The notes under the pieces were generated by a model, which searched no databases, was not told where the DNA came from, and worked only from the letters and a program-made list of their open reading frames with translations. A program made the translations under genes and the position numbers. From Tepidanaerobacteraceae bacterium (GTDB lineage Bacteria > Bacillota > Thermosediminibacteria > Thermosediminibacterales > Tepidanaerobacteraceae): a stretch of 64,000 nucleotides of DNA. Positions 1 to 64,000 of this stretch are shown here, piece after piece. The stretch lies in contig JANLFP010000013.1 of the NCBI GenBank assembly GCA_024655905.1, positions 1 to 64,000 on the forward strand, written 5' to 3'. Numbering within the stretch: position 1 is the first letter of the stretch; every line of letters begins with the position of its first letter.

Positions 1-98
1 CGATAAAACAGCGGTAGCTTTTTTGAAATGCGCTGCGGAAAGCCATATATTAAGGAGAATCTATGCTTTCCTGCGCATTATAAAAGGAGGAGATTTAA

Positions 99-1415
99 AT
101 GGCCACAATTCTTACAATGCCCAAACTCGGCACCACCATGGAAGAAGGAACCATAATAAAATGGCTTAAAAAAGAAGGAGAGCCCGTAGAAAAAGGCGAA
201 GCGTACGTAGAAATACAGACCGACAAAGTAAACCTTGAAGACGAAGCTCCGGAATCGGGCATAATGAGGAAAATCCTCATACCCGAAGGTGCCGTTGTTC
301 CCGTTGGAAAAGAAATAGCCATAATTGCCGGCGCCGACGAGCCTCTCCCCGAAATAGAAAAAGAAAAACAAAAAGAAACCGAAACATCACCCATCCAGAA
401 TGCATACGAAGAAATACAACAGCCACCGCAACAAACACAAATCGCAGAAGGCAAAATAAAAGCCTCTCCGGCGGCAAAACGAGTCGCCAGGGAAAACGGT
501 GTAGATTTGTCAAAAGTAACTCCTACCGGCCCCGACGGCCGTATAATAGAAAAAGACGTTCTGGATTTCATCGAAACAAACAAAGTGAAGGCCACTCCGG
601 TAGCAATAAAAATTGCCGAAGAACAGGGGATTGATCTTGCCACAATTCACAAGGCTCCGGGAGAAAGAATAACAAAACAGGACCTCATGCCACAGGAAGA
701 CAAAAAAGAACCCCCGACTCCGAGTACGCAGAAGGTTATCCCGGTGGTCGGCATGAGGAAAATAATAGCCGAGAGGATGGCAAAAAGCAAAGCCACTGTT
801 CCCCATATATACCTTACCCTGGAAGTGGACATGACAAGAGCCATGGAGCTTCGAGAAAAACTGCTTCCAGCCATACAGGCCCGATACGGCTGCAAATTGT
901 CCTACAACGACATTCTCATAAAAGCCTCGGCTGTGGCTATAAAGCAAAACCCCATAATAAATTCAAGCTTTATCGGAGATGAAATAATAATAAAAGAAGA
1001 CATAAACATCGGCCTTGCGGTAGCCCTGGAAAACGGCCTCATAGTTCCTGTGGTGAGATGTGCCGATAAAAAAGGCATCGGAGAAATATCCAAAGATACG
1101 GCACAGCTCATAGAAAAAGCCCGCTCCGGCAAACTCCTGCCCGACGATTACCAGGGCGGCACATTTACCATTACTAATCTGGGGATGTACGATATAGAAA
1201 ACTTCAAGGCAATCATAAACCAGCCTGAAAGCGCCATCCTGGCGGTGGGCAAAATAATGAAAAAACCGATCGTAATAGACGACCAGATTGCTATAAAACC
1301 CATGATGAACCTAACCCTTTCCTGCGACCACCGCGTCATAGACGGCGCCCAGGGAGCCAGATTCCTCCAAATGCTCAAACAGATTCTTGAGGAACCTCTG
1401 GAGATGTTAATGTAA
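99..1415 (+). CDS. Dihydrolipoamide acyltransferase (E2) of a 2-oxoacid/acetoin dehydrogenase complex, copy 1
   Basis: 438 aa. This is the core acyltransferase, which carries acyl groups on a lipoyl arm and passes them to CoA. Seen: an N-terminal lipoyl domain with the lipoylated lysine at about K43 (context TDKVNLE); two peripheral-subunit-binding domains in tandem (about 125-160, ASPAAKRVARENG; about 165-198, ATPVAIKIAEEQG); and a C-terminal catalytic domain ending in the HxxxDG site (SCDHRVIDG). The start is ATG after AAAGGAGGAG. The E3 gene follows after 14 bases, so the pair is an operon; the E1 genes are presumably upstream of the window. Whether the substrate is acetoin, pyruvate or a branched-chain oxoacid cannot be decided from E2. 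The gene is unusually A/C-rich and T-poor on its coding strand compared with the second E2 at 28.5 kb. Confidence 0.93.
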   Translation: MATILTMPKLGTTMEEGTIIKWLKKEGEPVEKGEAYVEIQTDKVNLEDEAPESGIMRKILIPEGAVVPVGKEIAIIAGADEPLPEIEKEKQKETETSPIQNAYEEIQQPPQQTQIAEGKIKASPAAKRVARENGVDLSKVTPTGPDGRIIEKDVLDFIETNKVKATPVAIKIAEEQGIDLATIHKAPGERITKQDLMPQEDKKEPPTPSTQKVIPVVGMRKIIAERMAKSKATVPHIYLTLEVDMTRAMELREKLLPAIQARYGCKLSYNDILIKASAVAIKQNPIINSSFIGDEIIIKEDINIGLAVALENGLIVPVVRCADKKGIGEISKDTAQLIEKARSGKLLPDDYQGGTFTITNLGMYDIENFKAIINQPESAILAVGKIMKKPIVIDDQIAIKPMMNLTLSCDHRVIDGAQGARFLQMLKQILEEPLEMLM

Positions 1416-1429
1416 AGGAGCTGTTTTAC

Positions 1430-2815
1430 ATGACCTACGACATTGCGATAATAGGCGGCGGTCCCGGAGGATACGTGGCCGCCATATACGCCGGAAAGAA
1501 AAAGGCAAAAGTCGCCCTTATAGAAAAAAGCGAACTGGGCGGAGTATGCTTGAACCGCGGCTGCATCCCCACAAAAGCCCTGGTCCATAGCGCCAACACA
1601 GCAAACGAAATAAAACAAGCCAAAAGATTCGGCATAACAGCCCGGGAAGTACAAATAGACTGGAATGCTATCCAGAAAAACAAAGAAACCATAGTAAACA
1701 CACTCACCAGGGGAGTGGAAAACCTCCTTAAAGCAAACGGTGTAAAAACATATAAGGGAGAAGCAAAACTTCTAGACAAAACTACCATAGAAGTAACATA
1801 CCATACCGGACAAAAAGAAACCATAACGGCGCAAAACATAATAATTGCCACGGGCTCTACCCCGACGATAGTTCCCATACCGGGCCATGACCTGCCTGGG
1901 GTAATCACCAGCGATGAAGCCCTATCCTTAGAAGAACTTCCGAAGTCCATGCTCATAATAGGCGGTGGAGTCATAGGCATAGAATTGGGGTATATATATA
2001 ACACTTTAGGGACCGACACCACAATAGTGGAAATGCTCCCCCGGATACTCCCGAGACAGGACGAAGAAATACAAAAAGAACTGAGAAAAATTCTCGAAAA
2101 ACAGGGCATAAAAATATACACCGACTCAAAAGTAAAGACCATAGAAAAGCAGAATGAAAAACTCATAACGACCTTTGAAACCCCGGAAGGCACAAAACGG
2201 ATTGAAACAGACAAAGTCCTCGTGGCCACAGGAAGAAAACCCAATACCCAGGCAGTGGAGAATCTTCACATTGATATGCAAAAAACCGGTATAACGGTAG
2301 ATGAGTACCTCAGAACAAACATACAGAACATTTATGCCATAGGAGATGTCACCGGAAAATCCATGCTGGCTCATGTGGCTTCCCACCAGGGCTTAAATGC
2401 GGTCAAGAACATCCTGGGACAAAACAAAAAGATGGATTATATAGTAATACCGAGCTGCATATATACAAGCCCTGAAGCGGCATCGGTTGGCCTTACCGAA
2501 GAAGAGGCACGACAGAAATATAAAGACAACATCAAAATCGGCCGATTCCCCTTCATAGCCAGCGGAAAAGCGTTGACCCTTGGAGAAAGACAGGGTTTTG
2601 TGAAGATAATATCCGATCCAAAATACGACGAAATCCTCGGCGTCCATATCCTCGGCCCCAGCGCTACAGAACTTATCGCCGAAGCTGCTCTTGCCATAAA
2701 GCTGGAGTGCACTGCAGAGGAACTGGCCGAGACAATCCATGCTCATCCCACCCTTTCGGAAGCGGTCATGGAAGCCTCCTTTGATGTCCTGGGAGAACCC
2801 ATTCACAAGATGTAG
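1430..2815 (+). CDS. lpdA: Dihydrolipoyl dehydrogenase (E3), copy 1
   Basis: 461 aa flavoprotein that reoxidises the dihydrolipoyl arm of E2 with NAD+. Seen: the N-terminal FAD-binding GGGPGGYVAA motif; the redox disulfide in GGVCLNRGCIPTK; the NAD-binding IIGGGVIGIELG segment at about 180; a second FAD contact (YAIGDVTG) at about 310; and the C-terminal interface His-Glu pair (HAHPTLSE). Length is normal for the family. The ATG lies 14 bases after the E2 stop with GGAG upstream, so it is co-transcribed with E2. A second, diverged E3 is encoded at 30.1 kb beside another E2. Confidence 0.95.
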   Translation: MTYDIAIIGGGPGGYVAAIYAGKKKAKVALIEKSELGGVCLNRGCIPTKALVHSANTANEIKQAKRFGITAREVQIDWNAIQKNKETIVNTLTRGVENLLKANGVKTYKGEAKLLDKTTIEVTYHTGQKETITAQNIIIATGSTPTIVPIPGHDLPGVITSDEALSLEELPKSMLIIGGGVIGIELGYIYNTLGTDTTIVEMLPRILPRQDEEIQKELRKILEKQGIKIYTDSKVKTIEKQNEKLITTFETPEGTKRIETDKVLVATGRKPNTQAVENLHIDMQKTGITVDEYLRTNIQNIYAIGDVTGKSMLAHVASHQGLNAVKNILGQNKKMDYIVIPSCIYTSPEAASVGLTEEEARQKYKDNIKIGRFPFIASGKALTLGERQGFVKIISDPKYDEILGVHILGPSATELIAEAALAIKLECTAEELAETIHAHPTLSEAVMEASFDVLGEPIHKM

Positions 2816-2845
2816 GCGAAAGGGGTTCTCCCTCTTCATTTATCA
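2791..2845 (+). terminator. Terminator overlapping the 3' end of lpdA copy 1
   Basis: GGGAGAACCC (2791-2800) pairs with GGGTTCTCCC (2823-2832), a 10-bp stem with a 22-nt loop that contains the lpdA stop codon. It is followed by a T-rich but interrupted tail. Confidence 0.6.
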
Positions 2846-3010
2846 TTTTAATATTGATACTTTTAAGATTTAACGTTATTATTATATCGTATGGAGAATT
2901 CATCTTTAAAAACCTTTGTTGGGCTTTCATTTTGCCCGAAGGCAGAAAAGCCAACATAGATAATAATATAATAACAGCGGCTATGATTATCTTTGAGAGG
3001 GGGGAATAGG

Positions 3011-3325
3011 ATGACCTCCAGAATGGAAGCAGAACTTTTCTGCCTGCATTGCAATAAGGATACACCCCATATGGTAACATACGCAGGCAATACTTTAAAA
3101 AGCGTCAGGTGCACTCAATGCGGCAGCGAAATTGAAATCAAAAGAGAAAAACTGTTGGGAAACTATGCAGTAGATTTTATTGAAAGAATCCTTACAAAGC
3201 CGTACAGAATGACGAAAGAACTTGAAGGGGACATCAAAAAATTCATACTATCCCTGCCCATCAGGATAATTACAAAGCCATATCGCATCGCAAAAGAAGT
3301 CGAAGATATTATCAAAAAAGATTGA
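3011..3325 (+). CDS. Small zinc-ribbon protein of unknown function ('bh protein'-like)
   Basis: 104 aa. Two CxxC knuckles (CLHC near residue 11 and CTQC near residue 35) form a zinc ribbon. The C-terminal half holds two similar amphipathic repeats, ILTKPYRMTKELEGDI and IITKPYRIAKEVEDII. I recall similar short proteins labelled only 'bh protein' in Clostridia; no function is known to me. The start is taken at ATG 3011 because GAGAGGGGGG sits just upstream; a TTG at 2993 would overlap that ribosome site. The stop is 17 bases before the ptsI start, so it probably shares the ptsI transcript. Confidence 0.8.
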   Translation: MTSRMEAELFCLHCNKDTPHMVTYAGNTLKSVRCTQCGSEIEIKREKLLGNYAVDFIERILTKPYRMTKELEGDIKKFILSLPIRIITKPYRIAKEVEDIIKKD

Positions 3326-3342
3326 GTTTGAGGGAGGTAAAC

Positions 3343-5067
3343 ATGTTAAAAGGGATTGCGGCATCGCCCGGTATTGAAATTGGAAAAGCTTATGTGCTCG
3401 AGGGACATCAAATCGTTATTAACAAGGAAAAAATAACAGAAGGCATGGTCGAAAATGAAATAAAGCGCCTTGAGGAGGCGATAGTCCGCTCTAAGGAGCA
3501 GCTGGAAAAAATAAAGGAAAAGGCTGAAAAAGAATTGGGTCATGACAAAGCAGAAATTTTTGCGGCTCACATAATGGTTCTGGAAGATCCCGTTTTTATT
3601 GATGAAATAAAGTCTAGGATAAAGAGCGATAAAATCACTGCCGAAAATGCTGTATCCATAGTATCACAGCATTATGTTGAAATGTTCAACAATATGAATG
3701 ATGAATACCTGAAGGAAAGGGCTGCTGACGTTAGAGATGTAAGCGAAAGGATGATAAAAAACATTCTTGGAGTTCCAATAGAAACCCTTGCGGATATTTT
3801 TGATGAATCCATTATAATTGCAAAAGACCTTACTCCTTCTGATACCGCACAAATGGACAAAGAGAAAGTGCTGGCTTTTGCAACCGACATGGGAGGCAGG
3901 ACTTCTCACACCGCTATTATGGCCAGATCCCTTGAGATTCCTGCAGTGGTAGGGCTTGTGGATATATCCCGGAAGGCCAGAACTGGCGATATTGTCATAG
4001 TTGACGGCAATAAAGGCATAGTTCATGTCAACCCTGATGAAAATACTTTAAAGGAATATGAAAAAATAAGGCAGGATTATATTAATTATCGCCTGGAGCT
4101 GAAAGAGTTGAAAGACCTTCCTGGCATGACCCGTGACGGGGTCCGAAGGGTGGAGCTTTCAGCAAACATCGGCACCCCAAAAGACGTAGAGGGCGCACTG
4201 AATAACGGAGCTGAAGGTGTAGGCCTATACCGAACAGAGTTTTTATACATGGATCGTGAAAACCTGCCTACGGAAGAAGAACAGTTTGCAGCATACAAAC
4301 AGGTGGCTGAAGCCATGGCTCCGCGGCCGATTATAATCAGGACCCTCGATATTGGGGGAGACAAGAAGCTTCCTTATCTGGACATGCCCGATGAGATGAA
4401 TCCTTTTCTGGGTTGGAGAGCCATCCGCATGTGCCTGGACAGGCCCGATATTTTAAAAACCCAGCTTCGGGCTATACTTCGAGCCAGCTTCTACGGAAAT
4501 GTGAAAATCATGTACCCAATGATATGCCGTGCTGAAGAGATAATAAAAGCCAATTCGATACTGGAGGAAGCAAAAAAAGAGTTAAAAGCGGAAGGTATTC
4601 CTTTTGACGATAACCTTGAAGTGGGCATTATGGTCGAAATTCCTTCTGCTGCCGTAATAGCTGATATTCTAGCTAAAGAAGTGGATTTCTTCAGCATAGG
4701 CACCAATGATTTGATTCAATATACTCTGGCTGTTGACAGGATGAACGAGCACATATCGAATCTTTACGAACCGTTGCATCCGGCAGTGCTGAGACTTGTA
4801 AAAAATGTTATCGACGCCTCGCACAGTGCCGGGAAATGGACGGGTATGTGCGGCGAGATGGCAGGCGATGTGACAGCAACCCCTATATTGCTTGGATTGG
4901 GTTTGGACGAATTTTCTATGAGCGCATCATCCATTCCGCAGGTGAAAAAGATTATCCGCTCTCTCACATTTGATGAAGCAAAACAGATAGCAGAAAAGGC
5001 ATTGAAAATGGAAAAACCTCAAGAAATTAGAAAAATGATGGAAGAGTTCATAGAAAAAATAAAGTAG
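3343..5067 (+). CDS. ptsI: PTS enzyme I, phosphoenolpyruvate-protein phosphotransferase
   Basis: 574 aa. The enzyme takes phosphate from PEP onto a histidine and passes it to HPr, the first step of PTS sugar uptake; it is cytosolic. Seen: the N-terminal HPr-binding/phosphohistidine domain with GGRTSH, whose histidine falls at residue 189, the same number as in E. coli EI; and a C-terminal PEP-binding TIM barrel with the catalytic cysteine at residue 503 (GMCGEMAGD). The residue before GGRTSH is Met (DMGGRTSH), where many homologues have Ala. The start is ATG 3343 after GAGGGAGG. No HPr gene lies in the window; the upstream partner is the zinc-ribbon gene. Confidence 0.97.
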   Translation: MLKGIAASPGIEIGKAYVLEGHQIVINKEKITEGMVENEIKRLEEAIVRSKEQLEKIKEKAEKELGHDKAEIFAAHIMVLEDPVFIDEIKSRIKSDKITAENAVSIVSQHYVEMFNNMNDEYLKERAADVRDVSERMIKNILGVPIETLADIFDESIIIAKDLTPSDTAQMDKEKVLAFATDMGGRTSHTAIMARSLEIPAVVGLVDISRKARTGDIVIVDGNKGIVHVNPDENTLKEYEKIRQDYINYRLELKELKDLPGMTRDGVRRVELSANIGTPKDVEGALNNGAEGVGLYRTEFLYMDRENLPTEEEQFAAYKQVAEAMAPRPIIIRTLDIGGDKKLPYLDMPDEMNPFLGWRAIRMCLDRPDILKTQLRAILRASFYGNVKIMYPMICRAEEIIKANSILEEAKKELKAEGIPFDDNLEVGIMVEIPSAAVIADILAKEVDFFSIGTNDLIQYTLAVDRMNEHISNLYEPLHPAVLRLVKNVIDASHSAGKWTGMCGEMAGDVTATPILLGLGLDEFSMSASSIPQVKKIIRSLTFDEAKQIAEKALKMEKPQEIRKMMEEFIEKIK

Positions 5068-5076
5068 CAAATTTCG

Positions 5077-5113
5077 AAGGAGGCGTTTTATTTAAGCGCC
5101 TCCTTAAAATTTT
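5077..5113. terminator. Inverted repeat between convergent ptsI and AEC genes, probable bidirectional terminator
   Basis: AAGGAGGCG (5077-5085) and CGCCTCCTT (5097-5105) form a 9-bp stem with an 11-nt loop exactly between two convergent genes. The flanks are A/T-rich but there is no clean T-run on either side, so the call rests mainly on stem strength and position. Confidence 0.6.
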
Positions 5114-6065
5114 AAAATCCAAAAAATTGATTTAAGAGCACTCTATATGCTGGTATTACAAATATTGTGGCGATGGTGGTTGCGGCTATCATGAGTGCCA
5201 CATATTCGCTGTCTGCATCGTAAGCTTTTGAAATTATGGCTGTGTTTGTCATAACCGGCATGGCAGCCTGTATTGCAAATACGTTCTTAGCAAGCGGCGG
5301 TAGCGGAAACAAGAATGAGAGCAAAATAACTGACATCGGTGAAATTATAAACCTGCCGGCGCACAAGACCAGCATATCTTTGCTGATTCTTAAATTTTTG
5401 AGCTCTATTGAATGAATGGTTATGCCAACGAACATTAATGAAATGGGTGTTGTAAGATTTCCGATATATCTAAAAGTATCCATAATAAAGGAAGGCAGCC
5501 TCATCCCCAACATAATCATTGCAACTGAAAAAAGAAAAGCGATTAGAGGCGGAGACAAAATTTTTTTTGCTGTTTCTATTGAAAATAATTTTTTGTACCT
5601 GCTGTTCACATCTTTGTTTATTTCATATACACCAAAAGTCCAGAAATAAACCGTATTTGCAATGTAGTACAACAATACGTAAGGAATGCTTCCTTCACCG
5701 AACAGGGCGTAATTAATGGGAAGACCCATAAAAACAGTGTTTGAGTTAAAAAACATGGATCTGAACACACCTTGTCTTCCGGCAGGTATATTTGCAAGCG
5801 CTGCAGCAACAAAACTTAGCAGATAGCAAATCGCCATGGATAAGAAGGGGACCAGCAATCCGTTTGAACTTGCAACAAGCTTCTCTTTATTAAAATTATT
5901 CAAGAGGTCGTGTATCATGAGCATGGGAAGGGATACTTTGACAACGAGCTTTACAAGCAGCTTTGAAGAATTTTCGTCAAACCATCCCCTCGATGTCAAC
6001 AAATATCCTATCGAAATCATAAGCATTATGCTTAAAACGCTCTGAATTGATTGCAAAACAACCAT
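5112..6065 (-). CDS. AEC-family (auxin efflux carrier-like) transporter
   Basis: 317 aa integral membrane protein with about ten hydrophobic segments across its whole length, as in the AEC family, whose bacterial members often move malate or other organic acids. Seen: an N-terminal helix pair (SVLSIMLMISIGYLL), the central GLPINYALFG region and a C-terminal segment with AMPVMTNTAIISKAY. The start is ATG 6065 after GAAGGAG. It stands alone on the minus strand, convergent with ptsI and with the Gld-type operon ending about 90 bases upstream. The substrate cannot be told from the sequence. Confidence 0.85.
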   Translation of the reverse strand: MVVLQSIQSVLSIMLMISIGYLLTSRGWFDENSSKLLVKLVVKVSLPMLMIHDLLNNFNKEKLVASSNGLLVPFLSMAICYLLSFVAAALANIPAGRQGVFRSMFFNSNTVFMGLPINYALFGEGSIPYVLLYYIANTVYFWTFGVYEINKDVNSRYKKLFSIETAKKILSPPLIAFLFSVAMIMLGMRLPSFIMDTFRYIGNLTTPISLMFVGITIHSIELKNLRISKDMLVLCAGRFIISPMSVILLSFLFPLPPLAKNVFAIQAAMPVMTNTAIISKAYDADSEYVALMIAATTIATIFVIPAYRVLLNQFFGF

Positions 6066-6152
6066 TTAAAAACTCCTTCAGTTGTAATGATTTTATATAT
6101 TATAAAACATAAAAGATAGTATAATTATGAAAAGCCATGCGTTTTGTATTAT

Positions 6153-7580
6153 TTATAGATTCTTCCTGCGCATCCACACCAGTAAACCGGCGGCAATTAT
6201 GATTGCAGGCAACCCTACCACTGTCGAATAAAAAATTGCCTGAGCCATATTTGCTGTTAAATTTACAAAAGGAGGTTCTTCAGATTTTGCCGGTATGCTC
6301 AGCAGATTGGTGCTCTGAAGCAGCCATGTCACTGAGCCCGCGGCAAAATCGAGATTTCCGGCAAGCCCCAGTGTTTGAGGCCCGAGAAACGCTGCATTTC
6401 CCGCCACGACGGCTATGGGGTCTCCGGTTTCCGGGTCGGGAGCGGTTATTGTATTCGGGTCAAGAGGTGTATCCTGCTTTTTTTCTTCAGCAGGCCTGGA
6501 AACGGCATATGCCAGGTGAAGAGGTCCCTTGATGTCTTTATTGTCTTTAGATACGCTGTTTTTGGTAAGGTCCGTTTCGCCGAATGCATCATTGCTGGTT
6601 ATTAGAAGGGACCTTACCTGAAGATTATCGGGTAATTTTGCAATCGGCTCCAAACTTCTGCTAAAAGGGAAAACGACTGTAAGTTTTTTATCAAGCAAGC
6701 TTTGCGTGACATCATGGTTTTCCACCATCGGCACCGGTGTGAGCGGATCGGAATAAAAAGACCGCTGCGGATCGGTAACAACATCATCATGAACCTTCAA
6801 ACCGATGCTATCTAGCAGATTTTTCCATTCGGCCATGGGGGCGCTGCTGTCGGTAGGACCAAGGAATATTAGAAGTTTACCGCCCTTCTTGATATAGTTT
6901 TCCAACATATCTCTCTCTGTTAATACAAGGTCCCTCTGGGGCCCTGCCGCTACTATCAGATCGGCGTCATCGGGGATTTTTCCTTTTACGGAAAGCTCCA
7001 GTTGATCCGTGACATATCCTTCGCCTTGGAGATAAGAGTTGAAGCTGTCCAGATCCGATATAATGCTGGCCTCGCCATGGCCTTTCAGGAAATAAATGTG
7101 AGCCTGGTTCTGGCGGTTTAAATCAAGGATGGCCCTGGTCACTGCCTGTTCTCCATTGAAGTCCATGGAATACGAATTCTCCCCCGGTGAATACAGGTTG
7201 TACTGGCTGATGGTGCGCCGATGCTTCAAATCCTCGACTATAATTGTGTTGTATTCCTGGACATCATATTTTTTTGCTATGGCCGGTTCTTTTGCCGGGT
7301 CATAAAAGTAAATTTTTATTTCAGGAGAAGCAAAGCTGTATTCTTTCAGCAGATTTTTTATATCGCTGCCTGTATTGCTGCCATCTGCAATAAAAGCAGT
7401 TATTTTGACCGGTTCCTTTAACCCGGCCAGAATTTCCTTGGTTTTTTGAGACAGGGTGAATCTTTTGGTTTTTGTTAAATCCCATCGCTTATGGTACTTG
7501 TTTGACGCAACATTCACGCCTACAAATGACACAATAAGCACTAAGGCAATGAAAAAACCTGAAAGTTTCCTAATATTCAT
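6153..7580 (-). CDS. GldG-like extracytoplasmic subunit of an ABC-2 type exporter
   Basis: 475 aa. Seen: one N-terminal signal-anchor helix (about 8-28); a long soluble domain of the GldG/DUF4350-type family (YFLKGHGEASI, then LIVAAGPQRD and LLIFLGPTDS, a Rossmann-like fold); and one C-terminal helix (about 445-468) followed by MRRKNL. In Bacteroidetes, GldG works with GldA and GldF in gliding, but the same trio is widespread in non-gliders with unknown cargo. The start is ATG 7580 after GGAGGAT. It follows the permease by 13 bases, last of three genes. Confidence 0.82.
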   Translation of the reverse strand: MNIRKLSGFFIALVLIVSFVGVNVASNKYHKRWDLTKTKRFTLSQKTKEILAGLKEPVKITAFIADGSNTGSDIKNLLKEYSFASPEIKIYFYDPAKEPAIAKKYDVQEYNTIIVEDLKHRRTISQYNLYSPGENSYSMDFNGEQAVTRAILDLNRQNQAHIYFLKGHGEASIISDLDSFNSYLQGEGYVTDQLELSVKGKIPDDADLIVAAGPQRDLVLTERDMLENYIKKGGKLLIFLGPTDSSAPMAEWKNLLDSIGLKVHDDVVTDPQRSFYSDPLTPVPMVENHDVTQSLLDKKLTVVFPFSRSLEPIAKLPDNLQVRSLLITSNDAFGETDLTKNSVSKDNKDIKGPLHLAYAVSRPAEEKKQDTPLDPNTITAPDPETGDPIAVVAGNAAFLGPQTLGLAGNLDFAAGSVTWLLQSTNLLSIPAKSEEPPFVNLTANMAQAIFYSTVVGLPAIIIAAGLLVWMRRKNL

Positions 7581-7593
7581 ATAAACATCCTCC

Positions 7594-8304
7594 CTATGAC
7601 CAAGTCCTCTTGGCTACGCCGAGCATGGAAATCAGCAAAGATATAATTATGATGCTCAGGAAAAATACTAAATGTGTCGTGTCTATTATCCCCCTCAGAA
7701 AGTCTCCGTAATGCTCTGAAATCGAAAGAGCTTTTGCAAATTGACCCAGAGGTCCTGATATATTGCCTGACAGCCATCCCACCATCCAGAAAAGCAACAA
7801 TATGCCGAAACCCGATATGCTTGCTATTATCTGGCTGTTGGTAAATGATGAACACATTATTCCTATTGCCAGGTATGAGGCTGTTAGTAGCATAAGCCCG
7901 AGGTATGAAGCTGCTATAGCACCTCTGTCCGGCGAAGATATCGTAAGCAATATGCCTGGGAAAATAAAGGTCATAATAATTATGACTGCAAACAGTGCCA
8001 GAGAGGCCAGATATTTTCCCAGCACCAGCTGAGGAATGGTCACAGGAGATGTAAGCAGGAATTCCATGGTGCCGTCTTGCTCTTCTCCAGCTATCATCTT
8101 CATGGTCAAAACTGGAGCTGCAAAAATAAGTATAACCGCCAGATTCATAAATAGACTTGTCATTTCGGCAATTCTGGAACTAAAAAGAGCTGCGGAAAAG
8201 AAATATCCCGCCAGAGCCATAATGACCGATATGACAGCATAGGCCAGCGGAGATTGAATGTAACCTTTCAATTCACGTTTAAATATGCTTAAAATTACTG
8301 ACAT
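7594..8304 (-). CDS. ABC-2 type permease (GldF/NatB-like)
   Basis: 236 aa with six hydrophobic segments and a cytosolic N-terminus (MSVILSIFKRELKGYIQSPLAY), the usual start of ABC-2 permeases. The conserved segment KMIAGEEQDGTMEFLLTSPV is the cytosolic loop typical of GldF/CcmB-like exporters. ATG 8304 is chosen because AAGGAGGC lies 8 bases upstream; it overlaps the end of the ATPase gene by 26 bases, which suggests translational coupling. Together with the ATPase and GldG-like subunit it should form one export or membrane-remodelling complex. Confidence 0.88.
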   Translation of the reverse strand: MSVILSIFKRELKGYIQSPLAYAVISVIMALAGYFFSAALFSSRIAEMTSLFMNLAVILIFAAPVLTMKMIAGEEQDGTMEFLLTSPVTIPQLVLGKYLASLALFAVIIIMTFIFPGILLTISSPDRGAIAASYLGLMLLTASYLAIGIMCSSFTNSQIIASISGFGILLLFWMVGWLSGNISGPLGQFAKALSISEHYGDFLRGIIDTTHLVFFLSIIIISLLISMLGVAKRTWS

Positions 8305-9271
8305 TTTCGCTTGCCTCCTTAAAAGATGCAGGCATTCCATCTTCCTCGGTTGTAAGTTCCAGGAATATTTCTTCCAGGGACATTTTGGAAGATTTCATTT
8401 CCAGTATGGCAAATCCTCGAGAAGCCATGGCAAAAAAAATATCTTCCCTGATGTCCCTGCCTTTTTCTGATGTTGCTCTGAACTCGGATATATCCTTGCC
8501 TTTAGAATTTACGGATACTGTTTGCACACCCGGAACCTCTTGAAGAGTATGAAGCACATCTTCATCAGGTCCTTTTATCTGCAGGCTTATTTCCTGATGT
8601 CCCATAAGAGCGTTGCTCAGGTTTTCGGGAGTGTCTTCGGCTATAAGCCTGCCCTTGTTTATTATAGCCACCCGATGACACAGACAGCTCACTTCCGGCA
8701 ATATATGGGAACTCAATATGATTGTCCTTTTGCCTGAGAGGTTTTTTATTAGCTGTCTTATCTCAATTATTTGTTGCGGATCCAGACCTACCGTTGGTTC
8801 GTCCAGAATCAGAACCTCAGGTTCTCCAACCAGCGCTTGGGCGAGCCCCACCCGCTGGCGATATCCCCGGGAAATGTGAGAAATAAGACGGTTCTTCACA
8901 TCGGAGATTCCCACCGCTTCCATGACCTTGTTTACCCTAAAACTATTTTCCTTACCCTTAAAACCTTTTAATTCAGCAGAATAAGATATGAAATCTTTTA
9001 CGGTCATATCTTTATAAAGCGGTGGATTTTCTGGCAAATAGCCGATAAGCCTTTTTACCGCAACGGGTTGCTTGACGACATCATATCCTGCCACACGTAT
9101 GGTTCCGGAAGTCGGAGGCATATATCCCGCAATTATCCGCATGGTAGTTGATTTACCGGCTCCGTTGGGGCCTAAAAGTCCGATAATTTCACCTCTTTTT
9201 ACGAATAATGATATGCCCTTCAGCGCTGTTTTGCTGCCGTAATTTTTTGTAACATTGGAGAGTTCTATCAA
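8279..9271 (-). CDS. ABC transporter ATP-binding protein (GldA-like)
   Basis: 330 aa. Seen: Walker A GPNGAGKS at about 34-41, a signature motif drifted to SRGYRQRVGLAQ at about 135, Walker B with VLILDEPTVGLDP at about 155, and the H-loop in LSSHILPE at about 190. A C-terminal extension of about 100 residues follows, as in DrrA/GldA/CcmA-type exporter ATPases. It starts at TTG after AAAGGAGG. It is the first gene of a minus-strand operon with the permease and the GldG-like protein. Confidence 0.92.
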   Translation of the reverse strand: MIELSNVTKNYGSKTALKGISLFVKRGEIIGLLGPNGAGKSTTMRIIAGYMPPTSGTIRVAGYDVVKQPVAVKRLIGYLPENPPLYKDMTVKDFISYSAELKGFKGKENSFRVNKVMEAVGISDVKNRLISHISRGYRQRVGLAQALVGEPEVLILDEPTVGLDPQQIIEIRQLIKNLSGKRTIILSSHILPEVSCLCHRVAIINKGRLIAEDTPENLSNALMGHQEISLQIKGPDEDVLHTLQEVPGVQTVSVNSKGKDISEFRATSEKGRDIREDIFFAMASRGFAILEMKSSKMSLEEIFLELTTEEDGMPASFKEASENVSNFKHI

Positions 9272-9305
9272 GAAGCTTCCTCCTTTATCTTTATATAGAG
9301 ATACT

Positions 9306-9336
9306 GGAATAAATTTGTTTTTTAAGGGACATTATA
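9306..9336 (+). promoter_or_regulatory. Likely sigma-G-type promoter of the spore protein gene
   Basis: GGAATA (9306-9311), 18 bases, then CATTATA (9330-9336), close to the forespore sigma-G pattern (about TGAATA, 17-18 bases, CATACTA) and 17 bases before the SASP start codon. The inference rests on the fit and on the gene downstream. Confidence 0.55.
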
Positions 9337-9353
9337 AATTTTGAGGTGAGCTT

Positions 9354-9548
9354 ATGGGGAAAAATATAAACAAACAAAAACAAAAAAAACCGGACCCCAG
9401 AGAAATACTAAAATTTGAAGCAGCCGAAGAATTAGGGCTAGCCGACAAAGCAAAAAGTGTCGGTTGGGACATGCTAACAGCAAGGGAAACCGGAAAAATC
9501 GGAGCCATAGTAAAAAAGAAACTGAAAAACTGCAGAAGTAATTCTTAG
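9354..9548 (+). CDS. Alpha/beta-type small acid-soluble spore protein
   Basis: 64 aa, basic. These proteins coat and protect DNA in the dormant spore and are cut by the GPR protease at germination. Seen: a cleavage-site-like FEAAEELGL at about 21-29, then GWDMLTARETGKIGAIVKKKLK, which matches the conserved C-terminal helix of the family (usual pattern GWG-LTA-E-G-IGG-MVK). The N-terminus is lysine/glutamine-rich. It starts at ATG after GAGGTGA. It is a single gene between the divergent ABC operon and the DedA gene and is direct evidence that the organism sporulates. Confidence 0.88.
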   Translation: MGKNINKQKQKKPDPREILKFEAAEELGLADKAKSVGWDMLTARETGKIGAIVKKKLKNCRSNS

Positions 9549-9714
9549 ATTCACTCATTAATTATACCACAGAAGAATATCTTTTCAAATTTCATTCACG
9601 CAATATCTGATAATCCGGTTATTATAGAATTTATTATAACTTTTTGCGTCAAGAGAATCGTGATAAATCTGTAAAATTTATTTAAAAATATTGTGAAGTC
9701 CACTCCAAAGCCAT

Positions 9715-9760
9715 GCCGGCGGTATCTAAAAATGATATTACCGGCAAATTTAATTTATAA
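9715..9760 (+). terminator. Probable terminator in the SASP-DedA gap
   Basis: GCCGG(C)GGTATC (9715-9726) pairs with GATATT(A)CCGGC (9734-9745), with one mismatch and two G-T pairs, followed by AAATTTAATTTATAAT. The rest of the roughly 300-base gap from 9549 to 9854 is AT-rich and holds nothing else I can support. Confidence 0.5.
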
Positions 9761-9854
9761 TGCAAATAAATTCTGCATATTAGCTTAAAGAATTTTATAT
9801 TATAGATGATTTAAAAAAAAGCTTTTGCAGTGTATAATTTTCTTGGTGGTATTT

Positions 9855-10466
9855 ATGACCCATTTATGGAAATATTCTCATGATATTATAACAAAGTATG
9901 GATATTTCGGTCTTTATGCGAGCCTTTTAGCTGAAGGCACCGGTTTGCCGTTACCGGTGGAGTTTTTATTTATGGTCGTAGTATATTTTATAAAAACAGA
10001 TAAAATGTCACTGTGGCAGGTGATAATAGTATCCGCTGCCGGAAATCTTTCCGGCAACATTCTCGCTTACGTTATTGGATACATTGGAGGTCCCACGGTG
10101 ATAAACAGATTGAATCGTTACCTTCGCATAGATGATAGAGAAATCGCTATGATGAAAGAATGGTTCGGCAAATACGGCGGTTTAACCAATATGATAAGCC
10201 GCTGGATTGGCATTACGCGTACTCCTGCCATTTGGACCGCTGGTATTTTCAGAATAAATTTTTTATCATATTCTTTATTTTCCCTTCTGGGTGATTTTAT
10301 ATGGGTGCTTTTTTGGATTATGACATATCTTGAATTATATTCACAATTTCATAAATACATTTACTCGGCCTGGGAATACAAATTGATTGCTTTTATAATA
10401 GCAGCAGCCTTTATTGTTGCAGCATGGAAGATATTTTTCAAATTAATAAGAAGGGGCGAGACGTAA
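9855..10466 (+). CDS. DedA/SNARE-associated family membrane protein
   Basis: 203 aa. Seen: the DedA signature EGTGLPLPVEFLFMVV near residue 25; a glycine-rich re-entrant region (SAAGNLSGNILAYVIGYIGG); the conserved arginines near SRWIGITRTPAIWTAGIFRINFLSY; and a C-terminal helix pair. DedA proteins are inner-membrane proteins linked to lipid-carrier (undecaprenyl phosphate/phospholipid) flipping and proton-motive-force homeostasis. ATG 9855 is chosen, with GGTGG just upstream; an earlier in-frame TTG at 9825 lacks a ribosome site. The next gene starts on the base after its stop, so the two are likely coupled. Confidence 0.85.
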   Translation: MTHLWKYSHDIITKYGYFGLYASLLAEGTGLPLPVEFLFMVVVYFIKTDKMSLWQVIIVSAAGNLSGNILAYVIGYIGGPTVINRLNRYLRIDDREIAMMKEWFGKYGGLTNMISRWIGITRTPAIWTAGIFRINFLSYSLFSLLGDFIWVLFWIMTYLELYSQFHKYIYSAWEYKLIAFIIAAAFIVAAWKIFFKLIRRGET

Positions 10467-11486
10467 TTGACAAAACAAGATTTTTTCATTAAATCCACAT
10501 GGGAAGAATTAGAAAAACATGACGAGATTACACCATTTTCTACATATGCATGGGCTTCCAACTGGGTTAAAATTTGGGGCAAAAAAGTTTATACACCGCT
10601 AGTAAGAAATTCCGAATCGATTATAGGTCTTGCTCCCTTCATACAAACAATGGGGAAACTGAGGTTTATAGGCTATAACAACAGCGACTATCTGGGCTTC
10701 TTGTATAAGCCCGGCTTGGAAAAGGAATTTTTAGAAGGATTGGCCGACGAACTTTTGGAAAAAAGAATCATGTTGCTAGATCTTGAACATTTGCCTGAAA
10801 AATATTTAGGGATCAAAATTAAGGGATATGAAAAAACCTGCATAAAGCAGGATGTATGTCCGTATATCATGCTGCCCAACAATTGGGATGCGTATATGTC
10901 GGGTTTAAATAAGCGATTCAGAAAAAACATTGAATACTGCCAGAGGCGGGTAAATAGAGATTATAATGTAAAATATGAACTGGTGAGCAAAGAGCAGGAT
11001 GTAAAACCAACTCTGCTGAGAATGATAAAAATGCATCAACAAAGATGGCGGGATAGAATGTTGCCAGGAGCCTTTTACAGTAAAAGAATTATTGAATTTC
11101 ACCTGAATCTATCAGAAGACTTGTTTATAAAAAAATATTTGGATCTGCACAGATTGATAATCAATGATGAAATTGCTGCGGTTTTATACGGTTTCCATAA
11201 AGGTAAAAGCACTTACTATTATTTGAGCGGTTTTGATAATAGATATAAAAGCTTGAGCATAGGGATTTTGCTAACTTTGCTGGCAATAAAAACTTCCATA
11301 GAGAGAAATGATGTTATATTTGATTTTTTAAGGGGAAACGAATCATACAAGCATAATTTTTGCAATGCAAAAAAATATAATTACAGGCTGGTATTTCACA
11401 GGGGGTTTTTTGGGGGTATAAGGTCGAAGATAATCCAAGGGGAGAACAGCCTGACCGGCGCGGTGAAAGCTCATTTCGAAAATTAA
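10467..11486 (+). CDS. FemAB/BioF2-like GNAT acyltransferase
   Basis: 339 aa. The central and C-terminal parts look like the 'acetyltransferase_6/BioF2-like' GNAT domain: WDAYMSGLNKRFRKNIEYCQRR at about 130-150, then LHRLIINDEIAAVLYGFHKGKSTYYYLSGFD at about 225-258 and IFDFLRGNESYKHNF at about 280. In other species such proteins sit in exopolysaccharide or cell-wall clusters and acylate or aminoacylate sugars, but the substrate here is unknown. It starts at TTG 10467 directly after the DedA stop, with AAGGGGCGAG upstream. Pairing with a lipid-carrier-type DedA protein fits an envelope role; that is inference. Confidence 0.75.
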   Translation: MTKQDFFIKSTWEELEKHDEITPFSTYAWASNWVKIWGKKVYTPLVRNSESIIGLAPFIQTMGKLRFIGYNNSDYLGFLYKPGLEKEFLEGLADELLEKRIMLLDLEHLPEKYLGIKIKGYEKTCIKQDVCPYIMLPNNWDAYMSGLNKRFRKNIEYCQRRVNRDYNVKYELVSKEQDVKPTLLRMIKMHQQRWRDRMLPGAFYSKRIIEFHLNLSEDLFIKKYLDLHRLIINDEIAAVLYGFHKGKSTYYYLSGFDNRYKSLSIGILLTLLAIKTSIERNDVIFDFLRGNESYKHNFCNAKKYNYRLVFHRGFFGGIRSKIIQGENSLTGAVKAHFEN

Positions 11487-11537
11487 AAAGGGATTGTTGA
11501 AATTAAATTTAGATGTATTTGTTATATTTTTATAAAC

Positions 11538-11566
11538 TTGTATAAGAAGTAAATTTGGTATATAAT
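11538..11566 (+). promoter_or_regulatory. Sigma-A promoter of the cobalamin operon
   Basis: TTGTAT (11538-11543), 17 bases, TATAAT (11561-11566), directly upstream of the B12 riboswitch. Confidence 0.65.
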
Positions 11567-11574
11567 TTAAGAAA

Positions 11575-11745
11575 AAATCACATGCAACAGGTGCCGGAAG
11601 GTTAAAAGGGAATCGGGTGAAAATCCTGAGCGGTCCCGCCACTGTAACCGGTGATAAACTGCTATGCCACCGGGAAAACCGGGAAGGTGCAGCGAAGATG
11701 ATCCGGCAGCCAGGAAACCTGCCTGTTGATGAAGGTACCAGCCTT
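11575..11745 (+). ncRNA. Cobalamin (AdoCbl) riboswitch
   Basis: The conserved blocks appear in order: AGGTGCC, GGAA-GGGTG-AAA-TCC, GCGGTCCCGCCACTGTAA (11629-11646), a GCCAC helix and the B12 box CAGCCAGGAAACCTGCC (11708-11724). Vitamin B12 forms of this RNA switch off downstream genes when coenzyme is abundant. A terminator 35 nt downstream gives the off switch. The genes controlled are B12 uptake and nucleotide-loop assembly, as expected. Confidence 0.95.
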
Positions 11746-11778
11746 CGGAAGAAAGGGGAGTACTTTTTGGGGAAAACA

Positions 11779-11816
11779 AAAACCCGGTCTTTCCGCAAGA
11801 GCAGCCGGGTTTTTAA
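11779..11816 (+). terminator. Riboswitch-controlled terminator
   Basis: AAACCCGGTC (from 11779) and GCAGCCGGGTTTTT (11801-11814) form the stem with a T-run. It lies between the B12 riboswitch and the first gene of the cobalamin operon. Confidence 0.85.
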
Positions 11817-11884
11817 TTGTCTGATACAGAATTACAAGTTTATTAAAATATTTGAGGGAGGCATGGGCAGGTCGCCGCACAATT

Positions 11885-12871
11885 ATGAAAAGAACAATTA
11901 TTGAGCATTTATCGCTGTTATTAATATTATTCATAATAATTGGCATTTTTACCGGATGCAACTCATCAAAGGTTAATAAGGGCAAAACTTCGGAAAATCC
12001 TGCTGCACCCCGGGATAATGTTCTGCATCAAGAAAGCGCAGCATTTCCTTTAAAAGTAAAAGACCAGATGAACCGCCAAGTAATAATGGGAAAAGAACCG
12101 CAAAGGATAGTTTCCCTTGCACCAAGCAATACGGAAATTCTTTTTGCTCTGGGATTGGGAGAAAAAGTCGTGGGAGTGACAAATTACTGCGATTATCCAG
12201 AGGAAGCAAAGAGTAAAGAAAAGATTGGCGGATTTTCCGATCCAAATCTTGAAAAGATAGTTTCTTTGAAACCGGACCTAGTGGTGGCTACAGATATGCA
12301 TCAAGATATAGTGGAACAGATGGAGAAATTAAACATTCCTGCAGTGGTGCTTGTCCCTAAGAATATCCCCGATATGCTTAACAGCATAAAAATATTGGGA
12401 ATGATATCGGGAAAAGAGTCTGAATCCCTCAGATTGATAAAAGCTCTTGAGAATAGGATAAAAGCTGTGGAGGATAAGGTAGTGGATATACCTAAGGAAA
12501 AGCTACCAAAAGTCTATTATGAAGTCTGGCCAGAGCCTTTTACGACTGCTGGTCCTGGCACATTTGTCAATGACATAATTCAAAGCGCAGGAGGCCAGAA
12601 TATAGCCGGCGATGCCGAAAAAGCCTACCCGCAGTACAGTCAGGAAATGATAATATCCAAAAACCCGGATATAATTATTTTTTCGCACCATGGTTCCAGC
12701 AAACAAACCGTTGAAGATATTTTAAAACGGCCGGGATGGGAGAACATCAGTGCAGTAAAGGACAAAAAAGTATTCTATGTGGATGAAAATATAATGCAGC
12801 GGGCGACGCCCAGGCTTATCGATGGGCTTGAACAGATTGCCAAGATTATCCATCCGGAATTATTTGAATAA
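11885..12871 (+). CDS. btuF: Corrinoid ABC transporter substrate-binding lipoprotein (BtuF-like)
   Basis: 328 aa. Seen: a signal peptide with a lipobox (IFTGC, Cys at about residue 25), a Ser/Lys-rich linker, then a periplasmic-binding-protein fold of the BtuF/FhuD class (RIVSLAPSNTEILFALGLGEKVVGVTNYCDYP at about 80-110; KPDLVVATD; ending in RLIDGLEQIAKIIHPE). ATG 11885 is chosen because it starts exactly at the signal peptide. Being first behind the B12 riboswitch makes a corrinoid the likely ligand, although the fold alone could also bind siderophores. Confidence 0.87.
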   Translation: MKRTIIEHLSLLLILFIIIGIFTGCNSSKVNKGKTSENPAAPRDNVLHQESAAFPLKVKDQMNRQVIMGKEPQRIVSLAPSNTEILFALGLGEKVVGVTNYCDYPEEAKSKEKIGGFSDPNLEKIVSLKPDLVVATDMHQDIVEQMEKLNIPAVVLVPKNIPDMLNSIKILGMISGKESESLRLIKALENRIKAVEDKVVDIPKEKLPKVYYEVWPEPFTTAGPGTFVNDIIQSAGGQNIAGDAEKAYPQYSQEMIISKNPDIIIFSHHGSSKQTVEDILKRPGWENISAVKDKKVFYVDENIMQRATPRLIDGLEQIAKIIHPELFE

Positions 12872-12899
12872 ATCATGTTTTAAACGACGGAGGAACGAA

Positions 12900-13955
12900 G
12901 TGGCAAGAAATATTCAGAAGGAAACGTATATCCGAAAATATGTGGTGCTCATCGCAGCCATCATCTTAGGCGGCATTCTGGCCCTGGGAATAGGTGCGGT
13001 GAACATTGGCCCCGGCATTATTTTGAAAATCGTCATTCACAAGGTACCATTCATCGGCAAAAATATAACCGCTGACTGGTCTTATTCTCAGGAAGCAATT
13101 TTACTCCAGTTGAGACTTCCAAGGATAGTGTTGTCTTTTTTGGTTGGGGCTGAACTTTCGGCCGCCGGTGTAATATATCAGGGCATATTCAGAAATCCTA
13201 TGGCAGACCCATATGTGATCGGTGCTTCTTCTGGTGCCTCTCTTGGCGCAACTCTGGCAATACTGCTTTTTTCGGGCTTGAAAATTTCAGGAGTGGGTTC
13301 GGTGCCGCTTTTTGCTTTTCTGGGAGCGGTCGCTACTATCGTCGTAGTTTATGTGATATCAAGCGTGGGAGGCCGTACATACCCATTTGCATTGCTTCTG
13401 GCGGGAATTGCAATTAGCAGCTTTATATCCGCGCTGGTATCTTTTTTTATGTATTTCAGCGACAATAAGTTGCATCAGATATATTTCTGGCTACTGGGGA
13501 GTTTTTCTTCACAGGGGTGGGGGGATGTAATGCTCAATCTGCCCTACGGGGTTGCAGGATATATTATAGGACTCTTGAACTTGAGGGCGCTGAATTTAAT
13601 GCAATTGGGCGAGGAAACGGCGTTTTTTACCGGAGTTGATGTAGAACTCACGAAGAAAGTGAGTCTCGCGGCTTCATGCCTTCTTACAGCGTCGGCGGTG
13701 TCGGTCAGCGGCATAATTGGCTTCGTGGGGCTCATAATCCCGCATATATCGAGACTTATAATAGGCCCCGACCATCGAAAGCTTTTTAGTTTTTCAGCCC
13801 TCGTAGGAGGACTTTATTTGATGATGACCGACACTTTATCGCGAATTATTTTAAGCCCTACTGAACTTCCTGTGGGCATCCTCACAGCGCTGTTTGGCGG
13901 TCCGTTTTTTATATACCTTCTTTTTATGAAAAAAAATAAGAATTACAGGATGTGA
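12900..13955 (+). CDS. btuC: Corrinoid ABC transporter permease (BtuC/FecCD family)
   Basis: 351 aa with about ten transmembrane segments of the FecCD fold. Seen: LRLPRIVLSFLVGAELSAAGVIYQGIFRNPMADPYVIGASSGASLGATLAI at about 70-120, and the coupling region GIIGFVGLIIPHISRLIIGPDHRKL at about 265-290. It starts at GTG 12900 with GGAGG 6 bases upstream. The partner ATPase (BtuD) would normally follow, but cobU starts 10 bases after the stop and no ABC ATPase gene is present anywhere in this operon. Confidence 0.9.
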   Translation: MARNIQKETYIRKYVVLIAAIILGGILALGIGAVNIGPGIILKIVIHKVPFIGKNITADWSYSQEAILLQLRLPRIVLSFLVGAELSAAGVIYQGIFRNPMADPYVIGASSGASLGATLAILLFSGLKISGVGSVPLFAFLGAVATIVVVYVISSVGGRTYPFALLLAGIAISSFISALVSFFMYFSDNKLHQIYFWLLGSFSSQGWGDVMLNLPYGVAGYIIGLLNLRALNLMQLGEETAFFTGVDVELTKKVSLAASCLLTASAVSVSGIIGFVGLIIPHISRLIIGPDHRKLFSFSALVGGLYLMMTDTLSRIILSPTELPVGILTALFGGPFFIYLLFMKKNKNYRM

Positions 13956-13965
13956 AGAAGATATT

Positions 13966-14523
13966 ATGAGTATGACGTTTATTACCGGAGGAGCCCGGAG
14001 CGGTAAGAGCAGTTTTGCAGAAAAACTGGCAAGAGAATCTGGGGGAAAGGTTATTTACATAGCTACAGCTCAGGCTCTGGATAGCGAAATGGTTCAGCGG
14101 ATAGCCATTCATAGGCAGAGAAGACCCATTGAGTGGGAAACCGTTGAAGAACCCATGCATTTATCAAGAGTTTTAAAGAATATCGGTGAAAACGGCAAAT
14201 GGTCTGATTTTGGCACAGTCCTTATCGATTGCCTGGCTCTTCTGGTTTCAAACTGGCTTCCGCTGGAAAGAGCCGAGGATGCCGCCGAATGGGAAGATTT
14301 AAGAAAATCATTGCTGAATGAAATAAATTCTACTATACGGGAAGCCGGAAGATTAAAAAAACATGTTTTGGTTGTTTCCAATGAAGTGGGCATGGGCATT
14401 GTTCCCGAATACCCTCTGGGCAGGCTTTATAGGGATTTATTGGGAGAATCGAATCAGTTGATGGCATCTTCTGCCAACAATGTTTATTTCATGGTATCCG
14501 GCATACCATTGAAGATAAAATAA
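13966..14523 (+). CDS. cobU: Adenosylcobinamide kinase/adenosylcobinamide-phosphate guanylyltransferase
   Basis: 185 aa. The enzyme phosphorylates adenosylcobinamide and then transfers GMP to give adenosylcobinamide-GDP. Seen: the P-loop GGARSGKS at residues 8-15; the IATAQALDSEM and IHRQRRP segments around the guanylylated histidine at about 45; and EVGMGIVPEYPLGRLYRDLLG near the C-terminus. Normal length. It lies in the B12 operon, 10 bases after btuC. Confidence 0.94.
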   Translation: MSMTFITGGARSGKSSFAEKLARESGGKVIYIATAQALDSEMVQRIAIHRQRRPIEWETVEEPMHLSRVLKNIGENGKWSDFGTVLIDCLALLVSNWLPLERAEDAAEWEDLRKSLLNEINSTIREAGRLKKHVLVVSNEVGMGIVPEYPLGRLYRDLLGESNQLMASSANNVYFMVSGIPLKIK

Positions 14524-14542
14524 TAATTGGGAGGGACCGTAT

Positions 14543-15535
14543 TTGCTTGGGAAAGCCCGCTGTCCCGCCAGCTGCGGGGAAATAGTTCAGGGTTCAATTG
14601 ATGGCAGGGACTTTTTGGTAACCTGTCCAATTTCTCTATATACTGAGATTACGGTTGAATTGATTTTAAAAAAAGATTCGGAAGAATCTTTTGGCGGATC
14701 AAATATATATAATCCAAAATCATATCTTGCCGCTCAAAAGACCCTTAAATTATTAGGAGCGAATGAATATAAACCGATCATAACCATAAATTCCCAAATT
14801 CCCATAGGCATAGGTCTATCATCCAGCACTGCCGATATTACCGCCGCATGTATTGCCGCGGCATCAGCCCTCGGGGAAAATATATCTCCTGATTACATAG
14901 CCGATATTGCCATTTCCATAGAGCCCAGCGACGGCATAATGTATAAAGGGGCGGTGGTTTTTGATCATATAAAGGGAGAGTGGAGGGAAAGCCTTGGAGA
15001 CCTTCCGGAAATGGATGTATATATCATCGATACAGGAGAAACTGTGGATACATTGGAGTTCAACGGTCGCACGGATTTAAAAAGTTTGAATTCTAAGAAG
15101 GAGCAAGCGGTCAGACAGGCCCTGGAAATAGCGCGCGCCGCAATAAAAGATGGTGATGCGAGACTGCTGGGCATGGCAATGATAAACAGCGCCCTTGCCC
15201 ATCAGCATATAATTTGCAAGCCACATTTGATGGAAACGATTGAAGTCGCTACAAGATTCAATGCTGCAGGGGTAAATATAGCGCATAGCGGTTCGGCTGT
15301 AAGTTTGTTTTTTGAAAAAAATTGCAGTATAGACGCCAATTTGTGGGTAGAGATGGATGGAATAATGAAGAAACATGGGAAAAAATTCAGGATCATCAAA
15401 GCGGGCATTGATAATGCCGGTCCGAGGCAAATTTATTTTGCCGAAGATGGATTGAATTGCAGCACGCATGACAACCAAAGTTTGAAGCAAGAGGAGAATC
15501 AATACTATGGCACTTCATGGAGGAAATGTGTATAA
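14543..15535 (+). CDS. pduX: GHMP-family kinase, probable L-threonine kinase for cobalamin synthesis (PduX-like)
   Basis: 330 aa. PduX-type enzymes make L-threonine phosphate, the precursor of the aminopropanol linker. Seen: CPASCGEIVQGSIDGRDFLVTCPI at the N-terminus, the GHMP ATP-loop PIGIGLSSSTADITAA at about 88-103, and AHSGSAVSLFF at about 250. It starts at TTG 14543 with GGGAGGGA upstream. The 3' end overlaps the next gene, cobD, by 29 bases; cobD uses the product directly, so coupling makes sense. The extra C-terminal tail of about 30 residues is low in similarity to anything I recognise. Confidence 0.85.
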   Translation: MLGKARCPASCGEIVQGSIDGRDFLVTCPISLYTEITVELILKKDSEESFGGSNIYNPKSYLAAQKTLKLLGANEYKPIITINSQIPIGIGLSSSTADITAACIAAASALGENISPDYIADIAISIEPSDGIMYKGAVVFDHIKGEWRESLGDLPEMDVYIIDTGETVDTLEFNGRTDLKSLNSKKEQAVRQALEIARAAIKDGDARLLGMAMINSALAHQHIICKPHLMETIEVATRFNAAGVNIAHSGSAVSLFFEKNCSIDANLWVEMDGIMKKHGKKFRIIKAGIDNAGPRQIYFAEDGLNCSTHDNQSLKQEENQYYGTSWRKCV

Positions 15536-16580
15536 AGCCGGGAAAGAGCTGAATATGCCGCATGACAAACTCGTGGATTTTTCCGCCAATATAAATCCGC
15601 TTGGATTCCCTGATGTCGTAAGAAAAATCATAATCAGCAGAATTGACGATATAATCCATTATCCTGATCCTGACCAGGCGGAGCTTAAAAAAAACGCAGC
15701 AGAATATTATGGTGTAAACCCTGAAAATATCCTTCCTGGAAACGGCTCGGTGGAACTCATAAATATAATTATGGAAGCGTTGAAACCCTCAAAGGTTTTA
15801 ATATTTTCCCCCACTTTTTCCGAATACGCTCGTTCCTGCCGGAGCAGGGGAATAAAAGTAGAACTTGTCGATATGACAAAAAATGATTGTGGATGGGACA
15901 TTGAGCTTGTTAGGAAAATGGAAAATGTTATATGTAAAAATTCAATGATTATAATATGCAATCCTAACAATCCCACCGGTAAACTCGCCTCAAAAGAAGA
16001 AATAACTTGTTTGCTCGAGATATTGCAGTATAGAAAATCATTTCTTTTGTTGGATGAGGCTTTTATGGACTTTGTGATAAACAGTCAGACTTTGATTAAA
16101 GATGTCGAGAAACATAAAAATTTGATTATTCTCAGATCTCTTACCAAAGTTTTTGCTTTACCGGGCCTTAGAATAGGTTTTGCCGCCGGCAACAGAGAAC
16201 TCATACAGAAGCTGGAAGAGTTGAAAGATCCCTGGAACATCAATACTTTTGCGGGTTTAGCGGGTTGTGAAGTTTTGAAAGAAAAAAGTTATATTGATAT
16301 GACCAGAAAATTTATTTCCCAGGAAAAGGAATACCTCTGGAACAAACTGAGCGACATAAATGGACTTTTGCCATTTTACCCGGAGGCGAATTTTGTCTTT
16401 GTAAAAATTGCACGCGGTGTAAAATCAGGCGCTCTTGCAGACAAACTTAAAACATACGGAATTTTAATTAGACAGTGCGGCGATTTTGATTTTCTCGACG
16501 ACACATATTTTCGGGTGGCTGTCAGAAAGAGGGAGGAAAACGAAATGCTGATAAATGCACTAACTTCAATTTACAATTAA
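15507..16580 (+). CDS. cobD: L-threonine-O-3-phosphate decarboxylase
   Basis: 357 aa PLP enzyme of aminotransferase fold I. It decarboxylates threonine phosphate to (R)-1-amino-2-propanol phosphate, the linker of B12. Seen: LHGGNVYKAG and DFSANINPLGFP near the N-terminus (hallmark of CobD), NPNNPTGKLA at about 155, DEAFMDFV at about 188, and the PLP lysine in SLTKVFALPGLRIGF at about 213. It starts at ATG 15507 with GAGGAG upstream. Position between pduX and cbiB supports CobD rather than HisC. Confidence 0.93.
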   Translation: MALHGGNVYKAGKELNMPHDKLVDFSANINPLGFPDVVRKIIISRIDDIIHYPDPDQAELKKNAAEYYGVNPENILPGNGSVELINIIMEALKPSKVLIFSPTFSEYARSCRSRGIKVELVDMTKNDCGWDIELVRKMENVICKNSMIIICNPNNPTGKLASKEEITCLLEILQYRKSFLLLDEAFMDFVINSQTLIKDVEKHKNLIILRSLTKVFALPGLRIGFAAGNRELIQKLEELKDPWNINTFAGLAGCEVLKEKSYIDMTRKFISQEKEYLWNKLSDINGLLPFYPEANFVFVKIARGVKSGALADKLKTYGILIRQCGDFDFLDDTYFRVAVRKREENEMLINALTSIYN

Positions 16581-16733
16581 AGCTTGATTCTTGTGTGGAA
16601 GCACCTCTTTAAAAATATGTTGTTTGTATTAACTGCATATTAGCGCAAAATGTATGCGATTTTATTTAAAAACGAACTTTTTACAGTAGAATCGAGCTTT
16701 TTAAATAAATTTTTTTAGAAAGGTAAGAAATTC

Positions 16734-17678
16734 ATGAGTAAACTCATACTTGCGGCATTTTTGCTGGACTTGATTCTTGGAGACCCAAAGAGGACCACTC
16801 ATCCCGTTGTGCTTATGGGCAAATTAATTTCATCATTGGAAAGCCTTATCAGAAGAATGTGTAGGACTTCTTCGGAACTAATGTTGGGCGGGATGTTGCT
16901 TTGGCTTATCATCGTAGGGACATCTTACTTTTTTACGTTTGGTGTGATAAAATCAGCATATGGAATAAATATCCGAGTCGGGCAGGCGGTGTCGGTTTGG
17001 CTGTTGTATACGACACTAGCAGTTAGAAATCTGTCCGATGAAGCCATGGGTATATTTTATGAATTAAAAAAAGGCAATATTGAAAAGGCTAGGCTGCGCC
17101 TTTCGGGCATTGTAGGGCGTGATACATGGGAACTGCCGCCGGATGAGGTCTGTCGGGCAACAGTGGAAACAGTAGCGGAAAACACCGTGGACGGCATTGT
17201 TTCCCCTCTTATGTATGCTTTTCTGGGAGGACCGTCACTTGCCATGGCGTTCAAGGCCGCCAGCACCCTGGATTCCATGGTGGGATACAGAAGCGAAAAA
17301 TATCTGCATATTGGATGGTTTTCAGCAAAAATGGACGATATTCTAAACTATGTGCCGGCGAGGTTAGGAGGGGTCTTTATGTTAATAGCTGCTAAAGTTT
17401 TAGGTCTTGATGCAAGACAAGGGTTTATGACAGCGCTGCGGGATGCAAAAAAACATGAAAGCCCCAACGGCGGGATTCCCGAATCTATAATGGCAGGAGC
17501 AATGGGTGTGCGACTGGGCGGCATGAACTATTATTCCGGCCAGCCCAATTTCAGGGCATACATGGGCGATAAGTCGAGGGATATGATTGCCGATGATATA
17601 AAGACTGCCGTGGCTTTGAGCATAGTATCCTCCATTATTGCATTGATAGCCGGAGAATTATTGATGTTGTTCTTGTGA
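16734..17678 (+). CDS. cbiB: Adenosylcobinamide-phosphate synthase
   Basis: 314 aa membrane enzyme that attaches aminopropanol (phosphate) to adenosylcobyric acid. Seen: DLILGDPKRTTHPVVLMG at about 12-29, VETVAENTVDGIVSPLMYAFLGGPSLAMAFKAASTLDSMVGY at about 145-185, and KHESPNGGIPESIMAGAMGVRLGG at about 242. It starts at ATG after GAAAGG. It is preceded by a 153-base gap whose ends, AAAGCTTGATTC (16579-16590) and GAATCGAGCTTT (16690-16701), are near-perfect inverted repeats. Confidence 0.94.
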   Translation: MSKLILAAFLLDLILGDPKRTTHPVVLMGKLISSLESLIRRMCRTSSELMLGGMLLWLIIVGTSYFFTFGVIKSAYGINIRVGQAVSVWLLYTTLAVRNLSDEAMGIFYELKKGNIEKARLRLSGIVGRDTWELPPDEVCRATVETVAENTVDGIVSPLMYAFLGGPSLAMAFKAASTLDSMVGYRSEKYLHIGWFSAKMDDILNYVPARLGGVFMLIAAKVLGLDARQGFMTALRDAKKHESPNGGIPESIMAGAMGVRLGGMNYYSGQPNFRAYMGDKSRDMIADDIKTAVALSIVSSIIALIAGELLMLFL

Positions 17679-17844
17679 TTTGAGTTTAGAAAAACCAGTC
17701 AAGCGAAATTAGATTCTGCGGATTTTGCTCGTTAGAATGCTTCATGTGAAGCTTGCGTCGCGGTTAATATAATACCATAATAATATTATGTAAACAAATT
17801 TATTCATCCGCGGTCATAAAGAAAAGTTGAAGGAGAAAAACTTT

Positions 17845-18579
17845 ATGGGATTTTATGCAGCTCTTTTATTTTTGACCAGGATACCTTTTCCCCAGGTGAT
17901 GCTAGATGAAAAAAAGATTGCTTCATCGGTTCCGTTTTTCCCTCTGGCGGGAAGCGTGATAGGAGGAATATCAAGTATCATATATTTCCTTGGCAGAAAA
18001 TATCTTCCATTGCAGGTCTTATCGGTTATAATAATTGCCGGCTGGGCAATGGTTACCGGCGGAATGCATATCGATGGCTTTGCAGATACCTTGGACGGGA
18101 TTTTCTGCGGAGGCAGCAGGGATAAAAAGCTGTCGGTCATGAAGGATAGCCGAATAGGAGCCTATGGCGCCATGGGAGTTGTACTGCTGTTATTATTTAA
18201 ATTTTCGCTAATAACCGCCCTCTCTCAGCAATTTATAATACCGGCTCTAATTCTCGCTCCTGCTTTAAGCCGATGGTCGGTTACTTATGCAATTGTGTTA
18301 TTGCCTTATGGCCGGGAAAGCGGGCTTGGAAAAGCCTTCAGCATGTATAAAAGCCCATGGCAATTTGTTTTTTCCAGCATTTTAGCCATCGGCATTGCAG
18401 CTGTACTTGCAAATTCTCGGGGAATTATTCTTTTGCTGATATTGTTTTTGGCAAGCTTTTTCATTAGCAAATATATAATAAGCCAAATTGGCGGTCATAC
18501 AGGAGATACGTATGGGGCACTGAATGAAATTTGCGAAGTAATAGTGTTATTATTCTTTGTCATACTATCAAATAAATAA
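17845..18579 (+). CDS. cobS: Adenosylcobinamide-GDP ribazoletransferase (cobalamin synthase)
   Basis: 244 aa membrane protein that joins adenosylcobinamide-GDP and alpha-ribazole (phosphate). Seen: FLTRIPFP near the N-terminus, the metal-binding MHIDGFADTLDGIFCGGSRDKKLSVMKDSRIGAYGAMG at about 75-115, and GGHTGDTYGALNEICE near the C-terminus. ATG 17845 is chosen because AAGGAG lies 9 bases upstream; a TTG at 17827 lies before that site. The 166-base gap upstream holds a GCTTCA-TG-TGAAGC palindrome at 17739-17752 but no gene. Confidence 0.94.
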   Translation: MGFYAALLFLTRIPFPQVMLDEKKIASSVPFFPLAGSVIGGISSIIYFLGRKYLPLQVLSVIIIAGWAMVTGGMHIDGFADTLDGIFCGGSRDKKLSVMKDSRIGAYGAMGVVLLLLFKFSLITALSQQFIIPALILAPALSRWSVTYAIVLLPYGRESGLGKAFSMYKSPWQFVFSSILAIGIAAVLANSRGIILLLILFLASFFISKYIISQIGGHTGDTYGALNEICEVIVLLFFVILSNK

Positions 18580-18591
18580 AGGGTGATTTTT

Positions 18592-19218
18592 TTGTCCAGA
18601 TTTTACCTGATAAGGCATGGCGAGACCTTATGGAATAAAGAGTTTAAATATCAGGGCCAGTCGGATATACCTCTCAGTGATACAGGCAGGCTTCAGGCAT
18701 TAAAACTTTCGGAAAGACTCAAGGCGCAGAAGATTGATGGGGTATATTCAAGCGACTTGCAGAGGGCCATGGAAACAGCCCGTATAATTTCGGTGCCGCA
18801 CGAATTAGAGGTTTTTCCAGCCAGGGAGATGAGAGAACTTAGTTTCGGCAAATGGGAAGGCTGCACCTTCGACGAAATAAATGAAAAATGGCCGGGAGAA
18901 ATGGAAAGGTGGAGGAAGGACCCTTATAACGAGCGGCCGGAAGGAGGGGAAAACCTGTCGGAACTTTGCGAAAGGGTGTCCATATTTTTGAAGGCAGCTG
19001 CAAACAAGCATCCAGAAAAGAATATACTGATAGTTACCCATGCAGGTCCTATCAGGGCATTGCTTTCGGTCATACTAAACCTGCATTACGATCTTTTCTG
19101 GAAGTTTAAAATAAGTAATGCTTCTATCACGGTGGTGGAATACGACGGCAAGGAAGAATTGGCTAGAAGCAGCGCATATGTAGTTGCTGTCAACGATACA
19201 TATCATCTATATATATAG
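18592..19218 (+). CDS. cobC: Histidine phosphatase, probable alpha-ribazole-5'-phosphate phosphatase
   Basis: 208 aa. Seen: the phosphohistidine motif LIRHGETLWN at the N-terminus, GQSDIPLSDTGRLQA, ELSFGKWEG and the second catalytic histidine in VTHAGPIRALL at about 150. The fold is shared with phosphoglycerate mutases; the CobC role is inferred from its place 12 bases after cobS in a B12 operon. The start is taken as TTG 18592, with AAAGGGTG at a good distance; GTG 18583 would overlap that site. No cobT (lower-ligand activation) is seen beside it. Confidence 0.85.
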   Translation: MSRFYLIRHGETLWNKEFKYQGQSDIPLSDTGRLQALKLSERLKAQKIDGVYSSDLQRAMETARIISVPHELEVFPAREMRELSFGKWEGCTFDEINEKWPGEMERWRKDPYNERPEGGENLSELCERVSIFLKAAANKHPEKNILIVTHAGPIRALLSVILNLHYDLFWKFKISNASITVVEYDGKEELARSSAYVVAVNDTYHLYI

Positions 19219-19352
19219 ATGCAAAATAAGGCATCCGGGCCGCTTCGTAGTGCAAAAAGCTGCTTTAATGCTAGAGATGGCCAGTTACTTCCGCTCACCC
19301 TGCAGATGATTAATAATATAAGGGGTTTTCGAGATATTTATTACCGATATCC

Positions 19353-19385
19353 AAAAGAAAAAAGCAGCCGCTGGCTGCTCTTAAA
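19353..19385 (-). terminator. Terminator of the nifU-like gene
   Basis: A perfect hairpin AGCAGCC-GCT-GGCTGCT (19363-19379). Read on the minus strand it is followed by TTTTTTCTTTT, so it ends the nifU-like transcript; it may also stop read-through from cobC. Confidence 0.75.
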
Positions 19386-19394
19386 ACTTTTGTA

Positions 19395-19622
19395 TTATTG
19401 AACCTGCTGTACTTCTTTTACTCCGGGGATTTGTTCTTTTAAAGCTTCCTCAATGCCGTTTTTAAGGGTCATGGTAGCAAATGGGCATCCGAAGCAAGAG
19501 CCGGTGAGTTTTACCTTTACGATACCGCTCGATTCATCGACATCTACTAGCTCAACGTCACCACCATCTGCCTGCAGGGATGGGCGAATTTTATCGAGGA
19601 CTTCTTTGACTTTTTCCTTCAA
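19395..19622 (-). CDS. NifU-like Fe-S scaffold domain protein
   Basis: 75 aa, a stand-alone NifU C-terminal domain of the Nfu type. Seen: LDKIRPSLQADGGDVELVDVDE and then the cluster-binding CxxC in LTGSCFGCPFATMTL. Such proteins assemble or carry iron-sulfur clusters. The start is set at TTG 19622 because AAAGGAG lies 9 bases upstream and because the family is about 73-75 residues long; upstream in-frame ATGs add residues with no family similarity. It is convergent with cobC. Confidence 0.88.
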   Translation of the reverse strand: MKEKVKEVLDKIRPSLQADGGDVELVDVDESSGIVKVKLTGSCFGCPFATMTLKNGIEEALKEQIPGVKEVQQVQ

Positions 19623-19908
19623 AGGACACAGCTCCTTTCTATTTATGTCTTTTTTTAAAACCATTCCCATTATATCAGAAATTGTTTTGATTAGCAATTT
19701 TAAAGCTTACAGTATTAATGAAAGCAAAAAGCGAAATCATCAACGCATCCGCATATAAACAAATGTTTTTCCTGATTTGAACATAAGAGTTGATACATCA
19801 GATTTTAATGGTTTTGAACAAAATAATGAGTGATGAGATTTGGCGAGTCTCAAAAGGTTGAATCCTGCCTGATGGCCTAACTATGTAAATGAGAAAGAGT
19901 GTTGTAGA

Positions 19909-20928
19909 ATGAAGGTATCAGAACTGAGAGAATTATTAAAGCATTATAAAGAGGAAGATTTGAGGTTAATTATATCGGAGATGTATAAATCAATGCCTAA
20001 AAAACTGCGTGAGGACAAGGATATTGATACGATGCTTCAGGATGTTCATGCATATATGAGCATCAGCAAGATTGAAAGGACACGAAATGAGCAAGTTGAT
20101 GTAGATGATTTAAAACAGGAAATCGAACAGTTTATTGATTACGCATATAAACAGTATTATTTTGCTCCCAATAGTTTTGTGCACAAAAAAGAGAGGCCAA
20201 AATGGAGATTTAAAGTAAAAGCTTTCATCAAGGATTTGCAGCAAGTTCCGGTGGAAAGCGAAGATGGTGGGACAGCAACGGATTTGCTAAAAAAATTATA
20301 CGAAATGCTATGCTATGCCTGCAATTATTATATTTTCAGTACGGACAACCCTTTCAGATCTGTTGGTGTAGGGCAGACGACGTTGCTTGACTCCGTTATC
20401 TCAAGAATACTTGGGCAGGGGGTAAATAAAGAAAATGTAAAGTCTGTTGTTGAATTGGTCATAAATAGTAGTGTAGATAGAGAAACATTGCATTCGCACC
20501 TGATTATGGAACTGGTTAGAAACCTGAAAACTCCTGATTCAAAAAAAATTGCGATTGAGCAGTGCAGGGTTTTGAAGTCAGAAATTGATAATTCTAAAAA
20601 AATGTCATCAAAGAAATCATACGATTCTTACGAATATCGGCGCGAAGAAAAAATCAATAACCTGGTTGAGACGGTTTTCAGGTTGAATATGGCGCTATGT
20701 GAATATGAGGAGGCAATTAAATATTTTCATGATAACTATGTGGAGTCGGACGATGAAGTGTCATTGTATGTGCTGCTTGACTTGCTGTTTGAATATGAAC
20801 TTAAAGAATACTGGTTAAGGGAATACGATAAAGCATTGAAAAAAGGGATAAAGCCAAGAGGGTCATTGCAGAAGACACGAAAGTTCATACTGGAAAATGG
20901 AAGTTTACCGAAATATATTCATTATTAA
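19909..20928 (+). CDS. Conserved-looking protein of unknown function
   Basis: 339 aa, soluble, charged and helix-rich, with no signal peptide and no membrane segment. The N-terminus (MKVSELRELLKHYKEEDLRLIISEMY) looks like a small helical interaction domain. The middle has an acidic and aromatic segment (DYAYKQYYFAPNSFVHKKERPKW at about 78-100), and the C-terminal third has further helices ending RGSLQKTRKFILENGSLPKYIHY. I do not recognise the family. It stands alone, with a 211-base gap before it and a 234-base gap after it; the ribosome site is weak. Codon use looks like that of its neighbours. Confidence 0.75.
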   Translation: MKVSELRELLKHYKEEDLRLIISEMYKSMPKKLREDKDIDTMLQDVHAYMSISKIERTRNEQVDVDDLKQEIEQFIDYAYKQYYFAPNSFVHKKERPKWRFKVKAFIKDLQQVPVESEDGGTATDLLKKLYEMLCYACNYYIFSTDNPFRSVGVGQTTLLDSVISRILGQGVNKENVKSVVELVINSSVDRETLHSHLIMELVRNLKTPDSKKIAIEQCRVLKSEIDNSKKMSSKKSYDSYEYRREEKINNLVETVFRLNMALCEYEEAIKYFHDNYVESDDEVSLYVLLDLLFEYELKEYWLREYDKALKKGIKPRGSLQKTRKFILENGSLPKYIHY

Positions 20929-21085
20929 AATGATCGATGACAAATCATTTACAAAAGAAAGTTGAGCAGTTTGGCTAATTAAAGCTGCTTTCATTGCTAG
21001 GCGTAAAGAATGAGAGCAATCAAGAATAGAGAGGTGAAAATCTGTTATAATCAGTTAAAATCGGATAAAATTATATCCAATGGCA

Positions 21086-21114
21086 TTGACCGTAGAAAAT
21101 AGGTATGGTAGTAT
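21086..21114 (+). promoter_or_regulatory. Sigma-A promoter of the his operon
   Basis: TTGACC (21086-21091), 17 bases, TAGTAT (21109-21114), 48 bases before hisZ. I see no T-box leader or attenuator between it and hisZ. Confidence 0.6.
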
Positions 21115-21162
21115 CATTATTAATACTTTATTAATTTACCATATTAAAGGATGTTATATATA

Positions 21163-22329
21163 ATGGATTATATCTTTCAAAAGCCCGCGGGGGTGAAGGA
21201 TTTTCTTCCCCCGCTGGTCCGCAAAAAAAGGCAGATCGAAAGGGCCATTTATGATGTTTTTGAGAAATGGGGATATGAGGAAATAATAGCTCCCTCCTTC
21301 GAATATCTGGAGACATTTATTTCAAGCAACAGTCCAGGATTTTCTGATAAAATTTTCAAGTTTTTCGACCGGCAGGGAAGGGTCCTGGCCTTAAGGTCAG
21401 ATATCACCACATCCATAGCCCGCATGGTGGCGACTTATTATGGTGAACACCGGCTCCCGCTCCGTTTTTGTTATATTTCAAACGTCTTCAGATTTCAGGA
21501 ACCGAGGAAGGGGCGCGACCAGGAATTTTTCCAGGTGGGTGGCGAGCTAATCGGTATAAAGGGCATACAGGCCGATACGGAGATAATCCTGCTTGCATCG
21601 GAAATTTTAAAGAGAATTGGTATTTCCGATTTTATTGTTAATATCGGCCATATAAAATTTCTCGAAGGCCTGCTGGATGAAATAGATGCGGACCCAGGCA
21701 AAAAAGAGCAGATTGCCCATGCCATATTGGGTAAAAACTTTGTTCTGCTGGAAGAACTGATTAAAGATATTACTGTCAAAACGGGCACGAAACAGGTTTT
21801 GCTATCGCTGAGCAGTTTTTACGGTGGGCCGGAAATTCTTGAGAAATTAAGCAAAACTCCTTTGAATGAAAAATGCCGCAATGCCCTGTCGGAACTTGAG
21901 ACGCTTTCCGAAATGCTAAAGGGTTTTAATAATGACGTAAGGCTCACCTTTGACCCGGGGCTTGCAAGGGGCCTTGAATATTATACGGGAATTGTTTTTG
22001 AAATATATTCACCGGGTTCCGGGTTCCCGTTAGGAGGCGGTGGACGCTATGACAATCTGATGGATAAATTCAACGGAAACCGGCCCGCCACGGGTTTTGC
22101 GCTTACTGAAGAAGCACTGCTTTCAATACTGGAGAAAGATATTGTAGATTCCTATGAACCCAACTATATATTTTACGACATGGAAAATTTCATACGAGCT
22201 CTTAAAAAAGCAGAAGAACTCAGGAGACAAAATCTTGCAGTAAAAATGATACCGCTGGAAAATGAAGAAAATATATATATGGATGCAAGTTTTGCTTCCA
22301 AAACCTTCATTATAAGAACTAAAAAATAG
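21163..22329 (+). CDS. hisZ: ATP phosphoribosyltransferase regulatory subunit
   Basis: 388 aa, a class II aminoacyl-tRNA-synthetase-like paralogue of HisRS that lacks catalysis. It partners the short form of HisG to make the active, histidine-regulated first enzyme of histidine synthesis. Seen: PAGVKDFLPPLVRKKRQIE at the N-terminus, DITTSIARMVATYY, FRFQEPRKGRDQEFFQVGGELIG (motif 2-like), and LARGLEYYTGIVFEIY plus GGGGRYDNL (motif 3 region). It is the first gene of the his operon. ATG 21163 is preferred over ATG 21151, which touches the AAAGG ribosome site. Confidence 0.95.
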   Translation: MDYIFQKPAGVKDFLPPLVRKKRQIERAIYDVFEKWGYEEIIAPSFEYLETFISSNSPGFSDKIFKFFDRQGRVLALRSDITTSIARMVATYYGEHRLPLRFCYISNVFRFQEPRKGRDQEFFQVGGELIGIKGIQADTEIILLASEILKRIGISDFIVNIGHIKFLEGLLDEIDADPGKKEQIAHAILGKNFVLLEELIKDITVKTGTKQVLLSLSSFYGGPEILEKLSKTPLNEKCRNALSELETLSEMLKGFNNDVRLTFDPGLARGLEYYTGIVFEIYSPGSGFPLGGGGRYDNLMDKFNGNRPATGFALTEEALLSILEKDIVDSYEPNYIFYDMENFIRALKKAEELRRQNLAVKMIPLENEENIYMDASFASKTFIIRTKK

Positions 22330-22347
22330 AAGCGAAAGAGATGATTT

Positions 22348-22404
22348 GCTTGAAAAAACTTTTTATTACTATTAGTGCCGCCATCGATAGGGGTGGAATG
22401 GAGG
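22348..22404 (+). repeat. Intergenic repeat copy A, potential structured RNA, before hisG
   Basis: This 57-base stretch in the hisZ-hisG gap matches 59341-59399 before mutS2. The first 34 bases differ by two substitutions and a 2-base gap. Both end in GG(T/C)GGAATGG(A/G)GG. Between these blocks a small hairpin (CCGCC/GGTGG here) is kept although its loop has changed. Confidence 0.6.
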
Positions 22405-22504
22405 CTAAAATAATCTGTGGCAAATCGGAAACATAAGTGAAAGTTCATGCTGCCGCTTTAATATGGATTACATCAAATATGAAATTTTGAAAAGGAGATT
22501 TGCT

Positions 22505-23125
22505 TTGGAATTTCTGACAATAGCCCTTTCAAAGGGCAGGATACTCGGAGAAACGATGGAACTTTTCAAAAAAATAGAGATGCATCTTGATAATGTCAGC
22601 GAGGAGTCCAGGAAACTGATCTTTGAATTTGAAGACTATGGCATGAGATTGATTCTTTCAAAACCTCTCGATGTACCTATATTTGTGGAACATGGAGTGG
22701 CAGATTTGGGAGTGGCTGGGAAGGATGTGCTTTTGGAAGAAAGCAAGGATGTTTTTGAACTCCTTGATTTAAACTTGGCACGTTGCAGGATGGTAGTGGC
22801 CGTGCCGGAAGACAGGGCACCAGGCATCCCAATATACAGGGTTGCCACAAAATATCCACGCATTGCTGAAAGCTTTTTTTTAAAAAAGGCCCAGCCGGTG
22901 GAAATAATAAAACTCAATGGCTCTGTTGAACTAGGTCCGCTGTTGGGGCTTTCCGATGCCATTGTGGACATAGTGGCTACAGGCCATACATTAAAGGAAA
23001 ACCGCTTGAAGATAGAAGATGAAATCTGCCCCATCAGCGCCCGCCTAATCGCTAACCAGGTCAGTTTTCGCCTCAAATCAAGTCGGATACAGGAATTATT
23101 GAGCAGGATAAGGGCAATTATATGA
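22505..23125 (+). CDS. hisG: ATP phosphoribosyltransferase catalytic subunit (short form)
   Basis: 206 aa, the HisZ-dependent short form. It condenses ATP and PRPP, the first committed step of histidine synthesis. Seen: LTIALSKGRILGETMELF at the N-terminus, DVPIFVEHGVADLGVAGKDVL at about 63-83, and the PRPP loop region GLSDAIVDIVATGHTLKEN at about 155-173. TTG 22505 is chosen, with AAAAGGAGA 8 bases upstream. The gap of about 175 bases after hisZ carries repeat copy A. Confidence 0.94.
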   Translation: MEFLTIALSKGRILGETMELFKKIEMHLDNVSEESRKLIFEFEDYGMRLILSKPLDVPIFVEHGVADLGVAGKDVLLEESKDVFELLDLNLARCRMVVAVPEDRAPGIPIYRVATKYPRIAESFFLKKAQPVEIIKLNGSVELGPLLGLSDAIVDIVATGHTLKENRLKIEDEICPISARLIANQVSFRLKSSRIQELLSRIRAII

Positions 23126-23298
23126 TAAAAAAGAATTCTTCAGGACGCCAAATTGCCGGCAAACCCATGTGGAACGCAGTAGCGGACTTTAGAGCGGCTT
23201 ACCGAACAATCCGGTGACAAGGACGTCACCGCCGCCAATTTGACTTTTTACACTCGAAATCATAATTATTAGAAAGGAAATATGGGGAGGGATTTAAA
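23126..23298. other. 173-base gap at the place where hisD would be expected
   Basis: In many Firmicutes hisD lies between hisG and hisC. Here there is no room and no reading frame for it. The gap holds imperfect inverted repeats at its ends (CCAAATTGCCGGC near 23146 and GCCGCCAATTTG near 23232) and an inner hairpin CGGTGAC-AAGGAC-GTCACCG near 23212. A 31-codon frame at 23122, overlapping the hisG stop as ATGA, does not resemble a HisD N-terminus. Confidence 0.6.
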
Positions 23299-24387
23299 AT
23301 AAATCCGGGATTAAAATTCGTAAGGCAGGAAATTGTAAACCTTGAGCCGTATAAACCTGAAAAAGGGGCTTGCTGTATAAAGCTTGACGCCAATGAAAGC
23401 CCATATGATATTCCAATTGAAATAAAGGAGCGTATCTGGCAGAGGCTTAAACGTGAAAAAATAAATTTCTACTATGACCCGAGTTGCGATGAGCTGAGAG
23501 AAGAGCTTTCAAAATATACGGGCGCAAAACCAGAACAGATATTTGTAGGCAGCGGTTCCGACGAGATAATAAGCGATTTATTGTTTGCCTTTGCCGGTCC
23601 CGGGCGGGATGCGATAATCCCTGTGCCTGCCTTTTCAAGTTATGAAATTTTTGCAACCGTTTCCGGGGCAAATGTCATAAAGGTACCGCTTTTGTTGGAA
23701 AAACAAAATGAAGCCTGGCGGTGGGACCTGGATGTAGAGGGCATAAAAAAGCACTTTAAAAAAGATGAACCCCAGATGATGTTCTTATGCTATCCAAACA
23801 ATCCTACCGGCGATTACTTCAGCGAGGAGAAAATCCTTGATCTCATCGAATCTTTCAACGGCATCGTGGCAGTGGATGAGGCTTATTTTGAATTCGGAGA
23901 AAAGACCTTTGCAAACCGAATTTCAATATATCCCCATGTGGCTGTAATCCGTACCTTTTCAAAAATATTTTCCATGGCGGGCTTGCGGGTGGGTTATGCC
24001 GTGGCCCATGAATCCATTATAGACCAGCTATACAAGGTGAAACTTCCCTATAATGTCACTCTGTTTTCACAGATCGCCGCGATTGAGATTTTAAAAAACC
24101 TGGGCTGGGTGCACAAATTGAGGGACGAACTGGTTAAATCCCGGGATGAGCTTAAAGCAGAGCTGGACAGGATGCCCGGAATAAGAGTTTACCCGAGCTC
24201 AACAAATTTCTTTTTATGCGAATTTGAGAAGCCCAGGGATATTGTATACGAAAAACTCCTGGCAAAAGGCATCCTCACTCGCAGGCTAAATGGAGAAAAG
24301 CTGAAAAATGTATTGAGGTTTTGCGTGGGAAGCCCAGAACAGAACAGAGAATTGCTGGAAACCTTGCGACAAATTCTGACTGAATAG
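23299..24387 (+). CDS. hisC: Histidinol-phosphate aminotransferase with no canonical start codon
   Basis: About 362 aa PLP enzyme converting imidazole-acetol phosphate to histidinol phosphate. Homology-like sequence runs from NPGLKFVRQEIVNLEPYKPEKG through LDANESPYD, FVGSGSDEIISDLLFAFAGPG, NNPTGDYF, DEAYFEFGE and the PLP lysine in RTFSKIFSMAGLRVGYA. The frame has no ATG, GTG or TTG between the stop at 23242 and codon 95. The best start is ATA 23299, placed 8 bases after GGGGAGG. Alternatives: ATG 23282 starts six codons in another frame and meets T TTA AAA then TAA, so a -1 shift would enter the hisC frame; or one A has been lost from the AAAA run. A start at TTG 23581 would remove the N-terminal arm and part of the substrate site and is unlikely. 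Confidence 0.85.
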   Translation: MNPGLKFVRQEIVNLEPYKPEKGACCIKLDANESPYDIPIEIKERIWQRLKREKINFYYDPSCDELREELSKYTGAKPEQIFVGSGSDEIISDLLFAFAGPGRDAIIPVPAFSSYEIFATVSGANVIKVPLLLEKQNEAWRWDLDVEGIKKHFKKDEPQMMFLCYPNNPTGDYFSEEKILDLIESFNGIVAVDEAYFEFGEKTFANRISIYPHVAVIRTFSKIFSMAGLRVGYAVAHESIIDQLYKVKLPYNVTLFSQIAAIEILKNLGWVHKLRDELVKSRDELKAELDRMPGIRVYPSSTNFFLCEFEKPRDIVYEKLLAKGILTRRLNGEKLKNVLRFCVGSPEQNRELLETLRQILTE

Positions 24388-24496
24388 TTGGCATCGATTC
24401 TTGCCGACAAAGTGACTGAGGCGGATTCAATGATTTAACCGAACTGCACTTCCGTCGCTCAACGCTTCCAAAAAATTGCAGAAAGAAGTGAAATTT

Positions 24497-25084
24497 ATGG
24501 AAAGAAGCGCTGAAATCTCAAGAAAGACGGCAGAAACCGATATAAGGGTAAGATTGAATTTAGACGGTACAGGCCAAAGTTTAATTCAAACTCCCGCAGG
24601 CTTTTTCAACCACATGTTGACTCTATTTTCCCGCCATTCCCTTTTTGATCTGGAAGTAAGGGCCGCCGGAGACTGTGAGGTGGATTTCCACCATCTGGTG
24701 GAGGATACCGGTATAGTTCTTGGAGAAGCTTTTCTGAAAGCCCTGAAAGGAAAGGAGTCAATCCGCCGCTACGGAAGTTTTTATGTGCCTATGGATGAAT
24801 CCCTGGGTTTTTCGGCGGTAGACATCAGCGGAAGGCCTTATCTATTTTTTATGGCAGATTTTTTGAAAGATAAGGTTGGAGAGTTTGATGTGGAACTGGT
24901 GGAGGAATTTTTCAAGGCTTTTGCAAACAGCGCAAAAATAACGCTGCACATAGAGGTCATCCGGGGCCGGAATGCCCACCATATGATAGAAAGCATTTTT
25001 AAATCTTTTGCCAGATCACTGCGGGAAGCGGTAAGTTTTGATGAGCGGGAAAAAGGCATGCCTTCAACAAAGGGAATTTTATAG
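24497..25084 (+). CDS. hisB: Imidazoleglycerol-phosphate dehydratase
   Basis: 195 aa, the monofunctional IGPD of the his pathway (no phosphatase domain). Seen: the metal-binding histidine motifs FFNHMLTLFSRHSLFDL at about 36-52 and VDFHHLVEDTGIVLGEAF at about 63-80, and later IRGRNAHHMIESIFKSFARSLREAV near 155-180. ATG 24497 is chosen, although the ribosome site (GAAAGAAG) is weak. Gap of 109 bases after hisC. Confidence 0.95.
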   Translation: MERSAEISRKTAETDIRVRLNLDGTGQSLIQTPAGFFNHMLTLFSRHSLFDLEVRAAGDCEVDFHHLVEDTGIVLGEAFLKALKGKESIRRYGSFYVPMDESLGFSAVDISGRPYLFFMADFLKDKVGEFDVELVEEFFKAFANSAKITLHIEVIRGRNAHHMIESIFKSFARSLREAVSFDEREKGMPSTKGIL

Positions 25085-25152
25085 GGTTAAAATGCTTTTG
25101 AAAGATGGCTATAATGTATTTTTTAGTCCGGATATTAAAGGAGGATGCATTC

Positions 25153-25764
25153 TTGATAGGCATCATAGATTACGGCATGGGAAATTTGATGAGTGTGCAA
25201 AAGGCTTTTGAAAAATTGGGCTTTAAGGCAAAACTGCTCAAAAATCTGCAGGACTTAAAGAATATAAATGCGTTGGTCCTGCCGGGAGTAGGGGCTTTTC
25301 AAGACGCCATTGACAGCCTTAAATCTCTGGGCTGGATTGAAGTCATAAAAGATGTTGTAAAGTCCGGGATGCCTTTTTTGGGCATATGCCTTGGCATGCA
25401 GCTTTTATTTGAAGAAAGTTTTGAAGGTGGGCACCATGAAGGCCTGGGCCTCATAAAAGGTTCTGTCAGAAGATTTGAGCCGAAACAAAAAAACCTAAAA
25501 GTCCCTCATATGGGCTGGAATAGTGTTAAAAAAACCGGGGATTCCCGTCTTCTTGCAAACATACCCGACAACACCGACTTTTATTTTGTCCACTCCTATT
25601 ATTGCGACCCCAAAGAGGATGCCACCATCGGGACCACCGATTATGACAACGTTTTTACTTCATGTGTCGAAAAAGACAACGTTTTCGGGGTGCAGTTTCA
25701 TCCAGAAAAAAGCAGTCGGCTTGGGCTTGAGATTCTAAAGAATTTTGGGGAGATGGCCGGATGA
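25153..25764 (+). CDS. hisH: Imidazole glycerol phosphate synthase, glutaminase subunit
   Basis: 203 aa class I glutamine amidotransferase that feeds ammonia to HisF. Seen: IGIIDYGMGNLMSVQKAFEKLG at the N-terminus, the nucleophile cysteine in FLGICLGMQLLFEES at about 78, and the His-Glu pair in VQFHPEKSS near 183. TTG 25153 is chosen because AAAGGAGG lies 8 bases upstream. The stop overlaps the hisA start by 4 bases (ATGA). Confidence 0.95.
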   Translation: MIGIIDYGMGNLMSVQKAFEKLGFKAKLLKNLQDLKNINALVLPGVGAFQDAIDSLKSLGWIEVIKDVVKSGMPFLGICLGMQLLFEESFEGGHHEGLGLIKGSVRRFEPKQKNLKVPHMGWNSVKKTGDSRLLANIPDNTDFYFVHSYYCDPKEDATIGTTDYDNVFTSCVEKDNVFGVQFHPEKSSRLGLEILKNFGEMAG

Positions 25765-26483
25765 TCATATATCCAGCAATAGACTTAAGGGGCGGTCGCT
25801 GTGTAAGACTCATACAGGGGGACTTTTCGAAGGAGACCGTGTTTTCAGAGGGCCCGGTGGAAGTGGCAAAAAGGTGGGAAGATCAAGGAGCTTCATGGAT
25901 ACACGTGGTGGACCTTGATGGGGCAAAGTCGGGCAGCCCTCAAAATTTTGAAGTAATAAAACTTATCAGGAAAAATGTAAAGCTAAAAATCCAAGTAGGC
26001 GGAGGCATAAGAAATCTAGATGCCTTAAAAAAATATTTTGATACAGGGATCGATCGGCTCATATTAGGTTCGGCGGTGATAGAGTCTCAAGACATGGTAA
26101 AACAGGCGGTAGATTTTTTTGGGAAAGAAAAGATAGCTGTGGGAGTCGATGTTAAAAATGACATGGTAGCCGTTAAGGGGTGGACTGCTACATCTGAAGT
26201 GACTCTTGAACAAGTTTTAAAAAAGCTTCGGGAATTGGGGATAAAAAGAGTTATATATACTGACATCTCTAAAGATGGCATGATGTCGGGGCCGGATAAT
26301 GAAGGTATTGAGAAGATACTTGACTTCGGAGGTTTTTCCGTCATTGCATCAGGCGGCATATCATCTGTGGAAGATTTGGAGCAATTGTCCCGCTATGAAA
26401 GTCAGGGCCTTGAGGGAGCCATTATCGGAAAAGCTCTATATAGCGGCGCTTTGCGTTTGGGAGAGTTAATTCAAAAGTTTTAA
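25761..26483 (+). CDS. hisA: Phosphoribosylformimino-AICAR ribotide isomerase
   Basis: 240 aa TIM barrel catalysing the Amadori rearrangement of ProFAR. Seen: the catalytic Asp in YPAIDLRGGRCVRL at about 8, WIHVVDLDGAKSG, QVGGGIRN, and the second Asp in YTDISKDGMMSGP near 170. It starts at ATG overlapping the hisH stop. A gap of about 220 bases before hisF holds no gene I can support. Confidence 0.96.
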   Translation: MIIYPAIDLRGGRCVRLIQGDFSKETVFSEGPVEVAKRWEDQGASWIHVVDLDGAKSGSPQNFEVIKLIRKNVKLKIQVGGGIRNLDALKKYFDTGIDRLILGSAVIESQDMVKQAVDFFGKEKIAVGVDVKNDMVAVKGWTATSEVTLEQVLKKLRELGIKRVIYTDISKDGMMSGPDNEGIEKILDFGGFSVIASGGISSVEDLEQLSRYESQGLEGAIIGKALYSGALRLGELIQKF

Positions 26484-26706
26484 TTTTTTTACGCTTACTT
26501 ACCAATATATACGTGCCGGCTTAACAATATTACTATAATGTTGGAAGCAGATATCCAATTTAATCAAACTTCATATCTTGTGCTACTTGCGCTAGGTCAC
26601 TGCAAGATTGATGTAAACTTACGGGTAGTGGAAATATAACGCCGGTGAAGGATGCTGAACAGCATAGAGGTCATTGAAGATACTTTAAAATGCGAGGTTT
26701 AATATC

Positions 26707-27462
26707 ATGCTCAAAAAGAGAATCATCCCATGCCTTGATGTCAAGGATGGACGGGTAGTAAAAGGTACAAACTTCATAAACCTGCAGGATGCGGGAGATC
26801 CGGTCGAACTGGCAGCCTTTTACGACAGGGAAGGTGCCGATGAGGTGGTTTTTCTGGATATAACCGCATCGGCCGAAGGACGCAAGACCACGGTGGAAAT
26901 GGTTAGAAGGGCTGCCCGGGAAGTATTCATTCCTCTCACAGTGGGCGGCGGCATCTCGAGCATTGAAGATATCAGAAATTTGCTCATGGCCGGAGCCGAC
27001 AAAGTATCCCTTAACACTGCTGCGGTCCAGAATCCCGATTTGATCTATGAAGGGGCAAGACGTTTCGGCAGCCAGTGCATTGTGCTGGCTTGCGATGCCA
27101 AGAGGAATAAAAAAGGCTGGGAAGTATATATCCATGGAGGGCGCACTGCCACGGGAATTGACGCGCTGGAATGGATAGATAGGGCAGTGAAACTGGGAGC
27201 AGGCGAAATTCTCCTGACCAGCATGGATGCCGACGGCACCAAGGACGGCTATGATGTGAAGCTCACCAGGGCAGTTGCTGAAAGGGTGACTGTACCGGTG
27301 ATAGCGTCAGGCGGTGCAGGCAAAATGGAGCATTTTAAGGAAATTTTTCAGCAAGGCAGGGCTGATGCGGCCCTAGCGGCATCAGTATTTCATTACGGCA
27401 CTTACAGCATTCGTCAGGTGAAGCAATATCTGCGGCGAGAAGGGATTGAAATAAGATTATGA
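26707..27462 (+). CDS. hisF: Imidazole glycerol phosphate synthase, cyclase subunit
   Basis: 251 aa TIM barrel that closes the imidazole ring using ammonia from HisH and releases AICAR. Seen: the catalytic Asp in [17 protein letters not shown] at about 11, [18 protein letters not shown], and the second Asp in [12 protein letters not shown] at about 176. It starts at ATG and ends overlapping hisIE by 4 bases. Confidence 0.96.
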
Positions 27463-28211
27463 GCGAAACTAGCCTCAATAAGGAAATATCTGTTGGCAGA
27501 AAAGGAGATAATCTTGAAATACATTTTGATGAAAAAGGACTCATACCCGCAGTGGTTCAAGATAAAAACACCGGGGAAGTTTTGATGGTGGCATATATGA
27601 ATAAAGAAGCTCTGCAAAAAACTCTTGAGACGAAAAATGCATGGTTTTACAGCAGGAAGCGCAGAACCCTATGGCAAAAGGGTGAAACTAGCGGGAATTT
27701 CCAGAAAGTGAAAGAAATCCTTTACGATTGCGATGGTGATACATTGCTTTTAAAAGTAGATCCAAAAGGCCCGGCATGCCATACCGGAAATAAATCATGC
27801 TTTTACAGGAGTTTGATGGCCGTAGCAGAGGATAAGAGTACTCAAAAGCTTGAAGATTTTGGAGATAAGAAAAATAGAGAAGAAAACAATCCGGAAAATG
27901 ACTCGGTCCGGAAAAAAGGCCACAATAGTGAATTGGAAATGCTTGAAGATTTAATAGATATAATAGATTCCAGATTCAATGAACTTCCAGAAGAATCCTA
28001 TGTGGCAAAGCTCTATAAAGGTGGCAGAGAAAGGATATTAAAAAAAGTGGGTGAGGAAGCCTCCGAAGTCATCATAGCATCCATGAGCGGTAAAAAAAGC
28101 GATACCATTTATGAGGCCGCTGACTTGATTTTCCACTTGCTCATAGCTCTACGCTATGACGGCATATCCATTCAGGAAATCATGGAAGAATTGAAAAGGC
28201 GGAGAAAATGA
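27459..28211 (+). CDS. hisI: Bifunctional phosphoribosyl-AMP cyclohydrolase/phosphoribosyl-ATP pyrophosphatase
   Basis: 250 aa, steps 2 and 3 of histidine synthesis. HisI domain at about 20-125: [38 protein letters not shown], and the zinc/magnesium region [20 protein letters not shown]. HisE domain at about 160-250: [28 protein letters not shown] and [14 protein letters not shown]. The linker of about 35 residues is very charged and Asn-rich ([18 protein letters not shown]), which makes the protein longer than the usual 200-220. It is the last gene of the his operon, before a strong terminator. Confidence 0.95.
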
Positions 28212-28275
28212 AAATCGGTTGTTTGTTACTGCGGTAAATTATTGAATACAGTTATACTTTATATTAATTCCAAAT

Positions 28276-28305
28276 AAAAGAGGCCTTTGAGCCTCTTTTA
28301 TTTTT
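28276..28305 (+). terminator. his operon terminator
   Basis: AAAAGAGGC-CTTTGA-GCCTCTTTTATTTTT: a 9-bp stem and T-run, 65 bases after hisIE. Confidence 0.9.
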
Positions 28306-28451
28306 AAATAATAAACAATTTCCGCATGTCCCAACAAGAAGTAATGAGGCCGGGCAGTAATGATATGGGATAAAATGAATGGAGATTATTTAACCTGGGA
28401 TTTTTTATCAAAAAAGAAGGAAAATTAGTTTTTATGTAGAATATAATATAC

Positions 28452-28485
28452 TGAACAAAATATTATATATGAACAAAATTTCATT
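28452..28485 (+). promoter_or_regulatory. Possible operator of the second dehydrogenase operon
   Basis: TGAACAAAAT occurs at 28452-28461 and 28470-28479. The second copy is the left part of a palindrome, ATGAA-CAAAAT-TTCAT (28469-28484). From memory this resembles the B. subtilis DeoR operator (ATTGAA...TTCAAT type), and a SorC/DeoR-family regulator is encoded just after this operon. Role inferred from sequence only. The rest of the 28212-28515 gap holds the his terminator and AT-rich sequence. Confidence 0.45.
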
Positions 28486-28515
28486 TGTATTGATTTTTAA
28501 TGGAGGAAGGTAAAT

Positions 28516-29955
28516 ATGGCTACACTTGTTAAAATGCCAAAAATAGGGTTATCGGACGAGAGTGCCATTATTGCCAAGTGGCACAAGAAAAAAGGGGAAC
28601 AGGTAAAGGCAGGAGAAGTGTTATTTACCATCGAAACTGACAAATCCACCTTTGATGTGGAAGCTGAGGTAGATGGAACATTGCTGGATGTATTTTTTAA
28701 TGAGGGAGATGAAGTCCCGGTACTAACGGATGTCGGTGTAATTGGTAGTGAAGGAGAGGACATCAGCAGTATTACTATCGCCCGGGGAAAACCGGAAAGT
28801 CAGGCGGCAACTCAAAGGCTGCAAATTCCGGAAGATAGTATTGAACTAGAAGTACCGTCGAAAGAGAAAATTGAAAAGGCCTATCCTGATTTGGCCGAAG
28901 CGGAGGAAAGTGGCATCATAAAAATTTCCCCCCGGGCCAGGAATCTAGCCGAAAGAGCGGGAGTGGACTTTAGGTTCACAAGCCCTACGGGTCCGGAGGG
29001 CAGGATCATAGAAAGGGACATACTTGCACTAATAGAAAAAGGCCCGGTATTTACCCCGGCTGCAAAAGAAGAGTATCAAAAATCGGACATGGACCTGCAG
29101 GTGTCAGAAGGCACGGGCCTTGGGGGCAGGATCACCACCGGAGATCTTCAGAAGAATTCCGAAGAACAGAAGGTGGAGAAGGAAGCTTCAATGGCAGCCA
29201 AAGGATTGGAGAAGCAGGAAACCGCACAAAAATCGGTTATTGAAGCGCCTCAACAGGCGTTGCAATATAAAGAAGTGAAATTTACGAATATAAGAAAAGT
29301 CATCGCCAGAAATATGATGAATTCCCTTTCCACTACGGCACAACTGACCCATCATGCCACCTTTGACGCCACCGAGATACTGGCTTACAGGGAAAAAATC
29401 AAGGCAACCGGGAAGAAGTACGGGCTGGAAAATATAACCTTAAATGATATGGTGCTCTATGCCGTATCCAAGACCCTTTTAAACCACCCGGACCTGAATG
29501 CACACCTAGTAGGTGAAACCATGATGGTATTTGAAAATGTGCATCTTGGCGTGGCTATTGACACTGAAAGGGGCTTGATGGTACCCACCATATTCAATGC
29601 AAACCTGAAATCCCTGAATGAAATTTCCAGAGAGGTGAAAGAACTAGCCGAACAGTGCAGAAAAGGCTCCATTAATCCTGATTACCTGAAGGGAGGCACC
29701 TTTACGGTGACAAACCTAGGGCCGCTTGATGTGGAACATTTCACACCTATTCTGAATCCGCCTCAAACCGGCATTCTTGGAATCTGCTCTATAACTTACA
29801 AGCCAAGGCGGGTTAACGGCCAGTATGAGTATTACCCGGCCATGGGCCTTTCCCTCACCTTTGACCACAGGGCAGTAGACGGAGCTCCAGCAGCGAGGTT
29901 CTTAAAAGACCTCAAGACAAACCTGGAAAACTTCAGCCTTCTGCTGGCTAGATAA
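28516..29955 (+). CDS. Dihydrolipoamide acyltransferase (E2), copy 2
   Basis: 479 aa. Seen: a lipoyl domain with the lipoyl lysine at about K43 (TIETDKSTFDVEAE); two peripheral-subunit-binding domains (about 137-172, ISPRARNLAERAGVD; and a diverged one at about 180-215, FTPAAKEEYQKSDMD); a linker of about 40 residues rich in Glu/Lys/Gln; and a catalytic domain with the FDHRAVDG active site near 450. It has the same architecture as the E2 at 99-1415 but is a diverged protein, so not a recent duplicate. ATG after GGAGGAAGG. First gene of an E2-E3-E1 operon. Confidence 0.93.
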   Translation: MATLVKMPKIGLSDESAIIAKWHKKKGEQVKAGEVLFTIETDKSTFDVEAEVDGTLLDVFFNEGDEVPVLTDVGVIGSEGEDISSITIARGKPESQAATQRLQIPEDSIELEVPSKEKIEKAYPDLAEAEESGIIKISPRARNLAERAGVDFRFTSPTGPEGRIIERDILALIEKGPVFTPAAKEEYQKSDMDLQVSEGTGLGGRITTGDLQKNSEEQKVEKEASMAAKGLEKQETAQKSVIEAPQQALQYKEVKFTNIRKVIARNMMNSLSTTAQLTHHATFDATEILAYREKIKATGKKYGLENITLNDMVLYAVSKTLLNHPDLNAHLVGETMMVFENVHLGVAIDTERGLMVPTIFNANLKSLNEISREVKELAEQCRKGSINPDYLKGGTFTVTNLGPLDVEHFTPILNPPQTGILGICSITYKPRRVNGQYEYYPAMGLSLTFDHRAVDGAPAARFLKDLKTNLENFSLLLAR

Positions 29956-30080
29956 GTTTTTATACAAATAGAAAAGTTTTACCATATATATAGAAAGGAA
30001 CAAGGTTTTTCTAGTGATTCATGCGTCAACAGAAGATGTTATGCAGACTTAAAATATTAATTGATAGCAGGTGATAAAAC

Positions 30081-31445
30081 ATGGTTTATGATTTGATTGT
30101 CATCGGCGGCGGGCCTGCTGGTTATCTTGGTGCGGAAAGGGCCGCCCGGGCAGGCTTGAAGACGCTCCTCGTTGAGAAGAGGTTTCTCGGCGGAGTATGT
30201 TTGAATGAAGGCTGCATTCCCACAAAAACCATGCTCTATTCCGCTAAGATATATGATGGAGCAAAGCATGGCGAAAAGTATGGAGTTACAGCCGAAAATC
30301 TTAATTTAAACCATGGAATGGTGATTGCCAGGAAAAACAAGGTAGTAAAAATGCTGGTTTCCGGCGTAAGGTCCCAGCTTAAAAGCTGCAATGTCACTGT
30401 CATTGAGAGTGCCGGCGAAATAAAAGGCAAAGCCGTAGAGGGATATGAAGTGAGCGCCAGTGGAGAAACCTTTGTAGGTAAAAGGCTTTTGATTGCTACC
30501 GGTTCTGAACCACTGATACCGCCCATTCCTGGGACAAAGGAAGGCCTGGAGAAGGGCATTGTCCTGACCAACAGGGAAATCCTGGGCATACAAAAGGTAC
30601 CGGAATCCCTTGTCATCATAGGCGGTGGGGTCATAGGCCTTGAGATGGCTTCTTATTTTAATTCTGCAGGTTGTAAGGTGACGGTTATAGAAATGCTGGA
30701 CCACATTGCCGGAAACACCGACAAGGAGCTCTCGCAAATTCTTATGAAAAACTATGAGAAAAAAGGTATTGTCTTTAACCTTAACTCAAAGGTTGTGGAA
30801 ATAAAAGATAATACAGTTTTCTACGAAGCAAATGGCCGGAAGAATTCCATAGAAGCTGAAAAGATTTTGATGAGCATAGGGAGAAAACCCGTAATTCAGG
30901 GATTGGGCCTTGAAAACATAGGCGTTGAGATCGAAAGAGGCTGCGTAAAAACCGATGAAACCGGCAAGACCAACATTCCTGAAGTTTACGCCGCAGGTGA
31001 TGTAAATGGCTTTTCCATGCTGGCCCACACGGCTTATCGGGAGGCTGAAGTTTGCGTCAACAACATGCTGTGTCAAAAGGATATGGTTAGGTATGACAGT
31101 ATCCCTTCGGTTATATATACCAATCCCGAAGTGGCTTCGGTGGGTGAAACAGAAGAATCAGCCCGGCAGAAGGGAATAGATTTTGAAAAATCCACCGTAT
31201 CGATGCGGTTCAGTGGCAGGTATGTGGCGGAAAATGAACAGGGCGACGGCATATGCAAAGTCCTGGTGGATAAAAAGTATGGTAGAATCATCGGCGTCCA
31301 TATGATTGGAAGTTACTCATCAGAGATCATTTACGGAGCTGCACTGATGGTAGAAGCAGAGATGCGGGTGAAAGATGTCAAACAACTTGTTTTCCCGCAT
31401 CCGACGGTTTCGGAAATTATCAGGGAAGCTATATTCAAATTTTAA
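30081..31445 (+). CDS. lpdA: Dihydrolipoyl dehydrogenase (E3), copy 2
   Basis: 454 aa. Seen: FAD motif GGGPAGYLGAERAARAG, redox disulfide GGVCLNEGCIPTK, NAD motif IIGGGVIGLEMASYF at about 180, YAAGDVNG at about 310, and the C-terminal FPHPTVSE His-Glu pair. It reoxidises the lipoyl group of the neighbouring E2. It starts at ATG after GCAGGTGA; the E1 gene starts 22 bases after its stop. It is clearly different in sequence from the E3 at 1430-2815. Confidence 0.95.
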   Translation: MVYDLIVIGGGPAGYLGAERAARAGLKTLLVEKRFLGGVCLNEGCIPTKTMLYSAKIYDGAKHGEKYGVTAENLNLNHGMVIARKNKVVKMLVSGVRSQLKSCNVTVIESAGEIKGKAVEGYEVSASGETFVGKRLLIATGSEPLIPPIPGTKEGLEKGIVLTNREILGIQKVPESLVIIGGGVIGLEMASYFNSAGCKVTVIEMLDHIAGNTDKELSQILMKNYEKKGIVFNLNSKVVEIKDNTVFYEANGRKNSIEAEKILMSIGRKPVIQGLGLENIGVEIERGCVKTDETGKTNIPEVYAAGDVNGFSMLAHTAYREAEVCVNNMLCQKDMVRYDSIPSVIYTNPEVASVGETEESARQKGIDFEKSTVSMRFSGRYVAENEQGDGICKVLVDKKYGRIIGVHMIGSYSSEIIYGAALMVEAEMRVKDVKQLVFPHPTVSEIIREAIFKF

Positions 31446-31467
31446 CTTTACGGGAGGAAAAAATAGA

Positions 31468-33939
31468 ATGTCCAAGACTCTTTTCATCGATCCAAAGCAA
31501 ATGAGAAAAAGCGGATGGATTACATTCAAAGACATTCCGGTAAATCAGTATAACAGAAGTATAGATGATGAAAAAGCTAATTTTTCAAAAGAGGATTTTT
31601 TAAGGATTTACCGGGATATGGCCATCATAAGGGAATTCGAAATGATGCTTCATACGGTCAGGACCACCAATGAATATGAAGGCATACCCTATAAATACAC
31701 CGGTCCCGCTCATCTTTCCATTGGGCAGGAGGCATCGGCGGTAGGCCAGGCATATCTTTTGGATAAAGATGACTATATTTTCGGTTCCCACAGAAGCCAC
31801 GGGGAAATCATAGCCAAGGCCATGTCCTGTATCCAAAAAATGAGTGATGAAGAATTGCTTGAAATCATGAAGAACACCTTTGAAGGGGCTATACTCAAGG
31901 TCGTCGAGGGGAAACAGAAAAATACAAACAGCATAAAAGAACTGGCCATTGACTTTTTCATATATGGTGCCATGGCAGAGATATTCGGCCGGGAAAACGG
32001 ATTTGCCAGGGGTTTGGGCAATTCCATGCACGCCTTTTTTACTCCGTTTGGAATCTATCCAAACAATGCCATCGTGGGAGGTTCGGCTCCGATAGCTATG
32101 GGAGCGGCTCTATACAAGAAAGTAAATAGAAAGAAAGGTATAGTCATCTCCAATGTGGGCGACGGCGCCCTTGGCTGCGGCCCTGTATGGGAAGCTATGA
32201 ACATGGCGGCTATGGATCAGTTTAAGACACTGTGGGAGGAAGGATACAAGGGCGGCCTTCCCATCATATTCAACTTCTTTAACAATCAGTACGGAATGGG
32301 CGGCCAGACCAACGGAGAAACCATGGGGTATCAGATGCTGGCAAGACTTGGAGCCGGCATCAACCCCGAGCAGATGCACGCCGAGAGAATTGATGGATAT
32401 AATCCCCTGGCAGTGATAGATGCTATAAAGAGAAAGAAAAAGATAATAGAAGAAAATCAAGGGCCCGTTTTGTTGGATACGGTGACATACAGGTTGACGG
32501 GACACTCTCCTTCAGATGCCGAGACATATAGGACCAAAGAAGAGCTTGATGCGTGGAAGGCAGTAGACCCCATGGAAACTTTTAAAGATGAGTTGGTGAA
32601 TGCCGGTATTGCCTCACAGGATGAGATCAGCGAGATACGTCAAAACAGCAAGGAATTAATTTTGAAGATATTCAAGCTAGCCATTGATGATAGTATATCC
32701 CCCAGAATAGACCTTGTAAAAATTCCAAATTTCATAGGCAATGTAATGTTCTCAAATCAAAGAATCGAAAAAATGGATGACAGGGAATGTGATGTCCTGA
32801 TTCCGAAACAAGAAAATCCAAGAGTAAAGCAGATTAAAAATAAAATCAGGGTTGGAGTCCAGGATGGCAAACCCGTTTCAAAGATAAAGACTTACCAGCT
32901 TAGGGACGCAATTTTTGAGTCTATAATTGATAAATTTTATACGGATCCTACTTTGATAGCCTATGGTGAGGATAATAGGGATTGGGGCGGTGCCTTCGGC
33001 GTTTACAAAGGACTTACGGAATCGCTTCCTTATCACAGATTTTTCAACTCCCCGATTTCCGAAGCTGCCATAGTGGGTTCGGCTGTAGGCTATGCCCTTT
33101 GTGGCGGTAGGGTGGTTGTAGAACTAATGTATGCAGACTTCATGGGAAGGGCCGGAGATGAAATTTTCAACCAGTTGTCCAAGTGGCAGTCCATGAGCGC
33201 AGGTGTTTTGAAAATGCCAGTGGTTCTGCGCATGTCGGTAGGCGCCAAGTATGGTGCACAGCATTCCCAGGACTGGACATCCATCTGTGCCCATATTCCG
33301 GGCCTGAAAGTGGTTTATCCCGCAACACCGTATGATGCAAAGGGCATCATGAACACCGCACTGATGGGAACAGACCCGGTGGTGTTCATGGAGAGCCAGA
33401 AGATTTACGACATAGGAGAATTGTTCCACATGGAAGGCGTGCCCGAGGGATATTATGAAATTCCCATCGGCGAACCGGATATTAAGAAAGAAGGTAAAGA
33501 TGTAACCATTTTGACCATAGGGCCTACTCTTTACCAGGCAGTAGAAGCGGCAAAGATACTGGAACAAAAATACGGCATCTCCGCAGAAATAATCGATGCG
33601 AGGTCGGTGGTGCCCTTTAACTACGAAAAGGTCATAGAATCCGTGAAAAAGACGGGCAAGATCGTACTTGCTAGTGATGAATGCGAGCGTGGCTCAATTC
33701 TGAACGACTTTGCACGCAATATCACCGAACTTTCTTTTGATTATCTGGATGCTCCACCTGTTGTGGTTGGTGCCAAAAACTGGATAACCCCGGCTTTTGA
33801 ACTGGAAAAATTCTTCTATCCGCAGGCAGACTGGATCATAGATGCCATCCATGAAAAAATAATGCCCATAAAAGGTCATATACCTGTAAATAATTTCACC
33901 AGAAATGAGCAAATAAGGTTGAGCAAACTCGGTGTTTGA
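31468..33939 (+). CDS. Thiamine-dependent dehydrogenase E1, alpha and beta subunits fused
   Basis: 823 aa. The N-terminal half (to about 430) is an E1-alpha: REFEMMLH, GPAHLSIGQEASAVGQAY, and the ThDP motif VGDGALGCGPVWEAMNM ending at NNQYGMGG. The C-terminal half (about 485-823) is an E1-beta: YGEDNRDWGGAFGVYKGL, FNSPISEAAIVGSAVGYAL, ARSVVPFNYE. Alpha and beta are usually separate proteins; here one frame runs through with a linker of about 50 residues. ATG 31468 is chosen after GGGAGGAAAA. The substrate may be acetoin, pyruvate or a related oxoacid; an unusual inserted segment at about 130-170 (VVEGKQKNTNSIKELAIDF) does not help decide. Confidence 0.9.
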   Translation: MSKTLFIDPKQMRKSGWITFKDIPVNQYNRSIDDEKANFSKEDFLRIYRDMAIIREFEMMLHTVRTTNEYEGIPYKYTGPAHLSIGQEASAVGQAYLLDKDDYIFGSHRSHGEIIAKAMSCIQKMSDEELLEIMKNTFEGAILKVVEGKQKNTNSIKELAIDFFIYGAMAEIFGRENGFARGLGNSMHAFFTPFGIYPNNAIVGGSAPIAMGAALYKKVNRKKGIVISNVGDGALGCGPVWEAMNMAAMDQFKTLWEEGYKGGLPIIFNFFNNQYGMGGQTNGETMGYQMLARLGAGINPEQMHAERIDGYNPLAVIDAIKRKKKIIEENQGPVLLDTVTYRLTGHSPSDAETYRTKEELDAWKAVDPMETFKDELVNAGIASQDEISEIRQNSKELILKIFKLAIDDSISPRIDLVKIPNFIGNVMFSNQRIEKMDDRECDVLIPKQENPRVKQIKNKIRVGVQDGKPVSKIKTYQLRDAIFESIIDKFYTDPTLIAYGEDNRDWGGAFGVYKGLTESLPYHRFFNSPISEAAIVGSAVGYALCGGRVVVELMYADFMGRAGDEIFNQLSKWQSMSAGVLKMPVVLRMSVGAKYGAQHSQDWTSICAHIPGLKVVYPATPYDAKGIMNTALMGTDPVVFMESQKIYDIGELFHMEGVPEGYYEIPIGEPDIKKEGKDVTILTIGPTLYQAVEAAKILEQKYGISAEIIDARSVVPFNYEKVIESVKKTGKIVLASDECERGSILNDFARNITELSFDYLDAPPVVVGAKNWITPAFELEKFFYPQADWIIDAIHEKIMPIKGHIPVNNFTRNEQIRLSKLGV

Positions 33940-33957
33940 TCTTTTTATACAATATAG

Positions 33958-33986
33958 TTGACATTTTTGCTTAAAATAAGTAGCAT
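33958..33986 (+). promoter_or_regulatory. Probable promoter of the SorC/DeoR-family regulator gene
   Basis: TTGACA (33958-33963), 17 bases, TAGCAT (33981-33986; 4 of 6 matches). It starts 19 bases after the E1 stop. Confidence 0.5.
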
Positions 33987-33999
33987 AGTATTTGGATTT

Positions 34000-34024
34000 A
34001 GCCCGCAGATAATCTCTGCGGGCT
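34000..34024. promoter_or_regulatory. Perfect inverted repeat before the regulator gene; operator or hairpin
   Basis: AGCCCGCAGA-TAATC-TCTGCGGGCT: a 10-bp perfect stem with a 5-base loop, 17 bases before the GTG start and just downstream of the promoter. There is no T-run, so an operator for autoregulation, or the stem of the E1 transcript's 3' end, fits better than a simple terminator. Confidence 0.55.
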
Positions 34025-34040
34025 AATTAGGAGGATTGAC

Positions 34041-34976
34041 GTGGCGGACTACGATATTGAACTGATGATTAAAGTGGCTGAACTTTATTATCTGGATGAT
34101 GTCCCGCAGAGGGAAATTGCCCAGAAGCTTAACCTTTCCAGACCCAAGGTTTCCAGATTGCTTAAAGCAGCCAAGGAACACAATTTAATTGACATTAAAA
34201 TAAATTACCCCGAACCCGCGAGGTCAGAGCTTGAAAAAATATTTGAAAACAAATTTGGTTTAAAAGAGGCCATTATAATTGGCAACATGAATGGGAATTC
34301 CTCAAGGATTTTTGCACAAGTAACTTCTGCCGCTGCGAAGTATTTAAGAAGGATTGTAAAAGACGGGGATTCCATCGGAGTTGCCTGGGGAAGGACATTG
34401 AAATCTGTAGTTGATTCCATAGGCATAAGCGAAAGAAAAAATATAAAGGTAGTACAGATTATTGGAAGCTTGGGGCAAAGTTCGGAAAGCGCCAATGAAA
34501 TAGTGCGGAAAATGGCTGAAAGTTTTGGCGGCCGATCTTTTATTCTTCCGGCACCAGCCATTGTGGACAGTCAGGAAATAAAGGATGCCATTATAAAGGA
34601 TAATAATATACTGGAGATATTGAATATGGCCAAGACTGTAAATATTGCCGTGGTTGGAATAGGTAACATTGATGAAACCTCAAGCTTTTTCAAAACCGGT
34701 TATCTAAAAGATAAAGACCTGGAATCCTTAAAAAAAGAAAATGCAGTTGGGGACATATGTGCTCACTTTTTTGATATAGACGGAAAATTATGCACACAAC
34801 TCGACAGAAGGGTCATATCCATCAGCACGGAAGATATAAAGAAAATCCCAAGAGTAATAGGAGTGGCGACGGGCGAAGAAAAAGCCAAGTCTATTCTGGG
34901 AGCGCTCAGGAGCAATATGTTGGATGTACTTATAACAGATGAAATAACTGCAAAACATATTATGGAAGGAAGATAA
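34041..34976 (+). CDS. SorC/DeoR-type sugar-binding-domain transcriptional regulator
   Basis: 311 aa. Seen: an N-terminal helix-turn-helix (VPQREIAQKLNLSRPKVSRLLKAAKEHNLIDIKI, about 22-56) and then the SorC-type effector domain (KDGDSIGVAWGRTLKSVVDSI, VQIIGSLGQ, AVVGIGNID, AVGDICAHFFDIDG, VIGVATGEEKAKSILGALRSNMLDVLITDE). Members bind phosphorylated sugars or related small effectors. It starts at GTG after TAGGAGG. Placed directly after the E2-E3-E1 operon, it is the best candidate for its regulator; a DeoR-like operator lies at 28452-28485. Confidence 0.9.
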   Translation: MADYDIELMIKVAELYYLDDVPQREIAQKLNLSRPKVSRLLKAAKEHNLIDIKINYPEPARSELEKIFENKFGLKEAIIIGNMNGNSSRIFAQVTSAAAKYLRRIVKDGDSIGVAWGRTLKSVVDSIGISERKNIKVVQIIGSLGQSSESANEIVRKMAESFGGRSFILPAPAIVDSQEIKDAIIKDNNILEILNMAKTVNIAVVGIGNIDETSSFFKTGYLKDKDLESLKKENAVGDICAHFFDIDGKLCTQLDRRVISISTEDIKKIPRVIGVATGEEKAKSILGALRSNMLDVLITDEITAKHIMEGR

Positions 34977-34980
34977 AAAC

Positions 34981-35009
34981 TTGACAAATCGTTGGGATAT
35001 TAATATAAT
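34981..35009 (+). promoter_or_regulatory. Perfect consensus sigma-A promoter upstream of the tRNA array
   Basis: TTGACA (34981-34986), exactly 17 bases, TATAAT (35004-35009). About 165 bases separate it from the first tRNA, and a second promoter lies between. Confidence 0.8.
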
Positions 35010-35140
35010 TTAGACAATAATAATTATATTGCATGATGGTTTAAAGGCAACCTTCAAACATTGAGGCTAGATATCCGGAGTAATTGAGAGCTATCAAGCG
35101 TATAATAAAAATAAATATGTATAATAATAATTAATGATTT

Positions 35141-35169
35141 TTGACACCCGCTAGATTCTAAGGTATACT
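35141..35169 (+). promoter_or_regulatory. Sigma-A promoter of the tRNA array
   Basis: TTGACA (35141-35146), 17 bases, TATACT (35164-35169), 14 bases before tRNA-Val. Confidence 0.85.
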
Positions 35170-35183
35170 TATTATTGTCTTCA

Positions 35184-35259
35184 GGGCGGATAGCTCAGTC
35201 GGGAGAGCACGTGCCTTACAAGCACGGGGTCACAGGTTCGATCCCTGTTTCGCCCACCA
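35184..35259 (+). tRNA. tRNA-Val (anticodon TAC)
   Basis: Cloverleaf with acceptor GGGCGGA, anticodon loop CTTACAA on a CGTGC/GCACG stem, T-loop GGTTCGATCC and encoded CCA. First gene of the array. Confidence 0.97.
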
Positions 35260-35271
35260 AGAAAAATTTGC

Positions 35272-35349
35272 GGCCCAGTAGTTCAGTTGGTTTAGAACGC
35301 CAGCCTGTCACGTTGGAGGTCGAGGGTTCGAATCCCTTCTGGGTCGCCA
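35272..35349 (+). tRNA. tRNA-Asp (anticodon GTC)
   Basis: Acceptor GGCCCAG pairs with CTGGGTC; anticodon loop CTGTCAC on CCAGC/GTTGG; T-loop GGTTCGAATCC; encoded CCA. Confidence 0.97.
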
Positions 35350-35356
35350 TATTTGA

Positions 35357-35432
<76 letters not shown>

Positions 35433-35440
35433 TAGGTTAT

Positions 35441-35515
35441 GCGGAAGTGGCTCAGTGGTAGAGCATCGCCTTGCCAAGGCGAGGGTCGCGGGTTCAAATC
35501 CCGTCTTCCGCTCCA
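35441..35515 (+). tRNA. tRNA-Gly (anticodon GCC)
   Basis: Acceptor GCGGAAG pairs with CTTCCGC; anticodon loop TTGCCAA on TCGCC/GGCGA; encoded CCA. Confidence 0.97.
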
Positions 35516-35528
35516 TTTTGTATATTGC

Positions 35529-35602
<74 letters not shown>

Positions 35603-35614
35603 TAATAAATAAAG

Positions 35615-35703
35615 GCCGGGGTGGCGGAACAGGCAGACGCACAGGACTTAAAATCCTGCGGGTAGAAATACCCATACCGGTTCGATTCCGGTTCCCGGCA
35701 CCA
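35615..35703 (+). tRNA. tRNA-Leu (anticodon TAA), integration site
   Basis: Acceptor GCCGGGG pairs with TCCCGGC; anticodon loop CTTAAAA on CAGGA/TCCTG; a long variable arm (CGGGTAGAAATACCC); encoded CCA. Its last 59 bases, from the anticodon loop to CCA, are repeated exactly at 42082-42140, so the gene stays complete after integration of the element to its right. Confidence 0.97.
35645..35703 (+). repeat. Left attachment site (attL), 59-bp direct repeat
   Basis: Identical over all 59 bases to 42082-42140; the match ends exactly at the CCA on the right and one base before the anticodon-loop region on the left (G versus A). This is the classic tRNA 3'-end attachment site of tyrosine-recombinase elements. 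Confidence 0.95.
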
Positions 35704-35765
35704 TCGAAAATCAAGGGTTTCAGGGTTTTGGAAAATATTTACAACGAGGGATAAAATTGATTTAA

Positions 35766-35813
35766 TCCAGCGAAGCTGAAAATACCGCACAGGGGTATAT
35801 TTTATGCGCTGGA
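35766..35813. repeat. Nested inverted repeat around a CGCACAGG site
   Basis: Outer arms TCCAGCG (35766-35772) and CGCTGGA (35807-35813); inner arms ATACC (35782-35786) and GGTAT (35794-35798); the centre carries the 14-mer ACCGCACAGGGGTA. It lies between attL and the integrase start, where Int/Xis arm sites or an integrase operator would be expected. Confidence 0.6.
35784..35797 (+). repeat. CGCACAGG-family site 1 (14-mer)
   Basis: ACCGCACAGGGGTA, identical to site 4 at 40428-40441. It is at the centre of the nested inverted repeat. Confidence 0.7.
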
Positions 35814-35953
35814 CTTTACACACAGGACCAGGCATATTGGCTGAATTGAAATTACATAACCCTTGTAACCCTTACAAAATAAATCCGGATTGAAAGGTTT
35901 AAGCCCTTCTTTCATATTACCAGCTAACCGGTAAATGCAAAGGAGGGTTTATT

Positions 35954-36892
35954 ATTTTTTACTCGGATTCAGATTCAAATACATTCAGGTGGAAGGAAGC
36001 ATTAGAAGGGTTCAAATGGTGGAAAAAAGCTCAGGGAATAAGCGAAGCCACAATAAACGATTATCAGGGGCATGTAACACGATTTTTTAATACATACCCA
36101 CAGGCAGCAGATAACTTCAATACCCTGCGGCTGTGCGTAATGGAATATATGGCACAGAAGATGAAACCGGCCACATATAACCTTAGATTGGTTTATTTGA
36201 AAGCATTTTTTAAGTGGTGTATTGGAGAAGGATACCTTCAGAAAAACCCATTGGATGGGCTTAAAAGAAGGAAAGCTGAACCCAGGATAGTCGATATTGA
36301 TACTGAAATCCTGCAAAAGCTCTTACATTTACCTCATAAAAGTACATTTGCAGGTTTAAGGGATTATGGGCTGCTTTTAATTACACTTGATACGGGTTTA
36401 AGGCCGAAGGAAGCCTGCTCATTACTTATAAACGATATTAATTTCAGGACCCTTGAAATAACCGTCAGGGCAGAAGTATCGAAAACAGGAAGCACCAGGA
36501 CATTACCCATATTGCCAATTACGGCAAAAGCCATTAAGGACCTTATAAATGCAAGACATCCAGCCTGGAAAGAAAATATTCCGGTATTTTGCTCAAGTGA
36601 AGGGACCTTCTTTACAAAGGATTCATGGAGAAGCAGGCTGGATATGTATAGCAAGATACTGGGAACACACATAAGGCCATATGACTTACGGCATACCTTC
36701 GCTGTAATGTATCTTCGGAATGGTGGCCTTGAACTGGGCTTACAAAGAACTCTGGGGCATACCACCCTATTTATGACTAAGACTTATGTGCATTTTACAA
36801 ACAAGGATATGCACGATATGAATAACATAGCCTCACCTTTAAACAATTTACTGCCTCAGAAAAATCGAGTTAGGAAGATTCGACGGCCTTAA
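35954..36892 (+). CDS. int: Tyrosine-recombinase integrase, no canonical start codon
   Basis: About 312 aa from ATT 35954. Seen: an N-terminal core-binding (SAM-like) domain (KWWKKAQGISEATINDYQGHVTRFF at about 20-44; ATYNLRLVYLKAFFKWCIGEGYLQKNP at about 75-101), and a catalytic domain with Arg in DTGLRPKEA, Lys in SKTGSTR, HxxR in DLRHTFAVMYLRNG, His in LGHTT and the Tyr nucleophile in KTYVHF. The frame has no ATG, GTG or TTG from the stop near 35897 to ATG 36140, which would delete the core-binding domain. AGGAGGG at 35941 points to ATT 35954 (or ATT 35951). A single-base change in the T6 run at 35955-35960 would instead join the frame to ATG 35935, which has no ribosome site. Confidence 0.88.
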   Translation: MFYSDSDSNTFRWKEALEGFKWWKKAQGISEATINDYQGHVTRFFNTYPQAADNFNTLRLCVMEYMAQKMKPATYNLRLVYLKAFFKWCIGEGYLQKNPLDGLKRRKAEPRIVDIDTEILQKLLHLPHKSTFAGLRDYGLLLITLDTGLRPKEACSLLINDINFRTLEITVRAEVSKTGSTRTLPILPITAKAIKDLINARHPAWKENIPVFCSSEGTFFTKDSWRSRLDMYSKILGTHIRPYDLRHTFAVMYLRNGGLELGLQRTLGHTTLFMTKTYVHFTNKDMHDMNNIASPLNNLLPQKNRVRKIRRP

Positions 36893-36915
36893 TTTCAAGG
36901 CCGTTTAATTTTTCT
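36883..36915 (+). terminator. Integrase terminator
   Basis: ACGGCCTT (36883-36890) pairs with AAGGCCGT (36897-36904), followed by TTAATTTTTCT; it overlaps the end of int. Confidence 0.8.
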
Positions 36916-37014
36916 TTATGTATGCTATAAGCCCGTAAATGAAAGATACAAAGAGATTTGAAGCCTTATTCGCAAAAAATGGGTAAATTTAAACAATAAA
37001 GACATTTGGAAATA

Positions 37015-37043
37015 TTTACTACTCAATCAAATAGAGGTATAAT
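37015..37043 (+). promoter_or_regulatory. Promoter of the element's xis-primase gene group
   Basis: TTTACT (37015-37020), 17 bases, TATAAT (37038-37043), 46 bases before the excisionase-like gene. Confidence 0.6.
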
Positions 37044-37089
37044 TGAAGAAGGTCAGATAAGGACAAATATTAATAAGGAGGTGTAAAGC

Positions 37090-37308
37090 ATGGATACAAA
37101 TACAGAATTCGGCTACATTACAACAGAGGAAGCAGCAAGGATACTCGGGGCAAGCAGGAAGACCATCGTCAGGAAGGTAGAGAAAGGACTACTGCCAGGT
37201 GTCAAAATAGCCAGAAGGATTCTCGTTGACAGGGAAGGTCTGGAGCAGCTTAAGAAGCAGTTTAAGCTGTGGAAAAGAAACAAGAACTATAAACCCGTTT
37301 TAAGTTGA
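37090..37308 (+). CDS. xis: Excisionase-like/MerR-type helix-turn-helix protein
   Basis: 72 aa. Seen: YITTEEAARILGASRKTIVRKVEKGLLPGVKIARRILVDREGLEQL, the winged-helix pattern of the excisionase/'HTH_17' domain, with a basic C-terminal tail (KLWKRNKNYKPVLS). In such elements it bends DNA for excision and may also regulate transcription. It starts at ATG after AAGGAGGTG and lies right after the integrase, with its own promoter. Whether it is a true directionality factor cannot be told from sequence. Confidence 0.8.
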   Translation: MDTNTEFGYITTEEAARILGASRKTIVRKVEKGLLPGVKIARRILVDREGLEQLKKQFKLWKRNKNYKPVLS

Positions 37309-37345
37309 CCTAAATCCAATCAAGGTGGTGGTGAGGTGATAGACG

Positions 37346-37447
37346 ATGAGATACAGGCTGATTATGGCTGTATGTTATTTGCTGAAGACTGTTTACAATA
37401 AGCTGCTTGATGAGCTTGATAAGGGCAAGGCCCTGAATTTCCTGTAA
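37346..37447 (+). CDS. 33-residue small protein of the element
   Basis: MRYRLIMAVCYLLKTVYNKL followed by a short charged tail. GAGGTGAT lies 5 bases upstream of the ATG, and the frame sits in a tight row with the next gene (13 bases). It is amphipathic with a hydrophobic first half. No family is recognised; it could be a chance frame, but the ribosome site supports translation. Confidence 0.45.
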   Translation: MRYRLIMAVCYLLKTVYNKLLDELDKGKALNFL

Positions 37448-37459
37448 GGGGGTGATAAA

Positions 37460-37645
37460 TTGAATGATATAGCTGCCTTTAAAAAGCTGCTCAGGGCAAT
37501 CCGGAATAAATGCCTGGATTGCTCCGGGGATAGCCCACAGGAAGTCACAAGATGCCCTATTACCACCTGTGCGTTATATCCATACAAGGATGGTCTTAAA
37601 ATCGATTCTATTTCTATTGGGAAAAAATGTCATAATTGTGCCTAA
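37460..37645 (+). CDS. Cys-rich phage-type small protein
   Basis: 61 aa with six cysteines: CLDCSG at about 18, CPITTCALYPY at about 32, and a final CHNCA. The pattern KCLDCSG...EV..CP...CALYPY is one I know from uncharacterised small phage and prophage proteins of Firmicutes and suggests a zinc-binding fold. It starts at TTG 37460 after GGGGGTGAT. It contains a CGCACAGG-family octamer on the minus strand (37566-37573). Confidence 0.7.
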   Translation: MNDIAAFKKLLRAIRNKCLDCSGDSPQEVTRCPITTCALYPYKDGLKIDSISIGKKCHNCA

Positions 37646-37773
37646 GATGTATCAAGGCTTTCAAGGATGGAAGAAACTTCTAATTTTAAAACTCTAACTT
37701 TAGGTATAAAACATCATGAAAGATGAAAAGGAGGCTTTAAAACAAAATTTAAAAGCGAAAGGACGTGATATTA

Positions 37774-37959
37774 ATGGACAATAATTGGAGATTTAAACGT
37801 GATTGTGGTATTAACTGCTTTGGGTATGTTTGGGCTGTTAATGAAAAGTGCTATCAGTGCAGCCATGAAGATGCAGAAGGTATTTTTAATTGTAAAAAAG
37901 CTGAGGCATGTGGACTACCTCAGCTAACAGATAGAATGAAATTCCATTGGGTACTTTAA
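37774..37959 (+). CDS. Cys-rich small protein of unknown function
   Basis: 61 aa with six cysteines (DCGINCFGY, EKCYQCSHED, FNCKKAEACGL), probably a metal-binding knuckle. It starts at ATG 37774 after AAAGGACGTG. It lies between the other Cys-rich gene and the primase gene. No family is recognised. Confidence 0.6.
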   Translation: MDNNWRFKRDCGINCFGYVWAVNEKCYQCSHEDAEGIFNCKKAEACGLPQLTDRMKFHWVL

Positions 37960-37980
37960 CCTTCATCTTGTAGTAAATAG

Positions 37981-38050
37981 GGCAGGTATTGGGGGCAAAC
38001 CATTTACCTGCCTGCAAAACCCTCCGTCAGAGGGTGTTCTTTAACTTTTT
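37981..38050 (+). terminator. Two hairpins and a T-rich tail before the primase gene
   Basis: Hairpin 1: GGCAGGTA (37981-37988) with TACCTGCC (38005-38012). Hairpin 2: ACCCTC-CGTCA-GAGGGT (38019-38035), followed by GTTCTTTAACTTTTT. This is either a terminator or an attenuator controlling the primase gene, which starts 63 bases later. Confidence 0.55.
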
Positions 38051-38112
38051 ACAGTTAACATTCTACCAAAAAAGTGCCGAAAAATCAATATTTATTTTGG
38101 AGGTGTATATTT

Positions 38113-40410
38113 ATGAATTCAACAATAGATATGATGCAAGAAGCATTAAAATATGCTGATATCGATGAATATGGTTTTGGTAAGGTTATACCACTAAAGC
38201 CTAAGTCAAAGGAACCTATAACTGACCCTGAATTAGGGCTAATTAATGGTGAATACTCAGCTATTAATGACAAAGAAAAGATTATAGCCTGCTGGAGCAA
38301 ATACCCTGATGCCAATATAGGTCTAGTCTTGAATAGCAGCGACATAGTGGTAGTCGATGCTGACAATGAAGAAGCTATACAGGAACTAGAAGCATTGGGA
38401 ATACCTGAAGATACCCAGATAGTGCAGACCAGCAGGGGCAGGCATTACTACTTCCAGAGGCCCAAAAACCTCCCTCAGAGGACCTACGTAAAGGTGGGAA
38501 AATCCAGAAGCATTGACATAAAGGCTAATGGATATGTGCTGGTTCCACCCAGTATCCATCCTGATGGGACCCAATATGAATGGGTAGAAGTATCTTTCCT
38601 GGGTGGGCCGGAATACTACATGCTGCCGGAAGCACCTGCATGGATATGGGACCTTATAGACGCACAGGGGGGTAAGGCAGCGAATAGTGAAATAGATGAA
38701 CTGATGAAGCAGTATCCTGAACAGACACCAAGGGAAGTTTTACGTAAAAAATACTCTCATATAAGCATAGATGAGATTAATCTTAATGTAAACCCTTGGA
38801 AGGACAGGTCAGTGGGAAGCTATGCCACAGCAAAAGCCCTGGCAGAGCAGGGAATAACCGATATTCAGGATATTGCCACAGTAGTTTATCATACACCCTG
38901 GCACCAGGACAGATTAAAAAACCCTGACCCTGAACGGAGAAAATTCAAGGATGAATATGCTGCCTGGAGAGATGCTCTAGACTGTGCTAATGATGCAATA
39001 AAGAAGACACGGCAAAATGGGGAACAGCGAATAACAGTTATTGGCTTTAAGGACTCAGTATCTAGCAAAGGAGATGAGAACATGAGCATACAGGCTACTG
39101 AACCAGTAAGCGAAGAAGAAGTGGAAGTAACTACAGAAGCACAAGAAGCACAAGAATCAGCCTCAGATAAGTTTCCTGAAGAAACTTACACAGGGATTAT
39201 TGCTGACATAGCTGAGGCTTTTGCTGAAAGGACAGAAGCTCCAAAGGAATTCTATTATATGGCAGGTTTAACAATACTAGGGGACCTTATAACCGGCAGA
39301 ATAACCATTGAATCACTGCTAGATATACAGCCTAGACTCTATACAGTTCTACTGGGGCCATCAGCGGATGCCAGGAAATCCTGGGCAATAGAGTCTATGG
39401 TGGAGTTCTTTAGAGAAACCCTTGAAAGTCATAGGGAAATTGGGGTGGAATTGAATATCCAAAATGGCCTTGGTTCCATCGAAGGGATGGCAAAAGAATG
39501 TTTACAGCCAAAGGACGGCAAGCTAAATCCCTGCCTGCTCTTACTGGATGAGTTCAGGCTACTTGTTGATAAGACCAGATATAGCGGCTCGGCATTACTC
39601 CCGGTAATCTGCTCATTGTTCCACAAGAATGAATATGATAACTCTACAAAAGGCCATTCCATACACCTGAAGGATGCCCATCTATCGATGCTTGGAGCTT
39701 GTACCATAGACACATATGAGAATATATGGGAGCCTGCCTTCATGGACATTGGGTTGCCAAACCGGTTATGGCTGGTTGCAGGCAGGTCTAATAGGAGAAT
39801 AGCCTTACCACCTGAAATTCCCGAGGATATAAAAAAGCCTTTACAGGAAAGATTAGCAGACATAATCGCACAGGTGTATGAAAGAAGTGGAGGTGGCCTG
39901 CAAGGTATACTAGATGCAAAAGGCAATATTATTCCCGTTTCCGACCCTACCCTGAACCCGATTAAGCTGAAACTCACTGACGAAGCCTCCAATATGTGGG
40001 ATGAACATTACCAGAACATGCCCAGAAGTATTCATACCAAAAGACTTGACGCATACGCTATGCGGTTTATGATACTCCTTTCAGTATCGGAAGGGAACCT
40101 TGAAACGGTAAAAAAGCATATTGTGGAAAAGGCCATAAAGCTGATTGAACATCAAAAGGTCTTACGTATGCAGTATGACCCTATCGATGCAGACAATAAG
40201 ATTGCCAGGATGGAACAGAACATCAGGAGGCATTTAGGGCTTTTTGGTCAATTGACTGAAAGGGAATTAAAACAAAAAGTCAATGCCAATAGAAACGGTT
40301 TATGGGCTTTTCAAGCTGCCATAAAAAATCTAATAGATGCTGGTGAAATTAACAATAAGACAAGAGGTAGGTCTCAAATATACTGGCTGGTTGAACCTGA
40401 TTTCGATTGA
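38113..40410 (+). CDS. Primase-polymerase/DUF3987-type replication protein
   Basis: 765 aa. The N-terminal part (about 15-190) is a bifunctional primase-polymerase domain: IPLKPKSKEPIT, the metal-binding DADNEEA after SSDIVVV, the catalytic histidine in TSRGRHYYFQRP, and DIKANGYVLVPPSIHPDG. An acidic linker (EPVSEEEVEVTTEAQEAQES) separates it from a DUF3987-like ATPase region (about 355-680) with a P-loop-like GPSADARKSWAIES and LLLDEFRLL. A small C-terminal winged-helix region follows (LFGQLTERELKQKVN). It is likely the element's replication initiator or helicase-primase. ATG 38113 after TGGAGGTG. It carries two CGCACAGG octamers (38661, 39867). Confidence 0.82.
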   Translation: MNSTIDMMQEALKYADIDEYGFGKVIPLKPKSKEPITDPELGLINGEYSAINDKEKIIACWSKYPDANIGLVLNSSDIVVVDADNEEAIQELEALGIPEDTQIVQTSRGRHYYFQRPKNLPQRTYVKVGKSRSIDIKANGYVLVPPSIHPDGTQYEWVEVSFLGGPEYYMLPEAPAWIWDLIDAQGGKAANSEIDELMKQYPEQTPREVLRKKYSHISIDEINLNVNPWKDRSVGSYATAKALAEQGITDIQDIATVVYHTPWHQDRLKNPDPERRKFKDEYAAWRDALDCANDAIKKTRQNGEQRITVIGFKDSVSSKGDENMSIQATEPVSEEEVEVTTEAQEAQESASDKFPEETYTGIIADIAEAFAERTEAPKEFYYMAGLTILGDLITGRITIESLLDIQPRLYTVLLGPSADARKSWAIESMVEFFRETLESHREIGVELNIQNGLGSIEGMAKECLQPKDGKLNPCLLLLDEFRLLVDKTRYSGSALLPVICSLFHKNEYDNSTKGHSIHLKDAHLSMLGACTIDTYENIWEPAFMDIGLPNRLWLVAGRSNRRIALPPEIPEDIKKPLQERLADIIAQVYERSGGGLQGILDAKGNIIPVSDPTLNPIKLKLTDEASNMWDEHYQNMPRSIHTKRLDAYAMRFMILLSVSEGNLETVKKHIVEKAIKLIEHQKVLRMQYDPIDADNKIARMEQNIRRHLGLFGQLTERELKQKVNANRNGLWAFQAAIKNLIDAGEINNKTRGRSQIYWLVEPDFD

Positions 40411-40427
40411 ACAAATTGAGCAAAGTA

Positions 40428-40441
40428 ACCGCACAGGGGTA
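40428..40441 (+). repeat. CGCACAGG-family site 4 (14-mer)
   Basis: ACCGCACAGGGGTA, an exact copy of the 35784 site, 18 bases after the primase stop codon. Confidence 0.7.
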
Positions 40442-40541
40442 ATAAAACGTAGTCAATTTTGTAGTCATAATGAAATATGCCCTGAAACCCATATGGCTGT
40501 AAGCACAGAAGGTATTCTATTTTAATATATAGGGGGTAGAC

Positions 40542-40557
40542 AGAGAGAGAGAGAGAA
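40542..40557 (+). repeat. (AG)n microsatellite
   Basis: Eight AG units in the intergenic stretch after the primase gene; it is likely to be variable in length. Confidence 0.8.
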
Positions 40558-40599
40558 ATAATTATATTATCACCATATATATGGGTAAAAATAAAAATG

Positions 40600-40645
40600 G
40601 AAGCCCGTAATACTTACAGCCACAAGGGCTCGGGGGCTTTTTTAT
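40600..40645 (+). terminator. Terminator after the primase gene
   Basis: GAAGCCCG (from 40600) pairs with CGGGGGCTTTTTT (40631-40643), with one bulged G and a T-run. The following stretch to 41045 holds one CGCACAGG-family site and, at 40676-40685, a bare AGGAGGTGAT with only a very short frame behind it. Confidence 0.65.
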
Positions 40646-40807
40646 AAATGACTACAAAAATGACTACGATTATTCAGGAGGTGATTAAAAATCATCGGTT
40701 TAAATGGACGACCCTGACCGGGGATGGGGGCTGGATATATTTATTATTTATTGAATGTGGGGCTTGGCTGCGTGGGCTGGCTGGGCTGGGTTAGATTGGG
40801 TATTTAC

Positions 40808-40820
40808 TACCCTGTGCGGT
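40808..40820 (-). repeat. CGCACAGG-family site 5 (inverted)
   Basis: The minus strand reads ACCGCACAGGGTA, one G shorter than the 14-mer, in the gene-free region between the primase and the small membrane protein. Confidence 0.65.
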
Positions 40821-41045
40821 AAGCTTGCCTGTGGAGGACTTGGCTGTGGTTGTAATTATGGAATAATGGATTAAGCAGAAATAAGTAGCAGTAAGTAGCA
40901 ACAAGAAGAAAATTAAAGATAAAAGACTATAAATAGATATATCGAGCACAGGAAGCTTAATAAAAGCTCAAGCTGGAATCGGGATGGGGATTGGGTTCAT
41001 TAATTGCATACTTGCAGAGAAAAGAAAATAGGAGGATGACAAGCA

Positions 41046-41378
41046 ATGAGTAAAAAGACGGTATGGGGTATTTTCGTCATATACCTTATAATACTTACCC
41101 AGTTAGCTTTTGGGGCCCACAGCGAAACGTTTGACAAGGGGCTATGCTCGATAGGCTTAAAGGAACCTGCAACATATTACGTGCCACCACATGAAGAAAC
41201 AGTAGGGGATACCTTTACAGCCAACCTTTTTCATACTAGGATAGGAGAGGTAATTCAAGTGCCTGGGGGAATGAGGCAGAATGGTTATAGACCTAACTAT
41301 GGTGGGTTTATAGCCTTTGTGGTAGGTGGGGCATTTATAGCATTTATCTCTAGTAAACCACCGGAAAAGAAGCCCTAA
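41046..41378 (+). CDS. Small secreted or membrane protein of the element
   Basis: 110 aa. An N-terminal hydrophobic stretch with AFGAHS (about 6-25) looks like a signal peptide. A middle domain follows (SIGLKEPATYYVPPHEETVGDTFTANLF), and a second hydrophobic helix near the C-terminus (GGFIAFVVGGAFIAFIS) is followed by KPPEKKP. It starts at ATG after AGGAGGATGAC. No family is recognised. As the only extra cargo beyond integration and replication genes, it may serve element or host-surface functions; that is a guess. Confidence 0.65.
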   Translation: MSKKTVWGIFVIYLIILTQLAFGAHSETFDKGLCSIGLKEPATYYVPPHEETVGDTFTANLFHTRIGEVIQVPGGMRQNGYRPNYGGFIAFVVGGAFIAFISSKPPEKKP

Positions 41379-41978
41379 TCAAAAACCAAAGCATACGAAT
41401 TCAATTCCCATCCTTTTTTACATATATTACCAGTAAATTATTCAAGAGAAAATTTTGTGCAGATGGTGGAATCATAACCGGTGGGTGGATGGGACCCTGT
41501 GGGCCTGTATGCCGGTATGGTTCTGTGGAAAAGGTGAAAGTAAACTAATGCTGAGCCTAAAACGAAAATTCCCTGATTTAAAGCCTGGGCAGGCTGTAAA
41601 GCCAAATACCTTGACACAGCTTGACTTCAACTGACTAAAGCGGAAATAAATAGTAACGGTTCTTATTAAGGTATAGCTATCCATATTTAGGTATATAACT
41701 ATATGTCACATATTCAGATAACTTAAGCACTCTGAAGCACCTTTACCCACCTGTGCGGTTTATAATGCTTTCAGAAGCAGCCTTTTATTTACGTCAAAAT
41801 TAATTCATATCAAGAAGCAGATAAAAACACTTATAAAGCCATTTATGGAAGCATACGAATGGTTTACATAAAGTGAAGGCATAATGGGGTTAATGGGGTA
41901 AACCGTAGGACATCAGAGGGTTATGAGGAATAAATTTTTGTTTACATAATCCTTATTATCGGACGTTTAATTTTATTA
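41379..41978. other. Gene-free right flank of the element
   Basis: About 600 bases without a frame I can support. It contains one CGCACAGG-family site (41744-41759, inverted) and AT-rich sequence. It leads into the outward promoter and attR. Confidence 0.6.
41744..41759 (-). repeat. CGCACAGG-family site 6 (inverted)
   Basis: The minus strand reads ACCGCACAGGTGGGTA, the 14-mer with two extra bases inside the GGGG part. It is about 320 bases inside attR. Confidence 0.65.
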
Positions 41979-42007
41979 TTGACAGTGTATAACTGAGGGT
42001 GTATAAT
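41979..42007 (+). promoter_or_regulatory. Perfect consensus promoter at the element's right end, firing outward
   Basis: TTGACA (41979-41984), exactly 17 bases, TATAAT (42002-42007). The next feature downstream is attR and then tRNA-Val(GAC); no element gene lies in this direction. The sequence differs from both promoters before the tRNA array, so it is not a copy of them. Confidence 0.85.
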
Positions 42008-42081
42008 ATAATCAATCCAGATAAGCTGGTATTGTGGAAGTGGGTTAAATCCTTATGTGATGCGGGTTTCAGGTCTTTAAA

Positions 42082-42140
42082 GACTTAAAATCCTGCGGGT
42101 AGAAATACCCATACCGGTTCGATTCCGGTTCCCGGCACCA
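42082..42140 (+). repeat. Right attachment site (attR), 59-bp direct repeat
   Basis: An exact copy of the 3' part of tRNA-Leu (anticodon loop to CCA). It is not a complete tRNA by itself. The tRNA-Val gene starts 8 bases further on. Confidence 0.95.
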
Positions 42141-42147
42141 GAGATGT

Positions 42148-42222
42148 GGGCGCTTAGCTCAGTGGGAGAGCACTTCCTTGACGCGGAAGGGGTCGTAAGT
42201 TCAATCCTTACAGCGCCCACCA
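42148..42222 (+). tRNA. tRNA-Val (anticodon GAC), separated from its array by the element
   Basis: Acceptor GGGCGCT pairs with AGCGCCC; anticodon loop TTGACGC on CTTCC/GGAAG; encoded CCA. Before integration it would have been the last gene of the tRNA array. Confidence 0.97.
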
Positions 42223-42228
42223 TTTTTT

Positions 42229-42258
42229 TGCTTGCCGAAAGCAAGTTTTTTTATTTTT
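42229..42258 (+). terminator. tRNA array terminator
   Basis: CTTGC-CGAAA-GCAAG (42231-42245) followed by TTTTTTTATTTTT, 9 bases after tRNA-Val. Confidence 0.75.
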
Positions 42259-42331
42259 GCATGCTCCCTTCAGTTTTTTTGTATATGGCATAAGCCATAG
42301 ACATATAATATTTACGAAGGGAGTGTTGCCG

Positions 42332-43237
42332 ATGCAATTATTATCGATCGGCATTATTGAACATGTCGACGGATTTGAAGATAGATTGAAGTTGGAATTT
42401 GATATTCTTAAAGATGAAGGGCTGGAAATAACATTAAAAAAATCCTGCAATGGAGATATCAGGTATTATTATTGCCATGCAGATGATTGTATATTATTAA
42501 AAGGCAATTATCAAGAATTAAAAAGCATGTTTTTGCATTGCGTGGCTAATGCCATATCTGATGTAATAATAAATTTCTGGGAGTCAAAGTTGCTTAAGAA
42601 AATAATAAAGGAAAACTATTTTTATTTTAATTCAAATGAACAAAATAGAATTTTTGAATTTGCCAAGAATATATTGAACTTCAATGAAACTTCCGGTCAA
42701 AAAAAGCTCCTATATCATATAAAACGGAAATCATTCGTGCTACATAAAATAATAGACTATTTAAATACCAGCAGTGTTATTATTCTGGATGGCTTTATTA
42801 ATTTTCGACTAAAGGATTATATTGCTCAACTTGAAGAAGCGGTTGATAAAGCTATAGACGAATACCTTATGGACAAGGAATATAGGGAGTTTATAAAATT
42901 ATTAAGATATTTTGTAGACCTTCAAGAACCTAAAAAGGACCTGGTCAATGTAATTCTGCGGGGTGGAGAATTATATCTTTTTGATGAAAAAATGAATCTT
43001 ATAGAAAAAGACGAGAATATGAATCTGATTGCCAGGGAAAATCCGGATGTAAATCCGGATGACGTTCTTATTAGCACTTTGATAAATATGGCACCAAAAA
43101 GAATTATAATACACGGTTTTAAAGGAATAGAAAAAATAGAAGTAATCAATGCATTATACAATATATTTGAAGAAAGAATTGTTTTTTGTACCGATTGCAA
43201 GATTTGTTCCGAACTAAAACCATTGAAGACAAAATAG
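42332..43237 (+). CDS. ytxC: Sporulation protein YtxC-like
   Basis: 301 aa. The pattern matches the YtxC-like family: long N-terminal alpha/beta region, then INFRLKDYIAQLEEAVDKAIDEYLMDKEYREFIKLLRYFVDLQEP at about 170-215, and the ending RIIIHGFKGIEKIEVINALYNIFEERIVFCTDCKIC. Family members are linked to sporulation by naming only; the biochemical role is unknown. In this group of bacteria the gene commonly lies just upstream of thrS, as here. ATG 42332 after GAAGGGAG. Confidence 0.82.
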   Translation: MQLLSIGIIEHVDGFEDRLKLEFDILKDEGLEITLKKSCNGDIRYYYCHADDCILLKGNYQELKSMFLHCVANAISDVIINFWESKLLKKIIKENYFYFNSNEQNRIFEFAKNILNFNETSGQKKLLYHIKRKSFVLHKIIDYLNTSSVIILDGFINFRLKDYIAQLEEAVDKAIDEYLMDKEYREFIKLLRYFVDLQEPKKDLVNVILRGGELYLFDEKMNLIEKDENMNLIARENPDVNPDDVLISTLINMAPKRIIIHGFKGIEKIEVINALYNIFEERIVFCTDCKICSELKPLKTK

Positions 43238-43262
43238 GGAGCTATAAGGCTCCTTTTTTTCT
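43237..43262 (+). terminator. ytxC terminator
   Basis: GGAGC-TATAAG-GCTCC followed by TTTTTTTT, starting at the ytxC stop. Confidence 0.85.
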
Positions 43263-43345
43263 GGATATTTTTATGAAAGTATGTTATATTCATAATGTCA
43301 TTTTTATTGATTTATTCAGCGATAAGCGCGCAAATGGTGGTTTTG

Positions 43346-43960
43346 ATGAATTATTTTCAATTTTTATTGATGCCATTGCTAGGAGCATTCATAGGGTGGA
43401 GCACCAATCTCTTGGCTATAAAATTAATTTTCTGGCCACTGAAGCCTGTTAAAATACCATTGCTAGAAATAGAAATACAAGGCCTGATACCAAAAAGAAG
43501 GTTTGATATTTCAAAAAATATTGGAGAAACAATTGAGAAGGAAATTTTGTCACCGGATGAGATAGTAAATAGATTTGCTTCAGAAAATGTAAAGAATCAG
43601 ATAATTATGCATATAAAAAATTTCGCAATAGAGAGGTCCCGTGAAAAATTACCGGCATTTTTTCCCTCAGGATTCAAAACCGCAATCTCTGACTATATTG
43701 GAGAAGTCATAGACCGTCAAGGAGGGACAATTTTTGAGAGCCTTAAAGGAATCTTAATGGAAAAAGCCAAAAATGAATTTGATTTAAAAACCATGGTAGA
43801 AGAAAAATTGAACTCAATGAATTTGGAACAGTTGGAAGACATTATTATAAGATTATCAAAAAAAGAATTGAAACAGATTGAAATTCTTGGAGGCATAATA
43901 GGCTTTGTCGTGGGCTTGATTCAGGCAGCGGCGTCTTATTACTTGAGCTTTTTAAGATGA
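43346..43960 (+). CDS. DUF445 family membrane protein
   Basis: 204 aa. Seen: an N-terminal hydrophobic segment with GAFIGWSTNLLAIKLIFWPLKPVKIPLLEIEIQGLIPKRRFDISKNIGETIEKE, the DUF445/YheB signature, and a C-terminal helix (GGIIGFVVGLIQAAASYYL). B. subtilis members are membrane proteins with roles around spore or outer-layer formation that I cannot specify. The start is uncertain: ATG 43346 has GGTGG upstream, and in-frame starts go back to 43295. It is an intact short version of the family. Confidence 0.82.
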   Translation: MNYFQFLLMPLLGAFIGWSTNLLAIKLIFWPLKPVKIPLLEIEIQGLIPKRRFDISKNIGETIEKEILSPDEIVNRFASENVKNQIIMHIKNFAIERSREKLPAFFPSGFKTAISDYIGEVIDRQGGTIFESLKGILMEKAKNEFDLKTMVEEKLNSMNLEQLEDIIIRLSKKELKQIEILGGIIGFVVGLIQAAASYYLSFLR

Positions 43961-43966
43961 TTTAAC

Positions 43967-43996
43967 TTGACAAATGCATACTCACAGAATTATAAT
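43967..43996 (+). promoter_or_regulatory. thrS promoter
   Basis: TTGACA (43967-43972), 18 bases, TATAAT (43991-43996), right before the T-box leader. Confidence 0.8.
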
Positions 43997-44019
43997 AAAA
44001 AAAATTAAATATACAAAAA

Positions 44020-44210
44020 ACGATGAAGAGAAGAGTAAACTTATGATTTCTCAAAGAGAGGGGTCGGAAGCTGCGAAAACCCTGGGAATAGTAAGTTGAA
44101 AACCGCCTCGGAGTTTTTTGGCATGTCAGCCATAAAGCACAATGAGTACAAATCAGGGTGGAACCACGGGAAAGCCTCTCGTCCCTTTATTGCACGAGAG
44201 GCTTTTCTTT
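44020..44210 (+). ncRNA. T-box leader of thrS (threonine specifier)
   Basis: T-box core AGGGTGGAACCACGGG at 44155-44170. A terminator follows with stem AAAGCCTCTCGT (44171-44182) and ACGAGAGGCTTTT. Stem I contains AGTA...GAAA-ACC, which fits an ACC (Thr) specifier at about 44102. Uncharged tRNA-Thr would stabilise the antiterminator and allow thrS transcription. Confidence 0.93.
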
Positions 44211-44239
44211 ATGAAAAAAAGCAAAAGGAAGGGTCGTTT

Positions 44240-46147
44240 ATGGAACAGGTAAAAGTGAATTTCGGAGGAGAGCAAAAAACATTTCCTAGAGGAATTACCC
44301 CTCTTGAGATCGCAAAGGCTCTAAATGCAAAACTGGCAAAAGAAGCCCTTGCGGCAAAGCTGAACGGCGTTATAGTGGACATGGACAGCAAAGTCTATAA
44401 TGATTGTACCTTAGAACTTATTACTTTTGAGGATGAAGAAGGAAAACGCACATTCTGGCACAGCACATCGCATGTGATGGCACAGGCTGTGAAAAGATTG
44501 TTTCCTGATGCAAAGCTTACAATTGGCCCAGCTATCGAGGAAGGTTTTTATTATGATTTTGACCGGGGTGAGAGTTTTACACCACAGGATCTGGAAAAAA
44601 TCGAAAAGGAAATGGAGAAAATCATAAATGAAAACTATTCCTTCAAGCGTTTGGATACAACCAGAGAAGAGGCAATAAAAAAATTGATGGAAATGGATGA
44701 ACCTTATAAGATTGAACTGGTTCAGGCATTACCAGAAAATGCCGATATAAGTTTTTACCAGCAGGGCGAATTTATTGATTTGTGCGCCGGACCGCATATT
44801 CCGGCTACAGGCAGAATAAAAGCTTTCAAGCTTACAAGCCTTGCCGGGGCATACTGGAGGGGCGATGAACACAATAAAATGCTCCAAAGAATATACGGTA
44901 TCTCGTTCCCCAAGAAGTCTATGCTAGATGAATATTTGACCAGAATAGAAGAGGCGAAAAAGCGTGACCACAGGAAGCTTGGCAGAGAATTGGGAATCTT
45001 TAGTATGCATGAGGAAGGCCCCGGTTTCCCTTTTTTCCATCCCAAGGGCATGGTTATATGGAATATTCTTACGGATTTTTGGAGAAAAGAGCATAGAAAA
45101 AAAGGATATCACGAGATAAAAACCCCAATCATTTTAAGTGAAAAATTGTGGAGAATGTCCGGGCACTGGGACCATTATAAAGAAAATATGTACTTTACAA
45201 AAATAGACGAACAAGATTTTGCGGTAAAACCAATGAATTGTCCGGGAGGTATTCTACTTTTCAAGGCCGATGTTCACAGTTACAGGGAGTTGCCACTCAG
45301 ACTTGGCGAACTGGGCCTGGTCCACAGGCATGAGCTTTCAGGCGTACTGCACGGCTTAATGCGGGTAAGATGCTTTACACAGGATGACGCTCACATATTT
45401 ATGACGACATCGCAGATAGAACAGGAAATAATAGGGGTTATTGATTTAGTGGATTATTTTTATAAAATTTTTGGCTTCAAATACCATGTGGAACTTTCTA
45501 CAAGACCTGAAAATTCTATGGGTTCCGACGAATTATGGGAAAAAGCAACAAAAGCTTTAAAGAATGCTCTGGATAAAAAGGGGCTGCCATATAAAATAAA
45601 TGAAGGCGATGGGGCGTTTTATGGTCCAAAGATTGACTTTCACTTGAAGGACAGCATAGGGCGTACCTGGCAGTGCGGAACCATTCAACTGGACTTTCAG
45701 ATGCCTGAGAAATTTGACCTGACATACGTAGGTCCCGATGGTGAAAAGCACCGGCCTGTCATGATTCACAGAGTCATATTCGGTAGTTTGGAACGCTTCA
45801 TAGGAATATTGATAGAGCACTATGCTGGAGCTTTGCCGGTATGGCTTTCACCCGTACAGGCAAGAATTCTTCCCATCAGTGAAAAACACTTGGATTATGC
45901 AAAAGAGGTGAAAAACAAACTTGAGGAATCGGATATAAGGGTAGAGCTTGACGAGAGAAACGAAAAAATAGGATATAAAATACGAGAAGCTCAAATGCAA
46001 AAAATACCCTACATGCTGATAGTAGGCGATAAGGAGATTGCAGACGGCAATATCTCGGTGCGGCAAAGAGAAATAGGGGATATAGGTTCAAAAAATATTG
46101 TGGATTTTATTGCCGAGGTAAAGCAAAAAGAAGAAAACAAGCAGTAG
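44240..46147 (+). CDS. thrS: Threonyl-tRNA synthetase
   Basis: 635 aa. Seen: the N-terminal TGS domain (VKVNFGGEQKTFPRGITPLEIAKAL), an editing domain with HSTSHVMAQA and the CAGPHIPATG site, a class II catalytic core (zinc-binding MNCPGG, HRHELSGVLHGLMRVRCFTQDDAHIF, HRVIFGSLERFIGILIEHY) and a C-terminal anticodon-binding domain (LSPVQARILPIS...). ATG 44240 after AAGGAAGGG; upstream in-frame codons lie inside the T-box terminator and are not translated. Confidence 0.98.
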   Translation: MEQVKVNFGGEQKTFPRGITPLEIAKALNAKLAKEALAAKLNGVIVDMDSKVYNDCTLELITFEDEEGKRTFWHSTSHVMAQAVKRLFPDAKLTIGPAIEEGFYYDFDRGESFTPQDLEKIEKEMEKIINENYSFKRLDTTREEAIKKLMEMDEPYKIELVQALPENADISFYQQGEFIDLCAGPHIPATGRIKAFKLTSLAGAYWRGDEHNKMLQRIYGISFPKKSMLDEYLTRIEEAKKRDHRKLGRELGIFSMHEEGPGFPFFHPKGMVIWNILTDFWRKEHRKKGYHEIKTPIILSEKLWRMSGHWDHYKENMYFTKIDEQDFAVKPMNCPGGILLFKADVHSYRELPLRLGELGLVHRHELSGVLHGLMRVRCFTQDDAHIFMTTSQIEQEIIGVIDLVDYFYKIFGFKYHVELSTRPENSMGSDELWEKATKALKNALDKKGLPYKINEGDGAFYGPKIDFHLKDSIGRTWQCGTIQLDFQMPEKFDLTYVGPDGEKHRPVMIHRVIFGSLERFIGILIEHYAGALPVWLSPVQARILPISEKHLDYAKEVKNKLEESDIRVELDERNEKIGYKIREAQMQKIPYMLIVGDKEIADGNISVRQREIGDIGSKNIVDFIAEVKQKEENKQ

Positions 46148-46180
46148 TAGAAGATATTATTTTGGTTGATTAGATTTTAA

Positions 46181-46209
46181 TTGACATGGTAAGCCTTATA
46201 TGGTATATT
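46181..46209 (+). promoter_or_regulatory. infC operon promoter
   Basis: TTGACA (46181-46186), 17 bases, TATATT (46204-46209). Confidence 0.75.
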
Positions 46210-46224
46210 AACCATTGATAATTT

Positions 46225-46340
46225 CATATTCATATTTAATTTTGCAAGAAGAAGATTTGCTTCTCACCTTATGGCGAAAGCTTATAAGGTTTATGTTCTG
46301 GATTAACGGGACAGGTGAATCTTCCTGTCCTTTTTTATTT
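46225..46340 (+). ncRNA. L20-type leader and attenuator of infC-rpmI-rplT
   Basis: It contains the conserved-looking segment TTCTCACCTTATGGCGAAAGC (46261-46281) and CTTATAAGGTTTAT, recalled from Firmicute L20 leaders, followed by a terminator GGACAGG-TGAATCTT-CCTGTCC-TTTTTT ending about 46335. L20 is the last gene of the operon and is known in B. subtilis to repress it through such a leader. Assignment from memory and position. Confidence 0.75.
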
Positions 46341-46362
46341 AATTATGATGGAGGTGAATAGT

Positions 46363-46893
46363 ATTAGCAAAGAAAAAGAGATACAGGTTAATCATGAAAT
46401 AAAAGCAAAGGAAGTAAGGGTGATTGATTCTAACGGGCAACAGATTGGTATAATGTCGTTGAAAGAAGCCCTGCGTCACGCTCAGGAGGCGCAGCTGGAT
46501 TTGGTTAAAATAGTACCAGATGCAAAACCGCCGGTATGCAAGATAATGGATTATGGGAAATTTAAATACGAGCAGAGCAAGAGGGAAAAAGAAGCTAAAA
46601 AGAACCAGAAGATAATTAATATCAAAGAAATCCGGATGAATCCCAATATAGAAGAGCATGACTTCCAGGTTAGAGTTAGAAATGCACAGCGATTCCTTAA
46701 AGATGGAGATAAAGTTAAAGTTACAATCAAGTTTCGAGGCAGAGAAATTACTCACACAAAACTTGGTGAAGAAGTTTTGAGGAGAATGGCGGAAAACGTA
46801 GAAGAATTTGGATTTATTGAAAAACAACCCCTTATTGAAGGACGTAATATGGTCATGGTTTTATCGCCAAAACAAAACAAAGCTAAGGAGTGA
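46363..46893 (+). CDS. infC: Translation initiation factor IF-3, ATT start
   Basis: 176 aa. IF3 binds the 30S subunit, blocks premature 50S joining and rejects non-canonical start codons. Seen: [60 protein letters not shown] and [40 protein letters not shown]. The start is set at ATT 46363, 5 bases after GGAGGTGA, as infC genes classically use AUU for self-control. In-frame ATG 46345/46348 and GTG 46354 fall before or inside that ribosome site. Confidence 0.95.
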
Positions 46894-46898
46894 ATTAC

Positions 46899-47096
46899 AT
46901 GCCCAAGATAAAAACGCATAGAGGCGCAGCAAAAAGATTTAGAGTCACTAAAAGCGGAAAAATCAAAATGTCAAGGGCCTTTAAAAGCCATATTCTGACA
47001 AAGAAGACTTCCAAGAGAAAAAGGCATTTGAGGAAAGCTTCCATTCTAAGCAAGGCTGATTATAAAAGAATCAAGAAGGTATTACCGTACATGTAA
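46899..47096 (+). CDS. rpmI: Ribosomal protein bL35
   Basis: 65 aa, very basic. Seen: [23 protein letters not shown], then the lysine-rich ending [14 protein letters not shown]. Normal length. ATG 46899 after AAGGAG, 5 bases after infC. Confidence 0.97.
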
Positions 47097-47114
47097 CACT
47101 AAAGGAGGATAATT

Positions 47115-47471
47115 ATGGCAAGAGTTAAAAAAGGCGTAACAGCGCGCAAGAGACATAAAAAGGTCATTAAATTGGCAAAAGGATATCGGGGCTCAAAAGG
47201 CAAACTGTTTAGACCGGCAAATCAGGCGGTGCTTAAGGCGTTGGCCTATTCATATACCGGTAGAAAACTCAGAAAGAGAGATTTCAGGAAACTCTGGATA
47301 TCCAGAATAAATGCTGCTGCAAGACTTAACGGGATGTCTTACAGCAAATTTATAAGCGGGTTAAAAAAAGCTGGAGTCCAGATAAACCGCAAAATGTTGT
47401 CGGAAATGGCCATTCATGACAGCAGCGGTTTTTCGCAGCTTATAGATATAGCTAAAGCCAACAACCAGTAA
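47115..47471 (+). CDS. rplT: Ribosomal protein bL20
   Basis: 118 aa. Seen: [59 protein letters not shown]. Normal length. It is also the likely repressor of this operon through the leader at 46225. ATG after AAAGGAGG. Confidence 0.98.
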
Positions 47472-47495
47472 AAAGCGGCTTCGGTCGCTTTTTTG
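47469..47495 (+). terminator. infC operon terminator
   Basis: AAAAGCG-GCTTCGGT-CGCTTTTTT directly after the rplT stop; the stem has a stable TTCG-type loop. The trkH reading frame begins inside its T-run. Confidence 0.85.
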
Positions 47496-48863
47496 GACTT
47501 TTTGGGGGCGGTCAAAATCAAACTATTTCTCTTAGGACTTCGGATACATTTTAAACCCACTCAGATTCTCGCTTTTGGATTTGCAGCGTTGATTTTAACG
47601 GGAGCGGTGATGCTTGCTTTGCCGGTGGCTTCCCGCAGCGGTCAAAGCGTGGGGTTTTTAAACGCCCTTTTTACAGCCACTTCTGCGGTTTGTGTTACAG
47701 GACTGGTAGTGGTGGACACTTATAACCAATATTCGCTGTTCGGGCAGTTGGTGATACTCATATTAATTCAAATGGGCGGCCTAGGAATTATGACTATGGC
47801 AACATTAATATTTTTAATTCTGGGCAAAAAGATAACTTTGAGGGAGCGACTGGTCATGCAGGAAGCGCTGAATCAGGGGACACTGTCCGGATTAGTAAAG
47901 CTTACCAGATATATAATAGCGACCACCATTATATTTGAAGGAGCAGGCGCGCTTCTGCTTTCCCTGCGCTTTACAAGAATTTATGGATTTTCTAAAGGAA
48001 TTTATTTCGGGATATTCCATGCTGTGTCCGCATTTAACAACGCTGGTTTTGACTTGATTGGGAATTTTAAAAGCCTTACACCGTTTGTGGAAGACCCACT
48101 TGTCAACATTGTCGTTATGAGTTTGATAATTTTTGGAGGATTGGGTTTTTCTGTCCTATACGATATTTTTACTACAAGGAGTTTTCATAAGCTAAGTCTT
48201 CACTCAAAAGTAGTCTTAAGCACAACTGCAGCATTGCTTGCCCTGGGTTTTATCTCTTACTATTCTCTTGAGTATTTCAACGCGAAAACACTGGGTTCTT
48301 TATCTCCACTTGGGAAAATACTGGCTGCTGCTTTTCAATCGGTTACACCTAGGACTGCTGGTTTCAATACCATTAGCTTATCGGATTTGACAATGCCGTC
48401 TAAATATATTACAATTCTTCTTATGTTTATCGGGGCATCACCAGCCTCCACGGGCGGCGGTATAAAGACATCCACTTTTGCTTCGATTTTAATGATGATT
48501 TATACTGTTATTGCTTCAAAAGAAGATATAGAAATATATCAAAGAAGAATACCTCACGATAATATTTTTAAAGCGGTATCCATTGCAGTTGTTTCCTTAA
48601 TGCTCGTGTTTATTAGTTCATTCATTTTAACCATAACCGAACATGCGGATTTTTTAAAAATATTATTTGAAACCACTTCGGCTTTTGGTACCGTTGGTTT
48701 GTCTTTGGGTATTACTCCTGAGCTTTCTAAAATAGGCAAAATAATAATTATTTTTACCATGTTTGCCGGAAGAGTTGGTCCTCTGACTTTGGTATTAGCA
48801 CTGGGCAGCAGGAAAAATAAGGCAATATTAAAGTATCCGGAAGAAAGGATTTTAGTCGGCTAA
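47493..48863 (+). CDS. TrkH/KtrB-family potassium channel subunit
   Basis: About 450 aa. It has four pore repeats with selectivity-filter-like segments: SAVCVTGLVV (about 62), AVSAFNNAGFDLIG (about 180), SVTPRTAGFNTIS (about 288), TSAFGTVGLSLG (about 398). It forms the membrane channel that works with cytosolic RCK subunits, here the next two genes. The start is uncertain: TTG 47493 or TTG 47502 have no ribosome site and lie in the rplT terminator tail, while a GGGGGCGG at 47504-47511 would fit a non-standard start near ATC 47517. Confidence 0.9.
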   Translation: MDFLGAVKIKLFLLGLRIHFKPTQILAFGFAALILTGAVMLALPVASRSGQSVGFLNALFTATSAVCVTGLVVVDTYNQYSLFGQLVILILIQMGGLGIMTMATLIFLILGKKITLRERLVMQEALNQGTLSGLVKLTRYIIATTIIFEGAGALLLSLRFTRIYGFSKGIYFGIFHAVSAFNNAGFDLIGNFKSLTPFVEDPLVNIVVMSLIIFGGLGFSVLYDIFTTRSFHKLSLHSKVVLSTTAALLALGFISYYSLEYFNAKTLGSLSPLGKILAAAFQSVTPRTAGFNTISLSDLTMPSKYITILLMFIGASPASTGGGIKTSTFASILMMIYTVIASKEDIEIYQRRIPHDNIFKAVSIAVVSLMLVFISSFILTITEHADFLKILFETTSAFGTVGLSLGITPELSKIGKIIIIFTMFAGRVGPLTLVLALGSRKNKAILKYPEERILVG

Positions 48864-48880
48864 ATACGGAGGCGGTTTAA

Positions 48881-49531
48881 TTGAAACAATTTGTTGTAAT
48901 AGGTTTGGGCCGTTTCGGATCCAGCATAGCCAGAACTTTGTATAATCTAGGATATGATGTGCTTGGAATTGACAGCAATGAAGAGATTGTGCAATCAATG
49001 GCTGATTCTATTACCCATGCTGTAGAGGCGGATGCAACCGACGAAAATACATTGAAGGCTCTTGGGGTTAGAAATTTTGACGTAGGAATCGTAAGCATAG
49101 GCCAGGATATTCAGGCAAGCATATTGATTACGCTCATATTGAAGGAAATGGGCATAAAATTTGTGGTGGCCAAAGCACAAAATGAACTTCACGGAAAAGT
49201 TCTCTATAAAATAGGCGCAGACAGAGTGGTGTTTCCGGAAAGGGATATGGGGGTACGCGTGGCACATAATCTTGTTTCTTCTAATATTCTTGATTACATC
49301 GAGCTTTCTCCAGATTTTTCAATCGTTGAAATCGCAGCCATTCCCGAGTGGTTCGATAAATCCCTGAAGGAACTGGACATGAGGGTAAAGCACGGGTTAA
49401 ATGTGATGGCTATTAAACGAAATGAAGAGGTGATTGTATCTCCTAAGGCGGATGACATTATTTTTGAGGGAGATATACTTGTTGTAGTAGGCCAGAACAA
49501 AGACATTGAAAAACTGGAGAAGCACGTTTGA
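48881..49531 (+). CDS. RCK/TrkA-type potassium channel regulator 1
   Basis: 216 aa. Seen: a nucleotide-binding RCK_N domain (VVIGLGRFGSSIARTL, VLGIDSNEE, AVEADATDENTLKALG) and a C-terminal RCK_C domain (about 135-216). It binds ATP/ADP or NAD(H) and gates the TrkH-like channel. TTG 48881 after GGAGGCGG, 17 bases after trkH. Confidence 0.93.
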   Translation: MKQFVVIGLGRFGSSIARTLYNLGYDVLGIDSNEEIVQSMADSITHAVEADATDENTLKALGVRNFDVGIVSIGQDIQASILITLILKEMGIKFVVAKAQNELHGKVLYKIGADRVVFPERDMGVRVAHNLVSSNILDYIELSPDFSIVEIAAIPEWFDKSLKELDMRVKHGLNVMAIKRNEEVIVSPKADDIIFEGDILVVVGQNKDIEKLEKHV

Positions 49532-49540
49532 GGTGGGGCA

Positions 49541-50200
49541 ATGAAGCAGCAAAAACAATTTGCCATTATAGGAATGGGAAAATTCGGGACTACGGTTGCA
49601 TCGACTTTGCTTAACCTCGGTCATCAAGTTCTCGCAATTGATAAAGATGAAAATCGCATAAAGGAAATATCCGCCTCGGCTACTCATGCGGTAATTGCGG
49701 ACGCCACAAATGAAAATGCACTCAAATCACTGGGACTTCATAATTTTGACTGCGTTATAGTAAGTATGGGATATGATATCCAGGCTAGTATCCTGACTAC
49801 TTTAATTTTGAAAGACATGGGAGTAAAAAAGATATTGGCAAAAGCCGTAAGCGATTTACACGGCAAGGTGTTGTCAAAGACCGGTGCTACTACCGTGATT
49901 TATCCCGAAAAGGATATGGCAGAAAAAATTGCCAAAAGCCTTGTATCATTAAATATTTTGAATATGATAGAGATTGCGAAAAATGCATGCCTGGTTGAAA
50001 TAACCGCGCCAAAAGTAATGATAGGAAAAAGTTTAAGGGAATTAAATCTAACAAAGAAATACAATTTAAATATAGTGGCATTGAAACGAAAGAATGAGGT
50101 AAAAGTCATATTGTCGCCGGAGGATGTCCTGCAAGTGGATGATACTATGCTGGTGATTGGGCCGCGAAATTTCATTGAGGTGCTGGGTGAGATAGCATGA
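49541..50200 (+). CDS. RCK/TrkA-type potassium channel regulator 2
   Basis: 219 aa, a tandem paralogue of the previous gene with the same layout: FAIIGMGKFGTTVASTLL, VLAIDKDENR, AVIADATNENALKSLG, then an RCK_C domain. The two share clear similarity but differ throughout, so the duplication is old. It overlaps the next gene by 4 bases (ATGA). Confidence 0.93.
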   Translation: MKQQKQFAIIGMGKFGTTVASTLLNLGHQVLAIDKDENRIKEISASATHAVIADATNENALKSLGLHNFDCVIVSMGYDIQASILTTLILKDMGVKKILAKAVSDLHGKVLSKTGATTVIYPEKDMAEKIAKSLVSLNILNMIEIAKNACLVEITAPKVMIGKSLRELNLTKKYNLNIVALKRKNEVKVILSPEDVLQVDDTMLVIGPRNFIEVLGEIA

Positions 50201-51018
50201 TGCTCTCTGAAATCCCAAAAAAACATATTAAATTTATTAAAGCTCTTAAAGCATCAAAGAATGCAAGAGACAGAGAAAAATGCTTCATTGTGGAAGGTCT
50301 AAGATCCGTAGAAGAAGCTGTTAAATCCAATTTTACAATTGTATTTGCGGCGGTATCAAATAAATTTTTAAATAAAGGCGACGGCAGAAGTTCAAATCTT
50401 ATCACACAGTTGCAGTGTTCACAACTTCTTTACATGATTTCAGAGGAACAGTTTAATTTGCTATCGGATACAGTAACTCCGCAAGGGATTATGGCTGTAA
50501 TCAGAATGAAATCCTTTGAGCTAAAAGAGTTTGCAAGAGAAAACTTTTTTATCATCGCACTTGATAAAATAAAAGATCCGGGAAATTTGGGCACCATAAT
50601 CAGAACTGCTGACGCTGCCGGAGTCAATGCAGTAATTGCAGGGAAGGGCTGTGTTGACTTATACAACCCAAAGGTAATTCGATCCACAATGGGTTCCATT
50701 TTTCACGTGCCAGTGATTTCAAGCGATGATATTATTGAAACTTTAATGGAACTGAAAAATAAAGGCGGTAAAATTGTATCCACCCATCTGGGAGCCAAAA
50801 AATACTATTATGAACTTGATATGACCGGTCCGACCGTACTCGTTATGGGCAAAGAGGATGCGGGTGTATGCGATGAGATTAACAGTATTTCAGATGAAAT
50901 AGTTAAAATTCCAATGAAAGGCAAAGCTGAGTCATTAAATGTTTCGATAGCTCATGGAATCGTTTTGTTTGAGGCGGTTAAACAGCGCATGAAAACATGC
51001 CCTTTTGCTTGTAAATAA
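50197..51018 (+). CDS. TrmH/SpoU-family RNA 2'-O-methyltransferase
   Basis: 273 aa. Seen: an N-terminal substrate-binding domain (KFIKALKASKNARDREKCFIVEGLRSVEEAV) and the SPOUT knot: IIALDKIKDPGNLGTIIRTADAAGVNAVIAGKGCVDLYNPKVIRSTMGSIFHVP, VLVMGKEDAGV and IPMKGKAESLNVSIAHGIVLFEA. Members modify 23S rRNA or tRNA ribose; which nucleotide is methylated cannot be read from the sequence. It overlaps the RCK gene and precedes yqzL and pheS, an order common in Firmicutes. Confidence 0.93.
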   Translation: MMLSEIPKKHIKFIKALKASKNARDREKCFIVEGLRSVEEAVKSNFTIVFAAVSNKFLNKGDGRSSNLITQLQCSQLLYMISEEQFNLLSDTVTPQGIMAVIRMKSFELKEFARENFFIIALDKIKDPGNLGTIIRTADAAGVNAVIAGKGCVDLYNPKVIRSTMGSIFHVPVISSDDIIETLMELKNKGGKIVSTHLGAKKYYYELDMTGPTVLVMGKEDAGVCDEINSISDEIVKIPMKGKAESLNVSIAHGIVLFEAVKQRMKTCPFACK

Positions 51019-51069
51019 ACAGAAGCTGTGCTATAATAATGATAAACCAATTGGAAAGGGCGTGGTTTA

Positions 51070-51159
51070 ATGCTTAACGCCGACTTTTTTTGGAATATTT
51101 TTGAGGTTACTGGCTCTATTACGGCTTACCTTATTTATAAAAAGCTGATTTTACAATAA
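51070..51159 (+). CDS. yqzL: YqzL-like small protein
   Basis: 29 aa: MLNADFFWNIFEVTGS followed by ITAYLIYKKLILQ. It matches the YqzL-like family pattern (M-L--DFFWK-FE-TGSI-AYL-YK). ATG after AAAGGGCG. Function unknown. It lies between the methyltransferase gene and the pheS T-box. Confidence 0.75.
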   Translation: MLNADFFWNIFEVTGSITAYLIYKKLILQ

Positions 51160-51164
51160 AAGCT

Positions 51165-51395
51165 GTGAGGGAGAGAGTAAGCGGGGCAGCCTTTCAGGGA
51201 GAGAGAGTCACGGACTGAAAGCTCTCTCAAGGCAAAACTGCCGAAGTTCACTCCGGAGCAGGGGAGCCGAAAATAGTAGGCTCCCACGGAACTTCTCCGT
51301 TAAAGAACAAGAGGGTTTAAGTTTTTAAACTGAAGAAGGGTGGTACCGCGGAAGTTAAGCTTTCGTCCCTGATGGGATGAAGGCTTTTTTAGTTA
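51165..51395 (+). ncRNA. T-box leader of pheST (phenylalanine specifier)
   Basis: T-box core AAGGGTGGTACCGCGG at 51336-51351. A terminator with stem AAGCTTTCGTCCC (51357 on) and GGGATGAAGGCTTTTTT follows. Stem I has AGTA (about 51177) opposite GAAG-TTC (about 51244-51250), giving a TTC (Phe) specifier. Confidence 0.93.
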
Positions 51396-51415
51396 AAAAC
51401 AGGAGGGTTAATGAA

Positions 51416-52432
51416 ATGGAAGAACAATTAATTCTGTTAAAACAAAGGGCACTTCATGATTTGGCCGAATCGCAAAGTCTGGATGAGTTAAATGAACTTA
51501 GAATTAAATTTTTAGGCAAAAAGGGAGAACTTACACAAATTTTGAAAGGCTTGACATTGCTCTCCCCGGATGAAAGGCCAGCTATAGGAAAGCTGGCCAA
51601 TGAGATAAAAGAAGAAATTGAAAGGGAGTTTTCCAGAAAAAATTTTGATATAAAACAACAACTAAAAACAAAAAAAATGGAAGAAGAATGGATAGATGTC
51701 ACGATACCGTCAAAAGTTGTAATTGGCCATAAACACCCGCTTACTCTGATTCTGGACGAGATTCGGGAAATATTCGTAGGACTTGGATACGAGGTGGCGG
51801 AAGGCCCTGAGATAGAACTGGACTATTATAATTTCGAAGCACTAAACACCCCCAAGGATCATCCGGCAAGAGATATTCAGGATACTTTTTACATTACAGA
51901 TGAAATACTCCTGAGGACTCAGACATCTCCTGTACAGATACGAACGATGGAAAAACGCAAGCCTCCGCTGAAGATAATAGCCCCTGGCAGGGTTTACAGA
52001 TCGGATGCCGTTGACGCTACTCATTCACCCATGTTTCATCAGGTGGAAGGGCTGACGATCGGGGAACATATTACGATGGGAGACCTAAAGGGAACGCTGG
52101 AGGCTTTCGCTCGCGAGATGTTCGGAAAAGACAGGAAAGCCAGGTTCAGACCACATTATTTTCCCTTTACTGAACCCAGTGCGGAGATGGATATTTCGTG
52201 TATAGCATGTCAGGGAGAAGGCTGCAGAATTTGTAAATTCACCGGTTGGTTGGAAATACTAGGATGCGGCATGGTGCATCCAAACGTTCTGGAGAATGTA
52301 GGCTATGATCCGGAAAAAGTAAATGGATTTGCTTTTGGTCTCGGCATTGAGAGGATTGCTATGCTGAAATACGGAATAAATGACATGAGGCTTTTCTATG
52401 AAAATAATCTTAGATTTTTAGAGCAATTCTAG
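51416..52432 (+). CDS. pheS: Phenylalanyl-tRNA synthetase alpha chain
   Basis: 338 aa. Seen: an N-terminal coiled coil (about 1-85), then the class II core: [65 protein letters not shown], and [18 protein letters not shown] at the C-terminus. It also has a CxxCxGxGCxxC-like knuckle ([14 protein letters not shown]). ATG 51416 after CAGGAGGG. It forms an alpha2-beta2 enzyme with PheT. Confidence 0.97.
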
Positions 52433-52447
52433 GAGGGGATATATAAT

Positions 52448-54844
52448 ATGCTTGTATCGTTGAAATGGTTGAAAGACTATGTAAATATAGATGATGAAAT
52501 CAGCAGCTTTACTGAGAGAATGACCATGTCAGGCTCAAATGTCGAAGGCATAGAACGATTGGGCAAAGACATAGACAAAATAGTAATAGGGCGCATTGAA
52601 AAGATTGAAAGACATCCCGATGCTGACAAATTGCTGATTGTGCAAGTCGATATAGGAGATAGACTTATCCAGGTGGTTACCGCAGCAGCAAATATAAAGG
52701 AAAAAGACCTGGTGCCGGTAGCCATGGATGGCGCCGTAATCCACGGGGGAAAACAGATATCTACCGTCAAATTCAAGGGAGTGAACTCATCTGGAATGCT
52801 TTGCTCAGCTGCAGAATTGGGTTTTGATGACCACGGTCTTCCCGAGGATATGAAAAAAGGAATAATGATTTTGCCGCAAGATGCTCCTGTAGGAAAGAAT
52901 ATAAAGGAGTTTTTAGAATTGGAAGACACCGTAATCGACTTTGAGATTACCCCCAATCGCCCAGATTGTTTAAGCATTATAGGAATTGCCCGCGAGACTG
53001 CAGCCACTTACAGAATAGATTTAAATATGCCTGAGATTATTTTAAAAGAGGAAGCAGATGAAAACGCGCGGGATATGGCGAAAATAACCATTGAAGCCCC
53101 GGATTTGTGCAAGCGATATGTGGCAAGGATTATAAAAGATGTTAGAATTGAACCTTCACCGCTATGGATGCAGAGAAGGCTTCAAGCATGCGGAATTAGA
53201 TCCATCAATAATATAGTGGATATAACTAATTATGTCATGCTGGAGTTGGGCCAGCCGCTTCACGCCTTTGATTATGACAAACTGGAAGGACATTCAATAA
53301 TAGTGAGAAGGGGCAGGGATTCCGAAGGCATCGTTACCCTTGATGGTGTATATAGATTGCTATCCGACGACATGCTTGTGATTGCTGATGAAAATAAACC
53401 CGTGGGTATAGCGGGGATTATGGGCGGGGAAGAATCGGAGATAAATTCATCCACAAAGTGCATTTTGCTGGAATCTGCAAATTTTGTCGGCCCCTGTATA
53501 AGAAGGACCTCCAGAAAGCTTGGGTTGAGATCAGAGGCTGCGATGAGATTCGAAAAGGGGCTGGACCCCGAACTTTGTAAAACGGCTGCGGATAGGGCAT
53601 GCCAGCTTATTGAAAAGTTGGGAGCAGGCAAAGTGGCAAAGGGTTATATAGATGTTTATCCGGAAAGGGTAAATCCTAGAAAAATTGTTTTAAAACCGGA
53701 TAAAATTAATCATGCCCTGGGTACAGAAATACCAAAGGATGAAATGGTAGATATTTTGGAGCGTCTGGGCATAAGAATAGAAAAGGATGCCGGCTGCTCG
53801 TTTGCCATCATTCCCACTTTTAGGGCTGATATTGCAAGAGAAGCTGATCTGGTGGAAGAAGTAGGGAGGATATATGGTTATGACAGGCTTCCTTCTACAC
53901 TGCCCAAGGGAGATGCTACCAGGGGAAAAATTGAAACTCCCATAAGAGTATCCTGCACTATAAAACAAATATTGGCAGATCTAGGTTATTCTGAGGTATA
54001 TACATATTCTTTTGTGAGCCCAAGAGTATTCGACAGGATGAATGTCCCGGCCGACAGCCCTCTGAGGCGGGCGATTGCCTTGATGAATCCTCTGAGTGAA
54101 GAACAGAGCATTATGAGGACCACACTCATTCCGAATATGCTTGATGTGGTCGCTTACAACCTTAATCAGAAAATAGAGGAAATCAGGTTGTATGAAACGG
54201 GAACGGTATATATTCCAAAAGAACTGCCATTGAGAGAACTCCCCTGTGAAAAGAAGAAACTGACCATAGGACTCTGCGGAAAACAGGCGGATTTCTATGA
54301 ACTCAAGAAAACCATCGAAACATTGTTTGCCGTATTGAAAATAAGACTATATGAGTTTGCGCAATATAGGCATTTTGCTTTTCACCCGGGCCGCTGTGCA
54401 CTGGTTTTGATGGATGGAGAGGAAATCGGTATAGCAGGAGAAATTCATCCGGATGTAATGGAAAATTATGATATAAATTCAAGAGTGTATATATGCGAGC
54501 TTGACATGGATATCCTGCTTAAAAAAGCTTCCACCGATATCAAGTTCACCGATTTGCCGCGATACCCGGCATCTTCCAGAGACCTTGCAATAGTAGTAGA
54601 AGAAAGGTTGCCAGCCGGGAATATTATTAGGACAATAACAGATATAGGAAACGACCTGGTGGAAAAAGTGGAACTATTTGACATATATACGGGTGATCAG
54701 ATTAAAAAAGGATTCAAAAGTCTGGCCTTCTCGTTAACATATCGAGCGAAAGACAGGACTCTGACAGATGAGGAAATAAACCAGGTCAATAATAGGATAA
54801 GAGAGAAAGTGGCAAAAGAATTTAATGGCGTGCTGAGAGAATAA
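52448..54844 (+). CDS. pheT: Phenylalanyl-tRNA synthetase beta chain
   Basis: 798 aa. Seen: an N-terminal tRNA-binding OB domain (IERHPDADKLLIVQVDIGD...VTAAANI), a B3/B4 editing region (ANFVGPCIRRTSRKLGLRSEAAMRFEKGLDPEL), a B5 domain, a catalytic-like core, and a C-terminal ferredoxin-like anticodon-binding domain (DLPRYPASSRDLAIVVEERLPAGNI...FSLTYRAKDRTLTDEEINQVNNRI). ATG 16 bases after pheS. Confidence 0.97.
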   Translation: MLVSLKWLKDYVNIDDEISSFTERMTMSGSNVEGIERLGKDIDKIVIGRIEKIERHPDADKLLIVQVDIGDRLIQVVTAAANIKEKDLVPVAMDGAVIHGGKQISTVKFKGVNSSGMLCSAAELGFDDHGLPEDMKKGIMILPQDAPVGKNIKEFLELEDTVIDFEITPNRPDCLSIIGIARETAATYRIDLNMPEIILKEEADENARDMAKITIEAPDLCKRYVARIIKDVRIEPSPLWMQRRLQACGIRSINNIVDITNYVMLELGQPLHAFDYDKLEGHSIIVRRGRDSEGIVTLDGVYRLLSDDMLVIADENKPVGIAGIMGGEESEINSSTKCILLESANFVGPCIRRTSRKLGLRSEAAMRFEKGLDPELCKTAADRACQLIEKLGAGKVAKGYIDVYPERVNPRKIVLKPDKINHALGTEIPKDEMVDILERLGIRIEKDAGCSFAIIPTFRADIAREADLVEEVGRIYGYDRLPSTLPKGDATRGKIETPIRVSCTIKQILADLGYSEVYTYSFVSPRVFDRMNVPADSPLRRAIALMNPLSEEQSIMRTTLIPNMLDVVAYNLNQKIEEIRLYETGTVYIPKELPLRELPCEKKKLTIGLCGKQADFYELKKTIETLFAVLKIRLYEFAQYRHFAFHPGRCALVLMDGEEIGIAGEIHPDVMENYDINSRVYICELDMDILLKKASTDIKFTDLPRYPASSRDLAIVVEERLPAGNIIRTITDIGNDLVEKVELFDIYTGDQIKKGFKSLAFSLTYRAKDRTLTDEEINQVNNRIREKVAKEFNGVLRE

Positions 54845-54898
54845 ATCCGATGGAAATACTGAATGCATTATAAGTTTATAAGTTTCGAGGTGTTGAGA

Positions 54899-55171
54899 AT
54901 GGAGAATGCTCCTGAAAAGATAAAAAGAATTAAGGTGAAGATAAATGGAGAGGATTATTATATAAAAGGAACCGGTTCTGAGGAATATATCAGGGGAGTT
55001 GCTTCATATGTTGACAAAAAGATGATAGATTTATCGCGGAGCCACAAAAATTTAAGCGCAGCCAGGATAGCTGTCCTGGCCGCGCTTAATATAACAGATG
55101 AGCTGTTCAAATTAAAACAAGAGTATGATGAATTCTTGCACATGCTGGAAAGTGAAAATTCGAAAGGTTGA
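54899..55171 (+). CDS. zapA: Cell division protein ZapA
   Basis: 90 aa. Seen: IKRIKVKINGEDYYIKGTGSEEYIRGVASYVDKKMIDLS and a C-terminal coiled coil. ZapA cross-links FtsZ filaments. ATG 54899 after CGAGGTG. It overlaps or abuts polX, the same order as in many Firmicutes (zapA-polX-U32-mutS2). Confidence 0.9.
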   Translation: MENAPEKIKRIKVKINGEDYYIKGTGSEEYIRGVASYVDKKMIDLSRSHKNLSAARIAVLAALNITDELFKLKQEYDEFLHMLESENSKG

Positions 55172-55179
55172 AGTTCAAT

Positions 55180-56898
55180 ATGAAAAATTTTGAAGTGGCC
55201 TTCATTTTCTCAGATATAGCAAATATTCTTGAAATCAAAGGAGAGAATTTTTTTAAGGTTCGGGCATACCGCAGAGCCGCACATGCTATAAGCAATCTGC
55301 CGGAAGATTTGCAGGATATAGTGGAAGAAAATCGTATTGAAGAAGTCGAAGGAATAGGTAAGGCTCTATCGGAGAAAATTCGGGAGATACTGAGCACAGG
55401 GACATGCAAACTTTATGAAGACTTGAAAAAAGAGTTTCCACGGGACATCGTAGCTATGCTTAGAATTCCAGGACTTGGCGCTAAAAAAATTAAAATTATA
55501 TACGATGCTCTTCATATATCGTCTATCGATGAACTGGAACAAGCCGCCGTATCGCATCGGCTCAGAACGCTTCCGGGCATGGGCGTCAAAACAGAACTGG
55601 CAATATTAAAGGGTATCAGGATGCTCAGAGGCGAAGCGGGAAAAACCTTATTGCCGACAGCACTCGCTCTTGCAGAAGATATTGTCTCGATGCTCACGAC
55701 CATGCCCGAAGTTGAAGAAATTGATATTGCGGGCAGTCTAAGGCGGAGAAAAGAATTGATTGGCGACATTGATATTCTGGCGTCGTCAAACAAACCTGAT
55801 GATGTTATAGAGGGATTTTTGCGGCTCCCCGGCGTAAATGAGATTCTCGCCAAAGGTTCTACCAAAGCCAGCGTTAGGCTTGACTTAGGGATACAGGTAG
55901 ACTTGAGGGTAGTTGAACCGTGCCTTTTCCATTGTGCATTGCAATATTTTACAGGCAGCAAAGAACACAATGCCAAACTTAGGAGCATTTTTCAGCAAAA
56001 GGGCTTTAAATTGAATGAATACGGTATTTATAAAGAAAACAGCGGAGAAGCATTTTTTCCAAGAAGCGAAGGAGAAATTTACAATTTTTTAAAAATGCAA
56101 TATATAGCACCGGAACTCCGGGAAGACAGAGGAGAACTCGAGGCCGCTATGCAAGGCAATCTTCCCGTGCTCCTTGAGAGACAAGACATCAAAGGGGATC
56201 TTCATATACATACCGACTGGAGCGACGGTAATAATTCCATTGAAGCCATTGCTGCGGCCGCCAAATCAATGGGATATGAGTATATAGCTATAACAGACCA
56301 TTCAAAATCGCTGAAAATAGCCGGAGGTCTTGACGAAAAGCGATTAAGAGAGCAGATGGAAGTTATAAAGAAGTTGAATAGTGAAATAGAAGGACTCAGG
56401 ATTCTCTCCGGAATTGAAGTGGATATTCTTTCTAATGAAATAATGGATTTTGATGACGAGATATTGAGCAAACTCGACGTGGTGGTGGCATCGATTCACA
56501 GCGGGTTTAAGCAGGATCGCGAAAAACTTACAAGACGAATTATAGCAGCCTGTGAAAATCCTCATGTTGATATTATTGCCCATCCAACGGGGCGTATGCT
56601 TGGGAAAAGGGAGCCCTACGATGTTGATATGGATTTGATCATGAAGGCTGCGGCCCGTACAAATACCATACTTGAGATAAATTCTTCTCCGGACCGCCTG
56701 GATTTGAACGACATGATGGCAAGAAGGGCAAAAGACATGGGCGTAAAAATTGCAATCAACACCGACGCACACGAAAAAGAAGGTCTGAAAGACATGCGCT
56801 TCGGAGTATGGAATGCGCGAAGGGCATGGCTCGAAAAGGATAACGTTATAAATACCAGGCCGCTAAATATGCTTATTAAGGAGTTGAATGGCCGTTGA
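55180..56898 (+). CDS. polX: DNA polymerase X with PHP exonuclease domain
   Basis: 572 aa. Seen: an N-terminal helix-hairpin-helix region (VEGIGKALSEKIREIL, IPGLGAKKIKIIYDAL), the nucleotidyltransferase palm with catalytic aspartates in GDIDILASS (about 200) and LDLGIQVDLRVV (about 236), and a C-terminal PHP domain (GDLHIHTDWSDGNNSIEAIA, AITDHSKSL, INTDAHEKEGL) giving 3'-5' exonuclease activity. It acts in gap-filling repair. ATG 55180 is chosen; TTG 55168 overlaps the ribosome site. Confidence 0.95.
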   Translation: MKNFEVAFIFSDIANILEIKGENFFKVRAYRRAAHAISNLPEDLQDIVEENRIEEVEGIGKALSEKIREILSTGTCKLYEDLKKEFPRDIVAMLRIPGLGAKKIKIIYDALHISSIDELEQAAVSHRLRTLPGMGVKTELAILKGIRMLRGEAGKTLLPTALALAEDIVSMLTTMPEVEEIDIAGSLRRRKELIGDIDILASSNKPDDVIEGFLRLPGVNEILAKGSTKASVRLDLGIQVDLRVVEPCLFHCALQYFTGSKEHNAKLRSIFQQKGFKLNEYGIYKENSGEAFFPRSEGEIYNFLKMQYIAPELREDRGELEAAMQGNLPVLLERQDIKGDLHIHTDWSDGNNSIEAIAAAAKSMGYEYIAITDHSKSLKIAGGLDEKRLREQMEVIKKLNSEIEGLRILSGIEVDILSNEIMDFDDEILSKLDVVVASIHSGFKQDREKLTRRIIAACENPHVDIIAHPTGRMLGKREPYDVDMDLIMKAAARTNTILEINSSPDRLDLNDMMARRAKDMGVKIAINTDAHEKEGLKDMRFGVWNARRAWLEKDNVINTRPLNMLIKELNGR

Positions 56899-59324
56899 AG
56901 TCACCAGAAATATTGTCGCCCGCAGGCAGTTTCGAAGCTTTAAAGGCCGCTGTAGAAAACGGAGCGGATGCCGTCTATCTAGGCGGTAAAGAATTTAACG
57001 CCAGAAGGAGTGCAGCCAACTTTGACAGGAGTGAGCTGGAAGCCGCCTGCAAATATGCACATTTAAAAGGGGTAAATATATACGTTACTGTGAACATTCT
57101 TTTATCCGACACCGAGATGAAACAAGCGGGAGATTTTATAGATTTCCTGTATTCAATAGGTGTTGATGGCATAATAGTCCAGGACCTGGGGCTGGGGTAT
57201 TTTATAAAAAAGAATTTTAAGGATATACAAGTCCATGCCAGCACCCAAATGACCGTGCACAATTTGGAAAGTGCGAGATTGTTGGAGGAGATGAATTTTG
57301 ACAGAGTTGTACTGGCACGAGAACTTTCTCTTGATGAGATAAAAGAAATAAAGAAGAATACTAGTTTAAAAATTGAAACCTTTGTACATGGCGCCATGTG
57401 TTTTTGTTATTCGGGTCAATGCCTTATGAGCAGCTTCATCGGCGCAAGAAGCGGCAACAGAGGATTCTGCGCCCAACCGTGCCGCCTGCCGTACACAATA
57501 GTGGATATGGAAGGCAGGCCTTTATCCCCGAAGTTGCACTTATTAAGCCCAAAAGACCTCAACTTGATAGAACATTTGCCACAACTCATTGAGGCGGGAA
57601 TAGACTCTTTTAAAATAGAAGGTCGGTTAAAAAGGCCGGAATATGTGGCTCAGGTTACGTCTATTTATAGAAAGGCAGTAGACAAATTTTATAAAAATCC
57701 CTTTAATTATAGTGTTGAGCCCGAAGATAAAAAAAGATTGGCGCAAATATTCAACCGTGATTTCACTACCGGATACTATTTTGGAAACCCAGGCTCAGAG
57801 TTAATCAGTGCAGAATTTCCCCGAAACAAAGGTGTTTTTTTAGGGAAGGTTTTGGGATACAATTCCAGAACGAACATGATTGAAATCCTTCTGGAGAATG
57901 ATCTTAGAGCTGGCGACGGAATTGATATCAGAGGGGATGGAGGCTTTGGCTATACAGTTGCAAGATTTTATGTAAACAAAAAAGAGGTTAAAGAGGCAAA
58001 AGCAGGAACACTGATAGAGATAAAAACCAAAAAGCCGCTTAAAAAAGGCACACATATATACAAGACTTCGGATATTGCAATTTTAGAAGAATTACAGGAG
58101 ACATACTGCAATCCCCTATGCGAAAAAAAGATACCTGTCGATATCGAAGTGACGGCAAAGAATAAAAACCCCGTTGAAATCAAGGTTGGCGACTGTGACG
58201 GCAATATATCGATTCAAAGATCCGATTATGTTACAGAGAAGGCAAAAAACAGACCGCTTGATGAAAAAACACTCAAAGAGCAGGTTGACCGGCTTGGAAA
58301 TACAGTGTTTAAGCTTAGAAAATTTACTGCCCGGTTGGATAATGACATAATGGTGCCATTCAGTGTAATAAATGAACTTCGGAGAAATGCTGTTAAAGAT
58401 ATTGAGCGCCAGAGAATAAATAAACATATTAAATTAACACCGCCCGGAAACTGGAAACAGCATCTTGATTGCTTCTATGGTGGAAAAAAAGCAGCGGATT
58501 TGAGCTCGCCATTAAAACTCAGCGTTAGGGTGAACACTCCAGAAGCAGTAAGAGCCGCATTATCGGCCGGAGCCGATATAATATACTATGGTTCGGAAGA
58601 TATTTTTGCAACTCTTTCTACCTATGAACAGGCATACGAATTCATAAAAGATACCGGTCGAGAATTTTTTTTAGTTTTTCCGCGAATAACTAAAACTTTT
58701 GAAATGGAGCATATATGTTCCGCCCTGAAAAAAATCAAAAACAAGGTGACAGGTGTTCTTGCGGGGAATCTTGGGGTTCTGAGTCAGGCAAAAAATAATG
58801 GCTTTGAGGTGGTGGCGGACTTTTCCCTAAATGTTTTCAATTCTTTGAGTTTAAATGTTCTGGAAAAACTCGGTGCAAAAAGAGCTATACTGTCTGTCGA
58901 ACTAAACCTGAATCAAATAAAGCAGTTAAAAAGCGAAATAGAAACGGAATGCATTGTTCACGGCAGGATACCTCTTATGGTAAGTGAACACAATTTATTG
59001 GATTGTCAAACAAATAAAATGCAAAATGTTTTCGGAATAAAAGACAGGATAGGAAAAATATTTACTGTAAGAATTGATGAGAAAAGTAGGACCCATATAT
59101 ATAATAGTTACGAACTATGCATGATAAATTATATAGAGGAGATAAAAAAAACAAATATTAATGTGGCACAGCTCTATCTAGTCCATGAAAAGCCCGAGAG
59201 AATTCATGACTTGATATCATTCTATGTAACATCAAGAAATGAAAGCAGGATAAAAGATGTAAAAGATATAAAAGAAATAATTCCCAATTTTACACATGGT
59301 CATTATTTCAGAGGTGTAATATAA
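56895..59324 (+). CDS. U32 peptidase-family protein (RlhA-like, with DUF3656 region)
   Basis: 809 aa. Seen: an N-terminal U32 domain (PEILSPAGSFEALKAAVENGADAVYLGGKEFNARRSA, and the four-cysteine FVHGAMCFCYSGQCLMSSFIGARSGNRGFCAQPCRLPY at about 160-197, then EGRLKRPEYVAQVTSIYRKAVDKF). A long middle DUF3656-like region follows, and a second partial barrel in the C-terminal third (LSVRVNTPEAVRAALSAGADIIYYG). E. coli RlhA, of this class, hydroxylates C2501 of 23S rRNA with an Fe-S cluster; the cysteines fit that role. TTG start, overlapping the polX stop by 4 bases. Confidence 0.9.
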   Translation: MKSPEILSPAGSFEALKAAVENGADAVYLGGKEFNARRSAANFDRSELEAACKYAHLKGVNIYVTVNILLSDTEMKQAGDFIDFLYSIGVDGIIVQDLGLGYFIKKNFKDIQVHASTQMTVHNLESARLLEEMNFDRVVLARELSLDEIKEIKKNTSLKIETFVHGAMCFCYSGQCLMSSFIGARSGNRGFCAQPCRLPYTIVDMEGRPLSPKLHLLSPKDLNLIEHLPQLIEAGIDSFKIEGRLKRPEYVAQVTSIYRKAVDKFYKNPFNYSVEPEDKKRLAQIFNRDFTTGYYFGNPGSELISAEFPRNKGVFLGKVLGYNSRTNMIEILLENDLRAGDGIDIRGDGGFGYTVARFYVNKKEVKEAKAGTLIEIKTKKPLKKGTHIYKTSDIAILEELQETYCNPLCEKKIPVDIEVTAKNKNPVEIKVGDCDGNISIQRSDYVTEKAKNRPLDEKTLKEQVDRLGNTVFKLRKFTARLDNDIMVPFSVINELRRNAVKDIERQRINKHIKLTPPGNWKQHLDCFYGGKKAADLSSPLKLSVRVNTPEAVRAALSAGADIIYYGSEDIFATLSTYEQAYEFIKDTGREFFLVFPRITKTFEMEHICSALKKIKNKVTGVLAGNLGVLSQAKNNGFEVVADFSLNVFNSLSLNVLEKLGAKRAILSVELNLNQIKQLKSEIETECIVHGRIPLMVSEHNLLDCQTNKMQNVFGIKDRIGKIFTVRIDEKSRTHIYNSYELCMINYIEEIKKTNINVAQLYLVHEKPERIHDLISFYVTSRNESRIKDVKDIKEIIPNFTHGHYFRGVI

Positions 59325-59340
59325 TGAATTTCAGGTGATA

Positions 59341-59399
59341 GCTTGAAAAATAACTTTTCATTACTATTTGTGCCGCAAAACCTACCGGCGGAATGGGGG
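59341..59399 (+). repeat. Intergenic repeat copy B, at the mutS2 ribosome-binding site
   Basis: It matches 22348-22404. Here the hairpin GCCG/CGGC and the closing GGCGGAATGGGGG directly precede the mutS2 start, so the GGGGG used as ribosome site is part of the repeated sequence. Confidence 0.6.
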
Positions 59400-59404
59400 T
59401 TAAG

Positions 59405-61771
59405 ATGAATAAGAGAGTACAAACCATTCTTGAATTTGATAAAATCAAAAAGATTTTAAGTGAATACGCCAACTCCGCAATGGCAAAACAACTCATATTC
59501 AACTTGGAGCCCTTTAGCGATGAATTTACGGTGAAAAAGTTACAGCGGGAAACAAGTGAAGGGGTTGCGGCATTAAAAAGCGGAATTCATTTTCCGCTTG
59601 ACGGGCTTAAAGATATAAGGAATCCTCTGCGTTTGGCGAAACTGGGGTCGGTACTTGCACCAAAAGATTTTCTTGATATAGCATCAACTATGCGCACTTC
59701 TCGGCTCATAAAAGCATTATGGGTCGAGAAAAAACCCAAAAGCAGCCCCATGTTGGATGAAATTATACAGGGGTTGCATTCGTTTCAATCCATAGAAGAA
59801 AAAATTAAAAAAGTAATATTGAACGAGGATGAAATTGCGGACAATGCCAGCGTAAAACTCAGCGCCATAAGAAGACAGAAAAAGATTCTTTCTCAGAGAA
59901 TTAGAGAGAAACTGGAGGATATAATCAATTCAAGCCAATACCAGAAAATACTGCAGGAACCAATAGTTACTGTTCGAAAAGACCGGTATGTCATACCTGT
60001 AAGACAGGAATTTAGAGGAGTTTTTCCGGGAATAGTCCACGATCAGTCTTCAAGCGGTTCAACTTTATATATCGAACCAATGCCGGTTTTACAGATGAAT
60101 AATGAACTTGCCCAACTGGAAATTGAGGAAAAAAAAGAAATTGAAAAGATATTATGGGAATTTACTCTAAAAATACGGGAGAACCATGATTTGTTGTCGT
60201 ATACTTTAGACAATCTGGCAAAACTGGATTTTATCATGGCAAGAGCGGGCTACAGTATTGACATTAAAGGCGTGGAGCCGTATTTTAATAACAGAGGCTT
60301 TATAAATATTAAAAAAGGAAGGCATCCGCTGTTAAAAGGAGAAGTAGTTCCTATAGATGTCATATTGGGTGATAAGTTTTCAATCCTCGTAATAACGGGT
60401 CCTAATACGGGAGGGAAAACAGTTTCCCTGAAAACTGTAGGCCTGATGGCAATAATGAGTCAATCGGGCATTCACATACCTGCTGAGGAGGGTACGGAAC
60501 TTGCTATTTTTGATGAAGTGTTTGCAGACATTGGCGATGAACAGAGCATTGAGCAGAGTCTCAGTACTTTTTCATCACACCTGAAAAATATCAAGCAAAT
60601 AGTGGACGAATCCAACAGCAATTCTCTAATTTTGCTAGACGAATTGGGCGCTGGAACCGATCCTGCCGAAGGCGCCGCTCTGGCTATGGCTATCCTGAGT
60701 TACTTTTATGAAAAAGGATCAAAGGTAATAGCCACTACACATTACAGCGAGCTCAAAGCTTTTGCATATTCTACAAATGGCATAGAAAATGCCAGTGTCG
60801 AATTCGATGTGAAAACTTTGAGCCCGACTTACAGGCTTACCATAGGCATACCTGGTAAAAGCAATGCCTTTGAAATAGCTCAAAGGCTTGGATTAAACAA
60901 GAGTATTATTGATTCCGCCAGAGGGTTTTTGGCATCAGAGAATATAAAGATGGAAGATTTATTAAAGCATATAGAACAGGAAAAAAATAAAGCCGAAGAA
61001 GAAAAAAAGGAGCTCGATTCCCTTCGCAGGCAGTATATAAAAAAATTGGAGAAACTTGAAGAGGAAAGAGAAAAGCTCCGCCAGCAGTATGAAAAAATCA
61101 TGGAAAAAGCAAAGGAAAAAGCCAGAACACTGCTGGAAAAGGTTGAAAACGAAGCGGAGCAAATCATCTCACATCTTAAAGAGATTAATGAAAAAGACAC
61201 GAGGCAAATGCGCGACAAAGCAATTGAGACCACCCGGGTATGGTTGAGAGAAACAGGAGAAACACTAATAGATTCAAAAAAGCATTTACTGTATGCGAGT
61301 TCAGCAAAACAGACAGAACCATTCAAACCGGGAGAAAAAGTCAAAATTACAGGGCTGAATCAAGAGGGTTATATTATTTCCATAAACGAAACAGAAAAAT
61401 CAGCTTTGCTTCAGGTGGGAGTAATGAAGGTCAATATTCCTTTAAAAAGCCTTGTAAGAGCGCATGACGAAAGTCAGTCGTTTCAAAAGTCGAGATTTGC
61501 GAGCTTGGCAATGGAAAAAGCTAGAAATGTTTCAAAACAGATAGATATTCGAGGATGCACATTGGATGAGGCTCTGATTAAGGTAGATAAATATCTGGAT
61601 GATGCTTTTATTGCTGGAGTGTCACCGGTATATTTAATTCACGGGAAAGGGACTGGGATTTTGCGCCAAGGTATTGCTGACATGTTGAGGAAGAAATCGG
61701 AAGTCAAATTTTTCAGACCGGGCAATCTTGACGAAGGTGGTCTGGGAGTAACGGTGGTGGAATTTAAATAA
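59405..61771 (+). CDS. mutS2: Endonuclease MutS2
   Basis: 788 aa. Seen: the MutS-like core and ATPase (Walker A ITGPNTGGKTVSLKTVG at about 338-354, Walker B ILLDELGAGTDPAEGAALA), a long lysine/glutamate coiled coil at about 515-630, and a C-terminal Smr nuclease domain (IDIRGCTLDEALIKVDKYLDDAFIAG, YLIHGKGTGILRQGI). MutS2 suppresses recombination or rescues collided ribosomes in various bacteria. ATG 59405 with GGGGG upstream. Confidence 0.96.
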   Translation: MNKRVQTILEFDKIKKILSEYANSAMAKQLIFNLEPFSDEFTVKKLQRETSEGVAALKSGIHFPLDGLKDIRNPLRLAKLGSVLAPKDFLDIASTMRTSRLIKALWVEKKPKSSPMLDEIIQGLHSFQSIEEKIKKVILNEDEIADNASVKLSAIRRQKKILSQRIREKLEDIINSSQYQKILQEPIVTVRKDRYVIPVRQEFRGVFPGIVHDQSSSGSTLYIEPMPVLQMNNELAQLEIEEKKEIEKILWEFTLKIRENHDLLSYTLDNLAKLDFIMARAGYSIDIKGVEPYFNNRGFINIKKGRHPLLKGEVVPIDVILGDKFSILVITGPNTGGKTVSLKTVGLMAIMSQSGIHIPAEEGTELAIFDEVFADIGDEQSIEQSLSTFSSHLKNIKQIVDESNSNSLILLDELGAGTDPAEGAALAMAILSYFYEKGSKVIATTHYSELKAFAYSTNGIENASVEFDVKTLSPTYRLTIGIPGKSNAFEIAQRLGLNKSIIDSARGFLASENIKMEDLLKHIEQEKNKAEEEKKELDSLRRQYIKKLEKLEEEREKLRQQYEKIMEKAKEKARTLLEKVENEAEQIISHLKEINEKDTRQMRDKAIETTRVWLRETGETLIDSKKHLLYASSAKQTEPFKPGEKVKITGLNQEGYIISINETEKSALLQVGVMKVNIPLKSLVRAHDESQSFQKSRFASLAMEKARNVSKQIDIRGCTLDEALIKVDKYLDDAFIAGVSPVYLIHGKGTGILRQGIADMLRKKSEVKFFRPGNLDEGGLGVTVVEFK

Positions 61772-62223
61772 TGATTTTGATAAGCGCATGTCTTGCCGGA
61801 TTTAATTGTAAATACAATGCCAAAAACAATTTTAATGCTAGCATTGAAGAATTAGTCAAAAATAAGATAGCAGTGCCGATATGTCCGGAACAGGCAGGAG
61901 GTATGCCGACTCCCAGAGTTCCGGCTGAAATTCTGGGCGGTGATGGGTTGGATGTTATAGAAGGCAGGGCTCGGGTTATTACATCCGAAGGAGAGGATGT
62001 TACCTTAAAATTTTTCGAGGGTGCCAAGGAAGCTCTTAAACTAGCAAAGTTGGTTGGCGCAAATAAAGCAATATTAAAATCCAGGAGTCCATCATGCGGA
62101 TGTTGCAAGATTTATGACGGAACATTCAAAGGTGTGTTAAGAGCGGGAATGGGGGTTTCTGCAGCATATTTACTAAAGCACGGCATAGAGGTGATCGATT
62201 CCGATGAGTTTATTAAAAAATAA
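61771..62223 (+). CDS. DUF523 family protein
   Basis: 150 aa. Seen: MILISACLAGFNCKYNA, VPICPEQAGGMPTPRVPAEI and LKSRSPSCGCCKIYDGTF, the conserved cysteines and PSCG pattern of DUF523. Function unknown to me; the cysteines suggest a metal or cluster site. Its ATG shares one base with the mutS2 stop (TAATG), so translation is coupled. Confidence 0.9.
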   Translation: MILISACLAGFNCKYNAKNNFNASIEELVKNKIAVPICPEQAGGMPTPRVPAEILGGDGLDVIEGRARVITSEGEDVTLKFFEGAKEALKLAKLVGANKAILKSRSPSCGCCKIYDGTFKGVLRAGMGVSAAYLLKHGIEVIDSDEFIKK

Positions 62224-62252
62224 AATATAAGGGGATAAACATCCCCTTATAT
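62223..62252. terminator. Bidirectional terminator between DUF523 and PBP genes
   Basis: AAATATAAGGGGA-TAAACA-TCCCCTTATATTT, a perfect 13-bp stem with T-runs on both strands (minus strand TTTTAT), between convergent genes. Confidence 0.92.
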
Positions 62253-62280
62253 TTTTTATTATTTTTAACATTATGCAGCA

Positions 62281-64000
62281 TCAAGGTGTCTGAGTGTGTT
62301 GCTGCATATTTTCTTGTTTGTTATCATTCTGAGGCATTTCAGACTGGTTTTCAGTATTCCATGTATTGACGTCCGGAGGTTGAAAATTATCCGGCACTCC
62401 GCCAATACCGTGAACATTACAGTATTCGTAAGGAGCCTCATATTTTGCATCCAGAGGTATTTGACCTTTCGGGGATGCTTTATAAGGTTCTTGCCTTTGA
62501 ATGAATACTTTGGACTGCACCAAATCGGGCGGGCAATAAGGCGTGGCTAGCAGACCTGTGGAAACATCTATTTGCTTTTCTACGTGAACATCGCAGAAGG
62601 AGGTCGGTTCGGTTCCTTTTATAAAAAATTCTCCACGAATCCTATTCCCTCTGGGATCTTTATAGCATAGTTCGGTTGGAAGTTTGCCCGAATCAATGCA
62701 AATATTTATCGGTCCTACAATTCCATCGGGTTTAATAAAGTTCTGTACTGGAAGGTCTTGCTGAGCTACGGTCATTATCTGTTTCCAAATAAGAGCCGGC
62801 TGATAACCGCCTGCCACGTTGGACATGCCGGTAGGGTCGTCGTGACCCATCCACACCGCTGCAACTAGTTGCGGAGTATACCCGACCCACCATACATCTT
62901 TATTGTCGGTCGTAGTACCTGTTTTCCCTGCTACGGGAAAAGGCAAGTTTGCCAGTCTTTTGCCAGTACCTTCAGTTACGACGCTTCGCAACATATCGGT
63001 CATAATAAAAGCCACCTGCTTGCTGATTGCAGGCCATTGCTCTGGTTTGTTTTCAATTAAAGTCTTACCATTTTTATCCACAACTTTTAATATAGCCAAA
63101 GGTTCTATATGGACACCCTGATTGGCTAAAGTTCCGTAAGCCGAAGCCAACTCCAGCGGCGTAACTCCTTTTGTCAGGCCCCCAAGAGCTATAGTCAGCT
63201 GACGGTCATTTTTATTTCCTGATAGCACTAAGTCTTTGATACCAAGTTTTTGAGCATATTCTATGCCTCTGTCTACACCAATACTTTTTAAAACTTTTAC
63301 AGCTACCACATTAACTGAATTGGCAATTGCGGTTCTGATTGTTGTCAATCCTTTATAATCCCTTGTATAATTTTCAGGGGTCCAGGTCTTCCCGGAACCT
63401 GAAGGGTAGGAAACTGGAGAATCATCAACAACAGTGGCTGCAGTAAATCCCATGTCTATGGCTGCTGTGTATACTGCAATTGGTTTAAATGCTGAGCCGG
63501 GTTGCCTGAATGCCTGAGTAGCCCGATTAAAGCCCAGCCTTTGTTGATGTTCCCTTCCACCAACCATTGCCTTTATATATCCCGTATGGGGATCTATGAC
63601 AACTACAGCAGCTTGAGGCTGGAGGATTCCATTTTTATCCTCTTTTGAATAAGGATAATTTTTTGGGTCGGCCAATGCTTTTTCTGCTGCTTCCTGTATT
63701 TTAATGTCCACGGTTGTATATATTTTTAAACCATCATTATATATCTTATCAAAAGCCTCATCCTCAGACATACCAAATTCCTTCTGCAATTGTGCCGCCA
63801 GTTCCTGAATTACGTAATCCGTAAAATAAGGAGCTTTATAATCAGCCTTGATGTTCTTTAATCCAATCAGTTGAAGTTTTTCATTCTTTGCCTTTTCGGC
63901 TTCCTCGCGTGATATGAAATTTCTTTCTACCATAGTGTTTAAAATTATTTCCTGGCGTTCTTTTGCTCTCTCAAAATTTATATATGGAGAATAGAGAGAA
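62281..64000 (-). CDS. Class A penicillin-binding protein (PBP1A-like), 5' end beyond the window
   Basis: About 573 residues are visible; the gene continues past base 64000. The visible start of the frame (LYSPYINFERAKERQEIILNTM) is the region just after the glycosyltransferase domain. The transpeptidase domain has SAFK in RQPGSAFKPIAVY (the nucleophile serine), SVN in TAIANSVNVVAVK, and KTG in VAGKTGTTTDNKDVWWVGY. A C-terminal extension follows with several cysteines and a Gln/Asn-rich tail (SEMPQNDNKQENMQQHTQTP). It builds and cross-links peptidoglycan. An internal ATG at 63933 is not the start. Confidence 0.93.
   Translation of the reverse strand, partial: SLYSPYINFERAKERQEIILNTMVERNFISREEAEKAKNEKLQLIGLKNIKADYKAPYFTDYVIQELAAQLQKEFGMSEDEAFDKIYNDGLKIYTTVDIKIQEAAEKALADPKNYPYSKEDKNGILQPQAAVVVIDPHTGYIKAMVGGREHQQRLGFNRATQAFRQPGSAFKPIAVYTAAIDMGFTAATVVDDSPVSYPSGSGKTWTPENYTRDYKGLTTIRTAIANSVNVVAVKVLKSIGVDRGIEYAQKLGIKDLVLSGNKNDRQLTIALGGLTKGVTPLELASAYGTLANQGVHIEPLAILKVVDKNGKTLIENKPEQWPAISKQVAFIMTDMLRSVVTEGTGKRLANLPFPVAGKTGTTTDNKDVWWVGYTPQLVAAVWMGHDDPTGMSNVAGGYQPALIWKQIMTVAQQDLPVQNFIKPDGIVGPINICIDSGKLPTELCYKDPRGNRIRGEFFIKGTEPTSFCDVHVEKQIDVSTGLLATPYCPPDLVQSKVFIQRQEPYKASPKGQIPLDAKYEAPYEYCNVHGIGGVPDNFQPPDVNTWNTENQSEMPQNDNKQENMQQHTQTP

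Follow-up and report, generated by a model that had tools for sequence, protein, structure and literature searches.

A right-end promoter of a small tRNA-targeting integrative element probably serves integrase in the excised circle and may also transcribe a displaced tRNA-Val(GAC)

A small integrative element inside a tRNA array

The window, the 64,000-nt stretch of Tepidanaerobacteraceae DNA analyzed here, contains an array of tRNA genes in the order Val(TAC)-Asp-Phe-Gly-Cys-Leu(TAA) (35184–35703, + strand, as are all features below unless noted). Two promoters precede it, a distal one with a perfect consensus (TTGACA-17-TATAAT, 12/12 matches, 34981–35009) and a proximal one with a single mismatch (TTGACA-17-TATACT, 11/12, 35141–35169). 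A 6.4-kb element sits mid-array, between tRNA-Leu(TAA) and tRNA-Val(GAC) (42148–42222). Its left attachment core (attL, 35645–35703) is the 3′ part of the intact tRNA-Leu(TAA), and the identical 59 nt recur at the right end as attR, a displaced 3′ part of that gene (42082–42140). The terminator-like hairpin and U-run of the array (42230–42252, −6.3 kcal/mol) now lie beyond the element, behind tRNA-Val(GAC), and terminator scoring finds none between tRNA-Leu and the leader of the integrase gene (int). Rfam returns nothing at the locus beyond the tRNAs.

Pfam and PHROGs scans of six element proteins identify only a tyrosine integrase (PF00589, 35954–36892), an HTH_17 excisionase-like protein (37090–37308), and a primase/replication protein with Prim-Pol and DUF3987 domains (38074–40410). 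The same scans of these six proteins detect no conjugation genes (relaxase, coupling protein, or type IV secretion system), and we see no packaging or capsid genes in the element. The integrase gene starts 250 nt after tRNA-Leu. The 75 nt before its start are predicted to fold with −23.6 kcal/mol (z −4.8), and the leader contains a terminator-like hairpin (35898–35953) that abuts the int start and holds the ribosome-binding site GGAGG (35942). Most members of the integrase family have a similar terminator-like leader hairpin, with the ribosome-binding site in the 3′ arm and a U-run abutting the int start codon. At the conserved start, the window int has no ATG, GTG, or TTG and apparently begins with ATT, where most relatives have ATG. 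Either this ATT at 35954 acts as a rare start codon or the gene is damaged, and the window int may be poorly expressed or dead.

A perfect outward promoter at the right end

The element also carries an outward promoter of perfect consensus (TTGACA-17-TATAAT, 12/12; 41979–42007, predicted start ~42014), located 74 nt inside attR and aimed through the tRNA-Leu fragment at tRNA-Val(GAC) and the terminator. An initial annotation of this DNA had described such a promoter with no element gene between it and tRNA-Val(GAC), reading through attR and tRNA-Val into a terminator, and we recover this layout in full. There is no plausible gene between the promoter and tRNA-Val(GAC), which rules out the reading that the promoter serves a right-end gene of the element. 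Perfect sites with 16–18-nt spacers occur 50 times in the 3.2-Mb genome versus 3 times for the reversed pattern (~17-fold); from this excess, perfect sites in this genome are predicted to be real promoters. The reversed-pattern control rules out chance occurrence of the 41979–42007 site: the final 100 nt of the element would hold a correctly oriented site by chance only ~5 times in 100,000.

Promoters accompany tRNA-Val(GAC) genes separated from tRNA-Leu

Relatives within the family and order keep tRNA-Leu and tRNA-Val(GAC) in one array, with 6–8 nt between them (29 nt in one). These empty sites show that the displacement of tRNA-Val(GAC) is real and bear out the claim that insertion parted it from the array promoters, which in the window lie >6.9 kb upstream.

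We compared the sequence upstream of Val(GAC) in 22 genomes, the window included. A promoter lies just upstream in 11/11 genomes where Val(GAC) is separated from tRNA-Leu and in 0/11 where the two are adjacent, the separated cases being partly non-independent: one promoter type is common to G009, G014, and G005, another to G003, G013, and G018 (that of G004 resembles theirs by eye), and in the more distant G022, G024, and G025 separation may reflect gene order, not insertion. In the 11 adjacent cases, the best promoter score within 200 nt is 3.1–7.4, no better than shuffles. In the 11 separated cases, a clear promoter stands 43–169 nt upstream; ten of these were scored (12.2–17.2, shuffle P ≤ 0.01), while the eleventh, G024, was seen in the upstream comparison. 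The separated genes have promoters of at least five types. Given this variety and the 11/11 versus 0/11 pattern, transcription of Val(GAC) appears to be kept by selection.

In G003, G013, and G018, the promoter before Val(GAC) belongs to the end of an unrelated element, one with a serine recombinase, the same tRNA-Leu target, and a 21–22-nt attR. Its outward extended −10 promoter precedes attR, directly in front of Val(GAC); since its recombinase gene, seen in G003, is oriented toward attL, int in the circle could not be read from this promoter. Elements of two unrelated kinds, with a tyrosine integrase or a serine recombinase, have inserted repeatedly at the tRNA-Leu/tRNA-Val(GAC) junction (G005, G003, G013, G018, and G009), and in G005 (C1 1842240–1906594) both kinds occupy it in tandem. 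There, the serine element keeps its promoter even though the DNA that comes next is a 1.4-kb host segment equipped with a Val promoter.

How far the host needs this gene is a separate matter. A copy-number check proposed in the initial annotation shows tRNA-Val(GAC) to be single-copy among the 45 tRNA genes found; tRNA-Val(TAC) and tRNA-Val(CAC) are also encoded, so Val(GAC) may be non-essential, and copy number does not decide the point. Dependence of the host on the element, which the annotation had also raised, is unlikely because precise excision would restore the array and these two other tRNA-Val species are present.

Some related elements share right-end promoters where no different tRNA closely follows

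The integrase has relatives behind a variety of intact tRNAs, in the same orientation, with int ~50–250 nt inside attL. For 26 elements with mapped attR, including that of the window, we took the best outward promoter within the 200 nt inside attR and ranked it against all scanning windows of its own element, using hand-set sigma-A weights. Eight of the 26 (window, G005, G293, G337, G036, G205, G047, and L162) have a right-end promoter at or above the 97th percentile, positioned at −103 to −152 from attR. With the near-identical homologue G337 dropped, the count is 7/25 (P = 6.5 × 10^-6, binomial test); controls give 1 on the inward strand and 0 at the left end, and search sizes of 150 and 300 nt give 6/25 each. 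Conservation of the promoter at related right ends is thus partial, and a universal right-end promoter across the family can be rejected, the sigma-A-like matches of the other elements being weak or absent.

In all promoter-bearing elements except that of the window (7/8), no different tRNA stands close behind attR. Six of these (G337, G293, G036, G205, G047, and L162) carry strong outward promoters 105–152 nt inside attR, which largely contradicts the view that such a promoter exists for a downstream tRNA only. In G036, G205, and L162, the attR repeat contains the target tRNA itself, complete or almost so, and this copy could be transcribed from a promoter of this kind. In G293, which has two tandem elements, the right-end promoter of the first aims through att into the int of the second, a join like that of a circle. 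The seventh, the tyrosine-integrase element of G005, has another element behind attR, not a tRNA. It is the sister of the window element in the int tree (63% int identity), the right ends of the two are homologous (score 98.5 vs. 75.8 ± 5.9 for shuffles), and TAGACA-17-TATAAA (10/12) occupies the place aligned with the window promoter. This aligned site and the related elements with no different tRNA closely following attR argue that the right-end promoter is older than the window insertion and is not bound to a downstream tRNA.

A probable integrase promoter that could also serve tRNA-Val(GAC)

Right-end promoters in relatives with no different tRNA behind attR, together with the aligned 10/12 site in G005, make an integrase promoter the best reading: the site at 41979–42007 probably serves a small integrative element that targets tRNA genes as its 3′-end, circle-state integrase promoter and, in the mid-array position, would also drive tRNA-Val(GAC). 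In the excised circle, the promoter would lie upstream of attP and read into int over a ~375-nt leader. In the integrated state, the tRNA-array promoter would reach int behind tRNA-Leu, damped by the terminator-like hairpin that holds the ribosome-binding site, and the 3′-end promoter would point outward, at most sites facing no further tRNA. Because the element of the window inserted mid-array, its promoter would here transcribe attR, tRNA-Val(GAC), and the terminator, standing in for the lost array promoter, and tRNA-Val would mature from this right-end precursor. One step of this scheme has no explanation: folding predictions keep the leader hairpin closed in the transcript of the circle too (pairing 0.98–0.99), which leaves read-through into int unaccounted for, and a search for a right-end antiterminator that would open the hairpin in the circle predicted none. 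The suggestion that the promoter is an adaptation making the insertion harmless survives in part. A promoter is supplied, and the pattern at separated Val(GAC) genes agrees with it; the presence of such promoters in related elements with no different tRNA closely following attR argues that this is not its primary purpose. Rescue of tRNA-Val(GAC) is plausible, but probably as a secondary use.

A dedicated role, in which the element has its promoter because insertions here survive only with tRNA-Val(GAC) transcribed, would fit the promoters found at every separated and no adjacent Val(GAC), as well as the unrelated serine element, whose outward promoter cannot serve int in the circle. We nevertheless consider it unlikely, given the strong right-end promoters of related elements that lack a different tRNA just behind attR, the serine promoter kept in G005 despite the host Val promoter behind it, and the possible non-essentiality of Val(GAC). 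Less probable again is an origin in place, by mutation of the AT-rich element end after insertion and selection for re-expression of tRNA-Val(GAC), so that the promoter was not inherited with the element. Among the right-end sites found in the family, that of the window alone matches at 12/12 positions, and several separated Val(GAC) genes are preceded by their own, unrelated promoters, both in keeping with such an origin; against it stand the 10/12 site of the G005 sister element, with the same 17-nt spacing at the aligned position, and the right-end promoters at similar distances in other family members. Element ends are also protein-bound regions, and the site might be repressed when integrated, for example by bound integrase or excisionase, leaving tRNA-Val(GAC) silent or read from elsewhere. 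The perfect consensus, a class of site in ~17-fold excess over the control in this genome, and the promoter at every separated Val(GAC) make this the least probable of the readings considered.

The integrase-promoter reading has experimental parallels in ICEKp1, ICEclc, and ICEEc1, where int is driven by the tRNA promoter in the integrated state and by a 3′-end promoter in the excised state, with stem-loops in the int leader (PMC13023037); for ICEclc and ICEKp1, the 3′-end layout was shown experimentally to be the integrase promoter of the excised circle (PMC13023037). As in ICEKp1, where int lies ~200 nt behind an intact tRNA and the tRNA terminator has moved to the far end (PMC13023037), int in the window adjoins its target tRNA in the same orientation at 250 nt, and the terminator is displaced to the far side. 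Both elements also have a terminator-like stem-loop in the int leader (35898–35953 in the window, z −4.8) and a 3′-end promoter upstream of att that would read int in the circle (PMC13023037), a role that the 12/12 site at 41979 is predicted to play. The window element differs from ICEKp1 in being a 6.4-kb Bacillota element in which a primase but no conjugation genes are seen; in addition, a displaced tRNA gene stands before its 3′-end promoter. ICEclc likewise has a constitutive promoter close to one end that faces outward and, once the element circularizes, drives intB13; its outward activity has served as a reporter trap (PMC13393423). ICEclc is a far larger conjugative element of Proteobacteria, with a tRNA-Gly target and unrelated gene content. 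By gene content, the small size and int–HTH excisionase–primase order liken the window element to phage satellites of the PICI type, from which it differs in that no packaging or capsid genes are seen. Its particular feature, as judged from sequence, is the mid-array position, with a 3′-end promoter predicted to take over tRNA-Val(GAC). The ICEKp1 paper does not take up the case of a tRNA lying beyond the 3′-end promoter, and the phrase "downstream tRNA" is absent from its text (PMC13023037); among the papers searched, there was no precedent for rescue of a downstream tRNA by tRNA-borne elements.

These observations extend the ICEKp1/ICEclc layout of int control from the conjugative elements of Proteobacteria, where it is known, to a family of small Bacillota elements. 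A circle-state integrase promoter could also neutralize the cost of insertion within a tRNA operon, which may explain tolerance of mid-array sites. A broader possibility, which we put forward tentatively and regard as doubtful, is that selection favors an outward promoter in elements that insert into tRNA operons, one that maintains expression of the displaced operon part. Two unrelated recombinase classes would then have converged at tRNA-Leu on an exchange of promoters, with int served by the host tRNA promoter and the orphaned tRNA by that of the element. The 11-versus-11 pattern at tRNA-Val(GAC) makes the question of selection directly testable.

Integrase relatives and repeats at element ends

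Integrase relatives with 40–63% identity also occur in IMG/VR (G409–G413), where predicted proviruses of 36–69 kb carry them at an end or close to one; larger elements thus share the integrase module. The ends of the 26 related elements hold extra copies of the anticodon arm of their own target tRNA, in either orientation (95 shared 8-mers versus 11.0 expected from the tRNAs of other elements; 47 versus 3.8 for 9-mers). One possible role for these repeats is as accessory sites for the integrase that follow the target. The window contains four copies of CCGCACAGG, every one within the element, at 35785 and 40429 on the + strand and at 40811 and 41750 on the − strand.
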